Shown here one piece after another: positions 1 through 50,490 of a DNA stretch of 50,490 nt; the stretch's first letter is position 1; each line of letters starts with the position of its first letter. The DNA is taken from the NCBI GenBank assembly GCA_017447305.1, contig JAFSNY010000067.1, positions 1 to 50,490 of the forward strand. Reading direction: 5' to 3'. The notes beneath the pieces are model-generated. The model was given only the letters and a program-made list of their open reading frames with translations. It did no database searches and was not told where the DNA came from. Both the position numbers and the translations under genes were made by a program. Source of the stretch: Bacilli bacterium (GTDB lineage: Bacteria; Bacillota_I; Bacilli_A; RFN20; CAG-826).

Positions 1-29
1 GAAGGAATGAGAATGATTCTTAATCCTTC
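1..29. terminator. Possible terminator hairpin at the window edge
   Basis: GAAGGA at 1-6 pairs with TCCTTC at 24-29, and AGAAT/ATTCT pair inside. The downstream sequence is AT-rich (TAATTAAATAA) but has no clean T-run. It probably ends a gene lying before the window, but the upstream context is missing. Confidence 0.3.
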
Positions 30-42
30 TAATTAAATAACT

Positions 43-200
43 ATAAACAAGTTGTTTGTCTTGATATAAAACAAACTTAACCGAGGGACTCTCGGGGATG
101 GCCCATTGATACTGAAATCACTAGATTTCTTGAGTGGGAAGCCTCCATCTTCTATAAGTGGGGAGGAAGTCACGTCTAATTCAAACTTATTTATTTTTTT
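43..200 (+). ncRNA. Structured RNA, possibly 6S-like
   Basis: This stretch folds on paper as a long rod. ATAAACAAGTT (43-53) pairs with AACTTATTTAT (184-194) to close it. GGGATGG (95-101) pairs with CCATCTT (145-151), CCCA (103-106) with TGGG (135-138), and GAAATC/GATTTC (114-119/124-129) form the tip. Small local hairpins are possible in the two side strands (CCGAG/CTCGG at 81-94, and CCTCC/GGAGG at 142-165, which competes with the rod). A T-run at 190-200 could end it. A closed rod with a large central bubble of about 150-180 nt resembles 6S RNA, but no sequence signature proves this, and it could instead be a leader for the small ORFs after it. Confidence 0.4.
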
Positions 201-220
201 AAGAAAGGAGGTGATTAATT

Positions 221-277
221 ATGCCAATGAATGACGGTCTTTTGAAAGAAGATGAAGTTATTTATTCGTCATATTAA
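221..277 (+). CDS. 18-residue ORF behind a near-perfect Shine-Dalgarno
   Basis: The ATG follows AGAAAGGAGGTGAT (203-216), which is complementary to essentially the whole 3' end of Bacillus-type 16S rRNA, at a good distance. The reading frame gives MPMNDGLLKEDEVIYSSY and then a stop. It overlaps the start of the 66-residue ORF at 252, which lies in the +1 frame. It could be a leader peptide that feeds ribosomes into that ORF, or the two could be one gene broken by a frameshift. No function is recognised. Confidence 0.35.
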   Translation: MPMNDGLLKEDEVIYSSY

Positions 278-452
278 GAAGCGTGGTTTTGATTTCTATG
301 ATCATTTGCATATTGGGCCGTTTTTGTCTTGGCCTGATGCGCGTTACGTTAATCGCGAGATTACGTATGAAAGAAAGCGGAATCGTATTGTTGGGTATTG
401 GCCGAATTTACGGGCGGACATGGAGTACATGTCAAAGAGATATAATTACTAA
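252..452 (+). CDS. 66-residue basic hypothetical protein
   Basis: The ORF encodes a basic, aromatic-rich 66-residue protein starting MKLFIRHIKKRGFDF, with no signal peptide or membrane segment. I do not recognise a family. It has no Shine-Dalgarno of its own; the strong one at 203-216 serves the ATG at 221 in another frame. Joining the two frames near 252 would give a single protein of about 78 residues, so this may be a frameshifted gene or a coupled pair. Codon choice (CGG, CCG, CGC) looks less typical than in the neighbours, which prefer AGA and CGT for arginine. Confidence 0.35.
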   Translation: MKLFIRHIKKRGFDFYDHLHIGPFLSWPDARYVNREITYERKRNRIVGYWPNLRADMEYMSKRYNY

Positions 453-484
453 ATTCAGAAAATGAAAGAAGGCACCTATTTAAT

Positions 485-531
485 GCCGTTGGTTAGGCAA
501 TGTTTGAGTCATTCCTTGTTGGTGACCAAAC
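485..531 (+). repeat. Inverted degenerate copy of the tRNA-Arg 3' half
   Basis: Read on the plus strand this resembles the 3' half of the minus-strand tRNA-Arg(TCT) at 565-641, from the 3' side of the anticodon stem through the T arm and CCA into the flanking AAAC. Shared blocks include GGTTAGGC, GAGTC, CCTTGT, GGTG and CCAAAC. The T loop is TTTGAGT against TTCGAGT, and the T stem is rewritten as AATG/CATT, still paired. It has no D arm or acceptor 5' strand, so it is not a functional tRNA. The copy and the tRNA form a large imperfect inverted repeat around the terminator at 532-552. Confidence 0.6.
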
Positions 532-552
532 AAAAACCACTCATAGAGTGGT
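532..552 (-). terminator. Terminator of tRNA-Arg
   Basis: On the minus strand, just past the tRNA CCA end, a perfect 7-bp stem ACCACTC/GAGTGGT (536-542/546-552) with a 3-nt loop is followed by TTTTT. Confidence 0.75.
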
Positions 553-564
553 AATTGATTTGTT

Positions 565-641
565 TGGCACCGACAAGGCGACTCGAACGCCTAACCTACG
601 GCTTAGAAGGCAGTTGCTCTATCCTGTTGAGCTATGTCGGC
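565..641 (-). tRNA. tRNA-Arg (anticodon TCT)
   Basis: The minus strand reads as a full cloverleaf: acceptor GCCGACA with TGTCGGT (ending in a G-U pair), D arm GCTC/GAGC, anticodon loop CTTCTAA, T stem AGGCG/CGCCT with loop TTCGAGT, discriminator G and an encoded CCA. The anticodon TCT reads AGA, the commonest arginine codon in this window. The anticodon stem ACTGC/GCCGT has a T-C mismatch in its middle pair (29-41). A terminator follows at 532-552. The gene faces a degenerate inverted copy of its own 3' half. Confidence 0.93.
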
Positions 642-793
642 ATTTGGGGTTGGCTTTTTGCCTTTATTAAATATACTTACTTTCTCACTCATTTTCAATA
701 GATTATTTATTTACCTATTTGTTTACTTAAAAATTGTTAATTTTTTTCATCAAGTAAGATATATTGAATAAAGGAAAGATAAGGCTCCAATCT

Positions 794-2155
794 ATGAAAA
801 GAAAAACGTTGTTACTATTAATTCCTTTTATGCTTTTATCATCCTGCTCGAAAGGAAATAACAAAAGCGAAGAATCCAGTATTATCGAAGAGCCAACGAA
901 GGTCAATGTTTCTTTGGAAGCAATGCTTCTTGAAACGAATAAAACAAAATACGATATCGAATTCGAATACAGAGATTCTTTCTTTAATGAAGACTCATCT
1001 AAATTTAATAGTGGTCTAGCAATGGTCTCTTTTGGTTTTTCTTTGGGCGTATGTCTTAATAAGTTGACCGCGGATGATATCTTAACACAGTGCGGCTTCC
1101 ATGATATCGAAGATTATGACACATTATCATCAAATAATCCTGATGGAATCGGATATGTTTTCGCGATGAAAGAAATTGATAATAGGACGCTTATCAATGT
1201 TGACATTCGTGGATCTGGATATGAACTTGAATGGTCGGATAACTTCAATGTTGGAAAAGAAGGCAACCATAATGGATTCCAAAACGCTGCCGATACTGTA
1301 TTGAGTTCTTTAAAGAGATACATAACTAGTAGGAATGTTTCTAATTATAAATTATGGATTCAAGGTTATTCTCGTGGAGGAGCGGTTTCTAATCTTATCG
1401 CCAACAACATTTTTAATGATGAAAGCTTGGATATTTTAGAAAAAGATATCTATGTCTACACATTTGAAGCACCTCGTGGAATCCTTTTAGATCAAATTAG
1501 TGAGCATAAAGGTGTTCATAATATTGTGAATAGTGCGGATATTGTCGCCTCAATTCTTCCTGATGAATATGGGTTAGGACGTATTGGGGAAGATATTGAC
1601 ATCTTTGATAATAATTACGTTGAATTAGTTAAAGCGTATGATCCATCTATCTCCTATAGTAGTTATGCTGGTTCTAGCAGCGATACAATAAAAGATTTCA
1701 AAGATCGAGTTTTGAATGGACTTTTACGTGTTCCAGAAGAAGGAACAGAAGAAGCTAATTATTCTATCAATAACCGAGATAGCTATGTCGATAACATGCA
1801 AGCAACATTCATGTATCTATTTAAATTATTCTTCTCCCTGAAGAAATCGACTCTGAATAAAATTGTTGAAAGACTAAAATCAATGACCAACGAAGAGTAT
1901 CAATCATTACTCGCTAAAGATCGAGCTTTTAGTATCCTTAATCCTTATATAAAAGAAGATGGGGTCGAATATAATGGTAACGAGTTCAAATATCATTTAA
2001 ATAAGGTTGTCGCATTTATTCCATACCGCTGCACCGATTTGGTTTATCAACTTATTAGTCCAACAACTAGACCAAACCTCATCACTCTTATCAGCATGCA
2101 TTTACCAATCGTAAACTATGTTTTATTAAGGAATTATCTTTCCACTTTAAAATAA
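794..2155 (+). CDS. Lipoprotein with a lipase-type alpha/beta-hydrolase motif
   Basis: The 453-residue protein starts with a lipoprotein signal peptide, MKRKTLLLLIPFMLLSSC, so it is probably anchored to the outside of the membrane by the Cys at position 18. A serine-hydrolase elbow GYSRGG (Ser about 193) followed by a helix AVSNLIAN is typical of lipase class 3 and Mbeg1-like (DUF2974) proteins; the later NSADIV..ILPDEYG segment would carry the acid residue. Substrate is unknown; lipid or ester hydrolysis is inferred from the fold only. The ATG at 794 is chosen over a TTG at 764 because it begins a standard signal peptide. The gene stands alone, followed by a leader RNA for the next operon. 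Confidence 0.7.
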   Translation: MKRKTLLLLIPFMLLSSCSKGNNKSEESSIIEEPTKVNVSLEAMLLETNKTKYDIEFEYRDSFFNEDSSKFNSGLAMVSFGFSLGVCLNKLTADDILTQCGFHDIEDYDTLSSNNPDGIGYVFAMKEIDNRTLINVDIRGSGYELEWSDNFNVGKEGNHNGFQNAADTVLSSLKRYITSRNVSNYKLWIQGYSRGGAVSNLIANNIFNDESLDILEKDIYVYTFEAPRGILLDQISEHKGVHNIVNSADIVASILPDEYGLGRIGEDIDIFDNNYVELVKAYDPSISYSSYAGSSSDTIKDFKDRVLNGLLRVPEEGTEEANYSINNRDSYVDNMQATFMYLFKLFFSLKKSTLNKIVERLKSMTNEEYQSLLAKDRAFSILNPYIKEDGVEYNGNEFKYHLNKVVAFIPYRCTDLVYQLISPTTRPNLITLISMHLPIVNYVLLRNYLSTLK

Positions 2156-2202
2156 ATATTGTAAGAAGAAGAAAACTAGAGTAGATTTTATTTATAAATT
2201 AT

Positions 2203-2359
2203 GAAGAACTTTAACGCTTTTTACTTTTATTACTATTATTTCAACTTAGGTGATTAGGTCTAAGCGTTTTTGCTGTTAGGCTAATCACAAAAGCACCTAA
2301 CAGTAAAAGTAAAACTTCATTTGAAATTCTGTTTGGTGCAAAAAGCGTCAAACTTTTTT
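2203..2359 (+). promoter_or_regulatory. Structured leader RNA of the ABC uptake operon, unassigned class
   Basis: TTTAACGCTTTTT (2210-2222) pairs with AAAAAGCGTCAAA (2340-2352), one mismatch, and can extend into a T-run (2354-2359), as a terminator would. TTTTACTTTTA (2219-2229) pairs perfectly with TAAAAGTAAAA (2304-2314) and overlaps the first stem. Inside, GTGATTAG (2250-2257) pairs with CTAATCAC (2281-2288), TTAGGTG (2246-2252) with CACCTAA (2294-2300), and CTGTTAGG (2273-2280) with CCTAACAG (2296-2303); these compete. Such competing stems before a Shine-Dalgarno (GGAGG, 2367-2371) are typical of riboswitch or attenuator control. I cannot match it to a known class. Confidence 0.6.
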
Positions 2360-2378
2360 CTATTAAGGAGGTCAAAAT

Positions 2379-3401
2379 ATGAAAAAGTTCTTAAGAATGA
2401 TTCCACTTACCTGCATGATGGCGTTAAGCGCATGCGCTGGAGTGGTCGATCACGCGATTATCGACACGGAAAAATCAACATTTGAAGTTGGCATTCTTCA
2501 AATTATTACTCACGATGCATTAGACGCCTCTCAAAAAGGATTTGTTGACGCAATTAAGAGTAGCACCTTATTAAGCGAGAAAAATGTCAATTTCACCATT
2601 GAAAACGCTGAAGGTGATGAAACATCTCAAGCAAGTATGGCGAAATCACTCGTCATTAAATGCGATTTACTATTAGGCATTTCTACCGGATCCAGCATTG
2701 CATTAAAAAATGCTCGTGATGAAGCAGGAAAGAAACAGCCGCTTTTATTCACCGCAGTGACCGATCCAGTTGATGCTAAATTAATGAAGAAAATGACTAA
2801 TCACGATGGAAGTGTCACTGGAACAAGTGATGATAATCCTGTCGAAGCGCAAATTGATTTAATTAAAAAATGCTTCCCAAATAAAGAAGCTAAAGATATT
2901 AAATTAGGTATTTTATATACCTCTAGTGAACCAAATTCCGAAGTTCAAGCCAAACGTGCGGAAAAAGAAGCTAAAAAAGAAGGAATTGGCACTGTTAAGA
3001 AGATGACATGTAACGATTCATCGGATATCAAGAGTGTTTGCAATAATCTCGCTCATAGCGTTGATGTCCTTTATATCCCAACAGACAATAACATTGCCGC
3101 TCATATGGACAGCGTTAAATCTGTGACCGATGAATACCACACTTTATGCATCGTCGGCGAAGAAAACATGTTAAAGAATGGTGGACATATCACATATAGT
3201 GTTTCTTACCCATTACTTGGAAAGAGAACTGGAGAAATGGCCGCTGATATTTTAAGCGGAAATAAACTTACTGAAAAAATTGACGCTGAAAAGATGGTGG
3301 ACGATCAATATTTATCGAAAGTTTTCAGTTCATCAAACCTTGCTGCTTCTGGAATTAACCTTCCATCTGGATTAACTGATGGATTTACCGATTTAGGATA
3401 A
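2379..3401 (+). CDS. ABC transporter substrate-binding lipoprotein (PF04392-like)
   Basis: The 340-residue protein opens with a lipoprotein signal peptide ending LSAC (Cys 19), so it should be tethered outside the membrane. The two-lobed fold of the ABC_sub_bind (TrpX-like) family is suggested by GILQIITHDALDASQKGF near the start, LLLGISTGSSIAL, PLLFTAVTDPVDAKL and, near the end, YPLLGKRTGEMAADIL. Family members deliver amino acids (tryptophan in streptococcal TrpXYZ) or other small solutes; the ligand here cannot be read from sequence. It is first in an operon with a permease 3 nt downstream and an ATPase after that. A structured leader RNA precedes it, and the Shine-Dalgarno is AAGGAGG. Confidence 0.85.
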   Translation: MKKFLRMIPLTCMMALSACAGVVDHAIIDTEKSTFEVGILQIITHDALDASQKGFVDAIKSSTLLSEKNVNFTIENAEGDETSQASMAKSLVIKCDLLLGISTGSSIALKNARDEAGKKQPLLFTAVTDPVDAKLMKKMTNHDGSVTGTSDDNPVEAQIDLIKKCFPNKEAKDIKLGILYTSSEPNSEVQAKRAEKEAKKEGIGTVKKMTCNDSSDIKSVCNNLAHSVDVLYIPTDNNIAAHMDSVKSVTDEYHTLCIVGEENMLKNGGHITYSVSYPLLGKRTGEMAADILSGNKLTEKIDAEKMVDDQYLSKVFSSSNLAASGINLPSGLTDGFTDLG

Positions 3402-3404
3402 TAT

Positions 3405-4337
3405 ATGCCTTACATAATTAGTGTTATTTTAAACATATTAACATCAGGTCTTCCTTGCTGTTTGTTAGCGTTAGGTATCTTTATTACCTATCGCTTACTC
3501 GACTTTGCGGATTTAACTGCAGAAGGAAGTTTTCTCATTGGAGCGAGCCTCGCTATTGCTTTAATTAAAGTCGGAGTTAATCCTTATGTCGCCACTTTAA
3601 TTGCCACATTAGGTGGAAGCATATGCGGTTATTTAACTTCAGTTTTCTATACAAAACTAAAGATTCCTAAACTCCTATCTGGAATTATCACGATGACGAT
3701 GACCACATCACTCGCGCTCCTCATCTTAGGTATAACCAAAGGTGGGACCTTCTTCACGAACAATGTTGCATTAAGCTCATCTGATCCAACTATTTATTCT
3801 ATCTTTTATTTTAATGCGACGACCCTTCGTCCTCTCATTAAAACTATCATTATGCTCGTCATTGTGATGATTGTCTTCGTCATTATCTATTTCTTCTTTG
3901 GAACAGAATACGGAATGGCCATCAGAGCGACAGGCATGAATGAGAAGATGGGAAAAGCTCAAGGAATTAACACCGAAAGAGCCTCGGTCATTGCCTTGAC
4001 ATTATCGAATACGTTAATCGCTCTTGCGGGAGCGATGTACGCCCAGGATTTAAAGAGTTGTGATATCAAGATATCATCTGGCTTCTTAGTCATTGGACTA
4101 GCCTCCATCTTGATTGGTGAAGCAATCTTTGGTAATCGATCCTTTAAGAACCGCTTAATCTCGATCGCCCTTGGATCAATCGTTTACTTTGTCATCGTTA
4201 ACGTTGCGATTGAACTTGGCTTCCCAAGCGAATTAAAGAATTTATTATACGCAATCTTAATTGTCATCGCCTTGATGCTAGGACTAATTAAGAGTTTAAA
4301 GAAAAGGAAGGTGATTAAATATGCTCAAGCTAGTTAA
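3405..4337 (+). CDS. ABC transporter permease (branched-chain-type, PF02653)
   Basis: This 310-residue integral membrane protein has about eight to nine hydrophobic segments and the layout of the BPD_transp_2 family, which usually partners PF04392 binding proteins. The segment GMAIRATGMNEKMGKAQGIN (about 170-190) matches the cytoplasmic coupling loop (consensus G.A.RA.G.N...A...GI) that docks the ATPase. The gene starts 3 nt after the binding protein and overlaps the ATPase gene by 17 nt, so the three are cotranscribed. It forms the membrane channel of the importer. Confidence 0.88.
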   Translation: MPYIISVILNILTSGLPCCLLALGIFITYRLLDFADLTAEGSFLIGASLAIALIKVGVNPYVATLIATLGGSICGYLTSVFYTKLKIPKLLSGIITMTMTTSLALLILGITKGGTFFTNNVALSSSDPTIYSIFYFNATTLRPLIKTIIMLVIVMIVFVIIYFFFGTEYGMAIRATGMNEKMGKAQGINTERASVIALTLSNTLIALAGAMYAQDLKSCDIKISSGFLVIGLASILIGEAIFGNRSFKNRLISIALGSIVYFVIVNVAIELGFPSELKNLLYAILIVIALMLGLIKSLKKRKVIKYAQAS

Positions 4338-5091
4338 TATCACCAAATCCTTCAACCTCACTGGTAATAAAGAAGATAATAGAGTCGCTCTTGACCATAT
4401 CAATCTAGAAATTAATGATGGAGATTTTGTGACCGTCATCGGCTCAAATGGAAGCGGGAAAACGACCTCACTTAACATTATCGCAGGAACATTCATGCCT
4501 GATGAAGGAGATATCATCCTGGATGATAAATCAATCACCAAACTCAAAGAATATCAAAGAGCAAAATACTTTGGACGCGTTTTCCAAGACCCAATGCTTG
4601 GGACAGCGGGAGACATGTCAATCATCGAAAATTTAGAAGTTGCCTCTTTAAGAGGACAGACGCATTCTCCAATTAAATGGGGATTTAAAAAATCTCATCG
4701 AGAACATTTCATTAACGAATTAAAAAGATTCGATTTAGGGCTTGAAGATCGCCTCAACCAAAAAGTTGGTGTTTTATCTGGCGGTCAAAGACAAGCCTTA
4801 ACTCTTTTAATGGCGACCCTAGCGAAGCCAAAAGTTCTTCTTTTAGATGAACATACCGCTGCACTAGATCCTAAAACTGCGAATAAGGTTTTAGAATTAA
4901 CGGAAAGAATCGTCACCGAAGAAAAATTAACAACAATAATGATTACTCATAACATGAAAGACGCTCTTAAATACGGAAATCGTCTCATCATGTATCATCA
5001 AGGCCATATCGTCCTTGATGTAAAAGGAGAAGAGAAAGCTAAACTTACAGTTGAAGATTTATTAAAATTATTCGACGATGTCTCAATCTGA
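4321..5091 (+). CDS. ABC transporter ATP-binding protein
   Basis: This 256-residue ATPase has all nucleotide-binding motifs: Walker A GSNGSGKT (about 41-48), Q-loop RVFQDP, signature LSGGQRQ, Walker B VLLLDE with the catalytic Glu, D-loop ALDP, and H-loop MITHNM. It powers the importer encoded by the two genes before it. The start overlaps the permease by 17 nt, with AAGGAAGGTGATT inside the permease as Shine-Dalgarno. The gene ends in TGA, showing that TGA is a stop codon in this organism. No strong terminator follows; a palindrome at 5096-5113 lies just after. Confidence 0.92.
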   Translation: MLKLVNITKSFNLTGNKEDNRVALDHINLEINDGDFVTVIGSNGSGKTTSLNIIAGTFMPDEGDIILDDKSITKLKEYQRAKYFGRVFQDPMLGTAGDMSIIENLEVASLRGQTHSPIKWGFKKSHREHFINELKRFDLGLEDRLNQKVGVLSGGQRQALTLLMATLAKPKVLLLDEHTAALDPKTANKVLELTERIVTEEKLTTIMITHNMKDALKYGNRLIMYHQGHIVLDVKGEEKAKLTVEDLLKLFDDVSI

Positions 5092-5095
5092 TAAG

Positions 5096-5131
5096 TTTCT
5101 TATTTGTAAGAAAGTGTAATTCATATAAAAT
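5096..5131 (+). promoter_or_regulatory. Palindromic operator and candidate promoter of uvrX-like gene
   Basis: TTTCTTA-TTTG-TAAGAAA (5096-5113) is a perfect inverted repeat. A candidate -35 TTGTAA (5104-5109), inside it, lies 16 bp before a -10 TAAAAT (5126-5131). A repressor bound here would block the polymerase. It does not resemble the Bacillus LexA box (CGAAC-N4-GTTCG). Confidence 0.4.
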
Positions 5132-5141
5132 GAATCTACAC

Positions 5142-6629
5142 ATGAATAAAACTTACATCGCGATTGATTTAAAATCATTTTACGCATCTGTTGAATGCGT
5201 GGAAAGAAAACTTAATCCGCTGACAACTAACCTCGTTGTCGCGGATATTTCAAGAACGGAAAAAACCATCTGTCTTGCCGTATCACCATCCCTTAAACAA
5301 TATGGGATTCCTGGTCGCGCAAGACTTTTTGAAGTTAATGAAACATTAAGAAAAATCAACGCGGAAAGAAGAAAAAAGGCTCCTCGACATATCTTTACTG
5401 GGAAAAGCTATAACGATATCGAACTAAAGAAAAATCCTAAGCTTGAGTTAGATATGATTATCGCTACCCCTCAGATGAGTCATTATCTTAAGAAAAGCGC
5501 GGAAATATATGGAATATATCTTAAATATGTTTCAAGCGAAGATATCCATGTCTATTCCGTTGACGAAGTGTTCATCGATATCACCGATTATCTTGGAACT
5601 TATCAAAAAAGCGCGCATGAAATCGCAAAAATGATGATTAAAGAGATCCTTTCTCAAACTGGAATAACCGCAACAGCAGGGATAGGAACAAACCTTTATC
5701 TAGCGAAAGTTGCGATGGATATTGTCGCTAAACACATTCCAGAAGATGAGGATGGGGTGAGAATTGCCGAACTCGATGAGATGAAATATCGTAAGGAACT
5801 ATGGAATCATCAGCCCTTAAAAGATTTTTGGAGAGTCGGACACGGATACATTAATCGGTTAGCGAAATATAATATTCACACGATGGGAGATATCGCTCTT
5901 CAATCAGTAAAAGATGAAGATCTTCTTTATAAAGAATTTGGCGTTAACGCTGAACTTTTAATCGATCATGCCTGGGGATATGAACCATGCACGATGAAAG
6001 ATATCAAATCATATGTCCCTGATAATAATTCTTTATCAATCGGACAAGTCTTATCAGAACCATATAACTATGAAAAAGGAAAACTCATCGTCAAAGAAAT
6101 GGCGGAGCTCCTTTCATTAGATTTAGTAAAGAAACATTTGATGACCGATCAAATCGCTTTAGCGATTGGATATGACAAAGTAGATTTAGATGATTATCAA
6201 GGTGAATTAAAAGAAGATTACATCGGAAGGATGATGCCTAAAGGCGCGCATTCATCGATAAATCTATTAAAGTGGACTTCTTCAACAAAACTAATAAGAG
6301 AAAGTATCGCTAAACTATACGATAAAATTATGAATAAAGGAATGCATCTTAGAAGATGTTTCGTCGTTGCAACGCATGTCATCAACGAAAATCTCATCAA
6401 AGATGAAAGTAAGGAATTCGAGCAGCTTAATCTCTTCATGGATTATGAAGTGAGCCAAGAAATCGCTAAAGAGAATAGTGGAAAGGAAATCGAAGAAAGA
6501 AACCTTCAAGAAACGATCCTTAAAATCCAAGAAAAATATGGGAAAAACTCCCTCATCAAAGGGATGAACAAAGAGGAAGGAGGGACAACCATCGAAAGAA
6601 ATAAACAAATCGGTGGCCATAAAGCGTAA
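5142..6629 (+). CDS. Y-family DNA polymerase, UvrX/UmuC-like
   Basis: This 495-residue protein is a translesion polymerase of the UmuC/ImpB type. The N-terminal palm has YIAIDLKSFYASVE, with the first metal-binding Asp and the steric-gate region, and the second catalytic pair is in VYSVDEVFID (about 145-155). A helix-hairpin-helix region (FWRVGHGYINRLAKYNIHTMGDIA) and a little-finger domain follow. It is about 90 residues longer than DinB. The ATG at 5130 would overlap the -10 box, so 5142 (MNKTYIAID) is preferred; neither has a Shine-Dalgarno. It overlaps the YolD-like gene by 1 nt, the pairing known for Bacillus UvrX/YolD and YqjW/YqjX. It probably allows replication past DNA damage. Confidence 0.88.
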   Translation: MNKTYIAIDLKSFYASVECVERKLNPLTTNLVVADISRTEKTICLAVSPSLKQYGIPGRARLFEVNETLRKINAERRKKAPRHIFTGKSYNDIELKKNPKLELDMIIATPQMSHYLKKSAEIYGIYLKYVSSEDIHVYSVDEVFIDITDYLGTYQKSAHEIAKMMIKEILSQTGITATAGIGTNLYLAKVAMDIVAKHIPEDEDGVRIAELDEMKYRKELWNHQPLKDFWRVGHGYINRLAKYNIHTMGDIALQSVKDEDLLYKEFGVNAELLIDHAWGYEPCTMKDIKSYVPDNNSLSIGQVLSEPYNYEKGKLIVKEMAELLSLDLVKKHLMTDQIALAIGYDKVDLDDYQGELKEDYIGRMMPKGAHSSINLLKWTSSTKLIRESIAKLYDKIMNKGMHLRRCFVVATHVINENLIKDESKEFEQLNLFMDYEVSQEIAKENSGKEIEERNLQETILKIQEKYGKNSLIKGMNKEEGGTTIERNKQIGGHKA

Positions 6630-7048
6630 TGTCTAAATACGATGAAATAATTAATCTTCCCCATCATCAGTCCCTTAATCATAAGAAGATGAGTAACCTT
6701 GATCGAGCCGCGCAGTTTGCGCCTTTTGCAGCGTTGAATGGCTATAGCGCTCTCATCCGCGAGATGGCGAGAATAACACAACAAAAAATTACCTTAAGTC
6801 ACGACAAGGTTGAGGATATCAATAAAAAACTATCCTTTCTTAAGGAACATCTTAAGGAAAAGATAGAAGTGGAACTTATCTATTTTAAAAAAGATGAGAA
6901 GAAAGAAGGCGGAGAATATCTTTTGGAAAAAGGATATCTTTCCGTCATTGACGAATATCATAGATATATTCGAATTAACACTCTATATATCAAATTTAGT
7001 GATATCTACTCCATCGAAGGAGATATCTTTAATCATTATTTTGAATAA
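6629..7048 (+). CDS. YolD-like protein, partner of the Y-family polymerase
   Basis: The 139-residue protein starts YDEIINLPHHQSLNHKKMSN and has DRAAQFAPFAALNGY, the hallmark of the YolD-like family (PF08863). In Bacillus such proteins sit directly beside UvrX-type polymerases and are thought to act like UmuD as accessory factors; the mechanism is not established. The middle has a charged helix (residues about 55-85) and the C-terminal half has a small beta-rich section. Stop and start overlap with the polymerase gene (TAATG), so they are translated together. Its stop codon abuts the stop of the convergent alcohol dehydrogenase with no base between. Confidence 0.85.
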   Translation: MSKYDEIINLPHHQSLNHKKMSNLDRAAQFAPFAALNGYSALIREMARITQQKITLSHDKVEDINKKLSFLKEHLKEKIEVELIYFKKDEKKEGGEYLLEKGYLSVIDEYHRYIRINTLYIKFSDIYSIEGDIFNHYFE

Positions 7049-8230
7049 CTATCTTTTATAGAACGCTAATTGGTAGATTTTTAATATTTCATCATATCCT
7101 AGAGGATAAAAGGTCTCAGTGATGACCTTTGTTTTATTTTTGGAGCAGTGGAGAGCCATCTTTTCTAAATCATCAGGATGAACACCTAATTCTTCTAAAG
7201 ATGTCGGCATTCCAATTGATTTATAGAAATCTTCCTGTTTTTTAATTCCTTCTAAAATAGCCTCATCATCATTTCCTTTAACGCCCCAGATTTCTTTTAC
7301 ATAGGTAAGGAAGCGTTCTTTGTTAGCGGTATAAGTGAATCTCGCCCACGAGCACCATAAAGCAGCGAGCCCCGCTCCATGAGCGACATCTGGATAAAAA
7401 GCGGATAAAACATGTTCGAGTTTATGAACGACAAGATTAAATTTTCTTCCCATATGAGTGAGGCCATTATGGGCTAAGGAAGAGGCCCACATCATGTTCG
7501 CTCTCGCATGGTAATCCAAAGGATTAAGATAAGCTTCATAACCCCATTTATTAATATTTTTAATCACCGAAAGAGCGAGATCATCGGTTAATTCAGTTCC
7601 TTCTCCGACATCAAAATATCTTTCAATCGTGTGCATTCCGATATCAACGATACCGCAGGCGGTTTGATATTTGGAAACCGTATAAGTTAGTTCAGGATTT
7701 TCAATGACAAAGTCAAAGCGATTAAAATCGGATAAATATCCATTCTTCTCCTTGGTTTTAGAATTAGTCAAAACACTAGAAGCACTCATCTCGCTTCCTG
7801 CAGCGGCGATGGTGAGAATCGCGCCTTTATGAAGAGATGAAGTCGGAGATTTAATGTAACGATGATAATCCCAAATATCATCATCAGGATTGGTCAGTGA
7901 ATGTGCGATATCTTTTGCGGTGTCTAAAACAGAGCCTCCACCAATGGCTAAAACGAAGTCAACTTTGTTATCTCGCGCAACTTTAACTCCTTCATAAGCT
8001 TTTTCCAAAGTGGGGTTAGGGGTGATACCTCCAAAATATGTAACATCGATTCCTTTTTCTTTAATAAGGTTACTAATTTTATGAATGAAACCATTATTCA
8101 TCAATCGTTCACTTCCATAGACAATTAAAACCTTCTTAGGATGAAATGTTTCGATGATGTCTCCAATTTTTAATTCTTGATCTTTTCCGAAATAGACTTT
8201 GGTCGGTGTGTAATAAATGAAATTATCCAT
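7049..8230 (-). CDS. Iron-containing alcohol dehydrogenase (butanol dehydrogenase type)
   Basis: This 393-residue group III dehydrogenase is close to the BdhA/YugJ type that reduces aldehydes such as butanal with NAD(P)H in fermentation. YYTPTKVYFGKD opens the Rossmann half; GGGSVLDTAKDIA (about 97-109) binds the dinucleotide. The metal site shows as D in CGIVDIGMHTIERYF with H, then HKLEHVLSAFYPDVAHGAGLA. The length fits the family. It is transcribed alone on the minus strand, converging with the YolD-like gene. A purine-rich stretch (GAAAAGAGAGAGAATTAG) just before the ATG is the ribosome site. It probably disposes of reducing power in an anaerobe. Confidence 0.92.
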   Translation of the reverse strand: MDNFIYYTPTKVYFGKDQELKIGDIIETFHPKKVLIVYGSERLMNNGFIHKISNLIKEKGIDVTYFGGITPNPTLEKAYEGVKVARDNKVDFVLAIGGGSVLDTAKDIAHSLTNPDDDIWDYHRYIKSPTSSLHKGAILTIAAAGSEMSASSVLTNSKTKEKNGYLSDFNRFDFVIENPELTYTVSKYQTACGIVDIGMHTIERYFDVGEGTELTDDLALSVIKNINKWGYEAYLNPLDYHARANMMWASSLAHNGLTHMGRKFNLVVHKLEHVLSAFYPDVAHGAGLAALWCSWARFTYTANKERFLTYVKEIWGVKGNDDEAILEGIKKQEDFYKSIGMPTSLEELGVHPDDLEKMALHCSKNKTKVITETFYPLGYDEILKIYQLAFYKR

Positions 8231-8320
8231 AACTAATTCTCTCTCTTTTCTTAATTATAAATTTAAGAAGAAATAAAACCAAACAATACGTCTTTTTTCC
8301 TTATTTAAAAATAATAGGTG

Positions 8321-8349
8321 TTTTCAAAATGGAGATTTCTTTTTATAAT
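8321..8349 (+). promoter_or_regulatory. Promoter of the riboswitch-ATPase unit
   Basis: TTTTCA (8321-8326) and a perfect TATAAT (8344-8349) are separated by 17 bp. Transcription would begin near 8356, at the 5' edge of the yybP-ykoY aptamer. Confidence 0.6.
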
Positions 8350-8354
8350 ATAAA

Positions 8355-8450
8355 AAACGGGAGTAGCTTAAGTTAGACGCTCGTCAAGACGATACATAAT
8401 GTATCCGGGCCTAACCATGATATTCATGCGCGAGACGTTTGTCGGAGGAT
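8355..8450 (+). promoter_or_regulatory. yybP-ykoY manganese riboswitch
   Basis: The RNA carries the hallmarks of the yybP-ykoY family: GGGAGTAGC near the start, then CGTCAAGACG, then CCGGGCCTAACC. AAACG (8355-8359) can pair with CGTTT (8436-8440) to close the aptamer. This family binds Mn2+ and commonly precedes P-type cation ATPases and other Mn2+ exporters. The Shine-Dalgarno CGGAGG (8443-8448) lies directly after the closing stem, and no terminator hairpin intervenes, so control of translation is the likelier mode. Confidence 0.9.
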
Positions 8451-8456
8451 TTTATT

Positions 8457-11219
8457 ATGTTCGAAAACAAAAGCGCAAAAGAGACATTAGCTGAGCTTAA
8501 CGTCAATCCTGAAATAGGATTAAGCAGTGAAGAAGTTAATAAACGTAGAGAAATCTACGGATTAAATAAGTTACAAGAAAAGAAAAAGAAATCATGGGTT
8601 CGCATCTTTTTTGAACAGATGAACAACCCGATGATTTTTGTTTTGTTCGCTGCCATTGCTGTAACCATCGGTGTTTCCATATACGAAACGATTAAAGCGA
8701 TGAACGAAGGATTCACCGGAAATTACTTCCTAGACAAAGGTGATTGGCCAGATGTTATTATCATCATCGCGGTTATCATCATGAACTCGATTATTGGAAC
8801 AGTTCAAGAAGTTAAAGCCCAAACATCTCTTGAAGCACTAAAACAAATGTCTTCTCCAGAAAGCACAGTTTTACGTGAAGGCAAACGCTTTAAAGTCAAA
8901 TCACAAGACTTAGTGCCAGGAGATATCATCATCTTAGAAGAAGGAGATACAATAGGCGCGGATCTTCGTTTAATCGAAGCAATCAATTTAAAAACCAACG
9001 AATCGTCCTTAACTGGAGAAAGTGTTCCAGTCGAAAAGAAAGCAGATTTTGTCTTCTCTGATCCAGTCGCTATTGGCGATCGCGTAAATATTGCGTATAT
9101 GTCTACACCTGTCGCTTATGGCCGTGGAAGTGGTGTGGTTATCGCCACCGGAATGAAAACCGAAATTGGAAAGATTGCTCACGCCCTCGATAACGAGGAA
9201 GAACAAGAGACTCCGCTTCAAAAAGTCTTAGCGAAATTATCTAAATTCTTAGGTCTATTAACAATAATTTTAATTATTGTTGTCTTTATTGTTGACGCAA
9301 TTTGGATTATCGTTGATGGTTCTGGTACACAAATTGAAGCATGGATTGACGCTGTGCTTGCCGCCATTGCTTTAGCGGTCGCCGCCATCCCAGAAGGATT
9401 AGCCGCGGTCGTCACCATTGTATTAAGTATCGGCGTTCAAAGAATGGTCAAAGCTAACACCATCGTTAGAAAACTTCCATCTGTAGAAACTTTAGGTGCG
9501 GTCAGTGTTGTTTGTTCTGATAAAACTGGAACATTAACCCAAAATAAGATGACCGTTAAAGAAGCATTTACAATGGATAAATACTTTGTATCTGATGAAT
9601 TTAACGAAGGAAATAATGATAAAACTTTACGTTTATTAGCGAAAGGTATGTCGCTTTGCTCTAATGCGACAGTTGATGAAGGATTATTCGGCGACCCAAC
9701 AGAAATCGCTCTCGTCGCCTTCGCCAATGAATTTAATATGCATAAGAAGGATCTTGAAAGTACTTCACCACGTGTTGATGAATTACCATTTGACTCTGTC
9801 CGTAAAATGATGTCCACTAAACACGATGAAAGTGGGAAAAGTATCATCTTCACCAAAGGTGCTCTCGATAGCATTTTAAAATTCACCACCAAAATGTTAA
9901 AAGGTGGAAAGATTGTTGATATTACCGAAAAAGATGTTGAAAAGATTTATGAAGCGAATAAATATTTCTCGGATAAAGCATTAAGAGTTCTCGCTTTAGC
10001 GTATAAAGAAAGCGATGAACTAAGTGAAGCTGATTTAGTCTTTGTTGGACTAGTCGCGATGATCGATCCAGCAAGACCAGAAGCTCAACCAGCGGTCGAG
10101 AAATTCAAAGAAGCAGGCATTACAACAATTATGATTACCGGTGACCATAAGGATACCGCTTTTGCGATTGCAAAAGAACTTGGAATTGCTGATGACCCAA
10201 GTCAATGCATGATGGGTAAAGATATCGATACTTTAAGTGAAGAAGAACTTCAAGAAGTTTGCAAAACGACAAGAGTGTTCGCTCGTGTTTCACCAGAAAA
10301 CAAAGTGCAAATTGTCAAAGCATTCCAAGCCTTGGGAAATATTTGTGCGATGACTGGTGATGGAGTTAACGATGCGCCTTCACTTAAAGCAGCAAATATT
10401 GGTATCGCCATGGGTATTACTGGTACGGACGTCGCCAAAGGCGCAGCCGACATGGTCTTAACTGATGATAACTTTGCAAGTATCGAAAAAGCCGTAGAAG
10501 AGGGCCGTGGTATTTACGCTAATATTAAGAAGACGGTTATCTTCCTCTTATCAAGTAATATCGCTGAAGTCTTAACGATGTTATTCATCATTTGTGTTGG
10601 ATTCCCAACCCCATTAATCGCTATTCACTTATTATGGGTCAACTTATTAACGGACTCCTTACCAGCGATTGCGTTAGGTATGGATCCAAAAGATCCAAAC
10701 AATATGAAAGAAAAACCACGCGATCCAAAAGAGGGTATTTTCTCCAAAGGTGGATTGCGTGACACGCTTTTATATGGAGCAATTATCACCATCGCAGTAT
10801 TAATCGCCTACTTTGCGCCTGCTTGGTTCCATGGCGTATACGATTATGCGGGAATTAAAGCGTTATATGCCGACCCAGTTGATAAAACGTATTTAGCACA
10901 AGCACAAACGATGGCCTTTACAACCTTAGCGATTTCTGAGATCTTCCATATGTTAAATATGTCCAATTTAAGAAGAAGCGCATTCCGTGTCTTCAAGAAC
11001 AAGAACTGGATGATGGCGGTTGCTTTCGTCTTCGCCTTAGGACTTCAACTTATTGTTATCGAGATTCCTGGAGTTAGAAGTGTCTTCTCAACATCGAACT
11101 TAGAATGGTATGAATGGTTGACTACCGCTGCGCTTTCTGTCCTTCCTTTATTAGTCCATGAAATCATAGTTTTCATCTCTTGGATCATCAAAAAAGCTAA
11201 AAAGCAAAAGGAAGAATAG
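8457..11219 (+). CDS. P-type cation ATPase (Ca2+/Mn2+ type, P2)
   Basis: The 920-residue pump has all P-type ATPase parts: actuator loop LTGES, the ion-site helix AAIPEGLAAVVTIVLSIG, the phosphorylation site DKTGTLT (Asp 355), KGA in the nucleotide domain, TGDHKDTA, and the hinge TGDGVNDAPSLKAANIG. An N-terminal cation-ATPase domain and about ten membrane helices complete it. Sequence places it with SERCA/PMCA-like bacterial pumps such as Lactococcus YoaB and pneumococcal MgaE. The yybP-ykoY riboswitch in its leader argues for Mn2+ export. The ATG at 8457 is chosen because it follows CGGAGG at 9 nt; an upstream TTG would lie inside the aptamer. Confidence 0.93.
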   Translation: MFENKSAKETLAELNVNPEIGLSSEEVNKRREIYGLNKLQEKKKKSWVRIFFEQMNNPMIFVLFAAIAVTIGVSIYETIKAMNEGFTGNYFLDKGDWPDVIIIIAVIIMNSIIGTVQEVKAQTSLEALKQMSSPESTVLREGKRFKVKSQDLVPGDIIILEEGDTIGADLRLIEAINLKTNESSLTGESVPVEKKADFVFSDPVAIGDRVNIAYMSTPVAYGRGSGVVIATGMKTEIGKIAHALDNEEEQETPLQKVLAKLSKFLGLLTIILIIVVFIVDAIWIIVDGSGTQIEAWIDAVLAAIALAVAAIPEGLAAVVTIVLSIGVQRMVKANTIVRKLPSVETLGAVSVVCSDKTGTLTQNKMTVKEAFTMDKYFVSDEFNEGNNDKTLRLLAKGMSLCSNATVDEGLFGDPTEIALVAFANEFNMHKKDLESTSPRVDELPFDSVRKMMSTKHDESGKSIIFTKGALDSILKFTTKMLKGGKIVDITEKDVEKIYEANKYFSDKALRVLALAYKESDELSEADLVFVGLVAMIDPARPEAQPAVEKFKEAGITTIMITGDHKDTAFAIAKELGIADDPSQCMMGKDIDTLSEEELQEVCKTTRVFARVSPENKVQIVKAFQALGNICAMTGDGVNDAPSLKAANIGIAMGITGTDVAKGAADMVLTDDNFASIEKAVEEGRGIYANIKKTVIFLLSSNIAEVLTMLFIICVGFPTPLIAIHLLWVNLLTDSLPAIALGMDPKDPNNMKEKPRDPKEGIFSKGGLRDTLLYGAIITIAVLIAYFAPAWFHGVYDYAGIKALYADPVDKTYLAQAQTMAFTTLAISEIFHMLNMSNLRRSAFRVFKNKNWMMAVAFVFALGLQLIVIEIPGVRSVFSTSNLEWYEWLTTAALSVLPLLVHEIIVFISWIIKKAKKQKEE

Positions 11220-11336
11220 TTTTAATAATAAAAAAACACCCAAAGTGTGGGTTCAAAAACAATTTTACTACTATTAATATTAATTAATAAACAACAAAAT
11301 TTTATCTTTTGGACAGTGTCCATATTCTTTAATTAA

Positions 11337-11365
11337 TTGTTTGTAAGCTATAAGTAACTTATATA
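11337..11365 (+). promoter_or_regulatory. Promoter of the UPF0371 operon
   Basis: TTGTTT (11337-11342) and TATATA (11360-11365) are 17 bp apart. The start would fall near 11372, leaving a leader of only about 8-9 nt before the ATG at 11381, with no Shine-Dalgarno. Confidence 0.45.
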
Positions 11366-11380
11366 TCATCAAAAAGTATT

Positions 11381-12865
11381 ATGAAAAAAGCCTTCGATAA
11401 CGATTATTATCTTAAGATTCAAAGGAAAGCGATTTTAGAAAGAATCAAATCCTTTGGCGATAAGCTCTACCTCGAGTTTGGGGGAAAGCTTTTTGATGAC
11501 TATCACGCTTCGCGTGTTTTACCGGGTTTTATGCCTGATAGTAAACTTCAGATGTTACTGGGTTTAAAAGATAAATGTGAAGTCATTATCGTCGTTAATT
11601 CTCACGATATCTCCTCGAATAAAATGCGCGCGGATATCGGAATCACCTATCAAGAAGATGTTCTAAGACTTATCGATACTTATAAAGAAGTTGGCTTGAT
11701 GGTCTCTTCAGTCGTCGTTTCTTTATATGAAGAAAATGAAGCGGTCAGTCAGTTTATCCTTAAACTCCAAGATAGTGATCTCAAAGTTTATAAGACTTAT
11801 AAAATTGCTGGATATCCTCAAAATATCCCATTAATCGTTAGCGAAGATGGTCTAGGTAAAAACGAATATGTTGTTACCAGCCGTCCACTTGTCATTGTTA
11901 CAGCGCCTGGACCAGGAAGCGGCAAGATGGCAACATGTCTTTCACAGCTCTATTTTGATAGCAAAAACGGAGTGAGAAGTGGATATGCAAAATATGAAAC
12001 ATTCCCAGTTTGGAATCTTCCTTTAAATCATGCGGTCAATTTAGCCTACGAAGCCGCGACGGTCGATTTAAATGATATCAATATGATTGACCCATTTCAT
12101 TTTGAGGCCTATAACATCCCCGCGGTTAACTATAACCGTGATGTCGAAGTCTTCCCATTGCTCAAAGCCATCTTTGAGAAGATTTATGGAAGTTCTCCTT
12201 ATAAATCACCAACCGATATGGGTGTGAATAAAGTTGGCTTTGCCATTAAAGATGAAAGTAAAGTCATTGAAGCTAGTCAAAGAGAGATCGTTCGTCGTTA
12301 TTATGAGACGAGAGTTAAAGTCTTCTTAGGAAAACTTAATGAAGACGCTTTAATCAAATCAGAAATGCTGATGAACGCTGCAGGAGTTAACGCTTCCAAA
12401 AGAAAATGTGTTAAAGCTTGTTTAGATAAGTTTGCTCAATCAGGAGAACCAAGCATCGCTTTTGAACTTAATAACGGAAAGATTATTACTGGAAAACGTG
12501 GAACTTTATTAGGCGCTGGCGCTGCAGCGACAATAAACGCTTTAAAATATCTAGCAAAGCTAGATAAGGATATTTTCCTTCTTTCTCCAGGTGTAATTGA
12601 GCCTTTATATAAAGCTAAGACCCAATTATTACATCGTAGCTACGCTAGATTAAGAGTGGAAGAGATTATCCTCGTCTTATCACTTCAAGCGTATTCTAAT
12701 CCACTTGCGGAGATGGCGTTAAAACAAATTGGAAAACTAAAAGGAGTGGAAGCTCACTCTTCTCATATTCTTTCTGAAGTTGATCGTCAAACCTTTAAAC
12801 GTTTAGGTATCAACGTTACGGAAGAACCACAAAACTATCAACATCGACTTTACTATAAATCCTAA
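11381..12865 (+). CDS. UPF0371 (DUF1846) protein
   Basis: This 494-residue soluble protein belongs to UPF0371/DUF1846, a widespread family of unknown role in anaerobes and lactic bacteria. Family-typical features are KIQRKAILERI near the start, YLEFGGKLFDDYHASRVLPGF, and TAPGPGSGKMATCLSQLYFD, where GPGSGK (177-182) resembles a phosphate-binding loop. The C-terminal part has GKRGTLLGAGAAATINALKYL. No pathway can be assigned. It appears to start a three-gene operon: a P-loop kinase-like gene follows 3 nt later and a glycosyltransferase 6 nt after that. No Shine-Dalgarno precedes the ATG, and the promoter sits very close. Confidence 0.85.
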   Translation: MKKAFDNDYYLKIQRKAILERIKSFGDKLYLEFGGKLFDDYHASRVLPGFMPDSKLQMLLGLKDKCEVIIVVNSHDISSNKMRADIGITYQEDVLRLIDTYKEVGLMVSSVVVSLYEENEAVSQFILKLQDSDLKVYKTYKIAGYPQNIPLIVSEDGLGKNEYVVTSRPLVIVTAPGPGSGKMATCLSQLYFDSKNGVRSGYAKYETFPVWNLPLNHAVNLAYEAATVDLNDINMIDPFHFEAYNIPAVNYNRDVEVFPLLKAIFEKIYGSSPYKSPTDMGVNKVGFAIKDESKVIEASQREIVRRYYETRVKVFLGKLNEDALIKSEMLMNAAGVNASKRKCVKACLDKFAQSGEPSIAFELNNGKIITGKRGTLLGAGAAATINALKYLAKLDKDIFLLSPGVIEPLYKAKTQLLHRSYARLRVEEIILVLSLQAYSNPLAEMALKQIGKLKGVEAHSSHILSEVDRQTFKRLGINVTEEPQNYQHRLYYKS

Positions 12866-12868
12866 TTT

Positions 12869-13336
12869 ATGAAGACATTAATCGTATTAAGCGCTCCTCC
12901 CGCCAGCGGGAAATCAACTTGGGCTAAGTCTTATCAAGAAAGTCATGATGAGACATACATTATTTCAAGTGACGCGATTCGATATGAATTAACGGGGCAA
13001 CTCCAAGATTTCTCTAAGCAAAAGGAAGTTTGGGATCTCTTTTCTTTACGCATTCACGAGTACGCGAAGAAAAGCGAAAATGCTACTGTAATTCTTGATG
13101 CATTATGCGATTTAAATTCCTTAAGAATTAAATATGTTAAAGATAATCCTGAATATGATCGATATATTCTCGTTTTATTTCCTCATACTTTCGAAGAAAT
13201 GAAGAAATATAATCAGATGAGAGACCCTTCTCAAATCGTTCCTGAAGAAGCCTTATGGGCTCTTTATAACAAATTTGAAGCTGTCACAGATGAAGTTTTA
13301 TCTTTATATGACGAAGTAATTTGTGTTAACTTTTAA
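12869..13336 (+). CDS. Small P-loop kinase-like protein (AAA_33/zeta-toxin-like)
   Basis: The 155-residue protein has an early Walker A, APPASGKSTWAKSY (about 9-22), then SSDAIRYELTG, the substrate-side segment of small-molecule and polynucleotide kinases. VILDAL is the Walker-B-like strand. The pattern fits AAA_33 or zeta-type kinases that phosphorylate nucleotides, nucleosides or sugars; the substrate cannot be named. It lies 3 nt after the UPF0371 gene with no ribosome site of its own, so translation is probably coupled. No antitoxin-like ORF is adjacent, so a toxin role is unlikely. Confidence 0.7.
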   Translation: MKTLIVLSAPPASGKSTWAKSYQESHDETYIISSDAIRYELTGQLQDFSKQKEVWDLFSLRIHEYAKKSENATVILDALCDLNSLRIKYVKDNPEYDRYILVLFPHTFEEMKKYNQMRDPSQIVPEEALWALYNKFEAVTDEVLSLYDEVICVNF

Positions 13337-13342
13337 TTACCT

Positions 13343-14662
13343 ATGTGGTGGGACAATTTATATAAAGTATTAGAAACGATAAATACCGTTATTTTATATG
13401 TCATTGGAGTGCCTTTCTTCCTCCAGATGATTTTTATGCTTTTATTTTGGATTCCAAAAAAGAAATTCAAAAAGACAGAAAAGATCAATAAAATCGCAAT
13501 CATTATCCCTGCGCACAACGAAGAAGATGTCATCTACGACACGATTAGGTCATTAATTGAGAAGCAAAAATACCCTCGCGATATGTATGATATCTATGTC
13601 ATCGCGGATAATTGCACGGATAAAACGATTGAATTAGCCAAAAAAGCGGGAGCAATTGTTATCGAACATATTGACAACGACCCTAAACATCATATGGTCG
13701 GATATGCTTTATCATATGGTCTTAAAGAATTGCTTAGATATGATGAGAGTAAACATTACGATTATATGATTCGACTTGATGCTGATAATCACGTCAATGA
13801 CGAATTCTTCCTTTTAATGAATGACGCATTCAATAATGGGGCAAAAATTGCCCGTCCTTATGAAAGTGCGTTAAACATGACTCAGTCCAGCTTCACAAAA
13901 GCGTGTGGTTTATACTACATCTTTGATTCTCGTGTCTCATCAAGAGTTAGGGAAAGACTCCATTTAGATGCGCATGTCAATGGTCCAGGTTCACTCACAG
14001 ATATGGAAATTATCCGTCGTATTGGTGGATATGATACAGTGACGATGTGTGAGGACACGGAATTCAATTTCAAAAGAATGTATGAAAAGATTCATCCTCA
14101 TTTTGTTGAAGATGCGATTGTATATGAAGATTTACCTTCAACCTTAAAGGACACTCTTGCGAGAAATAAACGTTTAGGACATGGAAACACATCCCTACTT
14201 TTAAGACATACACATCGCTTATGGTTCCACGCTTTTAAAAACCTCAATTTCTCGTTTATTGAGCAGTGGTTGACTTATCTATTTATTCCGATTTGTCCAA
14301 TTCTTTGTATTTGGTTACCCGGATATTATATCTACGCTTATATTTATCATTTCCTTGGAGGTGGAGGGGAATTCACTCAAACCTTCCTATGGTCAAGCCC
14401 AAACTGGATATCCTTTACAACGACATTAATTATCTTCTGCATTAGTGTTCTCTTTGTATTATGCGGCATTTTACAAGCGGTTATTATGGTCCTTAGCGAT
14501 TATAAAAAGATGGGGGCTAAACGTAGAAGAGACCTCATATCTGGAATAGTTCTCTTTCCGTTTTTTTCCATCATCTACGTTGTCACAATTACGATTGGAA
14601 TATTCGCTAAACCGAAATGGGAAAAGGTAAGACGTAATCCAATTAATAAAGAAGCGGACTAA
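13343..14662 (+). CDS. Membrane glycosyltransferase, family 2
   Basis: This 439-residue protein has an N-terminal membrane helix (about 10-33), a GT-A domain, and three to four membrane helices after residue 310. IIPAHNEEDVIYDTIRSL begins the nucleotide-sugar fold, DADNH is the metal-binding DxD motif, and CEDTEFNFKRMYE carries the likely catalytic acidic pair. The RNKRLGHG stretch replaces the QxxRW motif of cellulose and hyaluronan synthases. It probably makes a surface polysaccharide or glycolipid; donor and acceptor are unknown. It lies 6 nt after the kinase-like gene and ends in a terminator shared with the convergent GH2 gene. Confidence 0.85.
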   Translation: MWWDNLYKVLETINTVILYVIGVPFFLQMIFMLLFWIPKKKFKKTEKINKIAIIIPAHNEEDVIYDTIRSLIEKQKYPRDMYDIYVIADNCTDKTIELAKKAGAIVIEHIDNDPKHHMVGYALSYGLKELLRYDESKHYDYMIRLDADNHVNDEFFLLMNDAFNNGAKIARPYESALNMTQSSFTKACGLYYIFDSRVSSRVRERLHLDAHVNGPGSLTDMEIIRRIGGYDTVTMCEDTEFNFKRMYEKIHPHFVEDAIVYEDLPSTLKDTLARNKRLGHGNTSLLLRHTHRLWFHAFKNLNFSFIEQWLTYLFIPICPILCIWLPGYYIYAYIYHFLGGGGEFTQTFLWSSPNWISFTTTLIIFCISVLFVLCGILQAVIMVLSDYKKMGAKRRRDLISGIVLFPFFSIIYVVTITIGIFAKPKWEKVRRNPINKEAD

Positions 14663-14678
14663 AGTCCGACTTTATTTT
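14655..14678. terminator. Terminator between converging GT2 and GH2 genes
   Basis: CGGAC-TAAA-GTCCG (14655-14668) is a short perfect hairpin that includes the stop codon of the glycosyltransferase gene and is followed by ACTTTATTTTACTT. It overlaps the 3' end of the minus-strand GH2 gene. Confidence 0.6.
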
Positions 14679-16990
14679 ACTTCTAATTCAATTTCTTTAA
14701 CTTCATCAGGGAAGGTAATAATCACTTTGCCTTTTCCCTTTTCGTGAAGTGATCTAATATAAACGGCAATTTGCCCGCCAATTAACGATTGAATCTTTGG
14801 ACCGATTAATTTAATTGGTCCTTTTGTTTCAATGGTAAATGACCTTTCCGCATAATTCATCAACGCGTCAAACTCGTCTCTTAAGGAGACGCGAATTGGA
14901 AGGACATCATAACTATCTTCATTAAGAAGGTAATCGCGTTTGTAATTAAATTGATAGTGGAACTTTAAGTATGGCGCGATGGTTCTAGAAATAACTTCCT
15001 TATCATCTTTATAGCCAACATATTTAAATGTTTTTGCGTATCCTCCCCATGTCGCGATATGAGTGTTCCAAATATCGATCAAATCATCCCAAGTAAGTTT
15101 ATATTTCACAAAGCATTTAGCGATGAATAATTTATATTTTGTTGGAAGATTTCCATATCCGTAAATTCCTCCATAAGAGAAAATTTTCGCAAGCATCTTG
15201 TTATCCTTCTTTGTGAATCTACGATCATCGAATGTTTCACCTAAAATATCATCAACTTTAATCGGAGGATGTTTGATATTTTTAAATTCGCGATGATTTG
15301 GATAATATGTTGTGACATAGCCGTCATTTTTATAAAGCTTTACGTAATCCATATTCGTAAAAATATAAATATCACGATAGATAGCGACAGGGAAATCACC
15401 TGGCTTCATATTTGACAAGATTTCTAAAAATGGATGATTATCTTGTTGAATTTCATATGAATATGAGGAATACTTTTTGTTTCTAAACATGTCGAGAACA
15501 CCATGCGCGCAGATATGGTCACCGGAACCAAAATCAACATGAGTGTAATAATCGACAAAGCACCATCCGATACATCCAGATATCCTCTCATATTTAAATG
15601 AATCATCGATAACTCTTAAATGATGAAGAGCGACTTCTTGAGCCTTCTCAATATCCGCGGTTGGTTTAAGTGGGTCCATATGACCCATATATTCAGTAAT
15701 GAGGTAAGGAGAGTTTTGCTTTTTAACCTTCTTAGGGTCTTCAACGCCCTTATCCATGTTCCAGCAAGTGAAATCATTATAAGCGTAGATATCTTCTAAT
15801 AGTTCACTCTCTTTGGAGTTTCTAACGCCTAAGGTTTGACGGAATTTATCATATTGATGAGCGATTTCATTTCCTTTTAAATAAAGCTCGTGATCATCTT
15901 TGCTTTCATCAATTCTCACTCCATAGGCAATTAAAGAAGGGTGATTTCTTTCTTTGAGGACTAATCTTTTCACGAAATCGTAATAAGTTTCTCTCCAGAT
16001 ACTTTCTTTAGAAATATGCTGCCATCCAGGAACTTCATTGATGACAAGCAAACCGATTTCATCGCATTTATTTAAGAAATGTTCACTTTGTGGGTAGTGT
16101 GATTCTCTAACGATGTTGCAGCCGATCTCCTTTAACAAAAGAGCGTCTTCTTCCTGCATGCTTTTTGGCATTGCTGCGCCGACATAAGGATAAAGTTGAT
16201 GACGATTTAATCCGATAAGATGGACCTTTTTATCATTAAGATAAAATCCATCGTTTTTAAATCTCGCACTTCTAAATCCAAATTTATGATAATAAATCTC
16301 TTCTTTATCTTTGACCTTAACGATGGTTTTTAAAATGTAAAGATATGGATTATCAACATCCCAAAGAGTCATTCCAACGCATCTGAATTTATTATCACTT
16401 GATGAGTGGAATAAACATTCGCGGTCATATATTTCATGTTCGATTGAAAGGTAATCTTTTCCTTTCACATCATAAGTGATTTCAACTTCTCCGTTTGAGG
16501 ATGCATTAATATAGAAGTTATCAAGATACGTTGAAAGATGAGTTTCTAAAGATACTTCGCGGTAGATTCCAGAGAAAGTTAAATAATCAACAGCAAAACC
16601 AAAAGGAGGGATATTTTTATCTTCATTAGAGTCAAGAATAACAAGTAAACGATTATCCTTCTTTTTGATAAATTCACTGACATCAATTTTCACTGGAAAA
16701 TATCCGGAAATGAAGTGTCCAAGGAAGTGATCATTCAGATAAATATCCGCTTGAAGCATGAAACCTTCAAAGTGGAGAATAGAAGATTTATTCGTTAAAT
16801 CATCATCGACATCGAAAATTTTTTCGTATGTGACGACTTTTTGATATATCTTTTCATCGAAATAATTATATGGAACGTCATGGATATTATGAGGAACATC
16901 AATTATTTCTTTTTTATCAGGTAATTTTTCTAGGTATTCTTTTTGAAAGTCGTTAACAAAAGACCAATTAAAGTTTAAAGGTTGTTTCAT
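14672..16990 (-). CDS. Glycoside hydrolase family 2 (beta-galactosidase-like)
   Basis: This 772-residue protein has the GH2 order: a jelly-roll sugar-binding domain (FEGFMLQADIYLNDHFLGHFISGYFP), an immunoglobulin-like domain, and a TIM barrel starting at LIGLNRHQLYPYVGAA. CNIVRESHYPQSEHFLNKCDEIGLLVINEVPGW is characteristic. The acid/base Glu is in GVRIDES (about 360), where the usual Asn before it is Asp. The nucleophile is probably the Glu in LITEYMGHMDP. With no signal peptide it acts in the cytoplasm on imported glycosides; beta-galactosidase is the likeliest activity, beta-glucuronidase less so. It diverges from a GH13 gene across 90 bp holding a palindromic operator. Confidence 0.85.
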   Translation of the reverse strand: MKQPLNFNWSFVNDFQKEYLEKLPDKKEIIDVPHNIHDVPYNYFDEKIYQKVVTYEKIFDVDDDLTNKSSILHFEGFMLQADIYLNDHFLGHFISGYFPVKIDVSEFIKKKDNRLLVILDSNEDKNIPPFGFAVDYLTFSGIYREVSLETHLSTYLDNFYINASSNGEVEITYDVKGKDYLSIEHEIYDRECLFHSSSDNKFRCVGMTLWDVDNPYLYILKTIVKVKDKEEIYYHKFGFRSARFKNDGFYLNDKKVHLIGLNRHQLYPYVGAAMPKSMQEEDALLLKEIGCNIVRESHYPQSEHFLNKCDEIGLLVINEVPGWQHISKESIWRETYYDFVKRLVLKERNHPSLIAYGVRIDESKDDHELYLKGNEIAHQYDKFRQTLGVRNSKESELLEDIYAYNDFTCWNMDKGVEDPKKVKKQNSPYLITEYMGHMDPLKPTADIEKAQEVALHHLRVIDDSFKYERISGCIGWCFVDYYTHVDFGSGDHICAHGVLDMFRNKKYSSYSYEIQQDNHPFLEILSNMKPGDFPVAIYRDIYIFTNMDYVKLYKNDGYVTTYYPNHREFKNIKHPPIKVDDILGETFDDRRFTKKDNKMLAKIFSYGGIYGYGNLPTKYKLFIAKCFVKYKLTWDDLIDIWNTHIATWGGYAKTFKYVGYKDDKEVISRTIAPYLKFHYQFNYKRDYLLNEDSYDVLPIRVSLRDEFDALMNYAERSFTIETKGPIKLIGPKIQSLIGGQIAVYIRSLHEKGKGKVIITFPDEVKEIELEVK

Positions 16991-17018
16991 GATTAATATC
17001 CTTCTTCATCCTAATACA

Positions 17019-17036
17019 TCTTATCAAAAGATAAGA
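17019..17036. promoter_or_regulatory. Palindromic operator between divergent glycosidase genes
   Basis: TCTTATC-AAAA-GATAAGA is a perfect 7-bp inverted repeat roughly midway between the GH2 start (16990) and the GH13 start (17081). It could bind a sugar-responsive repressor controlling both genes; none is encoded in the window. Confidence 0.45.
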
Positions 17037-17065
17037 AATAAATAAACTATAGGATGAAACTAGGT

Positions 17066-17071
17066 TATAAT
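17066..17071 (+). promoter_or_regulatory. -10 element of the GH13 gene
   Basis: A perfect TATAAT ends 9 nt before the ATG at 17081, so the mRNA leader would be only 2-3 nt. The -35 position (TAAACT, 17043-17048) is poor. Confidence 0.5.
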
Positions 17072-17080
17072 TGATGTGAT

Positions 17081-18748
17081 ATGAAAAGAACGAATTGGTA
17101 TAAAGATGCGATTATCTATCAGATTTATCCTCGTAGTTTTAAAGACACTGATGATGATGGTTTTGGAGATATCAAAGGAATTATTGAAAAACTCGATTAT
17201 CTCAAAGAACTTGGGGTGACATGCGTTTGGCTTTCCCCAATTTATAATTCCCCTCAAGAAGATAATGGCTATGACATTTCAGATTACTTTAACATCTATC
17301 CACCTTTTGGAACGCTTGATGATTTCAAACTAATGATTAAAGGAATGCATGAAAGAGGGATTAAACTAATCATGGATCTCGTGGTCAATCATACCTCAAG
17401 TGAGCATGCTTTCTTCCAAGATGTATTAAAGAACCCTAATTCTCCGTATAAAGATTATTACATCATCAAAAAAGGAAAGAAAAACGGAAAGAAACCTCCC
17501 AATAACTGGACTGGATTTTTTGGAGAAAAAGCGTGGGAAAAACTCCCTTATGGAGACGAATACTATCTTCATCTCTTCGCGAAAGGTCAACCCGATTTAA
17601 ACTGGGAAAATATTAAAGTTAGGGAATATGTTAAATCGATCCTTAAATTTTGGTTAGATTTAGGAGTGGATGGCTTTAGATGTGATGTCATCAACTTAAT
17701 TAGTAAAAAGCAGGATTTTAAATCGAAATATAATTCCCCGTTTTTAATCGGAAAAGAAGATTATATTAACGGACCAAGACTTCATGAATTTCTCCATGAA
17801 TTATATGAAGATGTCTATTCTCATTATGATTCGATGACCGTTGGAGAAACGGTTTTATCCACTTTAGATGATGCGATTTTATTAACAAAAGAAGACCGCG
17901 AAGAATTATCGATGATTTTTAACTTTGATCATGTCGATGTCGATGGCTTTTTAGGAATCAAGTGGCTGAAAAGAAGATTCTCTTTAAGGAGATGGAAGAA
18001 AATCTATAAGAAATGGCAAGAAGGTCTATATCTTAAAGGATGGAATTCCTTATTTATTGAAAATCATGATCAAAGAAGAAGTATCGGAAGATTTAACACT
18101 GATGAAGGGAAATATCGTTTAGAATCTTCTAAAGCACTAGCGGCGACATATTTCCTTATGCAAGGGACGCCTTTTATTTATCAAGGACAGGAAATTGGGA
18201 TGGGAAATCCTCATTTTAAGTCCTTAGATGAAATCAAAGATGTTGAAACACATAACATTAATCGCATCTTAAATAAGATTCCGTTGCTTAGACTATGGTT
18301 AACTAAGAATCGTTTGTTTGAATATTCACGCGATAATGCAAGGACACCAATCCTTTGGGACGATTCCATTTATGGAGGTTTTTCTAACGTTAGACCTTGG
18401 CTAGATGTCAATAAAGATAAAACGTATAATGCGAGAGCAGCGTTATCTAATAAAAACTCATTATTCTATCATTATCAATCTTTAATCGAACTTAAGAAGA
18501 AATATAAAGTGTTAAAAGATGGAAAATATATTCCTTTATTAATGAAAGATAAGCAAATATTCATGTATAAAAGATGTAACAACGAAGAAGAAATCGTTGT
18601 CATTTCTAATTTTTCAAAGAAATTAGTGAAACGAAAGAAATTAAAAGAATATAATGATTACGAACTTTTATTAGGGAACTATATGGATAAAAGCAACATC
18701 GATATCCTAAGACCTTATGAAAGTAAAGTTTTGTATAGGAAGAAATAA
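17081..18748 (+). CDS. GH13 alpha-glucosidase (oligo-1,6-glucosidase type)
   Basis: The 555-residue enzyme has the four alpha-amylase conserved regions: DLVVNHTSSEH, DGFRCDVIN with the nucleophile Asp (about 200), TVGET with the acid/base Glu, and ENHDQRRSIGRF with the transition-state Asp. The opening WYKDAIIYQIYPRSFKDTDDDGFGDIKGI is typical of MalL-type oligo-1,6-glucosidases and trehalose-6-phosphate hydrolases; length also fits. With no signal peptide it works in the cytoplasm on isomaltose- or maltose-type sugars. There is no Shine-Dalgarno and TATAAT lies only 9 nt upstream, suggesting a near-leaderless message. It overlaps the following membrane-protein gene by 1 nt. Confidence 0.92.
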   Translation: MKRTNWYKDAIIYQIYPRSFKDTDDDGFGDIKGIIEKLDYLKELGVTCVWLSPIYNSPQEDNGYDISDYFNIYPPFGTLDDFKLMIKGMHERGIKLIMDLVVNHTSSEHAFFQDVLKNPNSPYKDYYIIKKGKKNGKKPPNNWTGFFGEKAWEKLPYGDEYYLHLFAKGQPDLNWENIKVREYVKSILKFWLDLGVDGFRCDVINLISKKQDFKSKYNSPFLIGKEDYINGPRLHEFLHELYEDVYSHYDSMTVGETVLSTLDDAILLTKEDREELSMIFNFDHVDVDGFLGIKWLKRRFSLRRWKKIYKKWQEGLYLKGWNSLFIENHDQRRSIGRFNTDEGKYRLESSKALAATYFLMQGTPFIYQGQEIGMGNPHFKSLDEIKDVETHNINRILNKIPLLRLWLTKNRLFEYSRDNARTPILWDDSIYGGFSNVRPWLDVNKDKTYNARAALSNKNSLFYHYQSLIELKKKYKVLKDGKYIPLLMKDKQIFMYKRCNNEEEIVVISNFSKKLVKRKKLKEYNDYELLLGNYMDKSNIDILRPYESKVLYRKK

Positions 18749-19272
18749 TGAAAGTCAAAGAAAATGATCCATTTAAAAAATATAAATTAATTTATTCTGG
18801 TGAATTATTAATTATCTCCATTGTTTTCCTCGTCTTAGGGCTTCTTAAAGTCACTGGTTTGATGACTCCTAACAAAGTAAGAGTTTTAATATTTAACTGG
18901 ATTACTCTTTTTGGAGGGCTTTGGATTATTATTGATTTCTTTTGGGTGCTATTTTCCAAAAAGAGAAGAATGAAAAACTCTATTTTAGATAAAGCATTAG
19001 CCTTACCGATTGCTTTAAATGTCATTCCTATCGACTTGATTTATATTATTAGTTACCCAAATGAAATGTTATTCATGTATCTTCAAGGAAGTCTGTTCCT
19101 CTATGTCTTCCTTATCTATTCTTTCCTCGCTATTTATCATTACTTTAGACCTCTTCCAAGTTTAGTTATCGCTTTTGAGGAAGAACAAAGAATGAAAGAA
19201 GAAGAAAAGCTTAAAGCAATAGAGGAAGCAAAAAAGAAAGAAACAGAAGAAAATATTGATGAGAATCAATAA
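18748..19272 (+). CDS. Membrane protein of unknown function, charged C-terminal tail
   Basis: The 174-residue protein has four predicted membrane helices: about 16-35 (LLIISIVFLVLGLLKV), 45-68 (FNWITLFGGLWIIIDFFWVLF), 85-103 and 108-132. The last 35 residues are a lysine- and glutamate-rich helix (EEEQRMKEEEKLKAIEEAKKK...), probably a cytoplasmic coiled coil. I recognise no family. Its ATG overlaps the stop of the GH13 gene (TAATG), so the two are translated together, although no functional link is evident. The valS T-box begins about 20 nt after its stop. Confidence 0.7.
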   Translation: MKVKENDPFKKYKLIYSGELLIISIVFLVLGLLKVTGLMTPNKVRVLIFNWITLFGGLWIIIDFFWVLFSKKRRMKNSILDKALALPIALNVIPIDLIYIISYPNEMLFMYLQGSLFLYVFLIYSFLAIYHYFRPLPSLVIAFEEEQRMKEEEKLKAIEEAKKKETEENIDENQ

Positions 19273-19289
19273 ATAAACTAAAATTATCT

Positions 19290-19500
19290 CGTTTGATGAA
19301 AAAGAGGAGTAATAAGATTTCATCTACATAGAGAATCGGGGATGGTGGAAGCCTGATTAGATGAGCTTATGAAGGTCGCTTTGGAAAACGAAGTAAGTGT
19401 CCACTTAAGTGACATAAATGAGCGTCTTCTACTGAGTAGAAGGAAATAAGGTGGTACCGCGCATAACATGCGTCCTTATGAAAGGATGCTTTTTATTACT
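19290..19500 (+). promoter_or_regulatory. T-box leader of valS (specifier GTC)
   Basis: The leader contains the T-box proper AAGGTGGTACCGCG (about 19448-19461), whose central residues pair with the acceptor end of uncharged tRNA. Stem I shows GAGTAATAAG and the distal loop motif CGGGGATGGTGGAAGCC. The likely specifier is GTC (19375-19377), a valine codon followed by a purine, matching the valS gene. The terminator is GCGTCCTT/AAGGATGC (19470-19477/19482-19489) followed by TTTTTATT. Uncharged tRNA-Val would favour the antiterminator and turn on valS. Confidence 0.93.
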
Positions 19501-19519
19501 CTAAAAGGAGGATAAATCA

Positions 19520-22111
19520 ATGTTAGATAAAAGATATAATCCAAAAAGTGTCGAAGAAGGAAAATACGAGAAGTGGAAAAAGGCTGGATATTTCACCGCG
19601 GGTGATAAGTCTAAGCAAGCTTTCTCTATGGTTATTCCTCCTCCAAATGTCACTGGTAAATTACATTTAGGTCACGCTTGGGATACAACTATTCAAGATA
19701 TCATCGCCCGTTATAAAAAGATGAAGGGATATGATGTCTTATGGGTTCCAGGTATGGACCACGCGGGAATCGCAACCCAAGCTAAAGTCATGGAAAGACT
19801 AAAAAAAATGGGCGTTGATGTCACAAAAATCACCCGTGAAGAATTCTTAAAAGAAGCATGGGGATGGAAAGATGAATACGCAGCGTCAATTCACTCTCAA
19901 TGGGCAAAACTAGGTTTAACTCTTGATTACACCAGAGAAAGATTCACTCTTGATGAAGGATTAAACTACGCAGTTAGAACAGTCTTTACTCGTTTATATA
20001 AAAAAGGTCTCATCTATCAAGGTGAAAGAATCATCAACTGGGATCCAGTTCAAAAGACCGCGTTAAGTAATATCGAAGTTATTCACCAAGATGACCACGG
20101 ATACATGTATTATTTCAAATACCATATCGTTGGAAGTGATGATTATTTACTCGTCGCTACAACAAGGCCTGAAACGATGTTTGGTGATGTCTGTGTTGTC
20201 GTTAATCCAAAGGATGAAAGATACACAAAATATATCGGAATGAAAGTCATTAACCCTGCGAATGATGAAATTATTCCGATTATTGGGGATGAATATGTCG
20301 ATATCGAATTTGGCACAGGAGCGATGAAATGTACACCCGCTCACGACCCAAATGACTTTGTCATCGGTGAAAAATATCATTTCCCAAAACCAATTATCAT
20401 GAATAAAGATGCGACGATGAACGAAAAATGCGGCAAATACCAAGGTATGGATCGATTTGTTTGTCGTGAAGCTTTATTAAAAGATATCGAAGCTAAAGGT
20501 GATTTCGTGAAAAAAGAAGAAATAGTTCACCCTGTCGGACATAGTGAAAGAAGTAACGCTGTTGTCGAACCAATGTTATCAAAACAGTGGTTCGTTAAGA
20601 TGGAATCTTTAGCGAAGCATTCTTTAGATAACCAAAAGAGTAAAGGAAAGGTTAGCTTCATTCCTCCTAGATTTGAAAATACCTTCACCAACTGGATGGA
20701 AAACGTTGAAGATTGGTGCATTTCTCGTCAACTCTGGTGGGGTCACCGCATTCCTGCTTACTACCATAAGAAGACAAATGAAGTCTATGTTGATGTTAAC
20801 CCACCTGAAGATATAGAGAACTATGTTCAAGATGAAGATGTTTTAGACACTTGGTTCTCAAGCGCTCTTTGGCCATTTTCCACTTTAGGTTGGCCAGAAA
20901 AAACTCCAGATTTAGAAAGATATTTCCCAACTAATATCCTTTCAACTGGTTACGATATCATTTTCTTCTGGGTGTCGAGAATGATCTTCCAAAGCTTAGA
21001 GATGAATGATATCCGTCCATTCGATAATGTTTTAATTCATGGTTTAGTCCGTGATGAACAAGGCAGAAAGATGTCAAAATCTCTTGGAAACGGGATTGAT
21101 CCAATGGATGTTATAGACCGTCATGGTGTTGATGCGCTTCGTTATTTCTTAACAACGAATTCCACCCCTGGACAAGATATGAGATATATCGAAGAAAAGG
21201 TCGTTTCCGCCTCTAATTATCTTAATAAAATATGGAATTCTGCGAGATACGTTTTAAGTGTTTTAGGAGATGACTTCAGAGAAGAAAAACTCGATACAAA
21301 GAGACTTTCTCCTTTAGATAACTGGCTCATTAATAAACTAATGGACACGATCAAGGGTGTCAGTGAAGCAATGGAAAGATACGATTTTAACTCCGCTTCC
21401 TCATACTTATATAACTTCGTCTATGATGATTTCTGCTCTAACTATCTAGAGATGAGCAAAGTCAGTTTAAACGGTGATGATGAAGAGATGAAAATGATGA
21501 CAAAACAAGTCCTTATTTTCACCTTAAAAAACATCATCAAACTCATTTATCCATACACTCCATTCATCGCTGAAGAGATGTATTTAAACCTTCCAAATCA
21601 TTTAGAATCGATCATGCTTGAAACATATCCTGAATATGATGAATCAATGATAAACCTTAAAGCGAATAAAGAAGTCGAATTATTGTTCGATTTCATTAAA
21701 GATTCAAGAACATACAAGATTGAAAATAAGCTCGCTCCAAATGAGAAAATCGCCATTGCAATTAACCTTCGTATTCCAGTCTTTAATGGATTTATGGCCT
21801 ACTTAAGTCGCTTCACTTTCGCTAAGGAAATAAAAGAAGAAAAAGATATTATGAATATTCAAGGTCATCTATATGTTCACGATGATGGCGACATGGTTAT
21901 TATCAACGAAGTATCAAACGATGAAATTCTTTTAAAACTAAATAAAGAAATCGAATTTGAAGAAAATGAAATAAGAAGATGTGAGGGAATGCTCAACAAT
22001 CCAAACTTTGTGAGCAAAGCGCCAAAAGAGAAAGTTGATGCTGAAAGAAACAAACTTAAACAGCATCAAGATAACCTTGCATCATTATTAGAAAAGAAAG
22101 CAAAACTTTAA
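19520..22111 (+). CDS. valS: Valine--tRNA ligase
   Basis: This 863-residue class I synthetase attaches valine to tRNA-Val. Signatures are PPPNVTGKLHLGHAWD (HIGH-type motif, about 37-50), the editing domain (TTRPETMFGDVCVVVNP and the GTGAMKCTPAHDPNDF segment), and RKMSKSLGNG (KMSKS). Zinc-site residues seen in some ValRS are not obvious. The C-terminal 65 residues form the coiled-coil arm that grips the tRNA. Length is normal. It has a strong AAAGGAGGATAAA ribosome site, is governed by the T-box upstream, and ends at a strong terminator, so it forms its own unit. Confidence 0.97.
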   Translation: MLDKRYNPKSVEEGKYEKWKKAGYFTAGDKSKQAFSMVIPPPNVTGKLHLGHAWDTTIQDIIARYKKMKGYDVLWVPGMDHAGIATQAKVMERLKKMGVDVTKITREEFLKEAWGWKDEYAASIHSQWAKLGLTLDYTRERFTLDEGLNYAVRTVFTRLYKKGLIYQGERIINWDPVQKTALSNIEVIHQDDHGYMYYFKYHIVGSDDYLLVATTRPETMFGDVCVVVNPKDERYTKYIGMKVINPANDEIIPIIGDEYVDIEFGTGAMKCTPAHDPNDFVIGEKYHFPKPIIMNKDATMNEKCGKYQGMDRFVCREALLKDIEAKGDFVKKEEIVHPVGHSERSNAVVEPMLSKQWFVKMESLAKHSLDNQKSKGKVSFIPPRFENTFTNWMENVEDWCISRQLWWGHRIPAYYHKKTNEVYVDVNPPEDIENYVQDEDVLDTWFSSALWPFSTLGWPEKTPDLERYFPTNILSTGYDIIFFWVSRMIFQSLEMNDIRPFDNVLIHGLVRDEQGRKMSKSLGNGIDPMDVIDRHGVDALRYFLTTNSTPGQDMRYIEEKVVSASNYLNKIWNSARYVLSVLGDDFREEKLDTKRLSPLDNWLINKLMDTIKGVSEAMERYDFNSASSYLYNFVYDDFCSNYLEMSKVSLNGDDEEMKMMTKQVLIFTLKNIIKLIYPYTPFIAEEMYLNLPNHLESIMLETYPEYDESMINLKANKEVELLFDFIKDSRTYKIENKLAPNEKIAIAINLRIPVFNGFMAYLSRFTFAKEIKEEKDIMNIQGHLYVHDDGDMVIINEVSNDEILLKLNKEIEFEENEIRRCEGMLNNPNFVSKAPKEKVDAERNKLKQHQDNLASLLEKKAKL

Positions 22112-22130
22112 TAATCAACAACAAATTAAG

Positions 22131-22159
22131 AATTCGCTTCATTTGAGGCGAATTTTTTT
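22131..22159 (+). terminator. Terminator after valS
   Basis: AATTCGC (22131-22137) pairs with GCGAATT (22148-22154), followed by a run of seven Ts. Confidence 0.88.
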
Positions 22160-22195
22160 ATTTACTAGTAAATAACTTATCTCTTTAGAAAAAAA

Positions 22196-22240
22196 GTGAA
22201 AAAATTTTGGCGAAAAATCGCTATTTCACACATATATATA
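22196..22240 (+). promoter_or_regulatory. Nested inverted repeat and -10 of the peptide-radC unit
   Basis: GTGAAA (22196-22201) and TTTCAC (22224-22229) flank GCGA-AAAA-TCGC (22210-22221), a nested palindrome lying where the -35 should be. A TATATA -10 (22233-22238 or 22235-22240) follows. No convincing -35 is present, which suggests control by a DNA-binding protein. Transcription would start near 22245. Confidence 0.45.
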
Positions 22241-22244
22241 AGTA

Positions 22245-22311
22245 GGGGACCTTCCTATAAACAAAACACTTTTTCTTGGATGCCATGATTAAATCCTACT
22301 ATCAGGTCCCC
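22245..22311 (+). promoter_or_regulatory. Structured 5' leader of the peptide-radC unit
   Basis: GGGGACCT (22245-22252) pairs perfectly with AGGTCCCC (22304-22311), enclosing about 50 nt in which GGAT (22278-22281) can pair with ATCC (22293-22296). An 8-bp GC-rich stem at the very start of the message, in this AT-rich DNA, is unlikely by chance. No known riboswitch class is recognised; it may be a stability element, a protein site or an unknown aptamer. The ribosome site GAGGAGG follows at 22337-22343. Confidence 0.5.
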
Positions 22312-22350
22312 TGTTCGTATCAATTAGTTTAATTAAGAGGAGGTAAAAAC

Positions 22351-22527
22351 ATGCGAAAACTAAATGAGTCAGAACTTAAAAATACCTATGCAGGTGAAGC
22401 TCTTACATTAACCGCGGTTATGGCGATTATGGCAGTGGCAGTTATGGCGGTCATCGTTTATAAGTTATTTATAAGTGATAAAGGTAACGCCTCTGTTCCA
22501 GGCGGCTGGAAGTTTACCTGGTCTTAA
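22351..22527 (+). CDS. 58-residue peptide with double-glycine-type leader
   Basis: A strong ribosome site (AAGAGGAGGTAAAAAC) precedes the ATG. The first 15 residues, MRKLNESELKNTYAG, fit the double-glycine leader consensus of class II bacteriocins and signalling peptides: Leu -12, Glu -8, Leu -7, small residue -2 and Gly -1. The mature part would be one hydrophobic helix (ALTLTAVMAIMAVAVMAVIV) and a short tail ending VPGGWKFTWS. This suggests export and cleavage by a C39-peptidase ABC transporter, though none is in the window. Its stop overlaps the radC start (TAATG). It could also be a plain small membrane protein; no homolog is recognised. Confidence 0.7.
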   Translation: MRKLNESELKNTYAGEALTLTAVMAIMAVAVMAVIVYKLFISDKGNASVPGGWKFTWS

Positions 22528-23201
22528 TGGGGATAAAAGATTTACCAAGTAACGAAAAGCCACGAGAAAAGTTAATGCGATATGGAGTGGAGTCTCTTTC
22601 AAATGTTGAGCTGATCACCATCATCATTGGAAGTGGTACAAAAAATAACTCCGCGATGGATGTTGCCTATAATCTACTTAGGAATAAAGGTTTATTAAGT
22701 TTATCCCACATTCCTTATGAAGATTACATGAAGATTTCCGGCATTAAAAAAGCCAAAGCCCTAATGCTTGCGTCCATTTTTGAACTATATCGAAGATTAT
22801 CTACCCTTCATAGTGACCTTGAGAGTAACGAGGTGACATCCTTAAATGTCTATCATCGTTATCGTGATTATCTTAAAGGAGAAGCACAAGAAATACTCGG
22901 GGTCCTTATCTTAGATAAAAACAAACAAATAATCACAGAAAAGATTATTTATAAAGGCACGAAAAACTATATAAAAACTTCATCAAGAGATATATTAAAG
23001 CTCCTTGTCTTAAAGGAAGGAACATATTTCTATCTTTACCATAATCATCCAGATGGAAGCCTTGAACCAAGCGATAGTGACATTGTCTTCACCGAGTCAT
23101 TAATACAGGAAACGAGAAAGTATGGTTTTATCCTTCTTGATCACTTAATCATTACAGAAAATGGCTATTTTTCTTTCGCTAGTGGAGGTATTTCTCAGTA
23201 A
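22527..23201 (+). CDS. radC: RadC/MPN domain protein
   Basis: This 224-residue protein has the RadC layout: helix-hairpin-helix near the N-terminus (residues about 20-75, ending ISGIKKAKALMLASIFELYRR) and a JAMM metalloprotease-like domain with HNHPDGSLEPSDSD (His-x-His...Ser...Asp), a metal site. Despite the name, a role in DNA repair is not supported, and its activity is unknown; in streptococci it is competence-induced. The start overlaps the stop of the 58-residue peptide gene and has no ribosome site of its own, so its translation depends on that ORF. No terminator is obvious after it. Confidence 0.92.
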   Translation: MGIKDLPSNEKPREKLMRYGVESLSNVELITIIIGSGTKNNSAMDVAYNLLRNKGLLSLSHIPYEDYMKISGIKKAKALMLASIFELYRRLSTLHSDLESNEVTSLNVYHRYRDYLKGEAQEILGVLILDKNKQIITEKIIYKGTKNYIKTSSRDILKLLVLKEGTYFYLYHNHPDGSLEPSDSDIVFTESLIQETRKYGFILLDHLIITENGYFSFASGGISQ

Positions 23202-23250
23202 CGCCTTTTTATCAATTATTATTAGGTTAAGAAAATTTATTAAATAAAGT

Positions 23251-23280
23251 TTGACACTTATTTATATCATATGATATATT
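23251..23280 (+). promoter_or_regulatory. Promoter of the rplU operon
   Basis: A perfect TTGACA (23251-23256) lies 18 bp before TATATT (23275-23280), the best -35 in this part of the window. Transcription would begin near 23287. Confidence 0.75.
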
Positions 23281-23286
23281 ACATGC

Positions 23287-23391
23287 GTTGTCGCCTCACT
23301 AGCTACAACCGCATAGAAAAGGTTTTTCAAAACTTAACATAGTTACCTTCATAGCGAGTCCTTAGTGAAATCTTTAAGAAGGAGGGACATT
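23287..23391 (+). promoter_or_regulatory. L21 leader (ribosomal protein autoregulatory RNA)
   Basis: The roughly 105-nt leader (TGTCGCCTCACTAGC... ...CATAGCGAGTCCTTAGTG...) sits just before rplU, as the L21 leader does in Firmicutes. CACTAG/CTTAGTG-type pairing and GTTTTTCAAAACTTAAC give stems. The motif is thought to let L21 repress its own operon. The call rests mainly on position and general form. Confidence 0.6.
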
Positions 23392-23700
23392 ATGTACGCA
23401 ATTATTGAAACTGGTGGAAAACAAATCCGCGTTGAAGTTGGTCAACAAATTTATGTTGAAAAGCTTGACGGCGATGTTAACAGTGTTGTGACCCTTGACA
23501 AAGTTCTCTTAATCGGAGATAAATCCGCTAAAGTTGGAACTCCATATCTTGCCGGAGCCTCTGTCACTGCCAAAATTGTCAAACAAGGAAAAGAAAGAAA
23601 AATCAGAGTCTATAAGTACAAGTCAAAGGCTAACTATCATAAGACCATCGGTCATCGTCAACCTTACACTTGTTTAGTTATTGAATCTATCAATGGTTAA
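23392..23700 (+). CDS. rplU: 50S ribosomal protein L21
   Basis: The 102-residue protein begins [20 protein letters not shown] and ends with the signature [22 protein letters not shown], both diagnostic of L21, which binds 23S rRNA in the large subunit. The ATG at 23392 is chosen: it follows AAGGAGGG at the right distance and gives the normal length; an in-frame GTG at 23365 would add nine unrelated residues. It heads the conserved rplU-prp-rpmA operon, with the Prp gene 2 nt downstream, behind a strong promoter and a leader RNA. Confidence 0.98.
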
Positions 23701-23702
23701 AA

Positions 23703-24032
23703 ATGATTAACGTTGTTGTAACTTACTTCACTGATCGCCATCAAATTAAATCGATTATTGTCGATGGACATGCGAATAGTGGAACGTATGGAAATGATCT
23801 TATCTGCGCCGCAGTAAGCGCAATTATCACCGGGGGTGCTAATGCCTTAATCGATGATAAAAAAGAAGACAATTTCGAGATTGTCCTTAAAGAAGGACAC
23901 GCCTCTATCATTTATAATGATAAATATTCATATTTAAATGATGATGGTGTCAAACTTGCAACAATGCTTATTATGTTAAAGACCATACAAGAATCGAATC
24001 CGAGATTTATCAAAATCACGGAGAAACATTAA
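23703..24032 (+). CDS. prp: Ribosomal-processing cysteine protease Prp
   Basis: The 109-residue protein matches Prp (YsxB), the protease that removes the N-terminal extension of L27 so it can work in the ribosome. Catalytic His is in VDGHANSGTYGNDLICAAVS (about His 22) and Cys in the same stretch (about Cys 34). As expected it lies between rplU and rpmA, and the L27 encoded here carries the extension. It follows rplU by 2 nt and is cotranscribed with it. Confidence 0.95.
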   Translation: MINVVVTYFTDRHQIKSIIVDGHANSGTYGNDLICAAVSAIITGGANALIDDKKEDNFEIVLKEGHASIIYNDKYSYLNDDGVKLATMLIMLKTIQESNPRFIKITEKH

Positions 24033-24058
24033 GAATTACGAAAGGATGAACCAAAATG

Positions 24059-24349
24059 ATGAAGTTTAAATTAAATTTACAACTCTTTGCTTCTAAAAAA
24101 GGTGTTGGTTCCACAAAAAACGGTCGTGATTCCGCTGGTCGTCGTTTAGGCGCAAAAGTCGCTGATGGTCAATGGTGTCATGCTGGTAGCATTATCTACC
24201 GTCAAAGAGGAACTAGAATTTATCCAGGGCTCAATGCTAAACGTGGAAAAGATGATACAATCTTTGCAACTGCCTCTGGTGTTGTTAGATATGTTAGATG
24301 GGGAAAAGATAGAACCCGTGTTAACGTTATCGCTTCCGAAAGCAAATAG
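24059..24349 (+). CDS. rpmA: 50S ribosomal protein L27 with Prp-cleaved extension
   Basis: The 96-residue protein begins [31 protein letters not shown] followed by SKKG is the Firmicutes extension cut after LFA (LQFFA in Staphylococcus) by Prp; cleavage frees the tail that reaches the peptidyl transferase centre. The body [31 protein letters not shown] is canonical L27. Two adjacent ATGs (24056 and 24059) are possible; the second gives the standard extension length. AAAGGATG is the ribosome site. A strong terminator follows. Confidence 0.97.
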
Positions 24350-24370
24350 TTTAGGAATTAAAAACGATTA

Positions 24371-24400
24371 AAAAGACCACTTTTTGTGGTCTTTTATTAT
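24371..24400 (+). terminator. Terminator after rpmA
   Basis: AAAAGACCAC (24371-24380) pairs perfectly with GTGGTCTTTT (24386-24395) around a TTTTT loop, and TTTTATTATTAT follows. It separates the rplU operon from obgE. Confidence 0.88.
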
Positions 24401-24434
24401 TATATTTTGTATAATAATTTAGGAATAATATTTT

Positions 24435-25715
24435 ATGTTTATTGATCGTGCTGTAATTGAAGTTAGAAGTGGAAAAGGTGGAGATGGAATGATCTCCTTC
24501 CGACGCGAAAAATATGTCGCTAAGGGCGGACCTAATGGCGGTAATGGTGGAAGAGGTGGCTCTATCTATTTCGTCGCACGTCAAAAAATAAATACTTTAT
24601 TTAATTTCCGTCATTCAATCTGTATCCAAGCCAATGATGGAGAAAAAGGCGGAACAAAACTTCAATATGGAAAATACGCTGACGATGTTTATGTCGAAGT
24701 CCCAATCGGAACGGTCATCTATTTAGAAGAAGGACATAAATTCCTCGGTGACCTTAACGAAGAAGGAAAAACATTGATGGTCGCAAAAGGTGGAAGAGGC
24801 GGAAAAGGTAATGCTTGTTTTAAATCTTCAACCAACCGTGTTCCAAGAATCGCGGAAAAAGGCGAACCAGGAGAAAGAAAGCGTTTAATTCTTGAATTAA
24901 AATTACTCGCGGATGTCGGATTAGTCGGATACCCTTCCGTAGGAAAGTCTACAATCCTTAGCGTTGTTTCTAGTGCGAGACCAGAAATTGCTGACTATCC
25001 TTTCACAACTATCATTCCTAATCTTGGTGTCGTTTCTACCAAAGACGGTCGAACATTTGTAATGGCCGATCTTCCTGGTTTAATCGAAGGCGCGCATCAA
25101 GGAAAAGGTTTAGGGTTACAATTCTTGCGTCACATCGAGCGATGTCGCGTTATTGTCCATGTTGTCGATATGTCTAATACCGGACGTGACCCTATCAGCG
25201 ATTATAAAAATATTAATAACGAACTAAAACTATATGGTTTTGGTTTAGAAAAACGTTCACAGATTCTCGTCGCATCCAAGATGGATGAAGAAGGAGCTCT
25301 GGATCGATTAAAAGCTTTCAAAAAGAAAGTCAAAGAAGAGATTCTTCCTATTTCATCTTTACTTGATGAAGGAATTGATGAACTCGTGTATAAGTGTATG
25401 GACCTCGTCGAAAAGACTCCGACCTTTCCACTTGTTGGAAGTGAAGAAGAAGTTGAACTCGATACGAAGGTATATGAACTCGAAGAGGAAGAAAAAGATT
25501 TTTATATCCGCAGATTGGACGCTCATACGTTTGAAATTTACGGAGATAAGATCGTTAAATACTACAAGATGAGTAATATATCCACGGATGATGGAATGAT
25601 GAGATTGATTACTCACTTACGCCGTATTGGTGTTGATGATGAACTTGAAAGGATGGGAGCAAAAGATGGCGATACCGTCATCCTTGATGATTTCTCCTTT
25701 GATTATGTCAGCTAA
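24435..25715 (+). CDS. obgE: GTPase Obg
   Basis: The 426-residue protein has all three Obg parts: a glycine-rich fold (FRREKYVAKGGPNGGNGGRGGSIYF), a G domain with GYPSVGKSTI (P-loop), DLPGLIEGAHQGKGLG (G3) and ASKMDE (G4), and a C-terminal OCT domain (DAHTFEIYGDKIVKYYKMSN). Obg is an essential GTPase linked to ribosome assembly and the stringent response. A TATAAT (24410-24415) upstream suggests its own promoter with a leader of about 13 nt and only a weak AGGA ribosome site. A small membrane ORF overlaps its 3' end. Confidence 0.97.
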   Translation: MFIDRAVIEVRSGKGGDGMISFRREKYVAKGGPNGGNGGRGGSIYFVARQKINTLFNFRHSICIQANDGEKGGTKLQYGKYADDVYVEVPIGTVIYLEEGHKFLGDLNEEGKTLMVAKGGRGGKGNACFKSSTNRVPRIAEKGEPGERKRLILELKLLADVGLVGYPSVGKSTILSVVSSARPEIADYPFTTIIPNLGVVSTKDGRTFVMADLPGLIEGAHQGKGLGLQFLRHIERCRVIVHVVDMSNTGRDPISDYKNINNELKLYGFGLEKRSQILVASKMDEEGALDRLKAFKKKVKEEILPISSLLDEGIDELVYKCMDLVEKTPTFPLVGSEEEVELDTKVYELEEEEKDFYIRRLDAHTFEIYGDKIVKYYKMSNISTDDGMMRLITHLRRIGVDDELERMGAKDGDTVILDDFSFDYVS

Positions 25716-25803
25716 AAACGACAATAAAGTCACCATTGCCATCTTAATCTCATCACTTCTTGTTATCTTCACTATTATCTTCTTTATTTTAATAAATAAT
25801 TAG
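25705..25803 (+). CDS. 32-residue single-span membrane peptide
   Basis: MSAKNDNKVTIAILISSL continues as an unbroken hydrophobic helix (LVIFTIIFFILINN) to the stop. It overlaps the end of obgE by 11 nt and its TAG is part of the ruvA ribosome site (TAGGAGGGG), so it fills the gap between obgE and ruvA. A hydrophilic N-terminus followed by one clean membrane span argues for a real gene rather than a chance ORF. No ribosome site of its own is clear, suggesting coupling to obgE. Function is unknown. Confidence 0.5.
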   Translation: MSAKNDNKVTIAILISSLLVIFTIIFFILINN

Positions 25804-25812
25804 GAGGGGACT

Positions 25813-26370
25813 ATGATTTATTATCTCAAAGGAAAAGTCGTCGCCATTGACGAGATGAGCATCGCTGTTGAACTATCCAATGGTGTGGCTTATGAATGTT
25901 TAGTTTCACATGTCGATAATTATGTTATCGGTCAAGAAGTCTTAATCTATACTTATGAAGTAATTAGAGAAGACGAAGAATATATCGTTGGTTTTTCTTC
26001 TAAAGAAGAAAAGAGTATTTTCATGTCCCTTATTAAAGTCAAAGGACTTGGTCCTAAGACCGTCATTCAAGCTTTATCAACAACCACTCCAGAAGCTGTC
26101 ACTAATGCGATTGCCTCTAATAACGTGGCATTCTTAAAGAAACTTCCAGGAATTGGACAAAAAGCTGCCGCTCAAATCATCTTAGACTTAAAAGGTCAGC
26201 TTACTGGTGGTAGTAAAGGCAATCCTAAAGTATATGAAGAAGCATATGATGCTTTGAAAGCGTTAGGTTTTAAAGGCGCACAAATCGATCGTGTTTTAGC
26301 GGAAATTAACGAACCAAATGCCACAACGGAAGATATCATCCGTATCGCTCTAGGAAAATTAAGGAAATAA
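25813..26370 (+). CDS. ruvA: Holliday junction DNA helicase subunit RuvA
   Basis: The 185-residue protein starts MIYYLKGKVVAIDEMSIAVELSNGVAYECLVS, the RuvA OB fold, followed by paired helix-hairpin-helix motifs (IKVKGLGPKTVIQAL and LKKLPGIGQKAAAQIILDLKGQL) and a C-terminal domain that contacts RuvB. It forms tetramers on Holliday junctions. AGGAGGGG precedes the ATG. A MazG-like gene separates it by a few bases on each side from ruvB, the motor it recruits. Confidence 0.97.
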   Translation: MIYYLKGKVVAIDEMSIAVELSNGVAYECLVSHVDNYVIGQEVLIYTYEVIREDEEYIVGFSSKEEKSIFMSLIKVKGLGPKTVIQALSTTTPEAVTNAIASNNVAFLKKLPGIGQKAAAQIILDLKGQLTGGSKGNPKVYEEAYDALKALGFKGAQIDRVLAEINEPNATTEDIIRIALGKLRK

Positions 26371-26372
26371 AT

Positions 26373-26702
26373 ATGAAAACGTTAAATGAATATCAAATGA
26401 AAGCTAACGGATTTATTTCCGAAGATGGTAAGAAGAATCTCATTCTTAACGGAGTGCTTGGACTTAGCGGTGAAAGTGGAGAATGCGCTGATATCGTGAA
26501 GAAGCATCTTTTCCAAGGACACGATTTAAACAAAGATAAACTAAAGGATGAATTAGGGGATGTTCTTTGGTACATCGCTGAAACAGCGTTAGGTTTAGGA
26601 ATTACACTCGAAGATATCGCAAATTATAATATAGAAAAATTAACCAAAAGATTTCATGGTGAAACCTTCAACAAGGAAGATTCCATCAATAGAGAGGAAT
26701 AA
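26373..26702 (+). CDS. MazG-like nucleotide pyrophosphohydrolase
   Basis: The 109-residue protein has the MazG all-alpha fold with metal-binding motif [16 protein letters not shown] followed by [13 protein letters not shown] (the E-x-x-E...E-x-x-D pattern). Such enzymes cleave NTPs or dNTPs to monophosphates and pyrophosphate, often cleaning the nucleotide pool; the exact substrate is unknown. It is wedged between ruvA (2 nt before) and ruvB (1 nt after), an unusual position that may tie it to DNA maintenance by coexpression. Confidence 0.85.
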
Positions 26703-26703
26703 T

Positions 26704-27711
26704 ATGGCAAGATTACTTGACGCAAAAAGAAATCCAAAAGAAGAAATGGATGAACTTCCTCTTCGTCCACAAAGGCTCGATGAATATGTCGGACAAGCTG
26801 ATTTAAAAAACAATTTCCGCGTCTTTATTGGGGCTGCACTTCATCGTGATGAACCTCTTGACCATATATTATTATATGGTCCACCAGGACTAGGTAAGAC
26901 GACACTTGCTTATGTTATCGCTAATGAAATGCATGCGAAGATTCATACCGCTAGTGGTCCAGCCATCGAAAAAGCTGGTGACTTAGCCGCTATTTTAAGT
27001 TCGCTTGAACCAGGCGATATCCTTTTTATTGATGAAATTCATCGACTTCCACGTGTTGTCGAAGAAGTCTTATATGGTGCAATGGAAGATTTTAAATTAT
27101 CGATCATGGTAAATCGTGGGGAATCAAACGCTCGTTCCATAAATATTTCTCTTCCACCTTTCACTTTGATTGGCGCGACAACAAGAGCAGGAGATATTTC
27201 TTCTCCTTTACGCGCTAGATTTGGAATTACTGAAAAACTTCAGTTTTATACTGAAGAAGAAATATCTTTAATCGTCAAAAGAAGTGCGAAAGTCTTTAAT
27301 TCGACAATATCCGAAGACGCTGCTAAAGAGATTGCCAAGCGTTCACGTGGGACTCCGCGTATCGCCAATCGACTCTTCAGAAGAGTGAGAGACTTCGCTA
27401 ATTATGAAGGGAAAGACCACATTGATTATAATGACGCTGTGAAAGCATTAAAGGCATTAAAGGTCGATTCCATCGGACTTGATGATGTTGATATCCGCTA
27501 CTTAAAAACCTTGATTGAAAGATTCAATGGTGGGCCAGTGGGGCTTGAAGTCCTCGCTAACGCCATCGGAGAAGAAATCATGAACCTTGAAGATGTATAT
27601 GAACCATATCTCCTTCAAATTGGGATGATTGATCGTACATCGAGAGGAAGAGTGGCAACCAGAAAAGCTTACGAACATTTGGGCATAGCCCATCAAACAC
27701 ATTTATTCTAA
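26704..27711 (+). CDS. ruvB: Holliday junction DNA helicase subunit RuvB
   Basis: This 335-residue AAA+ motor drives branch migration with RuvA. It shows [12 protein letters not shown], Walker [16 protein letters not shown], Walker [41 protein letters not shown] (arginine-finger region), [10 protein letters not shown] (sensor 2), and the winged-helix C-terminus ending with the [14 protein letters not shown] signature. The ATG at 26704 follows GAGAGGAATA and gives the standard N-terminus; an in-frame upstream start at 26656 would run back into the MazG gene. Two palindromes lie just after its stop. Confidence 0.97.
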
Positions 27712-27722
27712 TCATCATTTCG

Positions 27723-27784
27723 TATGCGCATTATGCACATATGCGCATAAAAGTGTTGATGAGTAAAAAAATTTGTAGTATTTT
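27723..27784 (+). promoter_or_regulatory. Tandem palindromes and promoter of secDF
   Basis: TATGCGCAT occurs at 27723-27731 and again at 27740-27748; each contains the palindrome ATGCGCAT, and their spacing is 17 bp. Just downstream TTGATG (27756-27761) and TATTTT (27779-27784) are 17 bp apart. The palindromes directly abut the -35, a plausible place for an activator or repressor. The remaining 50 nt to the secDF ATG hold GACGCGCGAGCGC, a possible small hairpin, and the ribosome site GGGAGGAA. Confidence 0.5.
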
Positions 27785-27843
27785 ATTACATAGACGCGCG
27801 AGCGCACTTCAAAATTAAACCTTGAATTGGGAGGAATATCAAA

Positions 27844-30486
27844 ATGAGAAGACTTTGGGCTTACATTATTACGACACTTGCAGCCATCTTGATTGTTGGT
27901 GTGTCATTTTCATCGATTTTTCTAAATATGAGTTCGAATATCGAATATCAATCAGGTAAAGAACTTGTTTTCCGTATTTCAGATAAAGAAAATGAAGATT
28001 TAGATTTAGAAGAGATTAATGATACCGTTGCGATTGATAACATCGTCGATGTCATGGAAGAACGTTTAGCGAAAACCGGACTTACTTCCTACAGTATTAA
28101 AAAAGCTGGAAAAGATATCGTTAAAGTTTCATTCAGTGACGCTAGTGGTAACGATCACTATTCCTTAATTTCTAACTACCTTACCTTTAATGGAAACTTA
28201 GCTTTAACAGATTCTGGCGAAAAAGTCGCCCTTATGGATGCCTTCCGTAATGATAAACCTGCCTATGTAACCGAAGAAAATTCCCTCCCAAAGATCGTTG
28301 TCCCAGTGAACAAAGACAACCCTGAATTCCAAGCGGTTATTGAAAGCGCACACTCCCAAGCTGAACAAGCCGCCAGTAGTGAAGATGAAAACTCAACCAC
28401 CTATATCTACCTCTGGTACGATTTCATCGAAGAAGTTGATTCCTATACCAACTCCTTAGAAGATGAAACCATGGCAAAGAAAATTCTTATCCCATTTGAT
28501 ATTTCCACCTATTCCAAAGATGAAGACGGTGAATATCCAGATGAACTCATCACTTCCGTTAACGTTGACCTTAACTCTGATAACAGTGCTTCCGTTAACG
28601 AAGTTAAAGAAGGTTTCTACCGCGCTAATTACTTCGTCAACTTACTTAACGCTGGCGAACTTGATTACAAAGTAACATACCTATATTCCAATAATATCGA
28701 TGCTTCCTTTGAAAGTTTAATTAACCTTGGTAGCGCTCAAGAATATTTAGCATTCTCCGCAACTTTAAGAGCAGTTATCATTGCCTTTATCGTTGTCTCT
28801 CTCATCTTAGTCTTCCTTTACCGTTTAGGTGCATTAAGCGGAATTACGACCACAGCATTGACCATCTTCGGTGCTCTTGGATTCATCATTCTCTTCGGTG
28901 CTGAATTTAACACCGCAACCATTATTGGTTTAGTTATCAGTGCGATTGTTTCCTTAGCATGTAACGTTGTCTATCAACAAAAATTCAAAGATGAAGCTTA
29001 TCGTGGAAGAAGCTTAAAGAAAGCCAACTCCGAAGGAGCTAAGAAAGCCTTACTCCCAGTCGTGGACATCAACGCAGTCAGCATTATCATCGGTGCCTTT
29101 GTCTATATCTTAGGTGGCGCCGTGATGAAAGGTTTAGCCGCTGGCCTCGTCTTCGGTGGAGTATTATCCCTCATTCTTAATACTTTAGGATTAAGAGGAT
29201 TAATGTGGATGGCTACAAATACCACCAAATTAACTGGTAAATATCATCTCTTCGGAATCGAAGATAGCAAAGTTCCAAACCTTTCTAACGAAGAAAAGCA
29301 ATCATACTATGGAGCCTTTGCTACAACTGAATTTACCGCGAAAAAGAAACCAGTTGGTATCGCCGCAATCGTCCTTACCATTGCAAGTATCACCGGAATG
29401 ATCGTTTTCGGTGCGATGAACAAAGGTCAAATCTTTAACAATCAATTAAGCAAAGACACAACTAGCGAAATTCATTTCGAAGCGGTTGATCGTCAATATG
29501 CTTATTCTGAAACCACAATTAAAAACATTCTTGATAACATGCTCATCTATCAAGATGGCGTTAACGAAGAAAACTTAAAATCTGTTGGTTCTTTAGTTGT
29601 TAACGATGAAATCTTAGTTCCAGATACATTAACAGAAAAAATCAAAGAAGATGAAAACATCGTTGAGCACATTCATTACTTCTATGTCGCTCCATTAAAT
29701 ACAAGATTATCTCTTGACACTGTTGTCTATTTAAAAGAAAGTGCCTTCCCAGCTTTTGGCGTTGACACGAGAGATACGATCAATGAAGTCCTCGCAGCAT
29801 ATAATGCTGAATATGGACATCTCAGCGATCGCGCTAAGCTTAAGAATGTTACCATTATCAATCCTGACTTTGTCGGATTTGATAAAATCACCCTCGCAAC
29901 ATTCATCGGCGTATGCGTTGTTAGTGTCTATTTCGCTTTAAGATATCGTCCAGCAAGAGCCATCGCTTCCTTGCTTGGAATGAGTGTTAGTGGTGCGATT
30001 GTTATGGGTATCTTCAGCTTAACTAGATTCCCAGTCTCCTCATATGTCTTAGCAATGCTTCCAGGTGTCGTGATTCTCGCCGCTATCTTCATGATTGCGA
30101 TTATGAATAGAGATAGAGAAATGCAGCTCGAAGATCGAACAAGAGACTTTAGTTTCGAACATAAGAAAGAACTCATGCTCAAAGCTAACTCCTATTCCTT
30201 CTCCATCAGCGCGATTGTCGCCGCCATTAGCATGCTCATCATCATTTCCTTCTTCGGATTCTCTATCAGCGCAAGTTCACACTTTTATACCTTCCTCTTC
30301 CTTGGCTGCGCAATTGCCTTAGCCTTGGTCAGTGTCTTATTTGCGCCAGTTAGCTTATTCTTCCAGAACTTATTCTCCAAGATTAAGATTGAACGTAAGC
30401 CACGTAAGAAGAGCAAGAAGAGTAAACCAAAAGCTTCTAAGAGTGCAGAACCTGAAGAAGCTATCTTCATCGGAATTAACGATTAA
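27844..30486 (+). CDS. secDF: Fused SecDF protein-export subunit, divergent
   Basis: The 880-residue protein has the SecDF plan: a first membrane helix, a large external domain (about 35-300), a membrane bundle (about 303-460), and a second helix, external domain and bundle (SecF half, about 510-855), then a lysine-rich tail. SecDF uses proton flow to pull secreted proteins across the membrane. In the SecD helix 4 motif the usual VDANV is LACNV (Ala 372 in place of the proton-relay Asp), and in the SecF half the NDT-like position is Ala 746. It is therefore a degenerate or altered SecDF. Terminator follows. Confidence 0.85.
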   Translation: MRRLWAYIITTLAAILIVGVSFSSIFLNMSSNIEYQSGKELVFRISDKENEDLDLEEINDTVAIDNIVDVMEERLAKTGLTSYSIKKAGKDIVKVSFSDASGNDHYSLISNYLTFNGNLALTDSGEKVALMDAFRNDKPAYVTEENSLPKIVVPVNKDNPEFQAVIESAHSQAEQAASSEDENSTTYIYLWYDFIEEVDSYTNSLEDETMAKKILIPFDISTYSKDEDGEYPDELITSVNVDLNSDNSASVNEVKEGFYRANYFVNLLNAGELDYKVTYLYSNNIDASFESLINLGSAQEYLAFSATLRAVIIAFIVVSLILVFLYRLGALSGITTTALTIFGALGFIILFGAEFNTATIIGLVISAIVSLACNVVYQQKFKDEAYRGRSLKKANSEGAKKALLPVVDINAVSIIIGAFVYILGGAVMKGLAAGLVFGGVLSLILNTLGLRGLMWMATNTTKLTGKYHLFGIEDSKVPNLSNEEKQSYYGAFATTEFTAKKKPVGIAAIVLTIASITGMIVFGAMNKGQIFNNQLSKDTTSEIHFEAVDRQYAYSETTIKNILDNMLIYQDGVNEENLKSVGSLVVNDEILVPDTLTEKIKEDENIVEHIHYFYVAPLNTRLSLDTVVYLKESAFPAFGVDTRDTINEVLAAYNAEYGHLSDRAKLKNVTIINPDFVGFDKITLATFIGVCVVSVYFALRYRPARAIASLLGMSVSGAIVMGIFSLTRFPVSSYVLAMLPGVVILAAIFMIAIMNRDREMQLEDRTRDFSFEHKKELMLKANSYSFSISAIVAAISMLIIISFFGFSISASSHFYTFLFLGCAIALALVSVLFAPVSLFFQNLFSKIKIERKPRKKSKKSKPKASKSAEPEEAIFIGIND

Positions 30487-30493
30487 TTATATT

Positions 30494-30516
30494 AGCCACC
30501 TTTAAGGTGGCTTTTA
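30494..30516 (+). terminator. Terminator after secDF
   Basis: AGCCACC (30494-30500) pairs perfectly with GGTGGCT (30506-30512) around TTTAA, then TTTAAAA. The T-run is short. Confidence 0.65.
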
Positions 30517-30527
30517 AAACTAAATTT

Positions 30528-32102
30528 ATGAAAAAAACCATTCTTGAGAGATTGCTCGATTATTATCAAATCACTTATGAACAATACCTTTACATCACAA
30601 GAGATGTCTCTTTAAACGACCTTCCTTCTCCGTTTTTATTTAAAGATATGGATAAAGCGGTGGAACTAGTGAAAAAACATGTTTCACTAAATCATAAAAT
30701 CGTCATCTATGGAGATTATGACGCAGATGGTATTTGTGGCTGTTCAATTCTCGTCAAGATGTTTAAATATGTTAACTTTAACGCCAATTATTACATTCCA
30801 AGCCGTTATTTAGATGGATATGGAATTAATGAAATTAAAGCTAAGGAAATCATCGATAAAAAATACGATTTAGTCATCACTGTCGATAATGGTGTGGCCG
30901 CTAACGAACCAATTAGAATATTAAGAGAATCGGGAATCGATGTTTTAGTTATCGATCATCATGAAGCGCAGGAAATTTTACCTAACGCTAATGTGATTAT
31001 CCATCCGATTATCTCCGGATATTCTAAAACGATATCATCTTCTGGAGCTTTTACTGCTTTGATGTTTTCTATCGCCTATTTAGGTAGAATCGATAAATAT
31101 TTAGCGACCCTTGCCTCAATCTCTCTCATCAGTGACATGATGCCTCTTTTAGAATATAACCGTGATTTATTACGCGCAGTCATTAAAAACTACCATTATG
31201 GAGAATTCCCTTCTATTGATTATCTTATCGAAAACGATTCGTTTAATGATGTATCTATCGGCATGAGTATCGCCCCAAAAATCAACGCGGTCGGAAGAGT
31301 GGACAAATCGACAAACATCAACCGCTTAATCAAATATTTTACCAGTGAAAGCAAAGAGGAAATTATATCCTACAAAAACTGGATTTTATCGTGTAATGAT
31401 TTAAGAAAAGAAAAGTCAAAAGACGCGAAAGATAACATCATTTCGACAATGAAAATTCACGATGAAGCCGCTTTGGTTATCGAAGTGGAACTCGAAGAAG
31501 GACTTTTAGGACTAGTCGCTAATTCATTAATGAATCAATTTGGCGTCCCAGTTATCGTTTTAACAAAAGATAGTCAAGATCCTAATATATTAAAAGGCAG
31601 TGCGAGAAGCATCGAAGGATTTAACCTCGCTGAAGCCTTCACTAAATTATCCTATTTATTAAAAACCTATGGAGGGCACGCTCTCGCTGCAGGTTTGTCT
31701 TTAGAAAGAGATAAACTAGATGAATTTAAAGATGCGTTTATTGCTTTAGTTCAAGGAACAAAAATTGTTAAAAAGAAGAAAGAGACAATTGAATTAAATA
31801 TCAATGAAGTTAGTGAAGAAACATATCGCTTAATTGAATCATTCTCTCCATTTGGTGAGGAGTGGAAAGCCCCATTATTTAAACTTCGTCATATTAAAGC
31901 CTCAACCCTTATGTATTCAAAGAATCGTTTAAATATCATCACTTCTTTATCATTCAATTCGAGAATTATCGGCTTTAATTATTCAGAAAGCATGATGAAA
32001 GAATATGATTATATCGATTTAATTGGGACGCTAAGAATCAATGTTTTTAACGAAAGAAAATATATCGAATTTCTCGTAAACGATATTCAAGAATCAAAAT
32101 AG
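30528..32102 (+). CDS. recJ: Single-stranded-DNA exonuclease RecJ
   Basis: The 524-residue protein is a DHH-family 5'-3' exonuclease for repair and recombination. Motifs are YGDYDADGICG (motif I), VITVDNG (II), VIDHHE (DHH, III), SLISDMMPL, the DHHA1 motif YGGHALAAG (about 385), and a C-terminal OB fold. Its length is shorter than E. coli RecJ (577). The ATG at 30528 is used; an upstream in-frame GTG (30507) lies in the secDF terminator. There is no Shine-Dalgarno. As in other Firmicutes it lies between secDF and rel, but apt is absent. Confidence 0.94.
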   Translation: MKKTILERLLDYYQITYEQYLYITRDVSLNDLPSPFLFKDMDKAVELVKKHVSLNHKIVIYGDYDADGICGCSILVKMFKYVNFNANYYIPSRYLDGYGINEIKAKEIIDKKYDLVITVDNGVAANEPIRILRESGIDVLVIDHHEAQEILPNANVIIHPIISGYSKTISSSGAFTALMFSIAYLGRIDKYLATLASISLISDMMPLLEYNRDLLRAVIKNYHYGEFPSIDYLIENDSFNDVSIGMSIAPKINAVGRVDKSTNINRLIKYFTSESKEEIISYKNWILSCNDLRKEKSKDAKDNIISTMKIHDEAALVIEVELEEGLLGLVANSLMNQFGVPVIVLTKDSQDPNILKGSARSIEGFNLAEAFTKLSYLLKTYGGHALAAGLSLERDKLDEFKDAFIALVQGTKIVKKKKETIELNINEVSEETYRLIESFSPFGEEWKAPLFKLRHIKASTLMYSKNRLNIITSLSFNSRIIGFNYSESMMKEYDYIDLIGTLRINVFNERKYIEFLVNDIQESK

Positions 32103-32132
32103 ATTATTTAATCTTTAATTTGAAAAATTATA

Positions 32133-32161
32133 TTGACAAGTTCGCACGCGAACTAGATAAT
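32133..32161 (+). promoter_or_regulatory. marR promoter with embedded operator
   Basis: TTGACA (32133-32138) and GATAAT (32156-32161) are 17 bp apart, and the spacer holds a perfect palindrome, AGTTCG-CACG-CGAACT (32139-32154). This is the classic place for a dimeric repressor such as MarR to block its own promoter. The predicted start, 7 nt after the -10, is the A of the marR ATG. Confidence 0.75.
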
Positions 32162-32167
32162 AATAAC

Positions 32168-32599
32168 ATGGAACTTAGAGAAGATGTTTTCTTTTTGATT
32201 AAACATTTGTCAAAATGTTTGGAATTAAGCTTAGATAAAGAAGCGGCCAGTCTGGATTTAACACCCCAGCAAGGTCGACTCCTAAGGTTTTTGATTATTA
32301 AACAAAATCGAAACGAGAAAGTCAGGCAAATCGATATCGAAGAGAGATTCCAATTATCTAAATCGACAGTGTCTGGTCTCATTAAGAGAATGCAGTGTAA
32401 AAAACTCATTTATAAGAAAATAGAAAAGCACAATATATACATTTATCCAAGTGAAGATGGAATTAAACTGATGAAATTATTCGATGAGAAAGTCGACGTG
32501 ATTAGAAATAAAGTCATGCAAAGTCTTAAAAAAGAAGAAGCTGAAAGTCTCATCACTAATCTAAATAAATTATTAATAGGAATAAAGGAGGAGTCATAG
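32168..32599 (+). CDS. MarR-family transcriptional regulator
   Basis: The 143-residue protein has the MarR winged helix: LTPQQGRLLRFLIIKQ, then the recognition helix region QIDIEERFQLSKSTVSGLIKRMQCKKLIYKK and a wing. It probably senses a toxic compound and releases its operator to let the adjacent exporter be made. ATG 32168 is chosen because the promoter at 32133-32161 excludes an earlier TTG (32120), and gives the normal MarR length. The mRNA would be leaderless. Its stop overlaps the exporter GTG start (TAGTG), so all three genes are one unit. Confidence 0.92.
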   Translation: MELREDVFFLIKHLSKCLELSLDKEAASLDLTPQQGRLLRFLIIKQNRNEKVRQIDIEERFQLSKSTVSGLIKRMQCKKLIYKKIEKHNIYIYPSEDGIKLMKLFDEKVDVIRNKVMQSLKKEEAESLITNLNKLLIGIKEES

Positions 32600-34437
32600 T
32601 GTTTAAAAAATTCAAATACGTCTTTGGAAGCGTTCGACAATATAAAAAATACGCCTTGATCACGCCTTTATTCATGATTGGCGAAGCTTTCTTAGAATGC
32701 TTATTACCATTTATCATGTCGATGCTTGTCGATACGATTCGTAATAACAGCGCATCCTTCACCGGAATGGATGCATTTACAACCGTTTATGAATATGAGA
32801 ATCTCACTCTCAAATTCACGATAAATGTGACAATTTTAGGAATCATCGGTGTCCTCTTATTAATGTCATTGTTATCACTATTTTGTGGAATCATGGGAGG
32901 AAGAACCGCAGCGAGAGCTTCAGTTGGTCTCTCAGTCAATTTAAGAGAAGACATGTTTAAGAAGATTGAATCATTCAGCTTCTCAAACATTGATAAATTC
33001 TCATCTTCATCCTTGCTTACAAGATTAACAACCGATATTGGAAATGTTCAAATGGCTTTCCAAATGGTCATCAGAATGGTCTTTAGAGCACCATTAATGA
33101 TGATCTTCTCAGCGATTATGGCGTTCATTTCCGGAGGAATGCTCGCCTGGATCTTTGTTGTTTTAATTCCATTAATCGCCTTTGGATTCTTTTTAATCAT
33201 CAAAAACGCAATGAGAATCTTTAGGAAATTATTCAAGAAATACGACGCTCTTAACGAAAGCGTTGAAGAAAACGTCGAAGGAATTAGAGTGGTCAAGTCC
33301 TTTGTTAGAGAAGATTATGAAAAGCAAAAATTCAATCGCACAAGCGATTATTTAGCAGGTAATTTCATTACTGCTGAAAAGATTGTTGCTCTTAATAACC
33401 CAATCTTAAATACCGCAATCCATTTAGCGAATATCGCAATTATGGGCATCGGCTGCTACTTCATCTTTAAGACCGAAACCGTCGATGGATGGGGATACAC
33501 CTTATCAATCGGTCAAATGTCCTCGCTTCTTTCCTATGGAATTCAAATCCTCATGTCCTTGATGTTTGTTTCAATGATCATGGTCATGCTCGTCTTATCA
33601 CTTGAAAGCGTTAACCGTATCTATGAAGTTTTAATTGAAGAACCAAGTATTAAAAATCCTGAAAATCCTATCTTTGAAATTAAAGATGGCTCAATTGATT
33701 TCAATCACGTGAACTTTAAATATAAAGCGGAAGCGGAGAAAAACACTCTTAGTGATATTGATATCCATATCAAATCAGGTCAATTCATCGGTATTTTAGG
33801 CTCAACTGGAAGTGGAAAATCCACCCTCGTTAGCCTTATCTCTCGTTTATATGATCTTGATGATAATGGTGGGGAAGTTCTCGTCGGAGGAGTTGATGTA
33901 AGAAAATACGACCTCGTCTCTTTACGTGACGCTGTCAGTGTTGTCTTACAAAAGAATGTCTTATTCTCTGGAACCATTTCTCAAAACCTCAGATGGGGAA
34001 ATAAAGACGCTACCGATGAAGAAGTCATCTGGGCGGCAAAAATCGCTCAAGCGGATTCTTTCGTTACATCCTTTGAAAATGGATACGATAAATATATCGA
34101 ACAAGGAGGCGCTAACGTATCCGGTGGTCAAAAACAAAGACTATGTATTGCCCGCGCCCTTCTTAAAAAACCAAAGATTTTGATCTTAGATGACTCAACA
34201 TCCGCAGTTGATACGAAAACCGACCGCCTTATTCGTAAGGCTTTAAAAGAAGATGTCCCACATATTACGAAGATTGTCATCGCTCAAAGAATTTCATCAA
34301 TTGAAGATGCTGACCAAATCATCATTCTGAATGATGGAAAGATTGATGCGATTGGAAATCACGAGTCACTTCTCAAAAACAATCATATTTATCAAGAAAT
34401 CTACTACACCCAAAATAGAGTAGGAGGTGATAAATAA
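32599..34437 (+). CDS. Heterodimeric ABC exporter subunit A (degenerate ATP site)
   Basis: This 612-residue half-transporter has six membrane helices (residues about 15-325) and an ATPase domain. Walker A GSTGSGKST, VLQKN (Q-loop) and VSGGQKQR (signature) are intact, but Walker B is ILILDDSTSAVD, with Asp where the catalytic Glu should be, and the switch His is Gln in IAQRISS. This is the pattern of the degenerate-site partner in heterodimeric drug exporters such as LmrC/TM287. It works with the next gene, whose start overlaps its stop (TAATG). GTG start. It probably pumps out drugs or lipids under MarR control. Confidence 0.92.
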   Translation: MFKKFKYVFGSVRQYKKYALITPLFMIGEAFLECLLPFIMSMLVDTIRNNSASFTGMDAFTTVYEYENLTLKFTINVTILGIIGVLLLMSLLSLFCGIMGGRTAARASVGLSVNLREDMFKKIESFSFSNIDKFSSSSLLTRLTTDIGNVQMAFQMVIRMVFRAPLMMIFSAIMAFISGGMLAWIFVVLIPLIAFGFFLIIKNAMRIFRKLFKKYDALNESVEENVEGIRVVKSFVREDYEKQKFNRTSDYLAGNFITAEKIVALNNPILNTAIHLANIAIMGIGCYFIFKTETVDGWGYTLSIGQMSSLLSYGIQILMSLMFVSMIMVMLVLSLESVNRIYEVLIEEPSIKNPENPIFEIKDGSIDFNHVNFKYKAEAEKNTLSDIDIHIKSGQFIGILGSTGSGKSTLVSLISRLYDLDDNGGEVLVGGVDVRKYDLVSLRDAVSVVLQKNVLFSGTISQNLRWGNKDATDEEVIWAAKIAQADSFVTSFENGYDKYIEQGGANVSGGQKQRLCIARALLKKPKILILDDSTSAVDTKTDRLIRKALKEDVPHITKIVIAQRISSIEDADQIIILNDGKIDAIGNHESLLKNNHIYQEIYYTQNRVGGDK

Positions 34438-36431
34438 TGCCGCCAAGAATTAGAGAACATTCACGTGCTAAAAAAGGAACAATGAAGCGTTTAGTTAAGC
34501 ACTTATTTAAAAACCATAAGGCTGCTTTAATCTTCTCGATGATTTGTATCGCCTTTAACGTTATCACCAACCTCTCATCCTCAATCTTTGCTAACTTCAC
34601 AACCGCAGTTTTAACTGCCTCTATCTCTCCAGTCTTAGAAGGTGGAGCAGCTAATCCGCAGTTTGGAATGAATCCATTCACTGACATGATTGAAGTCAGC
34701 GTCATGGGAATGAATCTTGCCACTAATTTAACAACTTTGTTAATCGTTTTAGGCTCGATTTATTTCGTCGGTATCTTTGCCTCATGGGCTTGGAACCGCA
34801 CAATGGCGGTGGTGACACAAAAATTCCTAAATGAATTTAGGAAAGCGATGTTTAATCACATGCAGGATTTACCAATCCGTTATTTCGACACCCATCAACA
34901 CGGACAAATCATGTCTTTATACACTAACGACATCGATACTATCCGCCAATTTGTCTCACAATCACTTCCATCTCTCTTCCAAACCGGATTAATGTGCATC
35001 ACTTTATTAGTGACGATGTTACTTAACTCCGTCTGGATGACACTTGTTGTCCTTCTTGGAACGATCGCGATGTTCCTTAATACCAAACATATCGGTGGTA
35101 AGAGCGCTAAATACTTCGTCAAACAGCAAATGAGTGTTGCGAAAGTCGAAGGCTTTATCCAAGAATCCATTAATGGTCTTAAAGTCATTAAAGTCTTCAA
35201 TCACGAAGATGAATCACTTAAAGACTTCGATGTTCTTAACGAAGAACTTCGTTACAACTCAACTGAAGCGAACTTACACGGCAATATCACTGGACCAATC
35301 AATGGTAATATTGGTAACTTTGTCTATGTCTTAACCGCAGTTATGGGATTATTAATCTTTATTATCCCAGGATTTAATAACTTAACACTTACCTATTATG
35401 GCTCAATTAACTTATCAACCTTTATGGGAGCGGTCGTTAGCTTCTTAATGATGTCGAGAAGCTTCTCTAATAACGTCAATAACTTCTCTCAACAAGTAAC
35501 CTTTATCGTCATGGGTATGGCGGGCGCTTCACGTTGCTTCGATCTCATGGATGAAAAGAAGGAAATTGATGAAGGTTATGTCTCTTTAGTTAATGTTAGA
35601 TATGATGAAAATGGTGAAATGATTGAAACAAGTGAACACACTCACGACTTCGCCTGGAAACATCCTCACGGCGATGGTTCGTTAACCTATACTCCACTCA
35701 AAGGTGATATTTTGCTTAAAGATGTTGATTTCTCATACACCGGAGAAAAACTTGTTCTTAAGAACGTCAATATTTACGCTCACCCAGGACAAAAAATCGC
35801 TCTTGTCGGAGCCACAGGCGCAGGAAAGACAACCATTACTAACCTTATCAACAGATTCTATGATATCGCTGATGGAAAAATCAGATACGATGGGATTAAT
35901 ATTAATAAAATTAAACGCGCTGACCTCCGTCGTTCTTTAGGAATCGTTTTACAAGATACAAACTTATTCACTGGAACGGTTATGGAAAACATCCGATATG
36001 GTAAATTAGACGCGACAGACGAAGAAGTATACGAAGCGGCAAAAATTGCTAACGCATATGACTTTATCTCTCGTTTACCAGATGGATTCAACACAGTTTT
36101 AAGCGGTAATGGTTCTAACCTATCTCAAGGTCAAAGACAATTAATTAATATCGCCCGCTGTGCTATCGCGGACGCTCCTGTTATGATTCTTGATGAAGCG
36201 ACATCAAGTATCGATACGAGAACAGAAAAACTCGTTCAAGAAGGCATGGATAAATTAATGGAGGGAAGAACGGTCTTTATCATCGCTCACCGTTTATCCA
36301 CCGTCCAAAATAGCGATGCGATTATGGTCTTAGATCACGGAGCTATCATCGAAAGAGGAACCCACGCTCAATTAATTGAACAAAAAGGTACCTATTATCA
36401 ACTTTATACTGGTGCCTTTGAACTCGAGTAA
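34437..36431 (+). CDS. Heterodimeric ABC exporter subunit B (active ATP site)
   Basis: The 664-residue partner has a basic N-terminal tail (PPRIREHSRAKKG), six membrane helices, a 50-residue insertion before the ATPase domain (about 375-415, containing EHTHDFAWKHPHGDGS), and a complete ATPase: GATGAGKTT, VLQDTNLF, LSQGQRQ, MILDEATSSID with the catalytic Glu, and the switch His in IAHRLST. With subunit A it forms one active and one degenerate ATP site, as in LmrCD and TM287/288. It is transcribed with marR and subunit A and is followed by a terminator-like hairpin. Confidence 0.92.
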   Translation: MPPRIREHSRAKKGTMKRLVKHLFKNHKAALIFSMICIAFNVITNLSSSIFANFTTAVLTASISPVLEGGAANPQFGMNPFTDMIEVSVMGMNLATNLTTLLIVLGSIYFVGIFASWAWNRTMAVVTQKFLNEFRKAMFNHMQDLPIRYFDTHQHGQIMSLYTNDIDTIRQFVSQSLPSLFQTGLMCITLLVTMLLNSVWMTLVVLLGTIAMFLNTKHIGGKSAKYFVKQQMSVAKVEGFIQESINGLKVIKVFNHEDESLKDFDVLNEELRYNSTEANLHGNITGPINGNIGNFVYVLTAVMGLLIFIIPGFNNLTLTYYGSINLSTFMGAVVSFLMMSRSFSNNVNNFSQQVTFIVMGMAGASRCFDLMDEKKEIDEGYVSLVNVRYDENGEMIETSEHTHDFAWKHPHGDGSLTYTPLKGDILLKDVDFSYTGEKLVLKNVNIYAHPGQKIALVGATGAGKTTITNLINRFYDIADGKIRYDGININKIKRADLRRSLGIVLQDTNLFTGTVMENIRYGKLDATDEEVYEAAKIANAYDFISRLPDGFNTVLSGNGSNLSQGQRQLINIARCAIADAPVMILDEATSSIDTRTEKLVQEGMDKLMEGRTVFIIAHRLSTVQNSDAIMVLDHGAIIERGTHAQLIEQKGTYYQLYTGAFELE

Positions 36432-36453
36432 GATTAAATTAACTAAAAAAAAT

Positions 36454-36485
36454 GAGGGTGAGAGTAATTCTCATCCTTTCTTTAT
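36454..36485 (+). terminator. Terminator after the exporter operon
   Basis: GGGTGAGA (36456-36463) pairs with TCTCATCC (36469-36476), with one G-T pair, and TTTCTTTAT follows. Confidence 0.6.
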
Positions 36486-36539
36486 AGTGTTTTCCTATAT
36501 TTTTCTTTAAAAAATAAGGAGAGGACATTAAAATATTAT

Positions 36540-38771
36540 ATGATTATGGAAGAAAAGAAAAAGCTCCCTCCAGTGAACGGAGGATATTCTCTCCACACCT
36601 TTGAACAACTTAAAGATGTCTATGAGGAATATATCCATGTTGAGAAGGATCGTCAGCATATTGTGGAGGCCTTTAATTTCATCGTGAAAAAACACGAAGG
36701 TCAAACAAGAAGAAGCGGTGAGCCTTATTATCATCACCTCATCGAGGTCGCTTATATTGTCGCCATTCTTCACTGTGGACCTGCAACGATTATTGCTGCT
36801 TTACTTCACGATGTTGTCGAAGACACCGACACAACAGTTGAAGATATCAAAAAGATGTGGGGAGAAGACGTCGCGCAGATTGTTGATTCTTTAACAAAAA
36901 TTCAAAGATTAAAACTTTCGAAGATGAATGCTTCTGAATTTGAAGCGGAAGACCATCGAAAGATATTCCTAGGTATGGCGAAGGATATCCGCGTCATCTT
37001 AATTAAACTTGCGGATAGACTCCATAACCTTAGAACTTTAGGAGCGTTGTCTCTTGAAAGACAAAAAGCAATATCAAAAGAGACACTCGATGTCTTTATC
37101 CCAATTGCTCATCGTCTAGGTTTAGAAAAGATTAAAAGTGAGATGCAAGATCTCTGCTTAAAATATCTCGAACCGGAAAAATACGAAGAAATTAAGCGTC
37201 TTCTTTCAAAGAAAGAAAAGACGATGGGTAAATCACTCGATTCCACAAAGAAAAGAATCGCTGATATCCTCTTTGAAAAGCATATTCCATTCGAAATCGA
37301 ATCAAGAATCAAGAGCATTTATTCCATCTATAACAAGGTCTACATCAAAGGTCATCCATTTGATGAGGTTTACGATATTCTAGCTTTTAGAATTATCACC
37401 GAAACAGAAATTCAGTGTTATGAAATCTTGGGTTTGATTCACCAAATCTATAAACCTGTCCCAGGTAGATTTAAAGACTATATCGCGATGCCTAAACCAA
37501 ACATGTATCAATCTTTGCATACGACTATCCTTTCAGGTGATGGAAACATTTACGAAGTTCAAATTAGAACGAAAGAGATGGACGAAATTGCTGAAAGTGG
37601 CGTTGCCGCTCACTGGGCGTATAAAGAAGGCGGATACAATTACGAAAAAGAACAAAAAGAAATTGAAAATAAATTACACTGGTTCAGAGACTTTGTCGCG
37701 ATGAGTGATGAATCAAGCGAAGAAAACGCCTCTGCTGCGGAATATATCAATAACTTAACCAAAGACATCTTTGAAGCAAACATTTATGTTTTTACTCCGA
37801 AAGGAAAAGTTATTGAACTCCCTAACCAAGCCACTCCAGTAGATTTCGCTTATCGTATTCATACAAAAATTGGAGATCAATGTGTCGGTGCGCTAGTTAA
37901 TGGAGTCATGGTCCCACTTAACACCGTCCTTAAAACTGGCGATATCGTGGAAATCCGTACTTCTAAAACTTCTCCAGGACCAAGCGAAAGATGGCTCGAC
38001 TTTGTCGTTTCATCAACCGCGAAGAGTCAAATTAGAAAATTTATCTCCAAAAGAGACGCTGAATTATTAAGAGATGAGAAAATCGCTAAAGGCCATCAAT
38101 CATTACTCGATGCATTTAAGGACCGCGGATATACAGAAGCGGAGATGAAAGAAATTCTCGATGCAAATAAGAAAGCTCTTTTAGAAAATTATAACTGCGA
38201 GACACTCGATGATTTATATGTAGCCATCTCTAACCATAAACCATCAACAAACGCCGTCCTCGAATTCTTAAAAGTTAAAAGAAAAGATAATGCGCCTTCC
38301 TTTAGGAAGAAAGAAATTAAGCGCAGCACTTGTCCAGTGAGATGTAAAGGTGTAGGAAAAATTGCTATTGCCTTATCAAATTGCTGTAACCCAATTCCTG
38401 GTGATGATATCATCGGATATATTACCAAAGGTAAGGGAGTGACAGTTCACAGAAAGAATTGTCCAAATGTCATGAGAGAAAAAGAAAGACTAGTGGAAGT
38501 GTGCTGGAGTGATGAAATCGAAATCAGCAACTACCCAGTCGATATCATCTTAGAATGTGGAGACCGTCCAAACCTCCTCACCGATATCATCAACAGTCTC
38601 TCACAACAAAAAGTCGCCGTTAACTCGATTCATGCGAGACTTCTTAATAACGGCGCTAAATGCGTTATAACCGCGACGATCTTAGTTAGTGATGCGAAAA
38701 GATTAAGGGATATCTTTGATATCTTACTCGGAATCTCTTCCGTCTATAACGTTGATCGAGTCATACATTAG
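36540..38771 (+). CDS. rel: Bifunctional (p)ppGpp synthetase/hydrolase Rel
   Basis: The 743-residue protein is a long RelA/SpoT homolog. The hydrolase HD domain has GEPYYHHLIEVA and LLHDVVEDT, so breakdown of (p)ppGpp should be active. The synthetase has RIKSIYSIYNKV, GRFKDYIAMPKPNMYQSLHT and YEVQIRT. TGS (YVFTPKGKVIELPNQATPVDFAY), a helical region, a zinc-finger-type region (CPVRCKGVGKIAIALSNCCNPIPGD) and a C-terminal ACT domain follow. It adjusts growth to amino-acid supply via the ribosome. AAGGAGAGG lies 15 nt before the ATG, longer than usual; ATG 36546 is an alternative. It occurs before hisS as in Bacillus, without dtd. Confidence 0.95.
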   Translation: MIMEEKKKLPPVNGGYSLHTFEQLKDVYEEYIHVEKDRQHIVEAFNFIVKKHEGQTRRSGEPYYHHLIEVAYIVAILHCGPATIIAALLHDVVEDTDTTVEDIKKMWGEDVAQIVDSLTKIQRLKLSKMNASEFEAEDHRKIFLGMAKDIRVILIKLADRLHNLRTLGALSLERQKAISKETLDVFIPIAHRLGLEKIKSEMQDLCLKYLEPEKYEEIKRLLSKKEKTMGKSLDSTKKRIADILFEKHIPFEIESRIKSIYSIYNKVYIKGHPFDEVYDILAFRIITETEIQCYEILGLIHQIYKPVPGRFKDYIAMPKPNMYQSLHTTILSGDGNIYEVQIRTKEMDEIAESGVAAHWAYKEGGYNYEKEQKEIENKLHWFRDFVAMSDESSEENASAAEYINNLTKDIFEANIYVFTPKGKVIELPNQATPVDFAYRIHTKIGDQCVGALVNGVMVPLNTVLKTGDIVEIRTSKTSPGPSERWLDFVVSSTAKSQIRKFISKRDAELLRDEKIAKGHQSLLDAFKDRGYTEAEMKEILDANKKALLENYNCETLDDLYVAISNHKPSTNAVLEFLKVKRKDNAPSFRKKEIKRSTCPVRCKGVGKIAIALSNCCNPIPGDDIIGYITKGKGVTVHRKNCPNVMREKERLVEVCWSDEIEISNYPVDIILECGDRPNLLTDIINSLSQQKVAVNSIHARLLNNGAKCVITATILVSDAKRLRDIFDILLGISSVYNVDRVIH

Positions 38772-38789
38772 AAAGGATAAACTGAACAT

Positions 38790-40139
38790 ATGGAAAGCCA
38801 AAACGTTAAAGGAACAAAAGACATCTTTAATAAAGAAGCTGAGATGTTTGAATATGTTGAAACCGTGATGAAAAGCATCGCGGCGACATATGGTTTCAAA
38901 GATATGAGACCACCTCTTTTAGAGCATAGTGAAGTTTTCTCAAGAGCGGTCGGAGAATCATCAGACGTCGTAAGAAAAGAAATGTACACATTTTTAGATA
39001 AAGGTGGACGTTCTTTGACCTTGCGTCCAGAATTCACCGCTGGAATCATGAGATTAATCGTGCAAAACAAACTTTACGCGACCGAAGATTTACCAATCAA
39101 GGCTTATTACCATGGCCCTGTTTTCCGTTATGAAAGACCACAACTTGGCAGATATCGTCAATTTAATCAATTCGGTGTTGAAAGTGTTGGAGTTAATTCC
39201 TATTTCCATGATGTTGAAGTTATCCTCCTAGGATATATCACTCTTTTAAACCTCGGTTTTGAAGGATTGAAACTAAAAATCAACACTCTTGGTGATGATG
39301 AATCCAGAACAAATTATAAGAATGCTTTAAAAGCCTTCTTTGAAGATAAAATCGCTAATATGTGTGAAGATTGTAAACAGCGTTATGAGATTAATCCGTT
39401 AAGAATTCTTGACTGCAAAGTTCCTGCCGATCAAGAAATCGTTAAGAGTGCTCCTAAGATGAGAGACTATCTCTCTAAGGAGAGTCAAATTAGATTTAAC
39501 CACGTTTTACAAGAATTAGAACAAAGCGGAATCGAATACGAAGTCGATGACACACTCGTTAGAGGTCTTGACTATTATAGTGAGACAGTTTTCGAATTCC
39601 ATTTTGTCAGTGATAAAGGCGTCAATTATGGCGCGATAGGCGCGGGTGGTCACTATGACAAACTCGTGAAAGAAATGGGCGGTCCTTCTTTAGAAGGAGT
39701 GGGATTTAGCTTTGGTATTGAAAGAGTTGTTTCCGTCATGCAAGACAACAATCTTTTTGAAGGAATTCTTTCTGATCAAAGTCTTGATGCATACATTATC
39801 CCAATGGATCCGCTCTATAACACAAACGCACTCGACGTTGCTTTAGCGCTGCGTGCTAATGGATATCGTGTAGAAGTTCCTTATGATGGCGGCAAAGTCG
39901 CATCACTAATTAAGAAAGCGAATCGCAAAGGGGCAAGAATCGCTATTTTCATCGGCGAAGAAGAAATAAGAAGTGACTCGCTGTCCATCAAGGACCTAAA
40001 GTTTAACAAACAGGAAAATATTGCTTTAGGCGACTTGCTCACCTACGTAGATGAAATCTTCAATGAGCACGAATGTCAGTGCAAAAATGAAGAAGACAAA
40101 GGTGAGCAATGTTGCTGCAAGCAAAAAGACAAAGAATAG
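38790..40139 (+). CDS. hisS: Histidine--tRNA ligase with Cys-rich tail
   Basis: The 449-residue class II synthetase has motif 1 (DMRPPLLEHSEVFSRAVGE), motif 2 (GPVFRYERPQLGRYRQFNQFG), the histidine-specific LVRGLDYYSETVFEF and AIGAGGHYDKL, and motif 3 (GVGFSFGIERV), followed by the anticodon-binding domain. After this domain a hydrophilic tail (about 425-449) holds five cysteines, CQC and CCC separated by an acidic stretch, which ordinary bacterial HisRS lacks. It follows rel and precedes aspS by 12 nt, probably one operon. Confidence 0.95.
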   Translation: MESQNVKGTKDIFNKEAEMFEYVETVMKSIAATYGFKDMRPPLLEHSEVFSRAVGESSDVVRKEMYTFLDKGGRSLTLRPEFTAGIMRLIVQNKLYATEDLPIKAYYHGPVFRYERPQLGRYRQFNQFGVESVGVNSYFHDVEVILLGYITLLNLGFEGLKLKINTLGDDESRTNYKNALKAFFEDKIANMCEDCKQRYEINPLRILDCKVPADQEIVKSAPKMRDYLSKESQIRFNHVLQELEQSGIEYEVDDTLVRGLDYYSETVFEFHFVSDKGVNYGAIGAGGHYDKLVKEMGGPSLEGVGFSFGIERVVSVMQDNNLFEGILSDQSLDAYIIPMDPLYNTNALDVALALRANGYRVEVPYDGGKVASLIKKANRKGARIAIFIGEEEIRSDSLSIKDLKFNKQENIALGDLLTYVDEIFNEHECQCKNEEDKGEQCCCKQKDKE

Positions 40140-40151
40140 GAGTTAACAGCA

Positions 40152-41882
40152 GTGGAAAGAACATGTCGCAACACCGACTTAGGTGTGAAAGATATAAATA
40201 GAGAGGTAACCATTCTAGGGTGGGTAAGTAAAAGAAGAAACTTAGGAGCGATTCTTTTCATCGATTTAAGAGACCGTTCAGGAATTATCCAAGTTGTCGT
40301 TAATGAAGGCGTGGAGATTCCAGATATTCGTAATGAATATGTCATTGAGGTCAAAGGTATCGTTGAAAGAAGAAGTAATCCAAATAAGCAATTAAAGACC
40401 GGCGAAATCGAAGTCAACGCTTCAAAAATCACTGTCATCAATAAAGCAAAGACAACTCCGATGATTATCGCTGATGAAACCGATGCTTTGGAAGATACGA
40501 GATTAAAATATCGTTACCTCGACTTACGTCGTCCGATGATGCAAAGATATTTTGATATTAGGGATCAAATCAAAATCACCACTCATAAATATCTTCACGA
40601 GCATCAATTTATCGAGATTGAAACACCAATGTTATGTGCCTCTTCTCCTGAAGGAGCGAAGGAATATTTAGTTCCGTCTCGTCTTCACCAAGGATGTTTC
40701 TACGCTTTGCCTCAATCCCCTCAAATGTATAAGCAGCTTTTGATGGTCGCTGGGTTTGAAAGATATTACCAAATCGCAAGATGCTTCAGAGATGAAGATT
40801 TACGCGCGGACCGTCAACCAGACTTCACTCAAATCGATATTGAAACATCTTTCCTCACTCAAGATGAGTTCCTCACGATGATGGAAGGTTTGATTCACGA
40901 TATTTTCAAAAACACTATCGGATATGAAGTAAAACTTCCTCTCCGTCAAATGCCTTATAAGGAAGCGATGGATAAATACGGAAGCGATAAGCCAGATACC
41001 CGTTTCGACATCCATCTTCACGATTTGAAAGAATTATTTTATAATTCTTCTTTTGAAGGATATCGCACCGCGGAAGCAATTAAAGGTATTAAAGTCGAAG
41101 GTGTCGCAAATGTCACATCCCGTAAAGTTATTGATTCGTTAACTTTAGAAGCAAAGAAATTCTCCCTAGGAGGTTTGACTGTCCTTAAGATGGAGGGCGA
41201 GGCTCTTACAGGTTCATTCATGAAATTTGTTTCAGAAGAAGAAACAGCAGCGTTAATCAAAGAATTTGATTTACATGATAACGACATCTTAATTATCGCG
41301 GCAGGACCATATAACCGCGTTACGCCTCTTTTAGGCGCACTTAGAAACAAATATGGTAAGGAACTTGGTTTAATAAAACCAAATACTTATGACTTATTAT
41401 GGGTTGTCGATTTCCCAATGTTTGAAAGAGACGTGGAAAATGGACAAATTGTCGCTACTCACCATCCGTTCACTCGTCCAAAGGATGAAGATCTTAAATA
41501 TCTCGACACCGATCCAACTAAATGCATCAGTTATGCTTATGATATTGTCATCAACGGATATGAAGCTGGTGGTGGCACTTTAAGAATTTATGACCAAGAT
41601 GTCCAAAAAAAGATTTTCGAAATCTTAGGATTAAGCGATGATGAGATTAAAGAGAAATTCGGATATTTCGTCGATGCGTTACAATACGGAACACCTCCAC
41701 ATGGCGGAATGGCTTTTGGCTTAGATCGTTTAGCGATGATTTTAGGCGGAACAGACAATATTCGTGACGTCATTGCCTTCCCGAAAAACCTCGCTGGAGT
41801 AGAGCCGATGAGTGGCGCGCCAACAAGCGTTACCAAGGAACAATTAGATGACCTTGGAATCAAATTTGACGAACAAAAATAA
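40152..41882 (+). CDS. aspS: Aspartate--tRNA ligase
   Basis: The 576-residue bacterial-type class II synthetase has an N-terminal OB-fold anticodon domain (VTILGWVSKRRNLGAILFIDLRDRSGIIQVV), motif 1 (IEIETPMLCASSPEGAKEYLVPSR), motif 2 (FRDEDLRADRQPDFTQIDIE), the bacterial insertion domain, and motif 3 (HGGMAFGLDRLAMIL). The start codon is GTG, with AGGAGTTAAC before it. It sits 12 nt after hisS, the usual Firmicutes order. Whether it also charges tRNA-Asn cannot be decided from sequence here. Confidence 0.97.
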   Translation: MERTCRNTDLGVKDINREVTILGWVSKRRNLGAILFIDLRDRSGIIQVVVNEGVEIPDIRNEYVIEVKGIVERRSNPNKQLKTGEIEVNASKITVINKAKTTPMIIADETDALEDTRLKYRYLDLRRPMMQRYFDIRDQIKITTHKYLHEHQFIEIETPMLCASSPEGAKEYLVPSRLHQGCFYALPQSPQMYKQLLMVAGFERYYQIARCFRDEDLRADRQPDFTQIDIETSFLTQDEFLTMMEGLIHDIFKNTIGYEVKLPLRQMPYKEAMDKYGSDKPDTRFDIHLHDLKELFYNSSFEGYRTAEAIKGIKVEGVANVTSRKVIDSLTLEAKKFSLGGLTVLKMEGEALTGSFMKFVSEEETAALIKEFDLHDNDILIIAAGPYNRVTPLLGALRNKYGKELGLIKPNTYDLLWVVDFPMFERDVENGQIVATHHPFTRPKDEDLKYLDTDPTKCISYAYDIVINGYEAGGGTLRIYDQDVQKKIFEILGLSDDEIKEKFGYFVDALQYGTPPHGGMAFGLDRLAMILGGTDNIRDVIAFPKNLAGVEPMSGAPTSVTKEQLDDLGIKFDEQK

Positions 41883-41933
41883 AATTGTATATCTACTATT
41901 TGTTTACTAAAAATCTACTAGAAGGAGAAAAAT

Positions 41934-43910
41934 ATGAGTAAACCTATTGATGACCTCTCAATTTCAACGATTCGATCTTTATGCATTGACACAATCAACA
42001 AAGCGAATTCTGGACACCCAGGAATGGCTCTTGGAAGCGCTCCAATTCTCTATACTTTGTTTACTAGACATCTTAATGTCAATCCAAAAGATTCTAAATG
42101 GATTAATCGTGATCGTTTTGTGTTAAGCGCTGGACATGCTTCCGCTCTTTTATACACAATGCTTCATTTGAGTGGGTATAACGTCACCATCGATGATTTA
42201 AAATCATTCCGTCAACTTGATAGCAAAACACCTGGACACCCAGAATGTATTGACTCCGATGGAGTAGATGCGACCAGCGGACCTCTAGGTCAAGGTATCG
42301 CTCAAGCAGTAGGCATGGCGGTTGCGGAAGAAGCTTTACGCGCTTCCTATGAAAACGGAGAAATGCTCTTTGACCATTACACATATGCACTATGTGGGGA
42401 TGGATGCTTACAAGAAGGTATTTCTCAAGAAGCAATCTCTTTTGCGGGTCATCAAAAACTTAATAAACTCATTCTCTTTTACGACGCGAATAACGTTACT
42501 CTAGATGGGAAACTTGAACTATCATTCTCCGAATCGGTCAAAGACCGTTTCCTTGCTTCGAGATGGAATGTCTTAGAGGTGAAAGATGGTAATGACATCG
42601 AAGCAATCGATAAAGCGATTATTGAAGCGAAGAAAAGCAAAGATAAACCAACAATTATCATCGTTCATACGATTATCGGTTATGGTTCATCAAATCAAGG
42701 AACAAGCAAAGTTCATGGCTCTCCTTTAGGAATGGAAGATGGGAAACACACAAAAGTCGAAGTCTATGGCTTTGATCATCCAGATTTCTTTGTTCCTGAG
42801 GAAGTCTATAAACACTTTGAAGACACCATCCTTGCTAGAGGAATGAAGAAAGAAGAGGAATACCAAACTAACCTCGCTAAATATAAAGAAAAATACCCAG
42901 ATAACTTTGTTAGATACGAGCGTTTAACCGCCTCCCATAGTCTTGAAGATTATCTTCCAAAAGAACTACCTGACTTTGAGGAAGGCACAAATGTCTCAAC
43001 TAGAGTGGCCAGTGGAAAAGCATTAAACGATTATATGTTAGCAATTCCAAATTTATTTGGAGGTAGCGCAGATGTCGCTGGTTCAGTCATGACCAAGCTT
43101 GAAGGCGGAGTTAACTTCGGACCAGATAGCAGATATGGACATAACATCAACTGGGGTATTAGAGAATTTGCGATGGCGAGCATTCAAAACGGAATGTTGC
43201 TCCACGGCGGAATTAGAACTTATGTTGGCTGTTTCTTTGTCTTTGCGGATTATTTAAAACCTGCAGTGAGAATGGCAGCGTTAAGCAAAGTTCCCGCAAT
43301 TTATCTCTTCTCTCATGACTCCATCGCCGTAGGCGAGGATGGACCAACTCACCAACCAATCGAACAAATGGCGATGCTTCGTTCCATTCCAAATATGTTC
43401 GTCTATCGTCCAGCGGATATTCGTGAGACATACGCAGCGTGGAGAGAAGCATTAAGAAGCATTGATCATCCAGTCGCATTAATTCTCTCTCGTCAAAACC
43501 TCCCACTTTTAAGTGGCAGCAGCGCTGACGGAGTGGAAAAAGGTGGATATGTAGTTAGTAAAGAAGCAAAGAAAGCAGAATTTGCTCTTATCGCAACTGG
43601 AAGTGAAGTCTCATTAGCTGTTGAGGCGCAAAAACAATTATTAACAAAAGGAATTGATGTGAGAGTCATCTCATTACCATCATGGGAAGCATTCCTTAAG
43701 AATGATCAAACCTACCAAGATGAAGTATTGGGTGTTAGTTATGATAAACGCATTTCTATTGAAATGCTTTCAACCTTTGGTTGGAGTAAATTTGCGAAAA
43801 CAAATATCGGAATCGATACGTTTGGAACTAGCGCTCCAGCGAAAGATGCGATTAAGAAGTTCGACTTCACCGTTGATAGAATTGTTAGAACCGTTGAAGG
43901 GCTTAAATAG
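41934..43910 (+). CDS. tkt: Transketolase
   Basis: The 658-residue enzyme of the pentose phosphate pathway moves two-carbon units between sugar phosphates using thiamine diphosphate. N-terminal ANSGHPGMALGSAPILY, the cofactor motif GDGCLQEGISQEAISFAGHQ...YDANN, and the pyrimidine-domain segment SHDSIAVGEDGPTHQPIEQMAMLRSIPN are all diagnostic. The length is standard. It has a good ribosome site (GAAGGAGAAAA). The 11-nt gap to the Asp23-family gene suggests readthrough into the next group. Confidence 0.96.
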   Translation: MSKPIDDLSISTIRSLCIDTINKANSGHPGMALGSAPILYTLFTRHLNVNPKDSKWINRDRFVLSAGHASALLYTMLHLSGYNVTIDDLKSFRQLDSKTPGHPECIDSDGVDATSGPLGQGIAQAVGMAVAEEALRASYENGEMLFDHYTYALCGDGCLQEGISQEAISFAGHQKLNKLILFYDANNVTLDGKLELSFSESVKDRFLASRWNVLEVKDGNDIEAIDKAIIEAKKSKDKPTIIIVHTIIGYGSSNQGTSKVHGSPLGMEDGKHTKVEVYGFDHPDFFVPEEVYKHFEDTILARGMKKEEEYQTNLAKYKEKYPDNFVRYERLTASHSLEDYLPKELPDFEEGTNVSTRVASGKALNDYMLAIPNLFGGSADVAGSVMTKLEGGVNFGPDSRYGHNINWGIREFAMASIQNGMLLHGGIRTYVGCFFVFADYLKPAVRMAALSKVPAIYLFSHDSIAVGEDGPTHQPIEQMAMLRSIPNMFVYRPADIRETYAAWREALRSIDHPVALILSRQNLPLLSGSSADGVEKGGYVVSKEAKKAEFALIATGSEVSLAVEAQKQLLTKGIDVRVISLPSWEAFLKNDQTYQDEVLGVSYDKRISIEMLSTFGWSKFAKTNIGIDTFGTSAPAKDAIKKFDFTVDRIVRTVEGLK

Positions 43911-43921
43911 GAGGTACTTTT

Positions 43922-44266
43922 ATGGCGGGATATGTATATTTTGATGTGAATGGTAAAACTGGTAGGAGAGGAATCTCTTCTCATGTGTTTGATCAGCTAG
44001 TAACCATCGCTTTAACAAACTTAAAGGATGTTTCTGTTTCATCTAGACAAATGAAAAGAAACCAAAAGATTCGTCTTAATCGGCCAGTCCAAACAACGAT
44101 TAGACATGGAATTGTTCATATTTGGGTTAACGTCGATATTAAGAAAAATATGAACATCCAAGACACTTGTCAGCTCATCCAAGAAGAAATCGCTAATACG
44201 TTGATGACGAGTGCAGAGCAAGTGCCATTTGATGTGCAAGTAAAGGTTGACCAAATTATCGCCTGA
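43922..44266 (+). CDS. Asp23/Gls24 family protein (YqhY-like)
   Basis: The 114-residue protein fits the Asp23 family: GRRGISSHVFDQLVTIALTNLKDV, then alternating strands (TIRHGIVHIWVNVDIKKNMNIQDTCQLIQEEIANTL) and VPFDVQVKVDQI. In Bacillus the relative YqhY lies next to nusB and affects fatty-acid (acetyl-CoA carboxylase) balance; here too it stands in the nusB neighbourhood. It has no membrane helix. Its stop overlaps the start of a membrane-protein gene (TGATG), which might be its partner. GGAGG precedes the ATG. Confidence 0.85.
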   Translation: MAGYVYFDVNGKTGRRGISSHVFDQLVTIALTNLKDVSVSSRQMKRNQKIRLNRPVQTTIRHGIVHIWVNVDIKKNMNIQDTCQLIQEEIANTLMTSAEQVPFDVQVKVDQIIA

Positions 44267-44838
44267 TGAAACAAAAGAAGAAAAAGGAACCTCTTTCCTA
44301 TAAGGAAGAGCATAATAGAACGTTAGAGAGATTTAGAAAATCGTCACGTCTTTTGATTTGGGCAGGAGCCTTAAATGTCATCTCCTTACTCGTGTCGATT
44401 ATTCAATTTGTTATAGACGGCGAGACTCTCTATTTCTATTTTTGCTTCGGAAGCAACGATTTAATCTTTCGTTCTCTGATGCATGTTCCTGACATTCTAA
44501 ACAAGTTTATCGCTCTCTACTTTGTCATTATTGTCATTATCGCATTAGCGACAAGCGCTGGAGCGATACTACTTGGAGTATTTGCCTCTCAAGGAAAGAA
44601 GAAACCGCTGTTAGGATCCTTAATCTTCTACGCTATCGACACATTATTAATTATCCCGTGTGCTTTCGTCGGAGAAAGCTATATCTCCATTCTCCTGATG
44701 TCAGTTATCCACGTGGCTATCTTATTCATCATCATTTTCGCGGTGTATGAATATTATAAAATCATCGAAATCGCAAAGCGATACGGTGTTCTCAAACAAA
44801 GTATTGAAAGTGAGGAAAAAGAAAATGCCTCTATCTAG
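44266..44838 (+). CDS. Four-helix membrane protein of unknown function
   Basis: The 190-residue protein has a basic N-terminus (MKQKKKKEPLSYKEEHNRTLERFRKSSR), and four membrane helices at about 28-47, 83-110 (LNKFIALYFVIIVIIALATSAGAILLGVFA), 116-136 and 140-165. No family is recognised. It overlaps the Asp23-family gene by 1 nt and nusB by 14 nt, so it is tightly embedded in the operon. Some Asp23 proteins are membrane-anchored by a partner such as AmaP; this protein could play that part, but it does not resemble AmaP by eye. Confidence 0.7.
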   Translation: MKQKKKKEPLSYKEEHNRTLERFRKSSRLLIWAGALNVISLLVSIIQFVIDGETLYFYFCFGSNDLIFRSLMHVPDILNKFIALYFVIIVIIALATSAGAILLGVFASQGKKKPLLGSLIFYAIDTLLIIPCAFVGESYISILLMSVIHVAILFIIIFAVYEYYKIIEIAKRYGVLKQSIESEEKENASI

Positions 44839-45244
44839 GAATCAAGAACATTACATCATCATGACCGTTATTTATGACGAGTTAGATGATTCCATCTATG
44901 GGGATGGAAAATCCGTAAGAGACGCACGAGAACTTATTGAAGAAGTCGCAGAAATCCCATATGAAGAAGTCAGTGACTATGTCAAAGACACTATTTTCCT
45001 CTCTTTACAAAAATATGGGGAAATCGTTAAAGCGTATGAACCACATCTTAAAGATTGGAAGTGGTCAAGACTCCCTTCATTAACGAGAGCCATTTTACTC
45101 ATGAGTTACACTCATTATTTCTATACGGAAAAGGTCGATAAGAAAGTTGTCATCAATATCGCTGTCGATTTAGCGAAAAAATACGTTGAAGATAAACAAG
45201 CGAAGTTCATCAACGCTCTATTAGATAAGGTTTTAGTCAAATGA
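44825..45244 (+). CDS. nusB: Transcription antitermination factor NusB
   Basis: The 139-residue all-helical protein fits NusB: SRNQEHYIIMTVIYDEL at the start and KWSRLPSLTRAILLMSYTHYF...KVVINIAVDLAKKYVEDKQAKFINALLDKV at the end. NusB with NusE binds boxA RNA during rRNA transcription. The ATG at 44825, with AGTGAGGAAAAAG before it, gives the normal length; the same frame stays open upstream inside the membrane-protein gene. It overlaps that gene by 14 nt and xseA by 4 nt. Confidence 0.92.
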   Translation: MPLSRNQEHYIIMTVIYDELDDSIYGDGKSVRDARELIEEVAEIPYEEVSDYVKDTIFLSLQKYGEIVKAYEPHLKDWKWSRLPSLTRAILLMSYTHYFYTEKVDKKVVINIAVDLAKKYVEDKQAKFINALLDKVLVK

Positions 45245-46371
45245 TCATTGAAGAATGGATGATTAAAAGCGTTTCCGAGGTCAATAGCTACGTCAAGAGA
45301 ATGATTTCTCAAGACGAGAATTTGAAATACCTCCTTATAAAAGGAGAGATTTCCAATTTTAAGCAAGGCGCCGGAGGACACTTATATTTTTCCTTAAAAG
45401 ATGAAAGAAGTTTAATCTCCGTTGTGATGTTTAAAGAATACGCAAAAACACTAACTTTTACCCCAAAAGATGGCGATGAAGTAGTCATGTTAGCCACTCT
45501 CGATGTCTATGAAGCCCGCGGAACTTACCAATTATACGCGAAAAGCATGGATTTAAAGGGCATTGGGGCGAAGATGGTGGAATTAGAGGAGCTAAAGAAA
45601 AAACTCGCCGCAGAAGGGCTATTTTCAAAACCAAAAAGAAGCATTACAAGATACCCAAAAGCGATTGGAATTATTACCGCGCTTAATAGTGCGGCAATAA
45701 AAGACCTCTTAATTAATATTAAAAGAAGGTTCCCGGTTGTTGATACTTACATCTTCCCATCTAGCGTTCAAGGTGAAAACGCTCCTAAAGAATTAGTGAA
45801 AGCATTCATGAAATCTCAGGAATATGATCTCGATACATTAATCATTGGTCGAGGTGGAGGCGCAAGCGAGGATCTAAGCGCGTTTAATGACGAGGCTCTT
45901 GTAAGAGCGGTCTATACTTCCAAAATGCCAGTCATCGCCGCGGTAGGACATGAAATCGATTATACTTTGCTTGATTATGTCGCAGATGTGAGAGTCTCAA
46001 CACCGACCGCCGCTGCGGAAAAGGCAACTCCAGACCGAAAGGAAATCGAACAAGACCTAGATGAATATCTACAAGAGATGAAAGAAGGAATCAAAGATCA
46101 ACTTGGAACAATGAAAGAGGATCTAAAAGACCTAGAAGAAGAACTTAACGACGCTCTAGCAAACAAGATTAATCAACTCAAACTCATTATCAAAGGCAAA
46201 AAAGAGCAGTTGCTTGCTTTAAACCCAAAGGGTATATTATCAAGAGGTTATTCAATAACTTTAAACAAAGATGGAAAACCTATTTCATCTAAAGATGATG
46301 TAAATAGTGGAGATATCATCAAAACCATCGTTAGTGATGGAGAAATCAAAAGTAGAGTGGAGGATGAATAA
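45241..46371 (+). CDS. xseA: Exodeoxyribonuclease VII large subunit
   Basis: The 376-residue protein has an N-terminal OB fold (LLIKGEISNFKQGAGGHLYFSLKDERSLISVVMF) and the catalytic core: GIITALNSAAIKDLLINIKRRFP, DTLIIGRGGGASEDLSAFNDEALVRAVY and AAVGHEIDYTLLDYVADVRVSTPTAAAE. A coiled coil and a short C-terminal tail (GYSITLNKDGKPI) follow. It is shorter than E. coli XseA (456), mostly in the coiled coil. With XseB it degrades single-stranded DNA. Its start overlaps the nusB stop by 4 nt; ATG 45259 is an alternative. Confidence 0.95.
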   Translation: MIIEEWMIKSVSEVNSYVKRMISQDENLKYLLIKGEISNFKQGAGGHLYFSLKDERSLISVVMFKEYAKTLTFTPKDGDEVVMLATLDVYEARGTYQLYAKSMDLKGIGAKMVELEELKKKLAAEGLFSKPKRSITRYPKAIGIITALNSAAIKDLLINIKRRFPVVDTYIFPSSVQGENAPKELVKAFMKSQEYDLDTLIIGRGGGASEDLSAFNDEALVRAVYTSKMPVIAAVGHEIDYTLLDYVADVRVSTPTAAAEKATPDRKEIEQDLDEYLQEMKEGIKDQLGTMKEDLKDLEEELNDALANKINQLKLIIKGKKEQLLALNPKGILSRGYSITLNKDGKPISSKDDVNSGDIIKTIVSDGEIKSRVEDE

Positions 46372-46372
46372 G

Positions 46373-46564
46373 ATGAAAAAGAAATTAGAATTTGAAGACG
46401 CTCTCAAAAGACTAGAAGAGATAGTTGATAAGATCTCTAATGGCAACAGTTCCTTAGATGAATCACTCGCTCTTTACCAAGAAGGACAAGATATTATCAA
46501 AACTTTAGAGACACTATTAAAGGAAGCGGAAGATAAAGTCGAGAAAGTGGTTGAAATCGAATAA
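46373..46564 (+). CDS. xseB: Exodeoxyribonuclease VII small subunit
   Basis: The 63-residue protein has the XseB signature FEDALKRLEEIVDKISNGNSSLDESLALYQEG, two helices that wrap the coiled coil of XseA. The ATG at 46373 is preferred because GGAGG (46359-46363) is about 9 nt upstream; ATG 46364 would overlap it closely. It follows xseA by 1 nt. IspA, which usually follows in Bacillus, is missing. Confidence 0.95.
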   Translation: MKKKLEFEDALKRLEEIVDKISNGNSSLDESLALYQEGQDIIKTLETLLKEAEDKVEKVVEIE

Positions 46565-46597
46565 TTAGTAGATTATTAGTAGTTTTCGAGTATAAGT

Positions 46598-48448
46598 ATG
46601 AGCAAGAAAGAACTTAGAAAAATCGATATCACAAAGATAGAAAACCCAGATTTTCTTCACGATTTGAGCTACAAGGAATTAGCTTTGCTAAGTGAGGATA
46701 TCAAGAACTATATCGTTAATCTTACGAGCGATTTAGGTGGGCATCTTTCTCCTAACTTAGGAACGATTGATGCGACGATATCTTTATGCCGTTCCTTTAA
46801 TTTCTTAAATGATAAAATCATCTTTGATGTTGGGCATCAATGCTACACATATAAAATTCTTACTGGTCGTAATCTAGAAGATTTACGCAAGAAAGGTGGG
46901 ACTTCTGGGTTCCAGAAGACAAGTGAATCACCATATGATCATTTTGAAGCTGGTCACTCTTCAACATCCATCAGTGTCGCAAATGGTATGGCCATCGCTC
47001 GTGATTTAGATAAGAAGAATTACGAAGTAATCGCCTTCATTGGTGATGGTTCTATCGTTAACGGCCTTGCTTTAGAGGGACTAAATCTCGCCGCTCAAGA
47101 TAATCATAAGATTATTATCGTTTTAAACGATAACGATATGTCAATCAATCGTCCTGTCGGCGGATTATCAAAAGCTTTTAGAAAGTTTTCTAACTCAGCA
47201 TTTTACATTAAATCAAAATCATTTATTGCTAGGGTGTTTGGAAAGAGAATTTCCGCTTTCTTAGCCCATGTTAAGAACTGGTTCAAACGTCATCTCATCT
47301 CCATGAACCTCTTTGATATTCTCGAATATAAAATGATTGGCCCAGTCAATGGACACGACATCAAAGCGATGGATAAAGCTTTTAAACAAGCCAAGAAATT
47401 CAAAGAAAGCGTCGTTGTCCATATTAAGACTGTCAAAGGCCACGGATATAAACCTGCAGAAGAAGATGAATATGGGAAATGGCATGGTGTTAACAAATTT
47501 GATGTTGAATCCGGTCAAATGATTAAAGACAAAACGAAGAAATCATGGTCCGTTCTTTATAAAGAAGAACTTGATAAATCAATGGCGAAGCATGAAGAAG
47601 CGGTCATCGTTGTTCCTGCAACCGGAACAGGTTCTCATCTTGGAATTTTGTTCCAAAAATACCCTGATCGTATTATCGATGTCGGAATTGCCGAAGAGCA
47701 TGCGGTCACAATGTCAGGTGGATTAAGCATCTCTGGAAAGCATCCAATCATCTCCATTTATTCAACCTTCCTTCAAAGAGCGTACGACGAAATTCATCAT
47801 GATATCGCTAGAATGAATTTGGGAGCGACCTTCCTTGTCGATCGTAGCGGTCTTGTAGGAGAAGACGGGGAAACCCATCAAGGTATCTATGACGAAGCCT
47901 TCCTACTAAGCATTCCTAACACGATTATTTCAATGGCGAGCAATCAAAAAGAAGCAGAATATCTCTTAGAGGAATCATATAAACATAACTGTCCATTCTT
48001 TATCCGTTATCCTAAAGAAAATGTCGTTGAGAATAATGAAGAAGCGACTTGTTATGAATTCGGACAATGGCTCGTTTTGAACGAGGCGACAAAGAAGAAT
48101 GTCGCGATTGTTTCTGTTGGTCCTTTAACTAGGTCATTAGAAAGAATGATTAAGGATGAGAAAATTGACGCGACGTTAATTCTCGCTTTATTCATCTCAC
48201 CAGTGGATATGGATAAAGTCGATTCCTTATTAGCGTATAAAAACATCATCATTTATGATGCTTACGCAACCGAAAACGGATTTGCCAGATATTTAGAAAG
48301 CATTCTTACCGAGAAAGGCTATAAAGGAAATATCATCCTTAAAGCCGTTCCAAACACCTACGTAAAACAGGCGAGCGTGGATGAACAAAGAGAGGAGTTT
48401 TCTCTAGACTTAAACTCCATTAAAAACTGTATTAATTTATTAAAATAG
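46598..48448 (+). CDS. dxs: 1-deoxy-D-xylulose-5-phosphate synthase
   Basis: The 616-residue enzyme joins pyruvate and glyceraldehyde 3-phosphate, the first step of the MEP isoprenoid pathway. It shows GHLSPNLGTIDATISL, DVGHQCYTYKILTGR, the thiamine motif GDGSIVNGLALEGLN...NDNDMSINR, then the second half with GIAEEHAVTMSGGLS (catalytic Glu), LVDRSGLVGEDGETHQGIYDEAFL and FFIRYPKE. The usual GHQAYPHK reads GHQCYTYK. No Shine-Dalgarno lies before the ATG, only the AT-rich TTAGTAGATTATTAGTAG, so it is either coupled or has a very short leader. No other isoprenoid gene is nearby. Confidence 0.95.
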   Translation: MSKKELRKIDITKIENPDFLHDLSYKELALLSEDIKNYIVNLTSDLGGHLSPNLGTIDATISLCRSFNFLNDKIIFDVGHQCYTYKILTGRNLEDLRKKGGTSGFQKTSESPYDHFEAGHSSTSISVANGMAIARDLDKKNYEVIAFIGDGSIVNGLALEGLNLAAQDNHKIIIVLNDNDMSINRPVGGLSKAFRKFSNSAFYIKSKSFIARVFGKRISAFLAHVKNWFKRHLISMNLFDILEYKMIGPVNGHDIKAMDKAFKQAKKFKESVVVHIKTVKGHGYKPAEEDEYGKWHGVNKFDVESGQMIKDKTKKSWSVLYKEELDKSMAKHEEAVIVVPATGTGSHLGILFQKYPDRIIDVGIAEEHAVTMSGGLSISGKHPIISIYSTFLQRAYDEIHHDIARMNLGATFLVDRSGLVGEDGETHQGIYDEAFLLSIPNTIISMASNQKEAEYLLEESYKHNCPFFIRYPKENVVENNEEATCYEFGQWLVLNEATKKNVAIVSVGPLTRSLERMIKDEKIDATLILALFISPVDMDKVDSLLAYKNIIIYDAYATENGFARYLESILTEKGYKGNIILKAVPNTYVKQASVDEQREEFSLDLNSIKNCINLLK

Positions 48449-48486
48449 TTAACATAATCTAATATCGATACTATAATTATAGTATG
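48449..48486 (+). promoter_or_regulatory. dinB promoter with palindrome over the start codon
   Basis: TTAACA (48449-48454) and a perfect TATAAT (48472-48477) are 17 bp apart. An 18-bp perfect palindrome, ATACTATAATTATAGTAT (48468-48485), covers the -10 and the first two bases of the ATG. The predicted transcription start is the A of the ATG (48484). Confidence 0.7.
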
Positions 48487-49683
48487 AGTAAAGTAATCGT
48501 TCATATTGACCTCAATATGTTCTTTGTGAGATGCGAAGAGATAAGAGATCCATCTTTAATCGGAAAAGCTGTCGCGGTGGGTCATGAAGGAAGAAGCGGT
48601 ATTGTTTCAACATGTTCATATGAAGCAAGAAAATATGGTGTCCATTCTGGTCAACCGATGTTTCAAGCTAAAAAACTATGCCCGCATTTGATTATCAAAC
48701 CGGTTGATTTTGCTTTTTATCATTATTATTCCCATCAGTTTTTTGATTACGTAAAGACATATACAAACATCATCGAAAAAGCGAGCGTCGACGAATGCTA
48801 CGCTGATTTTACCCTTGCAGTGAAGGGTGTAAAAGATATCGTCAAGTTTTTTAAAGACTTTCAGGATGGTTTATATAAGAAAACACAGCTAATGTGCTCG
48901 ATCGGTGTCGCTCCAACAAAGTTTCTAGCGAAGATGGGAAGCGATTATAAAAAGCCGATGGGAATCACAATTATTAGGAGAAGAGATATCGCGACAATCC
49001 TTTATCCTTTATCTATAGATAAATTTTGGGGAATTGGAAAGAAAACCGAACCGAAACTAAGAAAACTTGGGATTAACACCATCGGAGATTTAGCAAAAAG
49101 AGTCAATAGCGACGATGAAGATATAAAGAATGTTTTCGGAAAATTTTATTATGTCATCAAAGATTGGATTAGTGGGTATGGAGATGATGAAGTAATCACA
49201 GAACCTTGGGATCCTAAATCAGTGGGTAATTCAAGAACATTCTCTCATGACACCAATGATTATGAGGAAATCAAAGCGATGTTTCTATATCTATCTCAAG
49301 AAGTTGCTAGAAGAGCAAAGGAAGATAATAAACTAGGTAACACTGTTCAGATCGTCGTTAAAGATGCGATTAGAGAAGAAAACTTTGTTTCTCATAATAA
49401 ATCGATAACCTTTGACAATCCGACAAACGATGCGAATGTAATATTTTCTTATGCGATGAAACTTTACGATAAGAATTTCGTTGGAAGATTAATTCGACTT
49501 GCAGGTGTCACATTGCAAAATCTCATTGATAAGAAAGATATGGTCATTCAAATGACCTTATTCGACTATGAGAAACATGAAGAAGAAAGCCAAACAAAGC
49601 TTTTAATAAATGAACTTAATAGAAAAATGAAAACGCCAATGCTAAAAAGGGCTTCAGAGGTAAAGAAAAATGATGGAGATTAG
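48484..49683 (+). CDS. dinB: DNA polymerase IV (Y family)
   Basis: The 399-residue protein is a translesion polymerase. VIVHIDLNMFFVRCEEIRDPSL holds the first metal Asp, YEARKYGVHSGQPMFQAKKLCP is the fingers region, and KASVDECYADFT the catalytic Asp-Glu pair. CSIGVAPTKFLAKMGSDYKKPMG, a helix-hairpin-helix (FWGIGKKTEPKLRKLGINTIGDLA) and a little finger follow; a clamp-binding motif is probably QMTLFDY near the end. The usual FYASVE is FFVRCE, as in some Firmicutes DinB. The message appears leaderless. It overlaps xerD by 14 nt. Confidence 0.95.
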   Translation: MSKVIVHIDLNMFFVRCEEIRDPSLIGKAVAVGHEGRSGIVSTCSYEARKYGVHSGQPMFQAKKLCPHLIIKPVDFAFYHYYSHQFFDYVKTYTNIIEKASVDECYADFTLAVKGVKDIVKFFKDFQDGLYKKTQLMCSIGVAPTKFLAKMGSDYKKPMGITIIRRRDIATILYPLSIDKFWGIGKKTEPKLRKLGINTIGDLAKRVNSDDEDIKNVFGKFYYVIKDWISGYGDDEVITEPWDPKSVGNSRTFSHDTNDYEEIKAMFLYLSQEVARRAKEDNKLGNTVQIVVKDAIREENFVSHNKSITFDNPTNDANVIFSYAMKLYDKNFVGRLIRLAGVTLQNLIDKKDMVIQMTLFDYEKHEEESQTKLLINELNRKMKTPMLKRASEVKKNDGD

Positions 49684-50490
49684 TGACGCTCTCGATTTAT
49701 TCCTCCAGCATATTCTCGCAGAAAAAGGTTTATCACCGACGACCGCGAAGAATTATATGGACGACTTGAAGCAATTCCTTCTTTACGTCAAAAAGGATTA
49801 TGTTGAAGAACTCGATGGAGATGATATTTCTTTATTTTTAATTTATCAACTTGGAATGGGATTATCGGTTTCAACCGCATTAAGAAGACTTTCCACAGTG
49901 CGTTCTTTTTTCCTCTTTCTAAAGAAAGATGGATATTTTAAAAGAGATATTCCCGACATTGAACCTCCAAAAAAGGTGGAGCGTCTACCAACTTATCTAA
50001 CAATTGAAGAAGTCGAAGCGTTATTAGAGGCGCCAGATTTAACCAAAAAAGGCGAGCTCAGAGATAAAGCAATGCTCGAAGTAATGTATGCTTCTGGTTT
50101 ACGTGTCAGTGAACTCATCAACTTAGAAAAACATCAGCTCAACATGAAAAGAGGAGTGATCAAAGTGATGGGTAAAGGATCAAAAGAAAGGAAAGTTCCA
50201 ATCGGAGAATTCGCTTTAGAGTACGTTGTTAAATACATTGAAGAAGCCAGAAACTTTAATCCAGGTAAAGATAGCAAATATTTATTCTTAAACCGTGAAG
50301 GGAAGCCAATTTCCCGTGTGTATTTCTTTAAGCAAGTGAGAAAATACGCTGAACGAGCGGGAATAAATAAAGTTATTTCGCCTCATACGCTACGCCATTC
50401 TTTTGCTACTCATCTTGTTGAGCAAGGCGCGGAGCTTCGCGCGGTTCAAGAAATGCTCGGACACTCAAATATTGCAACCACGCAAATATA
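49670..50490 (+). CDS. xerD: Tyrosine recombinase XerD/XerC, cut by the window edge
   Basis: The visible 273 codons encode a site-specific tyrosine recombinase: an N-terminal SAM-like domain (FLQHILAEKGLSPTTAKNYMDDLKQFLLYV) and the catalytic domain with Arg 145 in YASGLRVSEL, Lys in GKGSKERKVP, HTLRHSFATHL (His and Arg), and GHSNIATTQIY; the tyrosine codon itself is cut after two bases. It resolves chromosome dimers with its partner. XerD is likelier than XerC from length and overall fit, but this is not certain. The start overlaps dinB; ATG 49670 or 49673. Confidence 0.92.
   Translation, partial: MMEISDALDLFLQHILAEKGLSPTTAKNYMDDLKQFLLYVKKDYVEELDGDDISLFLIYQLGMGLSVSTALRRLSTVRSFFLFLKKDGYFKRDIPDIEPPKKVERLPTYLTIEEVEALLEAPDLTKKGELRDKAMLEVMYASGLRVSELINLEKHQLNMKRGVIKVMGKGSKERKVPIGEFALEYVVKYIEEARNFNPGKDSKYLFLNREGKPISRVYFFKQVRKYAERAGINKVISPHTLRHSFATHLVEQGAELRAVQEMLGHSNIATTQI

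Follow-up and report, generated by a model that had tools for sequence, protein, structure and literature searches.

Peptides made with a double-glycine (GG) leader and the C39 exporters that handle them are usually regarded as optional weapons or signals. Small, bitopic Pf3-type coat proteins insert N-out/C-in without an export ATPase and undergo no leader cleavage. The PCAT/AMS transporters PCAT1, ComA and LahT are built on a C39-TM architecture with a C39 catalytic triad, and their GG-leader substrates share an L-12, E-8, L-7, G-1 consensus. A conserved GG-leader protein that is not a bacteriocin has also been described: MAM of Faecalibacterium carries I/V-12, E-8, M-7 and GG, co-occurs with a PCAT and is placed in the cell envelope (PMC12184118). 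Here we describe an unannotated 58-residue peptide gene in a 50,490-nucleotide stretch of contig JAFSNY010000067.1 (the window), from a Bacilli bacterium of GTDB order RFN20, which is reported to be close to Mycoplasmatales and partly peptidoglycan-deficient (PMC10868615). Its leader follows the PCAT/AMS substrate consensus, and the C39 protein of the order shares the fold, triad and C39-TM architecture of these transporters. Unlike them, however, the order's protein lacks an ATPase domain, some families lack the membrane domain as well, and the precursor and protease genes lie apart, both as core genes. Like MAM, the window peptide is a conserved GG-leader protein tied to a PCAT-type partner, but MAM is larger, is confined to one group and has a PCAT that is treated as an exporter. 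In the open-access literature, we found no description of the peptide or of its tie to radC or to mycoplasma C39 exporters. Genomes (G), loci (L), families (f) and genera (g) carry anonymous labels below; G000 is the genome of the window.

The gene order in the window is valS, a probable terminator, the 58-aa ORF, radC and rplU, all on the forward strand. valS (19520-22111), the conserved upstream neighbour of the peptide gene, is a separately regulated unit, given its own T-box leader (19287-19480; Rfam RF00230, 109 bits). A forward-strand hairpin with a T run 3' of valS (22128-22160; inverted repeat 22128-22141/22144-22157, then TTTTTTT) is probably an intrinsic terminator that parts valS from the peptide-radC unit. 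The peptide ORF (22351-22527) is preceded by the Shine-Dalgarno (SD) sequence AGGAGG at 22338-22343, seven bases before the ATG, which bears out the strong ribosome site of the original prediction; 60/66 distinct orthologues have an SD of 5-6 nt. The claim of a TAATG junction with a radC that has no ribosome site of its own likewise held in the window: the overlap lies at 22525-22529, the peptide stop TAA (22525-22527) and the radC ATG (22527) have one base in common, and no SD is found ahead of radC in the window sequence. The same junction is present in 27/66 distinct orthologues. radC itself (22527-23201) scored 145.5 bits with NCBIfam TIGR00608, over the cut-off, and 168.8 against 180 with the PRK00024 model. 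The L21 leader of rplU (23297-23372, forward strand; Rfam RF00559) marks the start of the next unit.

The original prediction had also placed a nested palindrome and a leader hairpin upstream of the ORF. The 9-nt inverted repeat exists, with arms AGGGGACCT at 22244-22252 and AGGTCCCCT at 22304-22312 (span 22244-22312, no strand assigned), but stands at chance level, as 128/1000 shuffles hold one at least as long, and the RNA upstream of the ORF folds with an unremarkable z of only -1.64. Rfam gave no match over the leader RNA of the peptide in the window, where its matches are the valS T-box and the L21 leader only. Relatives of the window show a further arrangement that is not seen in the window itself. 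An anti-SD (CCTCC/CTCCT) occurs upstream of the peptide in 24/62 of their loci versus 3.6 expected (e.g. L021, L012, L030 and L082), mostly 13-27 nt ahead of the peptide's ribosome site; the SD bases are paired in the predicted fold in 54/62 loci, and in several relatives a terminator-like hairpin that follows valS has the SD in its 3' arm.

The GG-type leader, MRKLNESELKNTYAG (22351-22395, forward strand), has L, E, L, A and G at -12, -8, -7, -2 and -1, in keeping with the C39/PCAT consensus fit that had been proposed. This pattern is kept among 66 distinct orthologues (G-1 in 66/66, L/M-12 in 62/66, E-8 in 60/66 and M/L-7 in 53/66), while the other leader positions drift. In family f1, V or P is common at -2 in place of the canonical G/A/S; the canonical GG at -2/-1 is found in most f2, f3 and f19 peptides. 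At -4, where a hydrophobic residue is expected, the window has an off-consensus T, and I, V or L occur there in a minority of the 66 orthologues. A hydrophobic -4 is not strictly required, because the C39 domain LahT150 fully processed a V-4T substrate (PMC6363468).

The mature peptide, EALTLTAVMAIMAVAVMAVIVYKLFISDKGNASVPGGWKFTWS (22396-22524, forward strand), aligns as a hydrophobic helix followed by (S)xKGxxxxPGGWxFxW, probably a beta hairpin. AlphaFold2 placed a helix at 6-41 and strands at 45-49 and 53-57 of the whole peptide, with a mean pLDDT of 76 and about 64 in the hairpin. The mature N-terminus is uncharged or acidic and K/R residues follow the helix, while the leader holds N-terminal K/R residues. 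No significant match was obtained for the window peptide against Pfam, NCBIfam or PDB profiles. A Gly directly ahead of a long hydrophobic stretch would also suit a pilin-like substrate of a prepilin peptidase; given that there is no Glu at +5 and no basic run before the Gly, and that the leader matches the C39 consensus, we consider this highly improbable.

The search for homologues in related genomes that the original prediction had proposed recovered the peptide in 139/146 genomes of the window's family (98/99 of high quality) and in 184/192 genomes of its order (148/150 of high quality), across seven families and nearly always as one copy per genome. The 58-aa peptide gene is a core gene of the order. 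valS lies ahead of it in 54/63 distinct loci. The near relatives, Erysipelotrichaceae bacterium RUG14566 and Bacillales bacterium UBA3835, are both uncultured MAGs, and a scan of the named close-relative genomes gave three loci only. The small size of the genomes and the way the families are arranged are in line with order RFN20. Purifying selection is strong, with a dN/dS of 0.02-0.1 in close pairs; the leader itself, for which a check of such selection had been proposed, is less constrained than the mature part in most pairwise comparisons.

This is the reverse of what is expected for a bacteriocin, which the original prediction had named along with a pheromone as a possible product; one vertically kept copy with a mature part slower than its leader speaks against both. 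A class II bacteriocin-like peptide kept for competition would account for the GG leader, and the class IIb bacteriocins of TIGR03949 (lactobin A/cerein 7B) likewise have a hydrophobic core after it. The window peptide itself does not match TIGR03949 (curated cut-off 21.5 bits). Matches among homologues are weak: a single one passes the cut-off, narrowly (22.3 against 21.5 bits), and runs from the leader into the beginning of the hydrophobic region. Some f19 genomes carry tandem copies. Unlike class IIb bacteriocins, however, this is a single peptide, nearly universal across an order, in which the mature part is the most constrained; no immunity gene was seen beside it, its neighbours are housekeeping genes, and two genera have leaderless forms. 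We therefore regard a role in competition as quite improbable.

Whether the peptide acts with RadC was assessed from the distribution of both genes. radC follows the peptide in 59/63 distinct loci, and the pair stays together away from valS and rplU (L123, L124 and L128) or inverted between them (L125), which indicates that the shared mRNA is old. The peptide does not always precede radC: in G017, G067 and G112 rplU follows it and radC is missing from the locus, and no radC adjoins the mycoplasma-like homologues. Furthermore, radC was found in only 153/192 order genomes (124/150 of high quality), fewer than the peptide. A functional dependence between the two is not indicated, contrary to the proposed peptide-RadC unit, and radC would be a long-lived neighbour on a common mRNA, not a functional partner. 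The supposed link to competence fared no better, with ComEC found in 128/192 order genomes (101/150 of high quality), although the model scored weakly here and some divergent copies may have escaped it.

The alternative of a conserved signal, pheromone or competence-related, that is tied to RadC would draw on the ComC/CSP-like leader, on the common mRNA, on the pair staying together when moved or inverted, and on streptococci, where radC belongs to the core SigX regulon (PMC5069739). Against this, the peptide is kept where radC was not found and where ComEC was not found, its mature sequence is conserved across genera, whereas pheromones usually diversify, and the C39 protein has no export ATPase in the same chain. 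We judge such a signal unlikely. Other arrangements were seen at radC. G016 has four RadC hits (on C13, C1 and C146), the peptide-linked copy being at C146, and in f19 two to three diverged tandem peptide copies precede radC (L141, L143 and L145). In f24 and some f19 genomes (L129, L130, L138, L139, L148 and L149), a gene for a small membrane protein of 120-150 aa, possibly SPOR/SpoIIB-like, lies between peptide and radC.

A C39 domain was found in 134/146 genomes of the window's family, mostly in an ORF of ~400 aa just upstream of ybeY(-cdd-era). In the window's genome the C39 gene comes after dnaJ and is itself followed by the contig end; in relatives the next gene after C39-TM is ybeY, and three g24 genomes (L049-L051) have valS-peptide-radC-rplU-ysxB-rpmA-C39-ybeY in a row. 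The catalytic triad C, H, D is invariant in 26/26 sequences, and the oxyanion Q is present in 23/26. AlphaFold2 modelled the protein with a pLDDT of 89 as C39 plus six long helices with nothing after them, and its best PDB folds in Foldseek are PCAT1 (E 1.7e-12). Consistent with this, Pfam recovered C39 and no NBD/ATPase domain, and the chain, 394 aa long, does not extend beyond the membrane domain. The C39-peptidase gene that the original prediction called for is thus present in the genome; by its predicted domains, with the NBD missing from the same chain, it does not encode an ABC transporter. The exporter of the order carries no motor in cis, while its protease, with the triad kept, is intact. 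C39 was not found in 6/99 high-quality family genomes; in one of these, G138, a C39-TM ORF does exist, but its Pfam score was too low.

In one f4 genome (G172, L188:1229-3316), a C39-TM gene is followed by an opposite-strand 262-aa ORF that resembles an ABC ATPase and is possibly a separate NBD. Some genomes of the family also carry a full-size C39-ABC gene (about 725 aa). These genes were set aside as partners of the peptide, as their occurrence is patchy and they form a separate clade (100/100); the C39 tree is otherwise poorly resolved. These patchy transporters occur at L039 and its relatives L036-L043, at L039 beside a radical-SAM/SPASM-like gene, and the L036-L043 loci are probably RiPP clusters unrelated to the core peptide.

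Across the class, the same slot at ybeY holds a C39 gene in f2, f3, f5, f7, f19, f21, f10 and f24, in forms of decreasing size: C39-ABC of ~690 aa (f19, f21 and f10), C39 with six TM helices of ~400 aa, C39 with one C-terminal hydrophobic helix read from sequence (f7, 171-176 aa), and C39 alone (about 120-132 aa in f5, 124-141 aa in f24). A profile widened with f2-f7, f19 and f24 members, used for the class-wide search, recovered the peptide in the f19 genomes and in a number of those of f24, either in the interval from valS to radC-mreC or immediately ahead of radC. Two f24 genera, g133 (G321 and G386) and g206 (G489 and G497), have leaderless orthologues of ~40 aa (MTTSSILMFV... and MLSLYLAGL...) that begin near the cleavage point, with an in-frame stop just upstream, and the C39 HMM gave nothing significant in these genomes; the match between leader loss and C39 loss rests on these two genera. 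As in leaderless bacteriocins, these forms start directly with the hydrophobic core, but their orthologues have a leader and apparently serve a housekeeping role. In f16 (L152-L162), most genomes sampled have C39-ABC; in the genomes inspected, one or two GG-leader peptides come next, with the cores WVGxGIGAxxxFLSGIIDGxxHPxxC and SITGSLVNAxxxxxKxxxxxGxxLGSxxRRxxxxxxC, and L154 has cdd and era downstream. The f16 peptides match through the leader only and were not counted as orthologues.

The paired absence of leader and detectable C39 in two genera also speaks against a peptide that is never cut. On that rival view, the whole chain would remain as a small membrane protein, the 'leader' being its cytoplasmic N-terminus, and the C39 protein would serve another substrate: the hydrophobic helix suits a bitopic protein, cleavage is a prediction from sequence, and G457 keeps the leader although the HMM found no C39 there. 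It would not be expected, however, that L-12, E-8, L/M-7 and G-1 should persist amid drift, or that most f2, f3 and f19 peptides should carry GG. We consider the uncleaved form unlikely.

Genomes of the mycoplasma-like families f21 and f10, which use in-frame TGA, encode peptides of roughly 70-140 aa with GG or PG leaders, many beside valS or directly before rplU, and C39-ABC lies directly before ybeY-era in the two f21/f10 loci read. The peptides share the leader and the hydrophobic stretch, and in f21 there is also a KGxIKxxxxxxxW-type motif. Matches to a profile from which these peptides had been left out were weak (E 6e-5 to 0.07), most of the inspected ones adjoining valS or rplU; later strong E-values are not independent, because that profile includes some mycoplasma-like peptides. 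A weak f21 hit (G482 C1:6562) was taken as chance and replaced by G482 C1:224049, beside rplU. The case for homology comes from gene order, the leader and a short motif near the C-terminus; common descent with the order's peptides is likely, and weakest for f10.

Our favoured reading, which we hold to be reasonably probable, is that the gene encodes a membrane peptide of ancient origin and housekeeping role, that a C39 protease matures it, and that it came to do without ATP-driven export. The vertically inherited microprotein would be made as a GG-leader precursor, and the co-conserved protease, usually encoded just upstream of ybeY, would recognise the leader and cut after Gly15. In the window's order this protease would be a PCAT that has kept C39 and six TM helices and lost its NBD, so that the peptide would mature without ATP-driven export in cis. 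Once freed of the leader and its N-terminal K/R, the hydrophobic mature part would be able to insert into the membrane, probably in an N-out/C-in orientation that keeps the K/R residues downstream of the helix on the inner side; such insertion is plausible because of the positive-inside rule and the uncharged or acidic start. The expected topology recalls Pf3-type coat proteins, by analogy only. Leader removal by C39 is the step that the sequences best support. What has been retained seems to be cleavage and not ATP-driven export: leader and protease persist although the ATPase domain (in f5 and f24 also the membrane domain) has disappeared, and the leaderless forms come from genomes in which C39 was not found. 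Its vertical inheritance as one copy under strong constraint argues for a housekeeping role, and a trimming enzyme kept after loss of the export motor points to a housekeeping membrane peptide, not an antibiotic or mating signal. To a wider scenario we give an even chance: that a class-wide membrane microprotein, already present in the common ancestor of Erysipelotrichia-like lineages, the window's order and mycoplasmas, is the native substrate of the ybeY-side C39 exporter, that this exporter was cut back in one lineage after another to a bare leader protease, and that the leader was lost where the protease was lost.

Peptide and C39 protein are here core genes of a whole uncultured order, and probably of mycoplasmas too, where the C39 exporter would gain a candidate substrate if the pair holds. 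The series from C39-ABC through C39 with TM helices and C39 alone to a leaderless peptide without C39 offers a natural dissection of the roles of leader, protease and ATPase. An unannotated ORF thereby becomes a testable housekeeping system in reduced, partly wall-less cells.
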